From a virus, in IMG/VR virus record IMGVR_UViG_3300044492_000108, positions 1-27,963 of that record: 27,963 nt of DNA; one strand, given 5' to 3'. A model generated the notes under the pieces. That model worked only from the letters and a program-made list of their open reading frames with translations, made no database searches and was not told the DNA's origin. Of the stretch, positions 1-27,963 are shown in pieces. Within the stretch, counting starts at the first letter, position 1. Every line of letters starts with the position of its first letter. Position numbers and translations under genes: made by a program.

Positions 1-746
1 TTCAGGCTCTGCCGGGCCTGTACCACCTTCGGGCTGGCGTTAATCCGGTTGACGGCGGCGAGGCTGTCGCAGTCCCGTACCGCGATTTCCAATGAATCGA
101 GAAACTGGCCGATCGTCTGCCTTGGCGGCGGCGGTGGGGCCTCGTAGGCCGGCGCCTTCTCGGCAATGCGGTCAGCGCGGGCCATCGGCGCAGCGGCAGC
201 CCGGCGCATACCCTCACCATCATCATCGTCGTCCGCGAGCACGACGTTGAATACCATCGAGAGCAGATAGCGGCGCAGGTAGGTGATCGCCGATCCAACC
301 GCCTGCACCGGGGTCGTTGCTGTTCTCCCGCCCTGCGAGCCGGCATTGACGGTCGGAGCGTCCAGATACTGCTCCTCAAAATATCCGTCCGCATGAGCCA
401 CGGTGCAGGTGATGCGGATCATCCCCTCGGACGAGGATGGAGCGCTGCCGTAACGCACGCTGAACCCGTGCCGGGTGTAGATCGGCCGCATCGCAGCGTC
501 GATGGTTTCAAGGCGCGCATACCTGTTGTTCAGGTGGCTGTTCTTGGCATCCCGCACGACTGGCAGCATCTCGGATTGTGCGTCGGCCATTGCGGCATTG
601 AATGCGCGGCGGGCCTGGTCGTGGCTGACATCACGCTGGAGCCGTAGCAGTTCGCCGAATTTGGCAACGTCGAACTCGGGGTTGTTCGCGGCCCGCTCGA
701 TGAACGACATCAGGGCGGTGTTGCCGTTGGTCGTGGTGACACTCAT
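1..746 (-). CDS. erf: ERF-family single-strand annealing recombinase (3' end cut off by window edge)
   Basis: Reading left from an ATG at 746, the frame is open to the window edge (248 codons seen). The protein contains the ERF core: around residues 67-80 a stretch KNSHLNNRYARLETID, then a glycine/glutamine segment followed by VGSAITYLRRYLL and an acidic DDDDDGEG stretch, all typical of ERF proteins (Pfam ERF). These proteins bind single-stranded DNA and anneal complementary strands during phage recombination and genome circularisation. The C-terminal part is proline-rich and then helical, and the true C terminus lies outside the window. The start overlaps the stop of the upstream gene as ATGA, so it is the last visible gene of a leftward early operon. 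Family assignment is strong; the phage role is inferred from family and position. Confidence 0.88.
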   Translation of the reverse strand, partial: MSVTTTNGNTALMSFIERAANNPEFDVAKFGELLRLQRDVSHDQARRAFNAAMADAQSEMLPVVRDAKNSHLNNRYARLETIDAAMRPIYTRHGFSVRYGSAPSSSEGMIRITCTVAHADGYFEEQYLDAPTVNAGSQGGRTATTPVQAVGSAITYLRRYLLSMVFNVVLADDDDDGEGMRRAAAAPMARADRIAEKAPAYEAPPPPPRQTIGQFLDSLEIAVRDCDSLAAVNRINASPKVVQARQSL

Positions 747-1063
747 TGAGCCATACTCCGTAGCTTGCGTGCGCTGACCACCTCGCCGTCCTCGGTCACC
801 CCGAGCAGCACCACACGGGTGACTTCCACCGGCATGGTGAACTGTTCGACAATGTCGGGATAATTGGCGCGCATTTCCTTGAGGTCGGTGCGAGTGACCT
901 GCGTCGTCTGGATATCGGCGAGGTAAGACGCGCCCTCACGCAAGTCCGGGTTCGTCAGCAGCAACCGGCGCAACTCCCCCTCGCGGGTTTCCAGCGCCTT
1001 GATCTGCTCACGCACCGCAGCAAGTTCGTCTGGTACGGGCACGTTGGGCAGGCTGTCTGTCAC
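743..1063 (-). CDS. Hypothetical early protein with N-terminal coiled coil
   Basis: 106 aa from a GTG at 1063 that overlaps the stop of the upstream gene (GTGA). The open frame extends further upstream, but that part is a shadow of the neighbour, so the GTG is preferred. Residues about 10-40 form a heptad-like charged helix (ELAAVREQIKALETREGELR). The rest has mixed helix and strand character and no motif I recognise. It sits directly upstream of the ERF gene in the same operon (ATGA overlap), so it may assist recombination or simply be an early accessory protein. Function unknown. Confidence 0.7.
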   Translation of the reverse strand: MTDSLPNVPVPDELAAVREQIKALETREGELRRLLLTNPDLREGASYLADIQTTQVTRTDLKEMRANYPDIVEQFTMPVEVTRVVLLGVTEDGEVVSARKLRSMAQ

Positions 1064-1299
1064 GCTACGGCGTCCGCGAATGCGTCGATTGCGTCGGTTG
1101 GCTCGCCGGCAGGCTCCACGGGCCTGGGCGTGCGTGAACGGCGGGTGCGGGGCTTGCCGGACAGGGCAGACACAAACTCGCGCACGGCGTCCAGGCGGGC
1201 CTGGAGGATCGCCATCTCCAGCTCGATGGCGCGTTCGTCGTTCCTGTATCTCTCCAACGCGACAGTCGCCGCTGTAAGTATGTCTGCATTCTCGCTCAT
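1060..1299 (-). CDS. Hypothetical small helical protein
   Basis: 79 aa from an ATG at 1299. The first 45 residues are a continuous charged helix (ALERYRNDERAIELEMAILQ), followed by an RTRRSRTPRP basic-proline linker and an acidic-alanine tail. The start overlaps the upstream stop as ATGA and the stop overlaps the next GTG, so the reading frame is fixed on both sides. It resembles the small coiled-coil proteins common in phage early operons. No function can be assigned. Confidence 0.7.
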   Translation of the reverse strand: MSENADILTAATVALERYRNDERAIELEMAILQARLDAVREFVSALSGKPRTRRSRTPRPVEPAGEPTDAIDAFADAVA

Positions 1300-1949
1300 G
1301 TTGGCACTCCTCTGACGCGGCGATCCGCGACCCGGTTAAACGCTTCCTGGTGTGTGATGCCGTGATAGCGGACCTTGTTGCTGATCTGCGCAGCAGCGGC
1401 ACCGATCCGTCTCGCTGCTTCCGCCAAGACGAGCCGCTGGCCGTCATGCTCAACAAAGACGGTTATGCGTCTGTTGCCGGCTGATAGTTTGGGCGTTACC
1501 CAGCGACAATTATCTGCCGAGTAGCCTTTGTCATTGTCGATCCGGTCAAGCAAGTGGCCTGTCGGCCTTTCGCCCATGTCAGCATAGAATTGCTTGAACC
1601 CGTCTGGTCCGGTCCACTCAGGACACACACCTAACCCACGGTCGTAGTAGTAGCGTTTGCTCGGGCTGGCTGGGAGGCACCTCGCGTGCATGCTTCGCCA
1701 TGAAGCATGAACCGGCGTTCCATTCATGCCATGCTTATTCCACTTGTGGGCAGTCTTGTCGCCACAGGTGGTTGTGTGTCCCGAGCGGAAGTCGCAGAGC
1801 GAGATGTTGGCGGTGCCGCCGCATTCACATTGCACGGTAACGAAGCGCTTGACGTTACCCCCGGGGGTAAGTCGGTCGGCCGTTTCGGCAATCACCAGCA
1901 GGCGGCCGCGGCGTTCGCCAATTGCCGGCTTACGGACGCGGCCCGTCAT
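1296..1949 (-). CDS. Phage homing-endonuclease-like / zinc DNA-binding protein
   Basis: 217 aa. The N-terminal third has the pattern RLLVIAETADR...VQCECGGT...SGHTTTCG, a small treble-clef-like cysteine cluster. It is followed by the hallmark of a common phage family: HG..GTPVHASWRSMHARC, Y.DRGLGVCPEW, FYADMGERPTGHLLDRIDN and CRWVTPKLSAGNRR. Proteins of this type are usually annotated as HNH/AP2-like homing proteins or DNA-binding proteins. The LDRIDNDKGY...NCRW segment corresponds to the HNH-like region, but I cannot see a full set of catalytic histidines, so activity is uncertain. The C-terminal 50 residues look like a HTH module (LAEAARRIGAAAAQISNKVRYHG). Overlaps on both sides (ATGA) show it is built into the operon rather than freshly inserted. 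Confidence 0.68.
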   Translation of the reverse strand: MTGRVRKPAIGERRGRLLVIAETADRLTPGGNVKRFVTVQCECGGTANISLCDFRSGHTTTCGDKTAHKWNKHGMNGTPVHASWRSMHARCLPASPSKRYYYDRGLGVCPEWTGPDGFKQFYADMGERPTGHLLDRIDNDKGYSADNCRWVTPKLSAGNRRITVFVEHDGQRLVLAEAARRIGAAAAQISNKVRYHGITHQEAFNRVADRRVRGVPT

Positions 1950-2158
1950 GCGGCCTCTCGGTGGGTGGTGAGCTGCTCCTGGATGCTGGGCAGGACGCCG
2001 GCCTCGATCCGATCGAGCAGGGCTTGCGCCTCCATTCGCCAGTGCGACGCACCGGCCACGGCATTGCGCAGTGCCTCTAGCAACTCCAGAGCGCGCATTT
2101 CGGCGACCATGGTCTGCTGACGTGCGAGGTCGGCCTGATGTTCCAGTTCAGTGGTCAT
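1946..2158 (-). CDS. Hypothetical small helical protein
   Basis: 70 aa from an ATG at 2158, chosen because a strong AGGAGG Shine-Dalgarno lies about 9 nt upstream on the minus strand. An upstream extension of the same frame is possible but would read through the neighbouring zinc-ribbon gene. The sequence is almost entirely amphipathic helix (MTTELEHQADLARQQ...) with no recognisable domain. Its ATG overlaps the stop of the zinc-ribbon frame (ATGA), and its stop overlaps the next ATG. Confidence 0.65.
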   Translation of the reverse strand: MTTELEHQADLARQQTMVAEMRALELLEALRNAVAGASHWRMEAQALLDRIEAGVLPSIQEQLTTHREAA

Positions 2159-2298
2159 GCGGGATCCTCCTCTGGTTCCAGTATGTCGATGGATGCGTAT
2201 GGCTGGCGCTCCGCATCGCAGCAGGGGCAAAAGCTCGGCCCCGCGCAGACGGCGGTTTCCTCCCACTCCAGCGGACAGGTGACGCAGAGGTAGTGCAG
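2155..2298 (-). CDS. Small zinc-ribbon protein, start codon unresolved
   Basis: The last ~47 codons read HYLCVTCPLEWEE...CAGPSFCPCCDAERQPY and end in an acidic tail. The paired CVTC and CPCC knuckles indicate a zinc ribbon. There is no ATG, GTG or TTG close by. The nearest candidate is a CTG at 2298; the frame stays open up to an ATG at 2784, but that route runs through the better-supported 58-aa gene at 2316-2492 in another frame. The C-terminal frame is supported by the ATGA overlap with the next gene. Start position is the weak point. Confidence 0.5.
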   Translation of the reverse strand: MHYLCVTCPLEWEETAVCAGPSFCPCCDAERQPYASIDILEPEEDPA

Positions 2299-2315
2299 CC
2301 GCCAGACGCGGTAGG

Positions 2316-2492
2316 TTAGTGGCGGCCGTTCTGTCGGTTGATCAGTGGGACGATCAGCGCCTGTATGTCCTCCAGCTCTGCCTTGGTCTGGCGGGCAAGC
2401 CGACGCTGTAATAGCCGACGCACGCTCTGATAGACGGCCAGCAGGGCCAGCATCGCCTCCCCTTGCGTAACGGGTGGCGGTGGCAGCGACAT
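2316..2492 (-). CDS. Hypothetical 58-aa early protein
   Basis: ATG at 2492 with a TAAGGA Shine-Dalgarno 9 nt upstream. The frame has GC-rich third positions (roughly three quarters G or C) typical of real genes here, unlike the overlapping frames. The product starts MSLPPPPVTQGEAML and continues as a basic amphipathic helix (VRRLLQRRLARQTKAELED). It is probably the first protein of the leftward operon. No family recognised. Confidence 0.6.
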   Translation of the reverse strand: MSLPPPPVTQGEAMLALLAVYQSVRRLLQRRLARQTKAELEDIQALIVPLINRQNGRH

Positions 2493-2803
2493 TTGTATTT
2501 TTCCTTACAACAACTGTTGGTTGTGCGGTTTGGGTTTGTAACCCGCTGATGACATTGAAACGCGCCTGATCTGCCGGCGAGTATCTATGTTCGTGTTCAT
2601 ACGACAACGGATTGTTACGTGCATCCCCAACGGGATTTGCTCTGGACGCGTGAGACGGGTGGGTTACGTTGTAGGCGGGTCGGTGCTGACGATCCGCCCG
2701 AGACGCGACGACAGAACCAGGGGAGGCGGTATCGTGCCGAACCGTGCCGACACCGGACTGCTGGGAATTTGGGATCTCGACCATCTCTTACCCACCTCGC
2801 TTG
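2493..2803 (-). other. Long leader of the leftward early operon
   Basis: About 310 nt lie between the predicted transcription start of the leftward promoter (near 2803) and the first well-supported gene (start 2492). One frame is open from an ATG at 2784 (preceded by GAGGTGGGTAAGAG) all the way to 2155, but its product has few hydrophobic residues and poor codon bias, and it is overlapped by the 58-aa gene, so I do not annotate it as a gene. Near the 3' end of the leader is an imperfect palindrome CAACAACTGTTGGTTG (about 2508-2523). An antitermination or attenuation leader is possible but unproven. Confidence 0.35.
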
Positions 2804-2809
2804 GGCAAG

Positions 2810-2838
2810 AGTATTCGACATTTAGTCGAGGCCGTCAA
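2810..2838 (-). promoter_or_regulatory. Leftward early promoter (PL-like), sigma70 type
   Basis: On the minus strand there is TTGACG (2838-2833), a 17-nt spacer and AATACT (2815-2810): five of six and four of six consensus matches with ideal spacing. The spacer holds a palindromic operator, so repression by the adjacent XRE protein is likely. Transcription would start near 2803 and run into the ERF operon. Confidence 0.65.
2815..2829. promoter_or_regulatory. Operator O1 (TCGAC-N5-GTCGA)
   Basis: TCGACATTTAGTCGA has perfect 5-bp arms around ATTTA. It lies inside the spacer of the leftward promoter and touches its -10 box, the expected place for a repressor site. Two related sites are at 2838-2852 and 3291-3305. 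Confidence 0.6.
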
Positions 2839-2852
2839 CCACTAAGTGTCGA
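2838..2852. promoter_or_regulatory. Operator O2 (degenerate copy)
   Basis: Read on the minus strand this is TCGACACTTAGTGGT, matching 12 of 15 positions of TCGACATTTAGTCGA. It abuts the -35 box of the leftward promoter, and its centre is 23 bp from O1, about two helical turns, suitable for side-by-side binding. Confidence 0.45.
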
Positions 2853-2893
2853 TGAAGATGGCGCTAATTTTTACGATGACACGCCGGACTGCG

Positions 2894-3232
2894 TTAAACC
2901 GCTATGTCCGTGCGATCGTCCATGTCTATGGTTTTCGCTAGGTGAGGATGCGCTGCTGCGAGCTGGATGGCCAGCCGGGCCTCTACGCCTGATAGGCGAC
3001 CCTCCAGCAGATATTCCCTGCTGATGCGTAGTTTCGCCAGCAAGCGCGTAGCCTCGAATATATCAGGAAAACGCAAGCCGCGCTCATAGAGCGACCACGC
3101 TGAATCAGAAACGCCGACCTGGTCCGCGATCTCGGCCTGGGTCAACCCTCGGGCCTCACGAACCCAGCGAAGACGCAGGCCAACGTCTCGCATGAGTTGT
3201 CTGTCTGCGGTGGTGCGCTTCGGTCGTCCCAT
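2894..3232 (-). CDS. XRE-family HTH repressor (CI-like)
   Basis: 112 aa from the ATG at 3232 (MGRPKRTTADRQ...); the frame can extend to 3340, but that would overlap the Cro-like gene and its operator. Residues about 18-75 form a classic XRE/lambda-repressor helix-turn-helix: LRLRWVREARGLTQAEIADQVGVSDSAWSLYERG. The C-terminal part is short and helical with no peptidase-like LexA/CI domain, so this would not be cleaved in an SOS response like lambda CI. There is no clear Shine-Dalgarno. A CATACT box lies 8 nt before the ATG on the minus strand, so a leaderless message, as for lambda cI, is possible. It stands divergent to a Cro-like gene and near three operator-like palindromes. A lysogeny repressor is the most likely role. 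Confidence 0.8.
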   Translation of the reverse strand: MGRPKRTTADRQLMRDVGLRLRWVREARGLTQAEIADQVGVSDSAWSLYERGLRFPDIFEATRLLAKLRISREYLLEGRLSGVEARLAIQLAAAHPHLAKTIDMDDRTDIAV

Positions 3233-3290
3233 GCACGGAGTATGACTTCTTGTCGCGAGTCCAGCCACCGCCCGGTTATCCTCTTGCGCC

Positions 3291-3305
3291 TCGACTATGT
3301 GTCGT
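3291..3305. promoter_or_regulatory. Operator O3 in the repressor/Cro intergenic region
   Basis: TCGACTATGTGTCGT matches 12 of 15 bases of the minus-strand reading of O1 (TCGACTAAATGTCGA). It lies 16 bp before the Cro-like start. A weak promoter-like pair (TTGCGC at 3284-3289 and CATTCT at 3307-3312, 17-nt spacer) would put the operator in the spacer, as for the leftward promoter. Confidence 0.5.
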
Positions 3306-3320
3306 CCATTCTCGCCGGCC

Positions 3321-3539
3321 ATGCGATCACATAGCGACATAATCGAGGTATTTGGCGGCTATGCGGTGCTGGCCGAGGCCATCGGGGTCCGGCCGGCGAT
3401 GGCGTGTCACTGGGCGCGTCGCGGCATCCCGGCCAAGTACTGGCCCGACGTGGAAGCGACAAGGCTGGCCAAAAAGCTCGGGATTACCGCCAGGCTCCTG
3501 CGGCAACTGCCCAAATCGGTCTGTGTGGTGGCGGCCTGA
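3321..3539 (+). CDS. Cro-like HTH regulator
   Basis: 72 aa from the ATG at 3321 (MRSHSDIIEVFGGYAVLAEAIG...). An in-frame ATG at 3297 would add 8 residues and overlap operator O3, so the shorter form is preferred. The sequence IIEVFGGYAVLAEAIGVRPAMACHWARRGIPAKYW is a short Cro/YdaS-like helix-turn-helix, with the W-x-x-R-G-I-P recognition-helix ending common in phage Cro-type proteins. It is the first gene of the long rightward operon and diverges from the XRE repressor, which supports a Cro-type role. Confidence 0.75.
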   Translation: MRSHSDIIEVFGGYAVLAEAIGVRPAMACHWARRGIPAKYWPDVEATRLAKKLGITARLLRQLPKSVCVVAA

Positions 3540-3540
3540 C

Positions 3541-3621
3541 ATGTCGCGGGAATCAATCGGTCACCATTTCGGTGATGTCAAGACAGTTTGTCGGATTAGC
3601 CGACAGTTGGTGGCGTTGTGA
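3541..3621 (+). CDS. Possible 26-aa leader peptide/protein
   Basis: A short frame (MSRESIGHHFGDVKTVCRIS...) starts 1 nt after the Cro-like stop and its TGA overlaps the GTG of the next small membrane protein gene (GTGA). The overlap fits the coupling style of the operon, but there is no clear ribosome binding site and the product matches nothing I know. It may only serve translational coupling. Confidence 0.3.
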   Translation: MSRESIGHHFGDVKTVCRISRQLVAL

Positions 3622-3713
3622 ACTGGCTCTTCAGCGCGCTTGGCTATTGGTTCCTGCTCGGGATCGTGGTCGCGGCCGGCATCAGCACGCTGCTGACCAG
3701 GCTGGACCGGTGA
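3618..3713 (+). CDS. 31-aa single-pass membrane protein
   Basis: GTG start at 3618. The product VNWLFSALGYWFLLGIVVAA... has one transmembrane helix (about residues 3-24) ending in a basic LLTRLDR tail. Its TGA overlaps the GTG of the GcrA-like gene, so the frame is bracketed by coupled neighbours. Function unknown; small membrane proteins of this size sometimes act in superinfection exclusion or signalling, but nothing here shows that. Confidence 0.5.
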   Translation: MNWLFSALGYWFLLGIVVAAGISTLLTRLDR

Positions 3714-4219
3714 GGAACCGCGCGCCACAGAGCCACGAGTGGCTGGACGCCGCGACGCAGCGCCTGCGCGTGCTCTGGGCCGAGGGACTGGGCACCAGGG
3801 AGATCGGCGAGGAGTTGGGCGTCGGTAAGAACGCGGTGATCGGCAAGGCCCGCAGATTGGGCCTGGCGCCGCGTCCGTCCCCGCTCGGGGTGCATCCCGG
3901 CCAGCCGCTGCCACCGCCACGGCCGCGTCCGGTGTCGCTACCCAGCCTGTATCGCCCGGTCGTCCGCCAGTTGGAGCCGCAGCAGCGCTCGTCGCTCGCC
4001 GGGCGTCCACCGGCACCGCCAGCCACGCCACCAACCCCGCCAGAGCCTCCCCAGGCGCCGCAGGGGAGTGGCGGGACGTGCCTATGGCCGACGAGCAACG
4101 GACGCCCCTGGACGTTCTGTGACGCGCCTGTGGCCAGGAACGGATCGCCCTATTGCCGTGCTCACGAAGCGATGGCGTGGGTTCGTCGTCCGTCTCGTGG
4201 CGCGGAGGCGGCGGCATGA
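3710..4219 (+). CDS. GcrA-family cell-cycle regulator homologue
   Basis: 169 aa from a GTG at 3710. Residues about 9-55 match the GcrA N-terminal HTH: EWLDAATQRLRVLWAEGL, GTREIGEELG, VGKNAVIGKARRLGL. A proline-rich linker of ~70 residues follows, then the GcrA-type C terminus: CLWPTSNGRPWTFCDAP and GSPYCRAHEAMAW. GcrA binds sigma70-RNA polymerase and activates promoters, often those carrying CcrM-methylated GANTC sites, in Alphaproteobacteria. Phage copies could redirect host cell-cycle transcription or drive phage genes. Both domains are present, so it looks intact. It is coupled by overlap to genes on both sides. This is the clearest host indicator in the window. Confidence 0.88.
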   Translation: MRNRAPQSHEWLDAATQRLRVLWAEGLGTREIGEELGVGKNAVIGKARRLGLAPRPSPLGVHPGQPLPPPRPRPVSLPSLYRPVVRQLEPQQRSSLAGRPPAPPATPPTPPEPPQAPQGSGGTCLWPTSNGRPWTFCDAPVARNGSPYCRAHEAMAWVRRPSRGAEAAA

Positions 4220-4488
4220 AGCTGCAGAACCATCCCACCGCCCGTATTGCCGAGGTGATCGCGGCCGTCGCTGCCGGCGAGACGCGTCCGGCCGTTGCTG
4301 CGCGGTACGGCATGTCGGTGAGTGCCGTCGAGCAGGCGGTGAATCGCTGGCACGGCTGGAAGCCGCCCGTGGCGGCGCCGTTCTCGGTGCAGCACCGCTG
4401 CCTGCAGTGCCGTGAGGTGTTCGCGGCCGAGGCCCGTGGCAACTGGATTTGCGCCACCTGCAAGTCAGCCGAGAGGTGGCGCGCATGA
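4216..4488 (+). CDS. HTH plus zinc-ribbon small regulator
   Basis: 90 aa, ATG overlapping the upstream stop (ATGA). Residues ~8-45 look like a homeodomain-type HTH (ARIAEVIAAVAAGETRPAVA, ARYGMSVSAVEQAVNRW). Residues ~60-85 hold a zinc knuckle pair, CLQC...CATC. This architecture suggests a DNA-binding protein. Operon position beside the GcrA homologue suggests a regulatory role, but no specific family is recognised. Confidence 0.65.
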   Translation: MKLQNHPTARIAEVIAAVAAGETRPAVAARYGMSVSAVEQAVNRWHGWKPPVAAPFSVQHRCLQCREVFAAEARGNWICATCKSAERWRA

Positions 4489-4925
4489 GCGCCGATCTGC
4501 CATTCGGCATGCCGAGTCGCGTACCAGGGAGCGCGTGGGTGCGTCAGGTGCCGGGGCCGGCGCCACGGCAGTATCCCGAGATGGAACTGCAGTACGCCGT
4601 GATGCTGTACCTCGCCGCTGCGCTGCCACACGACGCCATCGCGCATCACTCACCCGGTGAGGGCAAACGCACCAAGTCCGCGCAGGCGACACTGTCGCGC
4701 TCAGGCTACTGCAAGGGCTGGCCGGACATCGAGATCGTCTGGCGGGGGCGGGTTTTCTTCATCGAGCTGAAGGCGGCGCGCGGCGTGCTCAGTAAGGCGC
4801 AGCGGGAGACGCATCGGCGGCTGGTCTACAGCGGCGCCTATGTCGTGATCTGTCGCACCGTCGATGATGTGGAGCGGGCACTGCGCGTTGCGGGCGTGCC
4901 GCTGCGGGCGACGGTGATGGCGTAA
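4485..4925 (+). CDS. VRR-NUC domain nuclease
   Basis: 146 aa from an ATG that overlaps the upstream stop. The VRR-NUC (PD-(D/E)XK superfamily) signature is complete: a helix with PEMELQ, then GYCKGWPDIEIVWRGR, FFIELKAARGVLSKAQRETH and a final strand AYVVICRTVDDVERAL. The G-W-P-D...E-L-K residues are the metal-binding catalytic set. Stand-alone VRR-NUC proteins are common in phage replication modules and act as structure-specific nucleases, for example on Holliday junctions or flaps. The length is typical for the stand-alone form. Confidence 0.88.
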   Translation: MSADLPFGMPSRVPGSAWVRQVPGPAPRQYPEMELQYAVMLYLAAALPHDAIAHHSPGEGKRTKSAQATLSRSGYCKGWPDIEIVWRGRVFFIELKAARGVLSKAQRETHRRLVYSGAYVVICRTVDDVERALRVAGVPLRATVMA

Positions 4926-4953
4926 GAGCATTGATCTATGGGGAGGAAACATA

Positions 4954-5754
4954 ATGCCGTCGCGCATTCGGCAAGGCCAGAGCATCGCAACCGTGGACAA
5001 GGAGCGGCGAATCGCTGCCGCCATGTCGGTGAGCATGCGCATTGCCAACAATGTATTCGGCGGCAAGGGTTTTCGCTATTGGCACTTCGACGCCAACGCC
5101 GGCAATGGATGGAACCACGAGGTCGGTGTGCCAGGCAGCCCTGTTGTGTTCTGGCATGTTGCGGAAACCTGCCTGCGTCGCATGGAGCCGGCGCCATTCT
5201 TTTGTGACCGGGACGCAATGGCGATCGAACAGCTTCGCGCTCGCCTCGGTCATCTACCGGCAGCAGCAGGCTCGATCCTGCTGCCGGGCGACAATGAGGA
5301 TGGGCTGGGCGTGTTCGCTGACAGCATCAGGATCAGCGAGAAGCCGCATTATGCTGTCGGCTCGCTCATCATCGATCCCAACGGCTACTACTACCGCAGC
5401 GCCAAGGGCATTGGTGCGCCTGTCGCTGGGTTGCAATGGTTCGTGCGGGAGTTCCCGCGTATCGACATCATCCTCAACCTGAACATGCGTACGTTCCATC
5501 TGCAGCGCGGCGCGGGTCACGCTGTAGCGACGCCAGCCAGTGTGCTCGCATCGCTGAACAGGAAGCACTGGCTTGTATCGCAGGCCGGGGGACAGTCGCG
5601 GCATCTGCTGGCGGTCGGCCGGAACATGGCGACCGGCGACCACAAGGCACTCGGCCTCTACGACATAGACAGCGATGCCGGCCGCAAAATCCTGAACGTC
5701 GATGCGGACTCTGCTGACGCCGGGACGGATCTGTTCGGGGAGACGGTATCGTGA
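4954..5754 (+). CDS. TcmP-like Rossmann-fold protein, partner of the three-Cys-motif protein
   Basis: 266 aa with a good GGAGGAAACATA-ATG start. The motif order looks like a methyltransferase-type Rossmann fold: FRYWHFDANAGNGWN (about 40-54), FFCDRD (82-87), ILLPGDNEDG (108-117), and SLIIDPNGYY (137-146) at the position of motif IV. Then comes DIILNLNMRTF, like the ILLNFP strand of TcmP proteins. TcmP (three-Cys-motif partner protein) proteins are known to be encoded beside Gp37/Gp68 (DUF5131) proteins. Exactly that arrangement is seen here, with a GTGA overlap to the next gene. The name is therefore based on motifs plus context. No substrate is known; a DNA- or nucleotide-directed reaction is only inferred. 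Confidence 0.62.
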   Translation: MPSRIRQGQSIATVDKERRIAAAMSVSMRIANNVFGGKGFRYWHFDANAGNGWNHEVGVPGSPVVFWHVAETCLRRMEPAPFFCDRDAMAIEQLRARLGHLPAAAGSILLPGDNEDGLGVFADSIRISEKPHYAVGSLIIDPNGYYYRSAKGIGAPVAGLQWFVREFPRIDIILNLNMRTFHLQRGAGHAVATPASVLASLNRKHWLVSQAGGQSRHLLAVGRNMATGDHKALGLYDIDSDAGRKILNVDADSADAGTDLFGETVS

Positions 5755-7181
5755 GCGAGTATCAGCAGCATCCGCTCTCGGCGGCGTTTCCGAAGATGTC
5801 TGACGCAGCGTTCGCCGAACTGCGCGCTGACATTGCGGCGAACGGTCTGCTGGCGCCGATCACGCTGTACGAGGACAAGGTGCTCGATGGATGGCACCGG
5901 TTTTGCGCGTGCGATGCCACCGGCACCGAGCCACGGTTCCGCACGTTCGAGGGCGACGAGAGCGCGGCGCGTCAGTTCGTCGTGTCGGCCAATCTCATGC
6001 GGCGACATCTCGATACAGGCGAGCGTGCCATGGTGGCGGCGAGGTTTGCCACGCTGCCGACGAACCGTCCGGATAAGGGCGCAAAATTGCGTTCTTCTAT
6101 GTCGGTCGATGAAGCGGCAGAGTTGTTCAATGTCAGCGCTCGCACGGTGAATAATGCCCATGCGGTGCTGGCCAGTGGCGATGACGCGATGATTGCCGAT
6201 GTGCAGAGCGGTAAGGTATCCGTCTCTGGCGCTGCGAAGCAGCTGAAGGCATCAACACCGAAGCCTGCACCGAAGCCGAAGCAGCTACCGGCCAACGTCA
6301 CGGCGCTACCGATCAACACCGGCTCCGTCACACTCGAACAGTGGGCCGCACTGGCGCCTGACATGCGGACGGCACTGCTGCGTCGGCGCAACAGCCGCGC
6401 CACGCTGAACCGGCAGAACGAACGCGAGGACGGCAACGCCATCGACTGGGCGCGGTTCACCTGGAACCCGATCACCGGATGCCTGCACGACTGCCCGTAC
6501 TGCTACGCCCGCGACATAGCCGAGCGGTTCCACTCGGAGGGTAGTCCCGCGTTCCCGGATGGCTTCGCGCCTGCGCTGCGTGCCGATCGTCTGTCGGCGC
6601 CGATCAACCAATTGCCGCCACAGAGCGACGATCCGCGCGACGCCCGCATATTCACCGGCTCCATGGCGGATATGTTCGGCCGCTGGGTGCCGGCCGAGTG
6701 GATCAATGCGGTGCTCGGCATCGCGCGCGAGGCGCGGCAGTGGGAATTTCTGATGCTGACGAAGTTCCCCAAGCGGATGTCGGAGTTCGAGATACCGAAC
6801 AACGTGTGGATGGGCACGACGGTTGACTGCCAGGCGCGCGTTGCTGCTGCCGAGGCTGGGTTCGAGCGGGTGCAGGCGCGGGTCAAGTGGCTGTCGGTCG
6901 AGCCGATGCTGGAGCCGATCCGGTTCAGCCGGCTGGACCGATTCAACCTGCTGGTGATCGGCGGGGCGTCAGTGTCGAAGAATACGCCGCGCTGGATACC
7001 GCCGTTCGAGTGGGTCGCTGACCTGATGCGACAGGCTGACGACGCGGGCTGTGCCGTGTTCCTCAAGTCCAACCTGTACCGGAAGGAGTTCCCTGGCGGG
7101 CCGCGCTACCGGTTCACCGATGAGCTGCCGCGCTCGCTCGATTACCTGGGCCGCACCAGGGTGGCGGACGGTGCAGCATGA
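5751..7181 (+). CDS. ParB-N domain fused to Gp37/Gp68 (DUF5131) three-Cys domain
   Basis: 476 aa from a GTG at 5751. Residues 1-110 are a ParB/Srx-type N domain (LSAAFPKMSDAAFAELRADI, ITLYEDKVLDGWHR, VVSANLMRRHLDTGERAM). Residues ~115-165 hold a HTH (VDEAAELFNVSARTVNNAHA). Residues 231-470 form a complete Gp37/Gp68 domain: IDWARFTWNPITGC with Cys 244, 248 and 251 spaced CX3CX2C like a radical SAM cluster site, then FTGSMADMFGRWVP, EFLMLTKFPKRM, NVWMGTTVDCQAR, WLSVEPMLEPIRF, LLVIGGAS and AVFLKSNL. ParB-N domains in phage proteins bind or hydrolyse nucleotides or guide DNA binding. The fusion and its coupled TcmP-like partner suggest an iron-sulfur enzyme acting on DNA or nucleotides. The activity itself is inferred. 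Confidence 0.85.
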   Translation: MSEYQQHPLSAAFPKMSDAAFAELRADIAANGLLAPITLYEDKVLDGWHRFCACDATGTEPRFRTFEGDESAARQFVVSANLMRRHLDTGERAMVAARFATLPTNRPDKGAKLRSSMSVDEAAELFNVSARTVNNAHAVLASGDDAMIADVQSGKVSVSGAAKQLKASTPKPAPKPKQLPANVTALPINTGSVTLEQWAALAPDMRTALLRRRNSRATLNRQNEREDGNAIDWARFTWNPITGCLHDCPYCYARDIAERFHSEGSPAFPDGFAPALRADRLSAPINQLPPQSDDPRDARIFTGSMADMFGRWVPAEWINAVLGIAREARQWEFLMLTKFPKRMSEFEIPNNVWMGTTVDCQARVAAAEAGFERVQARVKWLSVEPMLEPIRFSRLDRFNLLVIGGASVSKNTPRWIPPFEWVADLMRQADDAGCAVFLKSNLYRKEFPGGPRYRFTDELPRSLDYLGRTRVADGAA

Positions 7182-7444
7182 CCCGCGAGGAGATGCTGGC
7201 GCAGCTTGAAGCCCGCTGGGACGGTGGCCAATCGCTCGCCATCGACCTGGCTCGGGCCATGGAAGCGGCTGATGTGCAATGGGAGCAGGCGGCGTCTGCG
7301 CTGGGCTTTGCCTGCGCCGGCATGCTGGCCATCCACAACGATGATGCCGAGCGGCTGCGGTTGGCCATGGTGCTGGCGTTTGGGCTGCTGGAGGTGGGGC
7401 GCACCGGGGTACTGCCCGGCATGCGGGAGGATACGCTGCAATGA
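7178..7444 (+). CDS. Hypothetical helical protein
   Basis: 88 aa, ATG overlapping the upstream stop (ATGA). It is mostly helical and acidic (MTREEMLAQLEARWDGGQSL...), with no cysteine cluster or recognised motif. Overlaps on both sides indicate a genuine member of the rightward operon. Function unknown. Confidence 0.65.
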   Translation: MTREEMLAQLEARWDGGQSLAIDLARAMEAADVQWEQAASALGFACAGMLAIHNDDAERLRLAMVLAFGLLEVGRTGVLPGMREDTLQ

Positions 7445-7749
7445 CAGTGGACGACTCAATCCGGTTGCAGCATCATACGAAGAACGCCGCCCTCGGGGGA
7501 GGACGGCGTCCTGTAACTGATGAATCCGCTTCGGGCTGCGAAGCTGGGGCCGTGACAACCCCAGAAAAGCAGAGCCGACGCGGCAATGCAAGGGGTGTGT
7601 CTGAATGCCACCAGCAATTTACCACCGACCGGCAGCGCCTGCTGCGGTCATGGCTCGCCCTGCAGGGGCAGGCGCCGGCCCACATCATTGCCGACGAACT
7701 GGTCAGCACCATCAGCGCATTGCGCCAACTGGTGGAGCTGCGCGAATGA
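7441..7749 (+). CDS. Hypothetical protein
   Basis: 102 aa from an ATG overlapping the upstream stop (ATGA). The first ~55 residues are polar and probably disordered. The last ~40 (TTDRQRLLRSWLALQGQ..., IIADELVSTISALRQLVELRE) are helical. The stop overlaps the next ATG (ATGA). The N-terminal half has weaker codon bias than its neighbours, so a later start is possible. No family recognised. Confidence 0.5.
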   Translation: MTVDDSIRLQHHTKNAALGGGRRPVTDESASGCEAGAVTTPEKQSRRGNARGVSECHQQFTTDRQRLLRSWLALQGQAPAHIIADELVSTISALRQLVELRE

Positions 7750-8144
7750 ACCCCTACCGGCTCGCCGCCGAACTGGCCCGTCCCGTAGCGCGCGGGCATC
7801 TCACCCGCACCCAGGCTGACGCTACCCTGCTCGCCAGCACGCTGCAGGCCAAGCGGGAGGGCCGCCTGCCTTATGACGTGAAAGACGTGTTCGGCGGGCT
7901 GCGCCACATCCTGTCGCTGAACCTGGAGAACGAGGAGCGGCGGCGCGCGATGACCGAACACCGCATTCAACGTCGCATCTATTCGGTGATCGAGAAGCGT
8001 AAGCCGAGCAATGTCGTGCTGGCGGAGGCCCACGACGTGAACGGTGCGGACGGGTTCCCGTTCGATGAAACCGATGTGACCACCATGGCTGTCGTGGCGA
8101 TGCGCCGCGCCGTTCGTTGGGAGGGTCGCCGCAATGACCGGTGA
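7746..8144 (+). CDS. Hypothetical basic protein upstream of the helicase gene
   Basis: 132 aa from an ATG at 7746 that overlaps the upstream stop. Charged and largely helical (AELARPVARGHLTRTQADAT..., LNLENEERRRAMTEHRIQRR). It overlaps the helicase gene start by 11 nt. Position directly before a RepA-like helicase suggests a helper role in replication, such as loading, but no motif shows it. Confidence 0.6.
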   Translation: MNPYRLAAELARPVARGHLTRTQADATLLASTLQAKREGRLPYDVKDVFGGLRHILSLNLENEERRRAMTEHRIQRRIYSVIEKRKPSNVVLAEAHDVNGADGFPFDETDVTTMAVVAMRRAVRWEGRRNDR

Positions 8145-9414
8145 TCCGTTCAATGCCTGGGTCGAAGACAGCTCGGCCGTGTTCGATGAAAAGGTCGTCC
8201 ACCTCAAGCCTGAGGGTGGCCAGCGCAAACAGCGAAGCGAGGGACAGAGCACCAATGGGAAACTGGCGCTGCGTCCGGCCAGGCTGCCGGACCCTCAGAC
8301 CCTCGACCCCCGCCGCTGGCTCTATGGCACCCAACTGATCCGGGGGTTCGTCTCGGTTCTGGTGGCGCCAGGTGGCACCGGCAAGTCAGCCTATGCCCTG
8401 GCAGTCGCCTGCGCGCTGGCCACCGGCCGTTCGTTCCTGGGCGATCACATCTTCGCCCGCGTCAACGTGGCCGTCATCAATCTGGATGACCCGATGGATG
8501 AACTGGAGCGCCGGGTCGCCGCCGTGATGATGTCGCACAAACTGCGCCGCGAGGATCTGGAGGGTCGGCTGTTCCTGGAGGACTGCGATGGACACCGCCT
8601 TGTGCTTGCCGAGCAGTCCAAGGATGAGAACGGCTTCTTTATCTCCAACCCGGACGAGGACGCGCTGATCGCCCTTATCCGGGAGAACGACATCGGCCTG
8701 ATTGTCTGCGACCCGTTCGCCGAGAGCCATACGCTGGAGGAGAACAGCAACCCGCAGATGATCCAGGCGGCCGCCGTCTGGCGCCGGATCGCCCGCGCCA
8801 CCAACTGCGCCGTGCTGCTCGTCCACCATGTCCGCAAGGGCACTGCTGATGGTATCGACGCTGCTCGTGGCGCCAAGGCCGTCACCGACAGCGCACGCGT
8901 CGGCCTGCTGATGACCACCATGTCGCCAGAGGAGGCGCAGGAGTTCAGCATCAGCGACGACGACCGGTTGAGCTACGTCCGACTGGATGACGCCAAGCGC
9001 AACATGGCGCCAGCCAGTAAGGCCCGATGGTTCCATCTCCGCTCCGTCAGCCTCGGCAACACCCACGATCCGCTCTATCCCAATGGCGACAGCGTGGGGG
9101 CGATCGTCCAATGGCACCCACCCGAGAACGAACTGGAAAAGGCGCCTACCAGCGATCTCAACGCCGCGCTGGACGCCATCGCCACTGGCCCCGAACCCGG
9201 CGTGCTCTACACCGCCACCAGGCGAGGCCAGTCGGCCAACCGATGGTGCGGCAACGTGCTCATCGAGATGTTCGATGTCACCGATAAGCACGCCAAGAAG
9301 ATGGTCGGCCAGTGGCTCAAATCCGGCCTGCTGTTCGAGTGCGAGTTTAAACACCCAAGGTTCCACAAAACCATTCCAGGTGTGAACGTGAACAACGCTC
9401 TGAGGCCATCATGA
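8134..9414 (+). CDS. repA: RepA-like hexameric replicative helicase (AAA_25 / RecA fold)
   Basis: 426 aa. After an unstructured ~55-residue start comes a RecA-type ATPase core: Walker A APGGTGKS (residues 78-85), a strand NVAVINLDDP, Walker B IGLIVCDPF (187-195), and sensor-like VLLVHHVRKG (228-236) followed by GIDAARGAKAVTDSARV. This is the signature of plasmid RepA (RSF1010-type) and phage DnaB-like helicases annotated as AAA_25. The C-terminal ~100 residues look winged-helix-like (WCGNVLIEMFDVTDKHAKKM, VGQWLKSGLLFEC). It probably unwinds phage DNA at the origin. An iteron-like array begins right at its 3' end, which supports a replication role. The gene symbol is by analogy only. Confidence 0.85.
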   Translation: MTGDPFNAWVEDSSAVFDEKVVHLKPEGGQRKQRSEGQSTNGKLALRPARLPDPQTLDPRRWLYGTQLIRGFVSVLVAPGGTGKSAYALAVACALATGRSFLGDHIFARVNVAVINLDDPMDELERRVAAVMMSHKLRREDLEGRLFLEDCDGHRLVLAEQSKDENGFFISNPDEDALIALIRENDIGLIVCDPFAESHTLEENSNPQMIQAAAVWRRIARATNCAVLLVHHVRKGTADGIDAARGAKAVTDSARVGLLMTTMSPEEAQEFSISDDDRLSYVRLDDAKRNMAPASKARWFHLRSVSLGNTHDPLYPNGDSVGAIVQWHPPENELEKAPTSDLNAALDAIATGPEPGVLYTATRRGQSANRWCGNVLIEMFDVTDKHAKKMVGQWLKSGLLFECEFKHPRFHKTIPGVNVNNALRPS

Positions 9415-9581
9415 CGGCCCGCCAATTCGCCCAAACACCCCCCGGAATTGGCGCACGAATTGGCGGCAAAAAGCGCAATTGCGCCAATTCAGCCCCCAGA
9501 GGGGCTGTTAAATTGGCGCAGATCAATTGGCGCAGAGCCGAATTGGCGCACGAATTGGCGGAATTGGCGCGCGGACCATGA
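9411..9581 (+). CDS. Possible 56-aa protein encoded through the iteron array
   Basis: ATG at 9411 overlaps the helicase stop and TGA at 9579-9581 overlaps the next ATG, both as ATGA, exactly like true genes in this operon. The product (MTARQFAQTPPGIGARIGGK..., ending in RAELAHELAELARGP) is low in complexity because the DNA consists of AATTGGCG repeats. It may be a real small protein, or a frame kept open only to carry ribosomes across the repeat region. Confidence 0.4.
   Translation: MTARQFAQTPPGIGARIGGKKRNCANSAPRGAVKLAQINWRRAELAHELAELARGP
9420..9569. repeat. Iteron-like array of AATTGGCG, candidate replication origin
   Basis: Nine copies of the octamer AATTGGCG occur in 150 bp. Seven are on the plus strand, starting at 9446, 9458, 9511, 9525, 9541, 9553 and 9562. 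Two are inverted, at 9420-9427 and 9482-9489. Many extend to AATTGGCGCA. A 12-bp palindrome GCGCAATTGCGC (9473-9484) and a GC hairpin AGCCCC-CAGA-GGGGCT (9491-9506) lie inside. Direct spacings are 12, 14, 16, 12 and 9 bp apart from one 53-bp gap. Iterons next to a RepA-type helicase gene are typical of plasmid and phage origins. A protein-binding site array for regulation is the alternative. Confidence 0.65.
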
Positions 9582-9781
9582 CCGACACAGCAGACCGGCA
9601 CGCCGCTGTCACCGCAGCCCGCCGCGCCGTAGACGCCATGGCCACGCTCCCAACCGAGGAGGCTATCCGCATGGTCGGCGTCATGCTCGCGCAACTCCTC
9701 CAGCATCTGCCGCCCGACGATCGCGACGACATGCTCGATGTCGCGCTGCATAGCGCCTGGACGCCGATCACCGATGCTTGA
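9578..9781 (+). CDS. Hypothetical small acidic protein
   Basis: 67 aa, ATG overlapping the previous TGA (ATGA). Predicted helices (TAARRAVDAMATLPTEEAIR, MVGVMLAQLLQHLPPDDRDD) with an acidic C terminus and no recognised domain. The stop overlaps the start of the NusG-like gene by 8 nt, so the two are probably translated together. Confidence 0.6.
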   Translation: MTDTADRHAAVTAARRAVDAMATLPTEEAIRMVGVMLAQLLQHLPPDDRDDMLDVALHSAWTPITDA

Positions 9782-10355
9782 CGCCGCGCGTCTCAGGGCG
9801 CTAGACGAGTCCCAGCCCGATGCCCTCGAGCACCTCGGGTGCGGTAGCGTGCAAGCCCGCTGGGCCGTCTGCCAGACACACCCGCAAAGCGAGCGCTGGG
9901 CACTCGCCAACCTGCAGCGTCAGGGATTCACCGCCTACCTCCCGCTGCACACCGTCCTCCGCCGCGATCCGGTTCTGCGCACCATGACCCGCCAGGTCGA
10001 GGCCCCGCTGTTCACGAGCTACGTCTTCGTCCAGCCGGGCACTCACTGGGCGCCAATCCAGCACACCCTCGGCGTCCGATGCCTGCTCATGACGGACGGA
10101 AAACCGGGACACGTCGATGCGGGCGTCCTGGAGGCTCTTAGAGAGGGGGAGAGGCTCCGCCGCACCACCCCTACCGACCCCACCGCTGGATGGCATCCAG
10201 GCGCCGCCTGTGCCCTGGCAAATGGCGCTCTGGCTGGTCACCAGGGCGTCGTCATCAGCACCACACCCTCACACGCCGTCGTGGCGCTCATCCTCCTCGG
10301 CGGCCTCCGCCGCGTCACCGTCCGCCTCGATGCACTCGCCAGGCCCACCACCTAG
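9774..10355 (+). CDS. NusG/RfaH-like transcription antitermination factor
   Basis: 193 aa from an ATG at 9774 (MLDAARLRALDE...). The NGN domain is clear: RWAVCQTHPQSERWALANLQ, RQGFTAYLPLH, then LFTSYVFVQPGTHWAPIQ, HTLGVRCLLMTDGKPG and ALREGE. A linker leads to a KOW-like C-terminal part (HQGVVISTTPSHAVVALILL, GGLRRVTVRLDAL). NusG paralogues such as RfaH bind elongating RNA polymerase and reduce pausing and termination. In a phage, this one could let polymerase read through into the late genes. It is the last gene of the tightly coupled early-right operon; a TAG at 10353-10355 ends it and the next gene has its own AGGA ribosome site. Confidence 0.85.
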   Translation: MLDAARLRALDESQPDALEHLGCGSVQARWAVCQTHPQSERWALANLQRQGFTAYLPLHTVLRRDPVLRTMTRQVEAPLFTSYVFVQPGTHWAPIQHTLGVRCLLMTDGKPGHVDAGVLEALREGERLRRTTPTDPTAGWHPGAACALANGALAGHQGVVISTTPSHAVVALILLGGLRRVTVRLDALARPTT

Positions 10356-10364
10356 GACCGCGCC

Positions 10365-10544
10365 ATGAGCCTCGGGTTCCTGTTCTGGCTGATCATGGTC
10401 GTCTGGATCATCTTCTGGGCGTTCGGCACATTTACGCCCGCCGGCCAGCCATACTGGAACAGAGGCGGCTGGCTCATCGGCTTCGTGCTGTTCTTCATCC
10501 TGGGTTGGGCCACATTCGGGTTCGTCATCCAGGGCGGCCGATGA
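10365..10544 (+). CDS. Two-helix small membrane protein
   Basis: 59 aa (MSLGFLFWLIMVVWIIFWAF..., then a PYWNRGGW loop and a second helix LIGFVLFFILGWATFGFV). Preceded by AGGA 8 nt before the ATG, and its TGA overlaps the next ATG. Two transmembrane helices with a short loop resemble small holin-like or host-derived membrane proteins, but no family is certain. Confidence 0.6.
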   Translation: MSLGFLFWLIMVVWIIFWAFGTFTPAGQPYWNRGGWLIGFVLFFILGWATFGFVIQGGR

Positions 10545-10717
10545 ACCTCCTATGGATCATCGTCGTGCTGCTCGTGCTGGTGCTGTTCGGCGGTGTGGCC
10601 GGCTATCGCGGCGGTTGGGGCGGACACCCCTACGGCGGATACTACAGCGGCGGCATCGGCATCGTCGGTATCATCCTCATCGTGCTCGTGATCATGCTGC
10701 TCATGGGTAGACTGTGA
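10541..10717 (+). CDS. DUF3309-like small glycine-rich membrane protein
   Basis: 58 aa from an ATG overlapping the upstream stop (ATGA). A hydrophobic helix (LLWIIVVLLVLVLFGGVAGY) is followed by a Gly/Tyr-rich segment (GGWGGHPYGGYYSGG) and a second helix ending LLMGRL. This pattern resembles the alphaproteobacterial DUF3309 family of tiny membrane proteins with unknown function. It could have been taken from the host. Confidence 0.6.
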   Translation: MNLLWIIVVLLVLVLFGGVAGYRGGWGGHPYGGYYSGGIGIVGIILIVLVIMLLMGRL

Positions 10718-10720
10718 GCC

Positions 10721-10906
10721 GTGTCACTTACCGCACTTGGCGAGAAACTCATCGCCGCGTTGCCCCCCGCCTTCATCATCCTCGTGCTGCTCAACTGCGG
10801 ATTCATCACATTCGCAGTCTACACCTTCAACGCCAACGTCGAGGCACGCAACGCTATGCTTAGTCGCATCATCGAATCGTGCCTGGTCGAGCGACAGAAA
10901 CAGTGA
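10721..10906 (+). CDS. Single-pass small membrane protein
   Basis: 61 aa from a GTG at 10721, 3 nt after the previous stop. One transmembrane helix (residues ~13-33, LPPAFIILVLLNCGFITFAV) sits between a short amphipathic N terminus and a polar helix (NANVEARNAMLSRIIESCLV). The shape resembles small phage membrane proteins, including some holins or spanin-like parts, but no lysis enzyme is nearby. Confidence 0.55.
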   Translation: MSLTALGEKLIAALPPAFIILVLLNCGFITFAVYTFNANVEARNAMLSRIIESCLVERQKQ

Positions 10907-10953
10907 CGCGTCTCAGCGTGTGGGAATGATCGAAAAAGAATCGTTGTGAATCT

Positions 10954-11283
10954 ATGGCTGGGAAAGGTGGAAAGCAGCCAGGAGCAGGGCGCAAGCCTGG
11001 CGTCCCGAACAAGATCACAACCGACATCAAGGAGCTGATCCTTGGCGCCCTGCAGGACGTTGGTGGTCGGCAATACCTCGCCGCACGCGCGATCGACACG
11101 CCGGCATCGTTCATGACGCTGCTCGGCAAAGTCCTGCCGCTGCAACTGACCGGCGAGAACGGTGGTGCGATCGCGGTAGACTTCAGATGGGCAGACGCAA
11201 CTTCGCCAGAGCCGCCAACGATAGATGCAGACGAAACTACCGTCGTCTCGTTCATCGTTGCAGATGAAACCACCCGGGAATAG
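10954..11283 (+). CDS. Phage protein with N-terminal GRKPGVPNK motif, small-terminase-like candidate
   Basis: 109 aa from an ATG at 10954. It begins with a basic, flexible GKGGKQPGAGRKPGVPNKIT stretch, then ELILGALQDVGGRQYLAARA and FMTLLGKVLPLQLTGE. This is a widespread phage protein type, often listed as hypothetical and sometimes as small-terminase-like or DUF5681-like. The basic N terminus and helical core suit DNA binding. It lies about 5.8 kb from the large terminase gene, which weakens a terminase role. Confidence 0.62.
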   Translation: MAGKGGKQPGAGRKPGVPNKITTDIKELILGALQDVGGRQYLAARAIDTPASFMTLLGKVLPLQLTGENGGAIAVDFRWADATSPEPPTIDADETTVVSFIVADETTRE

Positions 11284-11286
11284 CGC

Positions 11287-11505
11287 GTGGCCGACGACGA
11301 CCTCGATCCAGATCGCTGGGCCAGACGCTTCCTCGATGCATACGCCATGGTCGATGCCGATGCGGTGCGCACCGACCACCAGCGCCAGGTGTTCGTCGCC
11401 GGATGGTTCCGCTCCGCCATGCAGGCCGCCATCACCAAGGCCGAGGCCGCCTGGATGAAGCTGGCGGCACAACGGGACAGGGATGCGGGCGCCGCTGAAC
11501 CATGA
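11287..11505 (+). CDS. Hypothetical small helical protein
   Basis: 72 aa from a GTG at 11287, 3 nt after the previous stop. Acidic N terminus (ADDDLDPDRWARRFLDAYAM) followed by alanine-rich helices (FVAGWFRSAMQAAITKAEAA). No recognised family. It overlaps the following small proline-rich gene by 23 nt. Confidence 0.55.
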   Translation: MADDDLDPDRWARRFLDAYAMVDADAVRTDHQRQVFVAGWFRSAMQAAITKAEAAWMKLAAQRDRDAGAAEP

Positions 11506-11614
11506 GCCGCCGCTGGACGTGCCACCACAGGCACCGCCTCCTGCGCCGAAGCCGCCGAAGCCGCCCTGGTGGCTGCGGGTGGGCGCCTGGGTGCGGCGGG
11601 TGATGGGAGGGTGA
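11483..11614 (+). CDS. 43-aa proline-rich peptide
   Basis: ATG at 11483 after GGGACAGG. The product is MRAPLNHEPPLDVPPQ, then a PPPAPKPPKPPWWLRV core and a short basic amphipathic end. Proline-lysine repeats next to WW and a basic tail resemble membrane-associating or structural linkers. The competing frame from the ATG at 11502 gives an arginine/cysteine product with poor coding character and is rejected. Confidence 0.4.
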   Translation: MRAPLNHEPPLDVPPQAPPPAPKPPKPPWWLRVGAWVRRVMGG

Positions 11615-11615
11615 C

Positions 11616-11777
11616 GTGGCGGTAGTCCCTCTCTTCGAGGGTGACATGCGGGCTGAGGCGCTGGAGCAGGCGATCCTGGCGACCGTGTATGAGCGCGGCG
11701 AGGGGCTGCCGTTCCCGCTGGTGTTGGGTGTGTTGCGGCTGGTGGAGCGACGGCTGATCGAGGATAGCTACGCGTGA
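11616..11777 (+). CDS. Hypothetical 53-aa protein
   Basis: GTG at 11616 just after the preceding TGA, with GGGAGG 4-9 nt upstream. The product VAVVPLFEGDMRAEALEQAI... FPLVLGVLRLVERRLIEDSYA has good codon bias and a helical second half. Its TGA overlaps the GTG of the next gene (GTGA). Function unknown. Confidence 0.5.
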   Translation: MAVVPLFEGDMRAEALEQAILATVYERGEGLPFPLVLGVLRLVERRLIEDSYA

Positions 11778-12073
11778 CCGAGAGCCTCGCCTGGACGTGC
11801 AGCCATTGCGGATACTGGTGCTGGAACCACCATGCGGCATGCAGCAAGTGCGGCACCAGCAAGCCCACGCCGCCGGCCGAGGAGCCGCCGTCCGACGTGG
11901 CGCAGGCAGAGCCGCCGTGGCGGATGGCCGTGCCCGTCATCGTTACCGACTGGGACGCCGCCCCATCGATCGAGGCTCTGCTGCACGCGGCGCGGCGGGC
12001 TGCGCTCGTCTGGGAGCTGCGCCGCAGGATCATCGAAGCACTGGCGGATGATAACGGCACCTACGCGCGATAA
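11774..12073 (+). CDS. RanBP2-like zinc-finger protein
   Basis: 99 aa from a GTG at 11774. Residues 8-29 form WTCSHCGYWCWNHHAACSKC, with the W-x-C-x2-C-x10-C-x2-C spacing of RanBP2-type zinc fingers that bind RNA or protein. A proline/glutamate linker and a helical C terminus (IEALLHAARRAALVWELRRR) follow. The last codons and stop form the left arm of a perfect 13-bp hairpin (12061-12092), so the gene end is part of a structured DNA boundary. Confidence 0.6.
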   Translation: MTESLAWTCSHCGYWCWNHHAACSKCGTSKPTPPAEEPPSDVAQAEPPWRMAVPVIVTDWDAAPSIEALLHAARRAALVWELRRRIIEALADDNGTYAR

Positions 12074-12092
12074 GTGCGGTTATCGCGCGTAG
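12061..12092. repeat. 13-bp perfect inverted repeat (hairpin) at the left edge of the SLOG gene
   Basis: CTACGCGCGATAA (12061-12073), loop GTGCGG, TTATCGCGCGTAG (12080-12092). The stem contains the stop codon of the zinc-finger gene. There is no strong T-run after it (TGGAATTT), so it is at best a weak terminator. The right arm recurs at 12459-12471 as the end of the SLOG gene. Confidence 0.65.
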
Positions 12093-12099
12093 TGGAATT
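12076..12099 (+). repeat. 24-bp direct repeat, left copy
   Basis: A 24-base sequence beginning GCGGTTATCGCGCG and ending GTAGTGGAATT occurs here and, without mismatch, at 12455-12478. The two copies start 379 bp apart and bracket the SLOG gene. Confidence 0.85.
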
Positions 12100-12108
12100 T
12101 GCTACGAA

Positions 12109-12471
12109 ATGCCTATGCGAGTGCTGGTTTGCGGCGGTCGGAATTATCGCAACTGGTCGGCGGTGGCCGAGAGCCTACAGCGTATCCACGCTACGACCCC
12201 GATAGACGTGCTCATTCACGGCTGCGCCAAGGGTGCCGACGCGCTGGCCGCTCGATGGGCCTATCTGGTCGGTGTCCGAGAGCGTGGGTTCGGTGCAGAC
12301 TGGGAGACGCACGGCAGGGCTGCCGGCCCGATCCGCAATCAGGCGATGCTGGACGAGGGGAAGCCGGATTTGGTGGTGGCGTTCCCTGGCGGCGCTGGCA
12401 CTGCCGACATGGTGCGTCGGGCTGCCGCTGCCGGCATCACGGTGATGCAGGAAGGCGGTTATCGCGCGTAG
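12109..12471 (+). CDS. SLOG-family protein (YspA / DUF2493 type)
   Basis: 120 aa; ATG at 12109, or possibly the in-frame ATG at 12115 (MRVLVCGG). All hallmarks of the YspA-type SLOG family are present: RVLVCGGRNY, VLIHGCAKGADALAARWA, ADWETHGRAAGPIRNQAML, and LVVAFPGGAGTADMVRRA ending AGITV. SLOG domains are Rossmann-like and bind nucleotides or nucleotide-derived ligands; related members act in stress, DNA uptake or defence signalling. The stand-alone form is common in phages, but its role there is unknown. There is no strong ribosome site, and the gene lies exactly between two 24-bp direct repeats. Its stop codon is inside the right copy. Confidence 0.87.
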   Translation: MPMRVLVCGGRNYRNWSAVAESLQRIHATTPIDVLIHGCAKGADALAARWAYLVGVRERGFGADWETHGRAAGPIRNQAMLDEGKPDLVVAFPGGAGTADMVRRAAAAGITVMQEGGYRA

Positions 12472-12478
12472 TGGAATT
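12455..12478 (+). repeat. 24-bp direct repeat, right copy
   Basis: Identical to 12076-12099. It contains the last four codons and the TAG of the SLOG gene (GGT TAT CGC GCG TAG). Recombination between the copies would remove the SLOG gene and leave the downstream GGAGGGG ribosome site intact. Confidence 0.85.
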
Positions 12479-12489
12479 GTGGAGGGGAG

Positions 12490-12804
12490 ATGCCGGAACG
12501 CGGCGGTGAGGTGCGGGCCAACCCGGTCACATGCGTCACGCAGGGCCATCTCTGGGGGCCGCAGGGGCGGTGCGTGATGTGCGGCGCTTGGCGCGGCGAG
12601 CAGGCAATGGACGCGCACAGTAACCGGGTGCAGGATGAGATGCCGTGGCGTCAGACTGTTCGCGATCTCTACGACATGCTGCACTTCGGCGAAGGCGGCA
12701 ACATTTTCAGTGAGGGCGAAGCAGGCCGGCTCGCGGAGGGGCTGGTTGCGCTGATCGAGGAGCGGCACCCCGCGTTCTTCGGCGCTGAGCGGAAGGCGCC
12801 ATGA
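12490..12804 (+). CDS. Hypothetical protein with CVTQGH...CVMC motif
   Basis: 104 aa from an ATG at 12490 with a strong GGAGGGG site. Near the N terminus it has PVTCVTQGHLWGPQGRCVMC followed by GAW, a Cys/His set like a small zinc knuckle. The rest is helical (PWRQTVRDLYDMLHFGEGGN, EAGRLAEGLVALIEER). Last gene of this rightward run; it meets leftward genes beyond it. Confidence 0.65.
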   Translation: MPERGGEVRANPVTCVTQGHLWGPQGRCVMCGAWRGEQAMDAHSNRVQDEMPWRQTVRDLYDMLHFGEGGNIFSEGEAGRLAEGLVALIEERHPAFFGAERKAP

Positions 12805-12872
12805 AACGACTCTTTTGTCGTGTCGGTAATTTGGTCCCACGGGCGAGGTGGTGTGGTTTCAGGATTGGACAT
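12669..12872 (-). CDS. Possible small protein, largely antisense to the preceding gene
   Basis: ATG at 12872, 14 nt inside the 3' end of the upstream leftward gene, with GGAGG about 12 nt upstream. The first ~25 residues (MSNPETTPPRPWDQITDTTK...) look genuine and share the S-x-P-E-T-T start of the two upstream neighbours. After about residue 28 the frame runs antisense through the 12490-12804 gene and becomes low-quality. The true gene may be truncated or decayed. Confidence 0.3.
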   Translation of the reverse strand: MSNPETTPPRPWDQITDTTKESFHGAFRSAPKNAGCRSSISATSPSASRPASPSLKMLPPSPKCSMS

Positions 12873-13236
12873 CGTTGCTTTCAACCTCCCGCACCTTAAC
12901 GCGAATCACCTCCGCCAGCGCCTCGCGAATGGCTCCAGCCTCCCGAATGCGACCGCGCGCATAAGCGCCTAGCTTGCCTTCGTGATCCTTCGCAGCGACG
13001 ACAAGCAGATGCGGGTCTGCTTCGGTGGCTTCGCATAGGTCCACGATCTGATTGCGGACCCACCGGATCGCCGCATTGTAGTTGTTGCGACACGCCTCCC
13101 GCATCTCCTCGCGAGTGTATTCGCGTTCCTCGGTGGTTTGTGTGGTGCGGCCCGGTATTTCAACCGGGATTTCGTGCCGCTCCCCTCCGCTCACGAACGC
13201 GGAACTGGTCGTTTCAGGACTCGGCATGGCTGACAT
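12859..13236 (-). CDS. Hypothetical charged helical protein
   Basis: 125 aa from the ATG at 13236, with AAGGGGTGA directly before it; an internal ATG at 13227 is an alternative. The N terminus (MSAMPSPETTSSAF) is disordered. The rest is strongly charged helix (TTEEREYTREEMREACRNNY, NAAIRWVRNQIVDLCEATEA, then a basic end). It overlaps the upstream zinc-ribbon gene by 23 nt. No family recognised. Confidence 0.65.
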   Translation of the reverse strand: MSAMPSPETTSSAFVSGGERHEIPVEIPGRTTQTTEEREYTREEMREACRNNYNAAIRWVRNQIVDLCEATEADPHLLVVAAKDHEGKLGAYARGRIREAGAIREALAEVIRVKVREVESNDVQS

Positions 13237-13393
13237 TCACCCCTTCTTGGTTGTAGATGCGCTTACACTCGATGCATCGCCGCAGTTTGCCGTCCGACCC
13301 ATGCACCGTGGCGGGTGGAAACAGCCACCAGTTGATGCCGCAGTCTGGACACTGGATGGACATCTCAGCCGTGGTGGTTTCTGGTTCGCTCAC
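13214..13393 (-). CDS. Small zinc-ribbon protein
   Basis: 59 aa from a GTG at 13393 that overlaps the upstream stop (GTGA); the longer open frame upstream is a shadow. It has CPDCGINWWLFPPATVHGSD then GKLRRCIECKRIYNQEG, a C-x2-C...C-x2-C zinc ribbon. Small ribbons like this bind nucleic acid or protein partners. It starts VSEPETTTAE, resembling the starts of the next two genes. Confidence 0.65.
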   Translation of the reverse strand: MSEPETTTAEMSIQCPDCGINWWLFPPATVHGSDGKLRRCIECKRIYNQEGVNVSHAES

Positions 13394-13608
13394 GGCGCGT
13401 CTCCCTGCGTGTGCGGCGCCAACTCCTCCTCGATAACCACACGCGCCAGGCTCTCGGCGCCTATGGACACGACGCTGTCGCACGAGCTGACGCTGTAGAT
13501 CACCTCCTCGGCCAACTCCCGCAGCAGGGTGCGCAACCGCTCGATCTCGAACGCCTGTTCGCGGATACGGCTCGCCATCCATGCTGCGTCCTCTGGTGCC
13601 ACGGTCAT
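13390..13608 (-). CDS. Hypothetical coiled-coil protein
   Basis: 72 aa from an ATG at 13608 overlapping the upstream stop (ATGA). Residues ~10-38 form an amphipathic coil (IREQAFEIERLRTLLRELAE), followed by a mixed segment. The operon overlaps fix the frame. Function unknown. Confidence 0.6.
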   Translation of the reverse strand: MTVAPEDAAWMASRIREQAFEIERLRTLLRELAEEVIYSVSSCDSVVSIGAESLARVVIEEELAPHTQGDAP

Positions 13609-13793
13609 CGCATTTCCTCCAGCTTGCGTTGCAGCGCGGTCAGCTTCCGTGGCGGCGGCGTGTCGGGGCGCAGGGCCAGCACGAACCGCACCGCCTCTTG
13701 CGCCAGTGCAGCGCGCACGGCCTGCCGCTCACGCCAGCGGGCCTGCAACTCGGCGTTGGTCAGCGGGCGCTCGCCCAAGGTCGGGCGGGGCAT
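13605..13793 (-). CDS. Hypothetical basic helical protein
   Basis: 62 aa from an ATG at 13793 (TGATG junction with the upstream gene). The motif LTNAELQARWRERQAVRAAL resembles the short ARWRxRQ element found in many small phage proteins that probably bind DNA. It ends in a basic helix (LTALQRKLEEMR). Function unknown. Confidence 0.6.
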   Translation of the reverse strand: MPRPTLGERPLTNAELQARWRERQAVRAALAQEAVRFVLALRPDTPPPRKLTALQRKLEEMR

Positions 13794-14005
13794 CAGGGGC
13801 CTCGTCGCCAGGTCGCTTCGTCGCGGCGGACTTCATTCACTTCGTTCTCAAGCAAAATGGCTAAGGACGCGCGCCAACTCTCTGCATATGGCCCAGCCGG
13901 CTCATTGTCGTAGATGAACTCCTCTAAGGCCGTCATCTTCTCTTTTGCGTCCATCTTCGCAGAGCATTGCGACCACGACGGCATCACGATTGTCCAGTAA
14001 GGCAT
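13793..14005 (-). CDS. Hypothetical protein
   Basis: 70 aa from the ATG at 14005; a GTG immediately upstream (14008) is an alternative. The core KMTALEEFIYDNEPAGPYAE followed by an acidic-basic helix is not recognised. Both junctions are TGATG overlaps, in keeping with the operon. Confidence 0.55.
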   Translation of the reverse strand: MPYWTIVMPSWSQCSAKMDAKEKMTALEEFIYDNEPAGPYAESWRASLAILLENEVNEVRRDEATWRRGP

Positions 14006-14265
14006 CACGCCCTTCCGGCTACTGGCGAGATGGCCAGGATTAGCATCGCTGCCACGTCGATCTGTGCCTGGATGGTAGCAGAGGCAGCCTGGGCTGCTTC
14101 GTATGCCGCCTTGGCGCGGTCCGCCTTGGCGGCGGCGGCAGAGGCACGGATGGCGAAGAAGACTTGGCGGGCACGGACTTGGTTAAGGTGGCGCTTGGTG
14201 CCGGGGCGGGCGGTGACTTGGGGGCCGACATGGGCCGGGTTGGAAGGGTCATACATTTCGGTCAT
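14005..14265 (-). CDS. Hypothetical alanine-rich helical protein, first gene of the leftward operon
   Basis: 86 aa from the ATG at 14265 (MTEMYDPSNPAHVGPQVTAR...), with GAGGA 8 nt upstream. The frame can be extended to 14343, but that segment carries the operator-like boxes and lacks a ribosome site. Residues ~30-75 form an alanine/lysine-rich helix (FFAIRASAAAAKADRAKAAY, EAAQAASATIQAQ) with coiled-coil character. Function unknown. Confidence 0.6.
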   Translation of the reverse strand: MTEMYDPSNPAHVGPQVTARPGTKRHLNQVRARQVFFAIRASAAAAKADRAKAAYEAAQAASATIQAQIDVAAMLILAISPVAGRA

Positions 14266-14297
14266 CTGGGTGTCCTCGGTTTCGATGACCCCTTGTA

Positions 14298-14331
14298 GCC
14301 TTACGTAATGCGAGATGCAAGCCTTATGTAA
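14298..14331. promoter_or_regulatory. Pair of TTAYGTAA boxes upstream of the leftward operon
   Basis: GCCTTACGTAA (14298-14308) and GCCTTATGTAA (14321-14331) are an 11-bp direct repeat with one mismatch, 23 bp apart, about two helical turns. Each core (TTACGTAA, TTATGTAA) is a full or near palindrome, as for a dimeric regulator. A third copy, ATACGTAA (14504-14511), lies just before the opposite gene. Confidence 0.5.
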
Positions 14332-14343
14332 GATATTCGCCAA

Positions 14344-14514
14344 TTATTTTGCGGTTGTGCAGCTCCGCTCGTGAGCCTACCGCCGGTTCATCCAGGGTAT
14401 CGGCGCGGGTAAAATCCAGCACGCCGCGCGGTTATCGCTGCGGCACAGGCACAACGCCACATTCGCTGCCAGCTATGCAGGCTGGCAGCCATCCATAAGG
14501 GATATACGTAACTC
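14344..14514. other. Divergent intergenic region with hairpin
   Basis: No gene is seen in this stretch between the leftward and rightward operons. It contains a perfect 9-bp hairpin GCTGCCAGC / GCTGGCAGC with a 7-nt loop (14465-14489), and a single inverted AATTGGCG octamer at its left edge (14338-14345) identical to the iteron unit near 9500. AAGGGA and ATACGTAA precede the rightward start at 14515. Confidence 0.5.
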
Positions 14515-14697
14515 ATGACGCAAGCTGAGACAGGCGGCGCTTATGGCTATTTGTCCCGCCTGTTTGTGACATGCGCGCCGCAGTGTGAGCCGCTGCCGAC
14601 CTTGTTAGGCGTCTGCACGCAGATTGATAATCTTATCGCCGGCTATCGCATCAAACTAGGTGAGATGCCGGACCCAGGCGCCAACAAGACACCATGA
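14515..14697 (+). CDS. Hypothetical 60-aa protein
   Basis: ATG at 14515; AAGGGA lies 14 nt upstream, a rather long spacing. The product (MTQAETGGAYGYLSRLFVTC...) contains three cysteines (VTCAPQCEPL, GVCTQ) without a clear zinc pattern. First gene of the rightward operon leading to the PEP-CTERM gene. Function unknown. Confidence 0.5.
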   Translation: MTQAETGGAYGYLSRLFVTCAPQCEPLPTLLGVCTQIDNLIAGYRIKLGEMPDPGANKTP

Positions 14698-14747
14698 GAA
14701 CCGAGCGCATCCGCGACCTGTTCGCCGAGCCGCTTGCCGCCGACTAA
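14694..14747 (+). CDS. Possible 17-aa coupled peptide
   Basis: MRTERIRDLFAEPLAAD is encoded from an ATG overlapping the preceding stop (ATGA) and ends 25 nt before the PEP-CTERM gene. It could be a remnant of a longer gene or a coupling peptide. Too short to judge. Confidence 0.2.
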   Translation: MRTERIRDLFAEPLAAD

Positions 14748-14772
14748 CCCACCACCAGAGGACACCAACGCA

Positions 14773-15444
14773 ATGCGCGCACTGCTGCTCGCTGCCACCG
14801 CTATCGCTGCCCTGTCAGCCGCGCCAGCCATCGCCATGCCAACCTGCGGCGGCACCACGCAGACCGTGAACAGCGGCGATACCGTGACCACCGCATTCCT
14901 GACCACCGCCGGCAATTGCGTCGAGGCCGGTGACAAGGTGTTCGGCGACTTCGCCGTCACAGGCGCCGGCTCCGGCTCCTCCAGCTTCTCATTCATCGGT
15001 CCGTTGGCCAACGTCACGCTCGGTTTCCAGGGCGCGATCAACCCCAACACCGTTGCCACGCTGCACTACCAGGTCGCCATCAATCCCGACATCACCACCG
15101 CCATGCGGATCGTGGCGTTGCAGAAGGACTTCACGCTCAATAGCGACGTGCTGAACGCCCCGGCGACTGCGACGCTGGTGGGCACCACGAACCCGGCGAC
15201 CACCCCGCCCGTGGCGATCTCCTGCACGCGCACAGTGAACCCCTCGACCAGCGGATGCCCGGAGACGGACAGCTTCGCCCCGGTCGAGTTTCTCGTCATC
15301 GATGAGACACTGACCACGGGCGCCAACGCGGTCGTGACGGCGCTCACCGATACCATCTTCCAGGCGCCTGTTCCGGAGCCGGCCACGCTCGGCATCCTCG
15401 GTCTGGGCCTGCTCGGCCTCGTCGCCGCCCGCCGCCGTGCCTGA
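14773..15444 (+). CDS. Secreted protein with PEP-CTERM sorting signal
   Basis: 223 aa from the ATG at 14773 (AGAGGA upstream). Residues 1-21 are a Sec signal peptide (MRALLLAATAIAALSAAPAI, then A-M-P). The body is Thr/Ser/Gly-rich with paired cysteines. The end is a textbook PEP-CTERM: VPEPATLGILGLGLLGLVAA followed by RRR-A, that is a Pro-Glu-Pro motif, a membrane helix and a basic tail. In bacteria such tails are recognised by the exosortase/EpsH system, which delivers proteins to the surface or matrix. The host must supply exosortase. Such a gene is unusual in a phage and may be a host-derived surface-changing gene. Its stop overlaps the next start (TGATG). Confidence 0.85.
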   Translation: MRALLLAATAIAALSAAPAIAMPTCGGTTQTVNSGDTVTTAFLTTAGNCVEAGDKVFGDFAVTGAGSGSSSFSFIGPLANVTLGFQGAINPNTVATLHYQVAINPDITTAMRIVALQKDFTLNSDVLNAPATATLVGTTNPATTPPVAISCTRTVNPSTSGCPETDSFAPVEFLVIDETLTTGANAVVTALTDTIFQAPVPEPATLGILGLGLLGLVAARRRA

Positions 15445-15686
15445 TGGCGTCGCGTGGGAAAGAGGAGCGCAGCGCACTGGTTCTGCTCATGCTGCGACAC
15501 AACTACCCGGACGACGCCATCGCCGATCTGCTGCGGATCAGCCGCTCTACCGTCGCCACGATCCGCCGACGCGCCGCGCTCGATGCTGCCATGCAGCGCC
15601 GACGCGCCGAGGGTTGCACCTACGCACAGATCGCCCAGGAGTTCGGCGTTAGTGTCGGCACGGTGCAGCGCGGCACTGGTAACTGA
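15444..15686 (+). CDS. Small double-HTH DNA-binding protein
   Basis: 80 aa, TGATG overlap with the upstream gene. Two helix-turn-helix units can be seen: LLMLRHNYPDDAIADLLRIS then RSTVATIRRR, and EGCTYAQIAQEFGVSVGTVQ. The protein is small and basic. As the last gene before the terminase (ignoring the inserted HNH gene) it could be a regulator of late genes or a divergent small terminase subunit; the sequence does not decide. Confidence 0.65.
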   Translation: MASRGKEERSALVLLMLRHNYPDDAIADLLRISRSTVATIRRRAALDAAMQRRRAEGCTYAQIAQEFGVSVGTVQRGTGN

Positions 15687-15891
15687 CTGACGGCCGATAA
15701 CCCAGGGCGGGTGAGGCCAGACGGCGGCCACTCCGCAGTGCGCCCAGCTACCGGCGAACGGCCTGCGGAGCGGACTGCCACAACTAGGTGCGACCCGCTG
15801 CACCCAGTTCCCAAGCCGGCGCCAGGTTTCCTCCCTGCGCGTGTAACCCGTGTGTGGCCACCGAGCACGCGGCCCCTGGGGTCGGTGGCAC
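15687..15891. other. Non-coding stretch with two hairpins before the antisense HNH gene
   Basis: No credible gene. One hairpin has perfect 8-bp arms CTCCGCAG (15731-15738) and CTGCGGAG (15763-15770). A second has CCACCGA (15858-15864) and TCGGTGG (15882-15888) with an inner CCCC-T-GGGG. The latter lies just beyond the HNH stop on the minus strand and could end HNH transcription, but no T-run follows. A packaging site cannot be excluded. Confidence 0.45.
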
Positions 15892-16749
15892 TTAAACGAG
15901 CAAGCCAAGCGTTTTGGCATAATCCAGAGGATGCTTCCCGCCCTTGCTCGAATTGCAGATGCGACACACGAGCTGGAGGTTGTGGCGATTGCTAGAGCCG
16001 TTGAGCCTTACCGGGATGATGTGATCGACCGCATACTGCTTCTGAATGGACTTGCGACAGTAGGCACATTTGCCAGCCTGCAACGCCATCAAGGCGATAA
16101 CGTCGTCCTTGGTATATGAACCGCCCGCCTGTGTTTTTCGTGTCCGCCGTCTAGCCTCACGGACACGGCGGTCAATGGGCGGGACGGGGTGCGTTTGGCG
16201 GTAGAGTGCGTTTCTGACTCGGAGCGCCTCCTGGTGTTTAGCCCGATATCTGGCGCGAGCCTCCTTGTCTTTCTCAGGGTTGTTTTTCCTCCAGGCTGAA
16301 CGCGCGGCACGTAGTGCAGCTATGGCGGCTTCTTTATCGATTACAGGGCGGATCTTCTTGGGTTGACGCTCGCGCCATCGCCTCGCTGCTTCTGTTGCCT
16401 TCTGTTTGTCGCGACTGGCTACAAGGGCTGCATACTTCTCCGGGTTCTCCGCGCGCCACCTGGCGGCGTATTGGCGTAGTTTTTCTGGGTCGCGTCTCGC
16501 ATTGACCGCTTTGACCTTGTCAGGGTTCTGTCGTCGCCATTCCTTGCAGAGCGCGGTGAATTTTGTGGGGTCTTTCCGACGCCGTTCCCGTCCGAGGATG
16601 CGCGAGCAAGCAACGCACAAGCCAGTGGAGACGCGACGTTGAACCGGCTGGTGATTGAGAGGGCACGGTCTCCGGCCCTCGTTGTAGAACAGGAGGCCGG
16701 CAGCCTTGGCTTCAGAACGGGTCACGGAAGTTTCGTAGCGTGAGCACAA
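15892..16749 (-). CDS. HNH homing-type endonuclease, antisense before terL
   Basis: Up to 285 aa from a TTG at 16749; a GTG a few codons later (VTRSEAKAAG) is an equally likely start. The N-terminal part has CPLNHQPVQRRVSTGLCVAC, a zinc knuckle. Then come Lys/Arg-rich helical repeats (KEWRRQNPDKVKAVNARR, ARWRAENPEKYAALVASRDK). The C-terminal HNH core is complete: CAYCRKSIQKQYAVDHIIPV, NRHNLQLVCRICNSSKGG. The DH, N and H/C residues and two CxxC pairs support an active ββα-metal nuclease. It is on the opposite strand to the packaging genes and overlaps the terL start by 10 nt. It shares its architecture with the HNH gene at 23656-24405. Confidence 0.88.
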   Translation of the reverse strand: MCSRYETSVTRSEAKAAGLLFYNEGRRPCPLNHQPVQRRVSTGLCVACSRILGRERRRKDPTKFTALCKEWRRQNPDKVKAVNARRDPEKLRQYAARWRAENPEKYAALVASRDKQKATEAARRWRERQPKKIRPVIDKEAAIAALRAARSAWRKNNPEKDKEARARYRAKHQEALRVRNALYRQTHPVPPIDRRVREARRRTRKTQAGGSYTKDDVIALMALQAGKCAYCRKSIQKQYAVDHIIPVRLNGSSNRHNLQLVCRICNSSKGGKHPLDYAKTLGLLV

Positions 16750-18089
16750 CAGATCAACAAGCGACTAATAGGCGTATTGTTACGGTTCCATTCGCGCCTC
16801 GCGCGTGGCAAAAGCGCTTGCTTGAGGATAAGGCAAAGCGGATTGTGGCGGTCGTCCATCGGCGGGCGGGCAAGAGCACCGCCCTGATGTGGATGGGAAT
16901 ACGGCGCGCCCTCATAGAGAAGAAGCCGAACGCCAGAGTGATCCATATTCTGCCCTATGCCGTTATGTGGCAGAGGACCGGGTTGTGGGACCAGTTGGTG
17001 CGGGCGGCTGATGCAATACCTGGCTCTATCGTCCGCAGATCGGAGATGTCGATCAGGCTGCCAAATGGTGCCGTCTTCTTGGCTGGCGGGGCTGATAATC
17101 CGGACAGCTTCCGTGGCGGCGGCGCTGATCTTGTGATTGTTGACGAATTCGATGACACTCCGCAATCACTTGTGCCGCTCGTCATTGAACCGATGCTGGC
17201 CGATCGAGATGGCACGCTGGTTCGGTCAGGGACACCGAAAGGACGCGGTCTGCTCCAGGCGGCTTATGACCGAGCCAAGATCACGCCAGGATACAGTTCA
17301 TACCTGCTAGATTACAGACAAACCGGGGTGCTGTCAGACGAAGCCATTGAACGTCTCCGAAGCGAAATGACCCCTGAAGAGTATGAGCAGGAGCTTTGTT
17401 GCAGTTTCAACAGCCCCAACTCGGGCAGCTACTACGGCAAGCTGATGGACGAGGCGGAACGCGATGGGCGGGTCACCTCGGTGCCATACGATCCGGAACT
17501 GCCGGTGTGGACATCCTGGGATCTTGGAGTAGCGGATTCCACCGCGATCTGGTTCGCCCAGGTGACGTGGGGCGGCGAATGGCGGTTCATCGACTACATA
17601 GAGGACAGCGGCGCCGGTCTGACGCACTACACCGACATCATCGCGCAGAAGCCTTACAAGCAATACGCCATGCACCTGCTGCCGCACGATGCGGCGGTGA
17701 AGGAACTGGGCAGCGGATTATCGCGCACCGAGGTGTTCACGAGCCTCGGCCTGCAGCCGTGGCGCATCGTGCGGCAGCATAGCGTCGCAGATGGGATCAA
17801 TGCCGTGCGGATGGTGCTGCCCAAGGCGTGGTTCGACGCCGAGCGGTGCGCTGGCGGCATCAAGGCGCTGCGGCATTACCGGCGCGAGTGGCACGAGGCG
17901 GCGCAGACATGGCGCAGCACGCCGGTCCACGATTTTGCCAGCCATGGTGCGGACAGTTGTAGATACATGGCGCTGGGCGTCCGCGAGCTGCAGCCGCCGC
18001 GTGCGGAGCAAGATCGTGGTGACAGTTGGGAGCGGGCCTGGAAATCGCAGTCGCAGCGTGAGAAGGCGGCGACGTGGCGCGTTGCATGA
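16740..18089 (+). CDS. terL: Terminase large subunit (TerL)
   Basis: 449 aa from a GTG at 16740, preceded by GGAAG at a 9-nt distance inside the antisense HNH gene. ATPase motor: Walker A VVHRRAGKST (38-47), Walker B DLVIVDEFDD (130-139), coupling motif RSGTPKG (162-168). Nuclease domain: SWDLGVADSTAIW with Asp 261 and 266, and an end HDFASHGADSCRYMAL typical of the RNase H-like nuclease. TerL pumps DNA into the procapsid and cuts the concatemer. The domains are complete and the length is usual. It is followed with an 8-nt overlap by a small gene and then the portal gene. Confidence 0.95.
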   Translation: MSTTDQQATNRRIVTVPFAPRAWQKRLLEDKAKRIVAVVHRRAGKSTALMWMGIRRALIEKKPNARVIHILPYAVMWQRTGLWDQLVRAADAIPGSIVRRSEMSIRLPNGAVFLAGGADNPDSFRGGGADLVIVDEFDDTPQSLVPLVIEPMLADRDGTLVRSGTPKGRGLLQAAYDRAKITPGYSSYLLDYRQTGVLSDEAIERLRSEMTPEEYEQELCCSFNSPNSGSYYGKLMDEAERDGRVTSVPYDPELPVWTSWDLGVADSTAIWFAQVTWGGEWRFIDYIEDSGAGLTHYTDIIAQKPYKQYAMHLLPHDAAVKELGSGLSRTEVFTSLGLQPWRIVRQHSVADGINAVRMVLPKAWFDAERCAGGIKALRHYRREWHEAAQTWRSTPVHDFASHGADSCRYMALGVRELQPPRAEQDRGDSWERAWKSQSQREKAATWRVA

Positions 18090-18360
18090 GCCGACAGCAG
18101 GCGAGCCGCAGGCCGACGAGCAGGCCGTCGCCAAGGCCATAGCCTCCATGCAGGCGTTCGATGCAATGCCGCAGGAGTGGCGGGCGTTCTGCGCCGACTA
18201 CGGGCGCACGGCACGCGGCGAGAGCCTCGCCAGGCTGCTGGTCGAGAGCGGCGGCGATGTCGCCCAAGCCAAGTGGCAGATGAGCGTGCTGTTGCCCATG
18301 GCGACGCAGGCGGAACGCACGCAGGCGAAACCAAAGCGAAAGCGGAAGGCTAAGACGTGA
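18082..18360 (+). CDS. Hypothetical protein between terL and portal
   Basis: About 92 aa from a TTG at 18082 (an ATG at 18148 is the alternative). Sequence: ADEQAVAKAIASMQAFDAMP, EWRAFCADYGRTARGESLAR, AQAKWQMSVLLPM and a strongly basic end KPKRKRKAKT. The stop overlaps the portal GTG. Helical with a lysine-rich tail, so DNA or RNA contact is possible. No family recognised; the true start is uncertain. Confidence 0.55.
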   Translation: MHEPTAGEPQADEQAVAKAIASMQAFDAMPQEWRAFCADYGRTARGESLARLLVESGGDVAQAKWQMSVLLPMATQAERTQAKPKRKRKAKT

Positions 18361-20552
18361 GCGTCACAATCGCAGCACCGCAGGAACGCTACGGCGCGCA
18401 CAGCCTGCGCGGCGAGATCGGCCCTGGTCACAGTGATCCGGCTGCGGCCGTGGACGTGTATCCCGGTGATTTGGACGAGCTGCACGATAAGCTGGTGCAG
18501 TGGTTCGAGGACGCCGAGTCAGCCTCGCGTGAAGAGCGCGAGGACGCCAACCGCTGCCGCTCCTATTACGACGGCTACCAGTGGACTAAGGCCGAGCAGG
18601 ACGCCTTGGCCAAACGCGGCCAGCCGGAAATCACCATCAACCACATCGCCCGCAAGGTGGAGCTGCTGTGCGGTCTGGAGCGCAAGGCCCGCACCGACCC
18701 CAAGGCGTTCCCGCGCACTCCGAGCGAGGAGGACCGCGCCGACGCCGCCACGCAGGCGCTGCGCTACATCGCCGACAACAACGACTACTCGCTATCGCGG
18801 TCGGCGGTGTTCGGCGAGATGCTGGTGGAAGGTTACTCCGGCATCGAGATGCGGCTGGAGGATGACGGCAAGGGCGGCGCCGAAATCCTGATCGAGCATG
18901 TGCCGTGGGACCGGCTGTTCTACGATCCACATAGCAGGCGGCCTGATTTCGCCGATGCGCGCTATCTCGGCACCGTGGTGTGGATGGACCGCGAACAGAT
19001 GCTGGAAATGTATCCGGACGCGGACGACATCGCCGAGGCGTCGTTCGGCAGCGCCAGCAGCACCTTCGCTGCCTACGCCGACCGGCCGGAAAACGCGGTG
19101 TGGTCGGACAACCGGCGCACGCGGGTGCGCGTGGTGCAGTGCCACTGGACGAGCAACGGCACCTGGTGGCAGGCGACGTATTGCAAGAACGGCATGTTGA
19201 GCGACCCGTTCGTCTCGCCGTTCAAGGACCGGCGCGGCAAGAGTGCCTGTGGGATACTGCTGCAGTCGGCCTACATCGACCGGGAAAACCGCCGCTACGG
19301 CATGGTGAAGAACCTGCTGTCGCTGCAGGACGAGATCAACAAGCGGCGCTCCAAGGCGCTGCATTTGCTGTCCGTGCATCAGGCGATCGTGGAGAAGGGC
19401 GCCGTCAAGGATGTGGATGACGCAAGGGCGCAACTGGCCAAGCCGGACGGGCTGATCGAGGTCAACGCCGGCATGCGGTTTGAGGTGCTGCCAGGCGGCG
19501 AGATGGCGAACGGGCAGTTCCAGTTGCTGCAGCACGCGACGGCGGAGATGGCGCTGGCGGGGCCGAATGCGGCGATGTCTGGCACCGATGAGCGGCAACT
19601 GTCGGGCCGCGCGATCCTGGCGCAGCAGGCGGGCGGCGCCACACAGAACGAGCCGCTGGCCGATAGCCTGCGCTGGTGGAGCCGGCGGGTTTACGAGGTG
19701 GCGTGGATGGCCGCCCGCGAATACTGGACCGGCGAGCGCTGGCTGCGGGTGACCGACGACCTCGGTGAACTGCGCTGGGTGGGCCTCAACCGTCCGGTGA
19801 CGCTGGGCGAGCAGATGGCGAAGCAGATCAGCCAGATGCCGGACCCGCAGCAGCAAATGATGGCGGTGCAGCAACTGCAGCAGGCCAAGAACGACCCGCA
19901 GATGGCGATGCAACTGCAGCAGGTCGTGGATATTGAGAACGATGTCACGGATTTGGACGTGGATATCACGGTGTCCGAGGGCATCGATGTGCCGGCGCAG
20001 CAGATGGAGAACTTCCAGACGCTCGTGCAACTGGCCGGCATGCAGCCGGGCTTGATCCCGCCCGAGGTGCTGATCGCCGCGAGCAGTTTGCGCGACAAGG
20101 ACCAGTTGCTGGAGATGATGAAGCAGGCGCAGCAGGCCAAGGCGCAGCAACAGCAGAAGATGGCGCCGCTCATCGAGCGCAACGCGGTGGCCGAGGTGAC
20201 GCAGAAGGAAGCCAAGGCAGCGGCCGATATGGCGCTGGCCAAGGAACGCGGCATCAATACCATCAAGGGCCTGCACTCGATGCACAGCGATTTCAGCGCG
20301 CCGCCGCATGGCGAGCCGTGGGTGGCGCCGGATGCGCCGTCGGCGCCTGGGACGGCGGGCGGTGTGCCACAGCTCGATATCGCGCACCAACTGGCCGACC
20401 TGCAGGCCAAGCACGTCGATATGCAGACCAAGCAGGCGGACATCGCCGGCAAGCAGGCAAAGGCGGCGTCTGACCGGGCCTCCGTGGTGCAGAAGCTGGC
20501 GGCCGCACAGGCGACGCTGCAGCCGCCCGCACCGCGTCCGCAGCAATACTAG
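18357..20552 (+). CDS. Portal protein, P22 gp1-like
   Basis: 731 aa from a GTG overlapping the upstream stop. Recognised by the P22-type portal order: early helix DANRCRSYYDGYQWTKAEQD, then RGQPEITINHIARKVELLCG, LERKARTDPKAFPRTPSEED, EMLVEGYSGIEMRLEDD, VPWDRLFYDPHSRRPDFADA, RYLGTVVWMDREQMLEMYPD, and the crown/barrel part rich in Gln and Ala helices (MKQAQQAKAQQQQKM). Portals of this family form the dodecameric DNA entry vertex. The length matches P22 gp1 (about 725 aa). It sits after terL as expected. The long C-terminal coil (ADLQAKHVDMQTKQADIAGK) fits the helical barrel that extends into the capsid. Confidence 0.92.
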   Translation: MSVTIAAPQERYGAHSLRGEIGPGHSDPAAAVDVYPGDLDELHDKLVQWFEDAESASREEREDANRCRSYYDGYQWTKAEQDALAKRGQPEITINHIARKVELLCGLERKARTDPKAFPRTPSEEDRADAATQALRYIADNNDYSLSRSAVFGEMLVEGYSGIEMRLEDDGKGGAEILIEHVPWDRLFYDPHSRRPDFADARYLGTVVWMDREQMLEMYPDADDIAEASFGSASSTFAAYADRPENAVWSDNRRTRVRVVQCHWTSNGTWWQATYCKNGMLSDPFVSPFKDRRGKSACGILLQSAYIDRENRRYGMVKNLLSLQDEINKRRSKALHLLSVHQAIVEKGAVKDVDDARAQLAKPDGLIEVNAGMRFEVLPGGEMANGQFQLLQHATAEMALAGPNAAMSGTDERQLSGRAILAQQAGGATQNEPLADSLRWWSRRVYEVAWMAAREYWTGERWLRVTDDLGELRWVGLNRPVTLGEQMAKQISQMPDPQQQMMAVQQLQQAKNDPQMAMQLQQVVDIENDVTDLDVDITVSEGIDVPAQQMENFQTLVQLAGMQPGLIPPEVLIAASSLRDKDQLLEMMKQAQQAKAQQQQKMAPLIERNAVAEVTQKEAKAAADMALAKERGINTIKGLHSMHSDFSAPPHGEPWVAPDAPSAPGTAGGVPQLDIAHQLADLQAKHVDMQTKQADIAGKQAKAASDRASVVQKLAAAQATLQPPAPRPQQY

Positions 20553-20570
20553 CAGGGAGACAGGCTGACC

Positions 20571-21410
20571 GTGGCCAATGCGAAGTTAGAGGCGTTCCTG
20601 GCAGCGAACGAGCCGGAGGCCGTCACGCCGCCCACAGAGGCGCCAGAGCCGCCCGCCGCCGAGGTAGGGCAATCAGCGCCGGTAGAGTCCAAGCCCGACG
20701 CAGCGCCATCTGAGGCGCCGCAGGAGGCGGATGACGGCGATCTGTCGGATGCCGGCCCATCGGTGCCGCGTCAAGCGCTGCTCGATGAGCGCAGCAAGCG
20801 GCAGAACTGGGTGGAGCGCGCCAGTCGGGCCGAGGCGCAGGCGGAGGAACTGCGCAAGCAGATCGAGGGGCTGCGCAAGCCGGCGCAGCCGATGCCGCTA
20901 CAGCCGCAGCAGCACCAGCAGTTCCAGTTCCCTGATCCAGCCGTTGACCCGGTGGGTTTCCAAGTCGCCCATGCGATGAACAACCGGTTCAACACCAGCC
21001 AACTGCTGGCGCAGAAAGAGCACGGCAAGGAGACTGTGGCCAAGATGGTCGATGAGTTTGCGCAGATGGCGCAGCACGATCCGACGCTGTGGGAGCGGAT
21101 CAGACAGCAGGACGACCCATTCGATTGGGCGTTTCGTGAGATGGAGCGTCAGCGGCTGCTGCGCGATGTGGGCGAGGATCCGTCCGCGTATGAGAAGAAG
21201 CTGCGGGAGAAGTGGGAGGCCGAGCGCGCGGCGCAGATGCCGGCCGGCCTTGCCGTGCCAACCAACACGCCGGCACCGAACATGCCGCAGTCATTAGCCG
21301 GTGTGCGCAGCGTCGCAGGACGCGCCGCGCCGGTATGGTCCGGGCCACCGTCCGACCAGCAGATAGCCGCCGACATCCGTGCCCATCGCATGGCGAGCCG
21401 TCAGCGGTAA
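20571..21410 (+). CDS. Scaffolding protein
   Basis: 279 aa from a GTG at 20571 (a CAGGGAGACAGG site lies upstream). The first ~80 residues are a disordered Pro/Glu/Ala stretch. Then come coiled helices RSKRQNWVERASRAEAQAEE, LRKQIEGLRKP, a Gln-rich linker, and helical FNTSQLLAQKEHGKETVAKM, VDEFAQMAQHDPTLWERIRQ, ending in a basic RAHRMASRQR tail. Position between portal and major capsid protein, high helix and charge, and a basic C terminus all fit a phage scaffolding protein. Its last 10 nt overlap the end of an antisense HNH-AP2 gene. Confidence 0.82.
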   Translation: MANAKLEAFLAANEPEAVTPPTEAPEPPAAEVGQSAPVESKPDAAPSEAPQEADDGDLSDAGPSVPRQALLDERSKRQNWVERASRAEAQAEELRKQIEGLRKPAQPMPLQPQQHQQFQFPDPAVDPVGFQVAHAMNNRFNTSQLLAQKEHGKETVAKMVDEFAQMAQHDPTLWERIRQQDDPFDWAFREMERQRLLRDVGEDPSAYEKKLREKWEAERAAQMPAGLAVPTNTPAPNMPQSLAGVRSVAGRAAPVWSGPPSDQQIAADIRAHRMASRQR

Positions 21411-21931
21411 CGAGCGAATTTACCGTGGAGTCTACGTGCGGCCTCTACGCGGGCGGCGTGGGCGTCCTCTGCGGTGAGGAAGGCACCGAGATGGTGCTTG
21501 CGACCATCATGCATGATTTCGGCAACCCAGTGCTTGCGGCGGTTTTCCCACCAGACACCCTTAAAGCCACTGGTGTTGTCGGATCGGCGCCTGCTGTTCT
21601 GCAGTTGCTGCATTCTGGTGGCGAGACGAAGGTTAGCAATTCGATTGTCCCATGGGTTGCCATTGATGTGGTCGAGTTCACCGTCTGGCCAGACCCCATG
21701 CACATGAAACCATGCGAGCCGATGGGCGAGGTAAAGTCGGTTTCGGACGAGAAGTTGCACGCGATTTGTCAGGGCTAATGTGCCGGCAATCGTCCCAGCG
21801 TATTTGTTGTTCCATTCCTTGCGGGCATTCGGTCGATGGCGCCAGACAAGCGCGCCGGTCTCAGGAATGTAGTCCAACAGTGATCGGAGTTGCTCAGGCG
21901 TCATGCCTGGGTCAATACGAGGCTTAGCCAT
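21401..21931 (-). CDS. HNH-AP2 homing endonuclease, antisense between scaffold and capsid genes
   Basis: 176 aa on the minus strand from an ATG at 21931. N-terminal MTPEQLRSLLDYIPETGALV and W are typical of the phage HNH-AP2 type. The HNH core follows: LYLAHRLAWFHVHGVWPDGE, LDHINGNPWDNRIANLRLAT. The AP2 DNA-binding unit is GFKGVWWENRRKHWVAEI, HHLGAFLTAEDAHAARVEAA, RRLHGKFARYR. These are site-specific endonucleases that spread by homing; AP2 supplies target recognition. It is complete. It sits about 1.2 kb upstream of the capsid intron on the opposite strand and overlaps the scaffold gene end by 10 nt. Confidence 0.9.
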   Translation of the reverse strand: MAKPRIDPGMTPEQLRSLLDYIPETGALVWRHRPNARKEWNNKYAGTIAGTLALTNRVQLLVRNRLYLAHRLAWFHVHGVWPDGELDHINGNPWDNRIANLRLATRMQQLQNSRRRSDNTSGFKGVWWENRRKHWVAEIMHDGRKHHLGAFLTAEDAHAARVEAARRLHGKFARYR

Positions 21932-22182
21932 GATCTGCTCCCATAAGCAGTGAGTGGTCAGGAGCCAGCAGGCTGCGCAAACAGCTACTGGCTCCGCCTA
22001 CCTAGCACATTCCGACCCGGCCGCCGCGGGTAATCATCGGGCGCCTATCCAGGAATGCGCACCCCGGCCGCCGCGGGGACTCAATCGGGCGCTTCGGCCC
22101 TGCGATGTGGCCCGTCATCCATCGCACCTGCCGCCAAGGTCATGGGCGTTCCCAGCAATCCTAACGCTCAGGAACACGTTTC
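21932..22182. repeat. Capsid-gene leader with a hairpin and a 47-bp tandem repeat
   Basis: No gene is seen. GGAGCCAG (21961-21968) and CTGGCTCC (21988-21995) form a stem with an inner GCTG/CAGC stem. CCCGGCCGCCGCGGG occurs at 22016-22030 and again at 22063-22077, each followed 5-6 nt later by ATCGGGCGC (22036-22044, 22084-22092), so the unit repeats with a 47-48 bp period. AGGAA before GTG 22183 is the capsid ribosome site. Confidence 0.65.
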
Positions 22183-23545
22183 GTGGCAGACATGAATCTG
22201 ACACCGGCTAGAGCCGGTTTAACGCCGACCCAGTGGCAGTCTGACTTCTTTCAGGAATATCTCAGGGATAACCAGTTTTCGCCCTACATGGGGTCGGAGA
22301 TGGATGACATGATCCAGCTCCAGACGGACCTCACGCGCAAGCCGGGCGATAGCGTCGTGTTTGCCGCCGTCCGTAACCTCGTCGGCGCGGGCGTCACCGG
22401 CAATACGATCCTGGAGGGCAATGAGGAAATCCTCAACGCCCGCTCGCTCAAGGTGCCGGTGTCGGTCATCCGGCACGCCGTCGCGGTCAGCGACTGGGAT
22501 AAGCAGAAGAGCGTGATTGATCTCCTTCAGGCGGCCAGGCCGAACCTGAAGAACTGGATCATGGGCAAGATGCGGAGCGACATCATCACGTCGCTCGGCT
22601 CGATCACCGCAGATGGCGACGTGCAGATCAGCTACGCCGCCGCCACCGCCGCGCAACGCAACACCTGGCTGGTGAACAACACCGACCGCGTGCTGTTCGG
22701 TGCCACCAAGAGCAACCACGTCAGCGGCGTCTATGCCACCGCGCTGACCGCGATCGACAACACCGCCGACAAGCTGACGGCGGCGCAGTTGACCCTGGCA
22801 AAGCGGATCGCGCGCACCGCCAATCCGAAGATCCGGCCCATCAGGATCAACGGCGACGAGGAATGGTTCGTGGTGTTCGTGCCGTCGCTGCCGTTCCGCG
22901 ATCTGATGCAAGACCCGACGATCATCAACTCCTTGCAGTATGCCTGGGAGCGGGGTCGCAACAATCCGTTGTTTACGGCGGGCGACATCCTCTGGAACGG
23001 CATGATCATCCGCGAAATACCGGAGCTGCCGGTGCTCGTCGATGTCGGTGCCGGCGCCACGGTTGACGCCGCTGCCTCGTATCTCTGCGGCGCACAGGCG
23101 ATCGGCGTTGCCTGGGCACAGCGCACCACCGCGATCACCAACACGCGTGACTATGACTCAATGGGGTCCACCATCCATTAATGGGTGGTTGCAAACCGGG
23201 TGAACTCAGGGAACCTCTCTCGCAGACAATCCTGAGCCAAGCCGCTGCAAGGCGGAAGGTGCAACGACCATCCCGCAAGGGAGTAGGGCCAAGCGGCCCG
23301 AAGCGCCCGGCCCCTCGACAGAGGGTGATGATATGGTCTCCTCTGCATGGCGACATGCAGCAGCCCGCAAGGGCGGTAGCGGTCTAGCGAAGCGCTATGA
23401 AGGTTCGGTTATGCACGGCGTTGGAATAATGGAGATCAGGGGAGTGAGCAAACTCCGTTTCGGTGTCGATCCTACGGTGGATCAGACAAAACCCGTGGAC
23501 AACGCTGTGGTCACTATCTTTTCGGCAGCGGAACCAGACGCATAG
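22183..23545 (+). CDS. Major capsid protein, N4gp56-like, split by a group I intron (join 22183-23158, 23409-23545)
   Basis: GTG at 22183 with AGGAA 8 nt upstream. Exon 1 (976 nt) encodes MTxAR-like phage capsid features: LTPTQWQSDFFQEYLRDNQF, MGSEMDDMIQLQTDLTRKPG, DSVVFAAVRNLVGAGVTGNT, LEGNEEILNARSLKVPVSVI and AASYLCGAQAIGVAWAQRT. Without splicing it stops at 23179-23181, inside the intron. Exon 2 (137 nt) encodes HGVGIMEIRGVSKLRFG, the C-terminal pattern I recall for this family (DYG..HGVA..EIRGI.K..F). Joining at 23158/23409 gives RDYDFMHGVGIMEIRG in frame and a 370-aa protein, a usual size for N4gp56-type capsid proteins. This HK97-fold protein forms the shell. The splice sites are inferred from P1/P10 pairing and reading frame. 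Confidence 0.85.
23159..23408 (+). ncRNA. Self-splicing group I intron (IA-like) in the capsid gene
   Basis: 250 nt with no ORF. P1: GACTC (23155-23159) with GGGTC (23164-23168), putting a U·G wobble at the splice site. P10: exon-2 TTAT with ATGG. P2: CCATCC/GGGTGG (23171-23188). P3: CCGGG (23196-23200)/CCCGG (23306-23310). P4: CTCAGG (23205-23210)/CCTGAG (23231-23236), the latter within CAATCCTGAGCCAAG, a hallmark Q element. P7: GACCA (23266-23270)/TGGTC (23334-23338). P7.1 (23271-23282) and P7.2 (23286-23299) are subgroup IA traits. P8: CCCTC/GAGGG (23312-23325). P9: CTGCATG-GCGA-CATGCAG (23343-23360); P9.1 and P9.2 follow. The last base is G (23408). GNRA loops occur in P7.1, P9 and P9.1. 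Confidence 0.92.
23409..23545 (+). CDS. Major capsid protein exon 2 (C-terminal end)
   Basis: Encodes the last ~45 residues, MHGVGIMEIRGVSKLRFGVD then PTVDQTKPVDNAVVTIFSAA and a short EPDA end, in a frame that joins exon 1 only after removal of the intron. An unspliced reading would need an unrelated start upstream, for which there is no ribosome site. The VVTIFSAA strand matches the closing strand I recall for N4gp56-type capsids. Confidence 0.85.
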
Positions 23546-23593
23546 GCAACGAACAACGGTGTGGAATACACTCTGTGAAGTGCTAAACTGAGC

Positions 23594-23628
23594 GAGGCCG
23601 GAGGGTGCTTGTAACACCCCTCGGCCTC
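23594..23628 (+). terminator. Strong hairpin after the capsid gene
   Basis: GAGGCCGGAGGGTG (23594-23607), loop CTTGTAA, CACCCCTCGGCCTC (23615-23628): 13 of 14 positions pair, with one A-C mismatch. There is no clear T-run, so it may be an attenuator, an RNA-stability element or a factor-dependent terminator between the capsid and HNH genes. Confidence 0.5.
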
Positions 23629-23655
23629 TGACCACCGACATGAGGCGACACATCG

Positions 23656-24405
23656 ATGGCTTTGGAATGCATACCCTATAACGGGCCGATAATCACGCGT
23701 GCGGAGGCCAGGGCTAAAGGGCTGAAGCGCTACTTTATGGGTCCAGGCAGGCCGTGCCGATCACGCGGCCACATCAGCGAACGAACGACTGTGGATGGCG
23801 GTTGCATCCAATGCGCTCGTGTCTCTTCGATGGATCAGGATCAGATCGAGAGAAAGCGCGCTTATTCGCTCAAGTATGCCGAGCAGCATCGCGCTGAGAC
23901 AAATGCCAAGACCGCAGAACGGTATCAGCATCTCAAGGTAACTGATCCTGAAAGGCTTAAAGCTAAGCGGCTCCGTGACTACGCCGCACGCGATCCTGAG
24001 GCACAGGCCGCCAGTACTAAGCGCTGGTATCAAAAGAAGTGGGATGAACAGAAGGCCAAACGTGTCGCCAACAGCGCCAAACTCGCCGAATATGGCAAGG
24101 CATATGCTAGAGCTAATCCAGAAAAGGGCAGGGCAAGGTCACAGCGTCGGCGTGCTCGCACGATAGGCGCTGAAGGCTACCACATCGCAGAAGATGTGCG
24201 CCGCATTGGCGATCTCCAGAAGTGGAGATGCCACTGGTGTGGCAAGCTTACAAAAGACAGGTTTCACGTCGATCACATCAAGCCGCTCTCTAAAGGCGGT
24301 AGTAACTGGCCTAACAATCTCTGTATTGCGTGTCCTTCTTGTAACCGCCGCAAGAGCGCTACCGATCCGATCGAGTTTGCGCGTCGCAACGGCAAACTGC
24401 TCTAA
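23656..24405 (+). CDS. HNH homing-type endonuclease downstream of the intron-split capsid gene
   Basis: 249 aa from an ATG at 23656. N terminus: ITRAEARAKGLKRYFMGPGR followed by CRSRGHISERTTVDGGCIQC, the same motif order as the HNH gene at 15892-16749. A Lys/Arg/Ala-rich helical middle follows (KLAEYGKAYARANPEKGRAR). The HNH core is complete: CHWCGKLTKDRFHVDHIKPL, SKGGSNWPNNLCIACPSCNR and RK. It lies 110 nt after the capsid stop on the same strand. Free-standing homing enzymes next to an ORF-less intron can promote its spread (collaborative homing). Local codon use is less GC-rich than in neighbouring genes, consistent with recent arrival. Confidence 0.9.
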   Translation: MALECIPYNGPIITRAEARAKGLKRYFMGPGRPCRSRGHISERTTVDGGCIQCARVSSMDQDQIERKRAYSLKYAEQHRAETNAKTAERYQHLKVTDPERLKAKRLRDYAARDPEAQAASTKRWYQKKWDEQKAKRVANSAKLAEYGKAYARANPEKGRARSQRRRARTIGAEGYHIAEDVRRIGDLQKWRCHWCGKLTKDRFHVDHIKPLSKGGSNWPNNLCIACPSCNRRKSATDPIEFARRNGKLL

Positions 24406-24419
24406 CCAGGAGACCAGCA

Positions 24420-24965
24420 ATGGCAAGCGATAAGAACGAACAACAGCGGCGCGACGACGAGTCACGCGGCCCTGGCCATGGCGCGGCCGCACGCACGCCG
24501 CAGGGCGACCACACGCCGCGACAGGAGGAGCAGGCGCGGCGCGAGGAACAGGAGCAGCGCCAGGGACGGCGCCGGCAATCCCTCTCGGCGGAGGACAAGG
24601 CTGCCGTAGAGCAACGCGACGCCCAGACGCGGGAGGCGATGGCGGCCGCGTCGATCGGTGCGCAGATCATCCTCGACTACAATGAGGATGGCAGCAAAGG
24701 CGCACGCGGTGGTGCGGGCGGCTCGATCGAGGAGAACACCCTGGCTCGTGATGCGCACCTCGTAGCGTTGGGCCTCGATCCGGCGGCACCGAGCGGGCCA
24801 CCACCGACGCCCGAGGCACTGGCGGCCAGGCGCAAGCGTGAGGAGGCGGACGCCAAGGCTGCGGCCGATCCGCAGTTCATCGCACCGGCCTCCGGCAAGG
24901 CCAGCCGCATGTCGTCGCTCGCGGCGGGCATCAACGCAGCCGATCTGCCGCCGCCCGCGCCGTAG
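24420..24965 (+). CDS. Disordered charged head-region protein
   Basis: 181 aa from an ATG with AGGAG upstream. The first 70 residues are extremely polar (DKNEQQRRDDESRGPGHGAA, RQEEQARREEQEQRQGRRRQ). A more ordered block follows: ASIGAQIILDYNEDGSKGAR and GSIEENTLARDAHLVALGLD, PAAPSG. That block recurs in the next gene. Position after the capsid gene suggests a minor head or decoration protein. Function unknown. Confidence 0.65.
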   Translation: MASDKNEQQRRDDESRGPGHGAAARTPQGDHTPRQEEQARREEQEQRQGRRRQSLSAEDKAAVEQRDAQTREAMAAASIGAQIILDYNEDGSKGARGGAGGSIEENTLARDAHLVALGLDPAAPSGPPPTPEALAARRKREEADAKAAADPQFIAPASGKASRMSSLAAGINAADLPPPAP

Positions 24966-24987
24966 TCTTCCCGCAGGAGTGTCTCCC

Positions 24988-25557
24988 ATGGAACGTGAAG
25001 AAACACGCGTGCGTCGTCCGTTGCCGGCGCCGTCGCCCGACCTGTTGCACGCCGCGCAGCAGATCGGCGCGGAGCCGCCGACCCCGGAGGACGTGGCGGC
25101 TACTGTCGGCGCGCAGGTGGTGCTGCCACCTGACAGTGCCGCCGCCATGGGAGCCAAGGGCATCTTCGATACCGTCGAGGGCAACACGCTGCTGCGCAAT
25201 GCGGGCTATGTGAACATGGGCCTCGACCCGACCGATCCGTCCGGCGAGTACAATCCGGACCCACCCGATGGTGGCAACGGCGGTGGTGGCGAGCCGACCG
25301 CGCCGCCCGTCAACCGGGATGTGCCGTTTGTCAGCCAGAGCGGCAGCACGTTGAACTGCACGATGGGTAACTGGGATGGCGAGCCAACGAGCTACGCCTA
25401 CCAGTGGCAGATTGACGGCGCGGACGTTGGCACTGGCGGGGCAGACTACGCGGTGCAGAGCGGTGATGTCGGCAAGAGTGCCGTCTGTGTGGTGACCGCC
25501 ACCAACGCGCTCGGCTCGACCGTGGCGCCGCCCTCCAACAGCGTCGTGGTGGCCTGA
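24988..25557 (+). CDS. Ig-like domain decoration protein
   Basis: 189 aa from an ATG at 24988 (GCAGGAG upstream). Residues ~45-90 repeat the module of the previous gene (VGAQVVLPPDS..., TVEGNTLLRNAGYVNMGLDP, TDPSG). A Gly/Pro linker (NGGGGEPTAPP) then leads to a bacterial Ig-like domain: LNCTMGNWDGEPTSYAYQWQ, DVGKSAVCVVTATNALGSTV and SNSVVV. Ig-like domains on phage head or tail proteins are surface-exposed and thought to help adhesion to cells or carbohydrates. Confidence 0.72.
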   Translation: MEREETRVRRPLPAPSPDLLHAAQQIGAEPPTPEDVAATVGAQVVLPPDSAAAMGAKGIFDTVEGNTLLRNAGYVNMGLDPTDPSGEYNPDPPDGGNGGGGEPTAPPVNRDVPFVSQSGSTLNCTMGNWDGEPTSYAYQWQIDGADVGTGGADYAVQSGDVGKSAVCVVTATNALGSTVAPPSNSVVVA

Positions 25558-25560
25558 GAC

Positions 25561-25914
25561 ATGGCCGCACGGCTCAATCCGCTATTCCGGCCCGCGCAGC
25601 CAACCGACTTCGCTGGTCGTCTCAGGCAGCCGGAGATGCGTGGCCCTGCCTACGGCAACGCCGATCCCGGCATGGTCGTGCAGCCGTATGCCGACCCAGG
25701 CTATGCGCTGCCGAACGTTGATAAGCCTAATCTGGTGCAGCCTGAACAGCAGGGGCAGGAGTTGCAGGATATCTGGCGGGTTGGTGGCACCAACTCGCTG
25801 ACGCCGTGGATCGAGTCACTGCCGCAGGCGCTGCAGATGTGGGATCGCCTTAGCCCTGAGCAGCAGGCGATGTACCAGGCGGCCTACCGGGCGCACAGCG
25901 GCAGTGGAGTGTAA
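25561..25914 (+). CDS. Hypothetical structural-region protein
   Basis: 117 aa, ATG 3 nt after the preceding stop. N-terminal half is Pro/Tyr/Asp-rich (DPGMVVQPYADPGYALPNVD). The C-terminal half is helical (WIESLPQALQMWDRLSPEQQ, AMYQAAYRAH). It lies between the Ig-like and the gp4-like genes, so it is likely a virion or assembly protein. No family recognised. Confidence 0.6.
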   Translation: MAARLNPLFRPAQPTDFAGRLRQPEMRGPAYGNADPGMVVQPYADPGYALPNVDKPNLVQPEQQGQELQDIWRVGGTNSLTPWIESLPQALQMWDRLSPEQQAMYQAAYRAHSGSGV

Positions 25915-25917
25915 GCC

Positions 25918-26559
25918 ATGACCACCGTTGCCCAGCTCGGTGAGCGTGCATTGCGGCGGCTGGGCGTTGTCGTGGTGCCGATCGCTGACCGTCCGACAAT
26001 AACTGCCACAGTTCCTGTCGGAAACATCGCGACCATCGCGTTGCAGGAACTTGGCGTGATCGCCGCCGACGAGGCGCCGGCCGCTGCGGATCAGGGGCTG
26101 GCCGAGGCCAAGGTGCGCGCGGTGCATGCCTCGCTCGTCGCTAATACCGGCGTATCCTGGAGCGAGTTGGCAATCCCGCAGGCGGTGGCCGAGGAATACG
26201 TCAAGCTCACCGCCGCGCAGGCCGCCAGCAGCTTCGGTAAGGCGGCCAACCCGGATGTCGTGGCATTGCTGGAGGCTCGGGTGAAGCGCACCACCCAGAT
26301 CATCTACGCGCCGGAGATGGCGACCAACGCGATCATGGACGTGCATCGCGGCCTGGTCGCTACCGGACGTGCTGAGTGGACAACTCAAGATATACCACCG
26401 GCAGCTGAATCTAGTTATGTGGTTCTCGCCTGCATCGCGCTCGCCCCTCAGTTCGGCGTGCAGTTTGACGCGCGGTTAGGGATCGTGGCGCAACAGGACA
26501 TCAACCGGATCATAGGGCTTCCATCTTCCGGGGTGACCGTGATGGCGGAATACTTCTGA
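25918..26559 (+). CDS. Head-tail adaptor, P22 gp4-like
   Basis: 213 aa from an ATG at 25918. It begins TVAQLGERALRRLGVVVV, typical of the phage connector/tail accessory family related to P22 gp4. Two related halves can be seen: KVRAVHASLVANTGVSWSEL with IPQAVAEEYVKLTAAQAASS, and IMDVHRGLVATGRAEWTTQD with IPPAAESSYVVLACIALAPQ. This position downstream of portal and capsid genes matches gp4-type adaptors, which bind the portal ring to complete the head and receive the tail. Assignment rests on the start motif, helical repeats and synteny. Confidence 0.7.
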   Translation: MTTVAQLGERALRRLGVVVVPIADRPTITATVPVGNIATIALQELGVIAADEAPAAADQGLAEAKVRAVHASLVANTGVSWSELAIPQAVAEEYVKLTAAQAASSFGKAANPDVVALLEARVKRTTQIIYAPEMATNAIMDVHRGLVATGRAEWTTQDIPPAAESSYVVLACIALAPQFGVQFDARLGIVAQQDINRIIGLPSSGVTVMAEYF

Positions 26560-27350
26560 TGCCGCTGACATTCGCGCCGGCATCGGCCACGCCTACGGCG
26601 ACCGCGCCCGAGGTCATCCACGACGAGCTGCATTTCGGCGGCTACCTGCGCCCGCCCGAGGTGCCGCCCGATCCGACCGGCGAGGGCTGGCGCGGGCCTC
26701 CAGGCGCGGACGGACAGGATGGCCAGGACGGCGAACCTGGCCCCCCTGGGAGTCCGGGTGCGGACAGCACTGTGCCGGGGCCTGCGGGGCCGCCTGGCGC
26801 CGATAGCACTGTCCCAGGCCCGATGGGTCCGGTCGGTCCCGCTGGGCCTCCTGGAAGCGCTGCGGACGCGGGCGCTGTCACCGACGTGGCACCGCCGCCC
26901 ACGCCGGTCGATGGCGCGCTGTGGTGGGACGCGACCAGCGGCAACCTGTTCGTGTTCTACGACGACGGCACATCCACCCAGTGGGTGCCGGCGACCAGCA
27001 CGGTGTCGATGCCAACGCCACGCAACGCCGCCCGCCTCCAGGCGCAGTGGCAGAACGCGGCAGTGGTGTCCGACGATACGGTCTGGCTGTGCTTCGACAC
27101 TCCCTACGCTGGGACGGTCAACGGGCTGACGTATTTCACCGGAGCGGGCAGCTTCACCGTTGCGATCCAGATCAACGGTGTGTCGGTGACCGGCCTCGGT
27201 GCCGTGGCCGTCAGCAGCGCCACCCCGGCGACCACCAACGCTACGGCCGCCAATACATTCGTGGCAGGCCAGCGGATCACCGCAGTGATTACCGGCAGCA
27301 CCGGATCACCGACCGATACGCTGCTGTCGCTTGCTGTGACGTGGAGCTAG
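26559..27350 (+). CDS. Collagen-like fibre/decoration protein
   Basis: 263 aa, TGATG overlap with the adaptor gene. Residues ~45-100 are Gly-X-Y collagen repeats (GPPGADGQDGQDGEPGPPG), with GADSTVPGP occurring twice. A linker reading DGALWWDATSGNLFVFYDDG is a motif frequent in phage tail fibres and head fibres. The C-terminal ~120 residues are beta-rich (LTYFTGAGSFTVAIQINGVS) and probably form a trimeric knob. The protein is likely an exposed trimeric fibre. Which part of the virion it decorates is not shown. Confidence 0.75.
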   Translation: MPLTFAPASATPTATAPEVIHDELHFGGYLRPPEVPPDPTGEGWRGPPGADGQDGQDGEPGPPGSPGADSTVPGPAGPPGADSTVPGPMGPVGPAGPPGSAADAGAVTDVAPPPTPVDGALWWDATSGNLFVFYDDGTSTQWVPATSTVSMPTPRNAARLQAQWQNAAVVSDDTVWLCFDTPYAGTVNGLTYFTGAGSFTVAIQINGVSVTGLGAVAVSSATPATTNATAANTFVAGQRITAVITGSTGSPTDTLLSLAVTWS

Positions 27351-27353
27351 ACG

Positions 27354-27963
27354 ATGTGCGCCTGGGTCTTCGGTGATTCTTTCGATCCGTACACAGCTGC
27401 CGATGATATGTCCAAGGGGTTCTGGGACAGTCTGACGCCAACCTCGCTCAGTCTGGTTGCTGGCCGGTTCGCCGGAAGTCAGGCGGCGAGTTTTGGCAAT
27501 AATGTTCCGATCCTGATAAAGAACAGCGCCGTCAACGACGCCGTGCATCATGTGTCGTGTGCCTTCCGCCAGACCGCCGCGTTGAGCGGCACGCTGCTGG
27601 GCGTGTCGTTCCAGTTCAGCGACGGCGCGACGAACCAGTGTTGCGTAGTGTTCCGAAGCGACGGCACGATCCTGCTAACCTCGGCCACGCCGACCGGAAC
27701 GACGCTCGCCACCTACGCGGGCGCGGTGACAGCCGGTAATACGTGGTTTCATTTCGAGTTCGAGGTGGTCATAAACAACACGGCTGGATCGTTCAAGGCT
27801 CGCAAGAACGGCAACACGGTCGATGACTTCTCGGCGACCTCGCTAAACACGCGACCGGGTGCCAATCCTTACGCCAACAGGATTACAATCAGCGAGTTCA
27901 ACAGCGTCGGCGCTCACCAGTTAGACGACTTCCTCTGGCGTAGCACTCTCGATGCATCTACTG
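27354..27963 (+). CDS. Beta-rich virion protein, LamG/ConA-like (3' end cut off by window edge)
   Basis: ATG at 27354, 3 nt after the collagen-like gene's stop; open to the window edge (203 codons). It begins MCAWVFGDSFDPYTAADDMS, then strands such as LVAGRFAGSQAASFGNN, SFQFSDGATNQCCVVFRSDG, TWFHFEFEVVINNTAGSFKA and QLDDFLWRST. The pattern of a leading GDSFD, a filler fold and a closing DDF strand is common in phage tail/decoration proteins with a concanavalin-like jelly roll, which may bind carbohydrates. Partial. Confidence 0.65.
   Translation, partial: MCAWVFGDSFDPYTAADDMSKGFWDSLTPTSLSLVAGRFAGSQAASFGNNVPILIKNSAVNDAVHHVSCAFRQTAALSGTLLGVSFQFSDGATNQCCVVFRSDGTILLTSATPTGTTLATYAGAVTAGNTWFHFEFEVVINNTAGSFKARKNGNTVDDFSATSLNTRPGANPYANRITISEFNSVGAHQLDDFLWRSTLDAST

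What the first reader, a model, noticed from the sequence alone, without database searches (positions are those of the whole stretch)
4954..7181. Coupled TcmP-like protein and ParB-N/Gp37-Gp68 fusion with a radical-SAM-like CX3CX2C motif
The ParB-N, HTH and Gp37/Gp68 domains are joined in one protein; Cys 244/248/251 have radical SAM cluster spacing. A Rossmann-fold partner with DPNG at the motif IV position is translated just before it (GTGA overlap). Three-Cys-motif/TcmP pairs are known by context but, to my knowledge, have no proven reaction. A DNA-targeted ParB fusion points to DNA modification or nucleotide chemistry, perhaps against host restriction.
Basis: partly seen in the sequence, partly recalled or inferred. 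Interest (0 to 1): 0.68.

Follow-up and report, generated by a model that had tools for sequence, protein, structure and literature searches.

The report
Phage radical-SAM and methyltransferase-like enzyme pair
This virus carries two coupled genes that look like a two-enzyme kit for chemically modifying DNA, one half built like a methyl-adding enzyme and the other a radical-chemistry enzyme fused to a DNA-binding module; the same kind of pair recurs across many phages and bacterial phyla, and I found no paper that says what it makes.

Summary
Observation confirmed. ORF 4954-5754 (266 aa) and ORF 5751-7181 (476 aa) overlap by GTGA. The second is a ParB-N/HTH module fused to a DUF5131 (PF07505) domain. 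Cys244/248/251 form CX3CX2C and are invariant in 67 aligned sequences. The predicted structure is a ParB domain plus a radical-SAM barrel, nearest to spore photoproduct lyase. The first gene belongs to a TcmP-like branch. Its fold and sequence profile match the m6A methyltransferase RlmJ, including RlmJ's essential Lys-Asp pair (here K16, D141), but motif IV is DPN instead of DPPY. Pairing is strong: 64 of 67 distinct viral loci with upstream sequence have the partner. Of 80 bacterial DUF5131 loci, 61 have TcmP in the fetched DNA, nearly always adjacent, and one genome carries both as a single protein. A tree splits DUF5131 into CX6CX2C (mostly bacterial) and CX3CX2C (mostly mobile-element) branches; ParB fusions form one clade (support 0.999). 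Best reading: a DNA-targeted two-enzyme base-modification pair, probably protecting phage DNA. Fold, catalytic residues and pairing are supported by computation; substrate, product and purpose are inferred. New variant of a known but functionally uncharacterised pair.

The parts
4940..4949 (+). Shine-Dalgarno-like GGGGAGGAAA upstream of the first gene
   Evidence: sequence read directly
4954..5754 (+). TcmP-like / RlmJ-like class I methyltransferase-fold protein, 266 aa
   Evidence: TIGR04474 E=3.7e-5, below cut-off; AF2 pLDDT 90.7; best fold RlmJ Z 15.7, rmsd 3.2 over 200 residues; hhalign of the phage partner family to an RlmJ profile E=4e-11 and to cellular TcmP E=1e-17
4999..5001 (+). Lys16, near-invariant; aligns with catalytic Lys18 of RlmJ (motif X)
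   Evidence: conservation 0.99; alignment with RlmJ; K18A inactive in RlmJ (PMC3814359)
5089..5109 (+). SAM motif I, DANAGNG (residues 46-52)
   Evidence: conserved D46, A49, G50, G52
5374..5385 (+). Motif IV, DPNG (residues 141-144); Asp invariant, aligns with RlmJ Asp164
   Evidence: D 67/67 in the partner set, D 50/50 in cellular TcmP; alignments
5751..7181 (+). ParB-N / HTH / DUF5131 (radical SAM) fusion, 476 aa
   Evidence: PF07505 1.8e-40; AF2 pLDDT 90.7, pTM 0.63
5754..6002 (+). ParB-N (ParB/Srx) domain, residues 2-84; GERR glutamate replaced (Trp48)
   Evidence: fold Z 12.2 to M. xanthus ParB; column counts; PDB profile hits
6093..6260 (+). HTH DNA-binding segment, residues 115-170
   Evidence: weak HTH hits; helices in the model; KorB and Noc matches extending to residue 172-173
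6438..7085 (+). Radical SAM barrel (DUF5131), residues 230-445
   Evidence: PF07505; best fold spore photoproduct lyase Z 13.1, rmsd 3.6 over 215 residues
6480..6503 (+). CX3CX2C cluster motif (Cys244, Cys248, Cys251)
   Evidence: 67/67 invariant; codons checked

Best explanation
The two genes encode a phage DNA-base-modification pair. The first protein is an RlmJ-like, SAM-dependent enzyme with a Lys-Asp catalytic pair suited to an exocyclic base amine. The second is a radical-SAM enzyme (one [4Fe-4S] cluster on Cys244/248/251, 5'-deoxyadenosyl radical) brought to DNA by its N-terminal ParB/HTH module. Together they would install a base modification in two steps, amine alkylation and radical chemistry at a carbon, most likely on the phage's own DNA during replication and probably as protection against host nucleases. 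Supported by computation: folds, catalytic residues, conserved pairing. Inferred: DNA as substrate, order of steps, product, protective role.
For: ParB fold plus radical-SAM barrel nearest to spore photoproduct lyase, a DNA-thymine enzyme (Z 13.1). Three Cys invariant in 67/67. Partner nearest to RlmJ, a base N6-methyltransferase (Z 15.7), with RlmJ's essential K18/D164 aligned to K16/D141. Partner found at 64 of 67 distinct viral loci with upstream sequence, 63 of them within 300 nt. TcmP in 61 of 80 bacterial loci. Natural DUF5131-TcmP fusion of 534 aa in Caldilineales, TIGR04474 E=1.3e-43. The same ParB/HTH module is fused to MT-A70 methyltransferases in Bradyrhizobium phage ppBeUSDA76-1 and Agrobacterium phage Rivra. 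In the window the pair lies between a VRR-NUC-like nuclease and an AAA_25 helicase/primase-like gene. The full-length fusion also occurs on a Streptomyces plasmid behind a TcmP-like gene.
Against: No direct evidence of any modified base. Motif IV is DPN, not DPPY, so amine methylation may not be the reaction. RlmJ acts on RNA and was inactive on single-stranded DNA (PMC3814359). DUF5131 also occurs without TcmP. ParB/HTH could serve regulation rather than targeting. The glutamate needed for CTP hydrolysis in ParB is not kept.
Confidence: 0.5

Rival explanations
1. The pair modifies RNA (tRNA or rRNA) rather than DNA, as RlmJ and RlmN do; the ParB module regulates or localises it.
For: RlmJ is the best fold of the partner and RlmN is among the best folds of the barrel.
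Against: The ParB/HTH module is shared with MT-A70 methyltransferases in phages. DUF5131 is patchy in bacteria (42 of 200 genomes of one family) and some bacterial loci neighbour HsdM-type or N6/N4 DNA methylases, unlike housekeeping rRNA enzymes.
Confidence: 0.18
2. The pair is an anti-phage defence or superinfection-exclusion module carried by phages and plasmids, acting on invader nucleic acid or nucleotides.
For: PADLOC lists DUF5131-type models as phage-defence candidates PDC-M30B and PDC-M41B, which match P0002 at 1.9e-38 and 1.6e-40. A related cellular-type pair lies beside the immunity repressor in Gordonia phage Angelique. A tcmP gene lies, by locus tag, close to the hna defence gene in S. 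meliloti (PMC12445080).
Against: In the window the pair lies beside replication-type genes, not beside a repressor. Candidate status in PADLOC rests on context as far as I know, and I found no paper with an experimental test.
Confidence: 0.17
3. Nucleotide-pool chemistry: the ParB-like domain binds an NTP and the radical-SAM barrel acts on it, as viperins do on CTP.
For: ParB-type domains bind CTP; viperin-like enzymes are among the barrel's fold matches (Z 10.3).
Against: Viperin ranks clearly below spore photoproduct lyase (Z 13.1). The HTH segment points to DNA. The hydrolytic Glu of ParB is absent.
Confidence: 0.1
4. DNA repair by direct reversal, like spore photoproduct lyase.
For: Best fold of the barrel is SPL.
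Against: No fourth Cys is invariant in the family; the window has Gly at the most Cys-rich candidate column (303), and SPL needs its fourth Cys (PMC3742179). It also leaves the methyltransferase-like partner unexplained.
Confidence: 0.05

Closest known systems
Three-Cys-motif / TcmP pair (PF07505 DUF5131 with TIGR04474 TcmP)
   Same: Same two protein families, adjacent genes, shared catalytic residues
   Different: Bacterial members mostly have CX6CX2C and DP[FY]G motif IV, with a wHTH tail seen in the one TcmP checked; this one has CX3CX2C, a DPN motif IV, no wHTH match and an N-terminal ParB/HTH module
Spore photoproduct lyase (radical SAM)
   Same: Barrel fold, CX3CX2C; SPL acts on a DNA base
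   Different: No invariant fourth Cys; ParB module added; partnered with a methyltransferase-like protein
RlmJ, 23S rRNA m6A2030 methyltransferase
   Same: Rossmann fold, GSP motif, catalytic Lys and Asp positions
   Different: DPN in place of DPPY; the helical insertion is absent; partnered with a radical-SAM enzyme
Phage ParB-MT-A70 fusion proteins (Bradyrhizobium phage ppBeUSDA76-1, Agrobacterium phage Rivra)
   Same: Homologous ParB N-terminal module joined to a base-modifying domain
   Different: The catalytic domain there is an MT-A70 methyltransferase, here a radical-SAM barrel
ParB / Noc / KorB
   Same: ParB-N domain and HTH order
   Different: Hydrolytic Glu lost; C-terminal part replaced by the radical-SAM barrel

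Membership tests
DUF5131 (PF07505) | score above the curated cut-off | tested here: met
   139 bits against 28.9
Radical SAM superfamily | CX3CX2C in the loop after the first strand of a TIM-type barrel | tested here: met
   invariant Cys244/248/251; model topology and SPL, RlmN, PFL-AE fold matches
Radical SAM superfamily | PF04055 above cut-off | tested here: not met
   15.6 bits against 29.5; 29 of 67 family members match at E<=0.01
Radical SAM superfamily | [4Fe-4S] cluster and SAM cleavage | not testable with these tools
   needs anaerobic biochemistry
TcmP (TIGR04474) | score above the curated cut-off | tested here: not met
   23.8 bits against 53
TcmP (TIGR04474) | homology to TcmP and adjacency to a three-Cys-motif protein | tested here: met
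   phage-partner profile without known TcmP finds 51 of 64 cellular TcmP and no other ORF; hhalign E=1e-17; pairing
RlmJ | catalytic Lys18 and Asp164 | tested here: met
   aligned to K16 and D141
RlmJ | DPPY motif IV | tested here: not met
   DPNG; DPN in most relatives
RlmJ | inserted helical subdomain between motif I and GSP | tested here: not met
   gap in the alignment
Spore photoproduct lyase | essential fourth Cys | tested here: not met
   no fourth invariant Cys in 67 sequences; Gly at column 303 in the window. Structural equivalence of that column with SPL C141 was not tested
RlmN/Cfr methylsynthases | two additional catalytic Cys | tested here: not met
   only three invariant Cys
ParB CTPase | ParB-N fold | tested here: met
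   Z 12.2, rmsd 1.7 over 82 residues
ParB CTPase | GERR glutamate (E93 in M. xanthus) | tested here: not met
   Trp48 at that column

The most novel reading that the evidence does not exclude
The pair writes an undescribed hypermodified DNA base in two steps: an RlmJ-like enzyme acts on an exocyclic amine and a ParB-targeted radical-SAM enzyme then works on a carbon of the same base; the more widespread bacterial TcmP/DUF5131 pairs would do a related reaction.
Probability: 0.3. Interest if true: 0.85.

Novelty: new variant of a known kind. Interest (0 to 1): 0.6.

Why it matters
DUF5131 and TcmP are widespread across bacterial phyla and phages, and the papers reachable here assign them no reaction. 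The RlmJ Lys-Asp pair, the canonical CX3CX2C in the phage branch and the ParB targeting module turn 'unknown pair' into a testable claim: a coupled methyltransferase-like and radical-SAM system acting on nucleic-acid bases. If a new DNA base were found, it would add a class of phage DNA modification and explain a common mobile gene pair.

Tried and rejected
Single-sequence searches of solved structures found nothing usable. Single-sequence viral scans found no relative for the fusion and one for the partner. No phage or plasmid record matched the partner by tblastn. Literature searches for DUF5131, Gp37/Gp68, COG4422, TcmP, 'GMT' wHTH and PDC-M30/M41 found no study of function. Considered and rejected: a plain partition ParB (C-terminal part replaced, hydrolytic Glu lost); an SPL or RlmN/Cfr orthologue (extra Cys not conserved); a chance CX3CX2C (67/67 invariance and the fold). 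The RlmJ match was first seen weakly (E=0.25; probability 65% with one RlmJ sequence, not reaching Lys18), so I repeated it with seven RlmJ sequences. A genome search with a locus as centre failed and was repeated with a handle.

Full report
WHAT IS THERE. The window is a 27,963-base virus record of GC 0.64 with terminase, portal and major-head genes. Two ORFs lie at 4954-5754 (P0001, 266 aa) and 5751-7181 (P0002, 476 aa) with a GTGA overlap. A Shine-Dalgarno-like stretch precedes the first, and both have coding-like codon-position GC.

P0002 carries DUF5131/PF07505 (E=1.8e-40) and PHROG ParB-like matches in its N-terminal part. Cys244, Cys248 and Cys251 are encoded at 6480, 6492 and 6501. P0001 matches TIGR04474 (TcmP) at E=3.7e-5, below that model's cut-off.

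RELATIVES. A profile scan of viral contigs found 406 relatives of P0002, of which the best 80 were kept. After removing eight exact duplicates, one locus without a called ORF and four loci whose upstream DNA is cut off, 64 of 67 distinct loci have a P0001-type partner. Sixty-three of the 64 lie within 300 nt of the fusion gene, and 17 overlap it by 4 nt or 1 nt. The sample is biased towards close relatives, since it is the top 80 by score.

The partner family keeps Lys16 (0.99), Asp46, Ala49, Gly50, Pro63, an acidic residue at 85, Leu94 and Asp141 (1.0), with DPN as the usual motif IV. An iterated profile joined all 65 usable N-terminal regions of the fusion proteins into one ParB-like family, though at a liberal threshold in a small set. 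Pfam sees ParB_N in 25 of 67.

A scan of bacterial genomes returned 80 DUF5131 loci, again the best-scoring and not a random sample. TcmP was found within the fetched DNA in 61 of them, nearly always next to the gene. In a Caldilineales genome both are one 534-aa protein: TIGR04474 covers residues 264-516 at E=1.3e-43, behind a three-Cys domain. A partner profile built only from the phage and plasmid set, with known TcmP removed, recovered 51 of 64 cellular TcmP ORFs and no other ORF.

TWO BRANCHES. Spacing of the Cys motif splits cleanly: 70 of 80 bacterial loci are CX6CX2C, nine are CX3CX2C and one is CX12CX2C; 87 of 88 mobile-element sequences in which the motif could be read are CX3CX2C (this set includes duplicates). 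None of the nine bacterial CX3CX2C loci has TcmP in the fetched DNA. A FastTree of 160 DUF5131 domains separates CX3 from all others exactly (support 0.994). A clade of 74 tips (support 0.999) holds all 69 sequences called as CX3 fusions, plus five sequences that are short upstream, of which three (L043, L057, L091) are cut at a contig end. Some phages carry the cellular type, so the split is of lineages, not strictly of hosts.

STRUCTURE. AlphaFold2 on the family alignments gave mean pLDDT 90.7 for both proteins. For P0002 the pTM is 0.63, so the relative placement of its domains is uncertain. Residues 1-83 match ParB (Z 12.2, rmsd 1.7 over 82 residues; M. xanthus ParB). Residues 186-439 match spore photoproduct lyase (Z 13.1, rmsd 3.6 over 215 residues), above RlmN (Z 10.6) and viperin (Z 10.3). 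P0001 matches RlmJ best (Z 15.7, rmsd 3.2 over 200 residues), with other class I methyltransferases at Z 13-14. A shared fold does not prove a shared reaction.

ACTIVE SITES. With seven RlmJ sequences as a profile, hhalign aligns RlmJ with cellular TcmP (E=1.8e-12, probability 97.7%) and with the phage partners (E=4e-11, probability 97.2%). These are single-comparison E-values. Lys18, the GSP motif, the motif II acid and Asp164 of RlmJ fall on the conserved Lys16, GSP, Asp85 and Asp141. In RlmJ, K18A and D164A abolish activity (PMC3814359). The DPPY motif is not kept, and the RlmJ helical insertion is missing. In P0002 only three Cys are invariant. The essential fourth Cys of spore photoproduct lyase (PMC3742179) and the two extra Cys of RlmN/Cfr (family knowledge) have no invariant counterpart. 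The ParB hydrolytic glutamate is Trp48 here.

WHY DNA. The same ParB/HTH module is fused to MT-A70 methyltransferases in Bradyrhizobium phage ppBeUSDA76-1 (E=3e-13) and Agrobacterium phage Rivra (E=1.1e-15). The pair lies in the window between a VRR-NUC-like gene and an AAA_25 helicase/primase-like gene. Both catalytic domains have nucleic-acid-base enzymes as nearest folds. In bacteria DUF5131 is patchy (42 of 200 genomes of one family), and some loci neighbour HsdM-type or N6/N4 DNA methylases (a cluster spanning six loci, of which one member was checked by Pfam). None of this shows the substrate.

INTERPRETATION. I favour a two-enzyme DNA-base modification pair, one half working on a base amine and the other by radical chemistry, targeted by the ParB module and probably protective. 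I give it 0.5. RNA modification, a defence role, nucleotide chemistry and repair are rivals, listed with their tests. PADLOC files DUF5131-type models as defence candidates, and no paper found here tests this.

NOVELTY. The DUF5131/TcmP pair is catalogued by Pfam and NCBIfam without a function. What is new here, to my knowledge, is the ParB-fused CX3CX2C clade with its DPN-type partner, the RlmJ-like Lys-Asp pair in TcmP, and the fold link of DUF5131 to spore photoproduct lyase. The Pfam Radical_SAM and NCBIfam rSAM models already gave weaker hints of the radical-SAM assignment.

Noticed in passing
window 4449-4925 (+): VRR-NUC-like nuclease just upstream of the pair (Pfam 1.1e-4, just under the cut-off; PHROG endonuclease families). 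L002 has a similar-looking ORF at 4435-4899.
   Followed up: partly
L094, L095, L099: Clostridial CX3CX2C DUF5131 proteins without TcmP carry a Cys-rich C-terminal extension.
   Followed up: no
L186 3395-5838; L188 4013-5652: Gordonia phage Angelique and Synechococcus phage Ssp-JY39 carry a CX6CX2C DUF5131 with a convergent TcmP; in Gordonia it lies beside the immunity repressor.
   Followed up: partly
L185 3995-4927: Mycobacterium phage Squirty has a CX6CX2C DUF5131 with no TcmP found in the 8.8 kb fetched.
   Followed up: partly
L189 4031-4693: ANMV-1 archaeal virus DUF5131 has a shifted Cys arrangement (GLCPEACEYCY).
   Followed up: no
L173 2228-5288: Agrobacterium phage Rivra: ParB-MT-A70 fusion followed by a PAPS-reductase-like gene and a DNA methyltransferase.
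   Followed up: partly
L006 3958-7122: On a Pseudomonas aeruginosa conjugative plasmid, DUF5131 and TcmP lie directly behind a site-specific integrase.
   Followed up: no
L117 5787-7583: HsdM-type DNA methylase next to a bacterial DUF5131/TcmP locus; its blastp cluster spans six of the 80 loci.
   Followed up: partly
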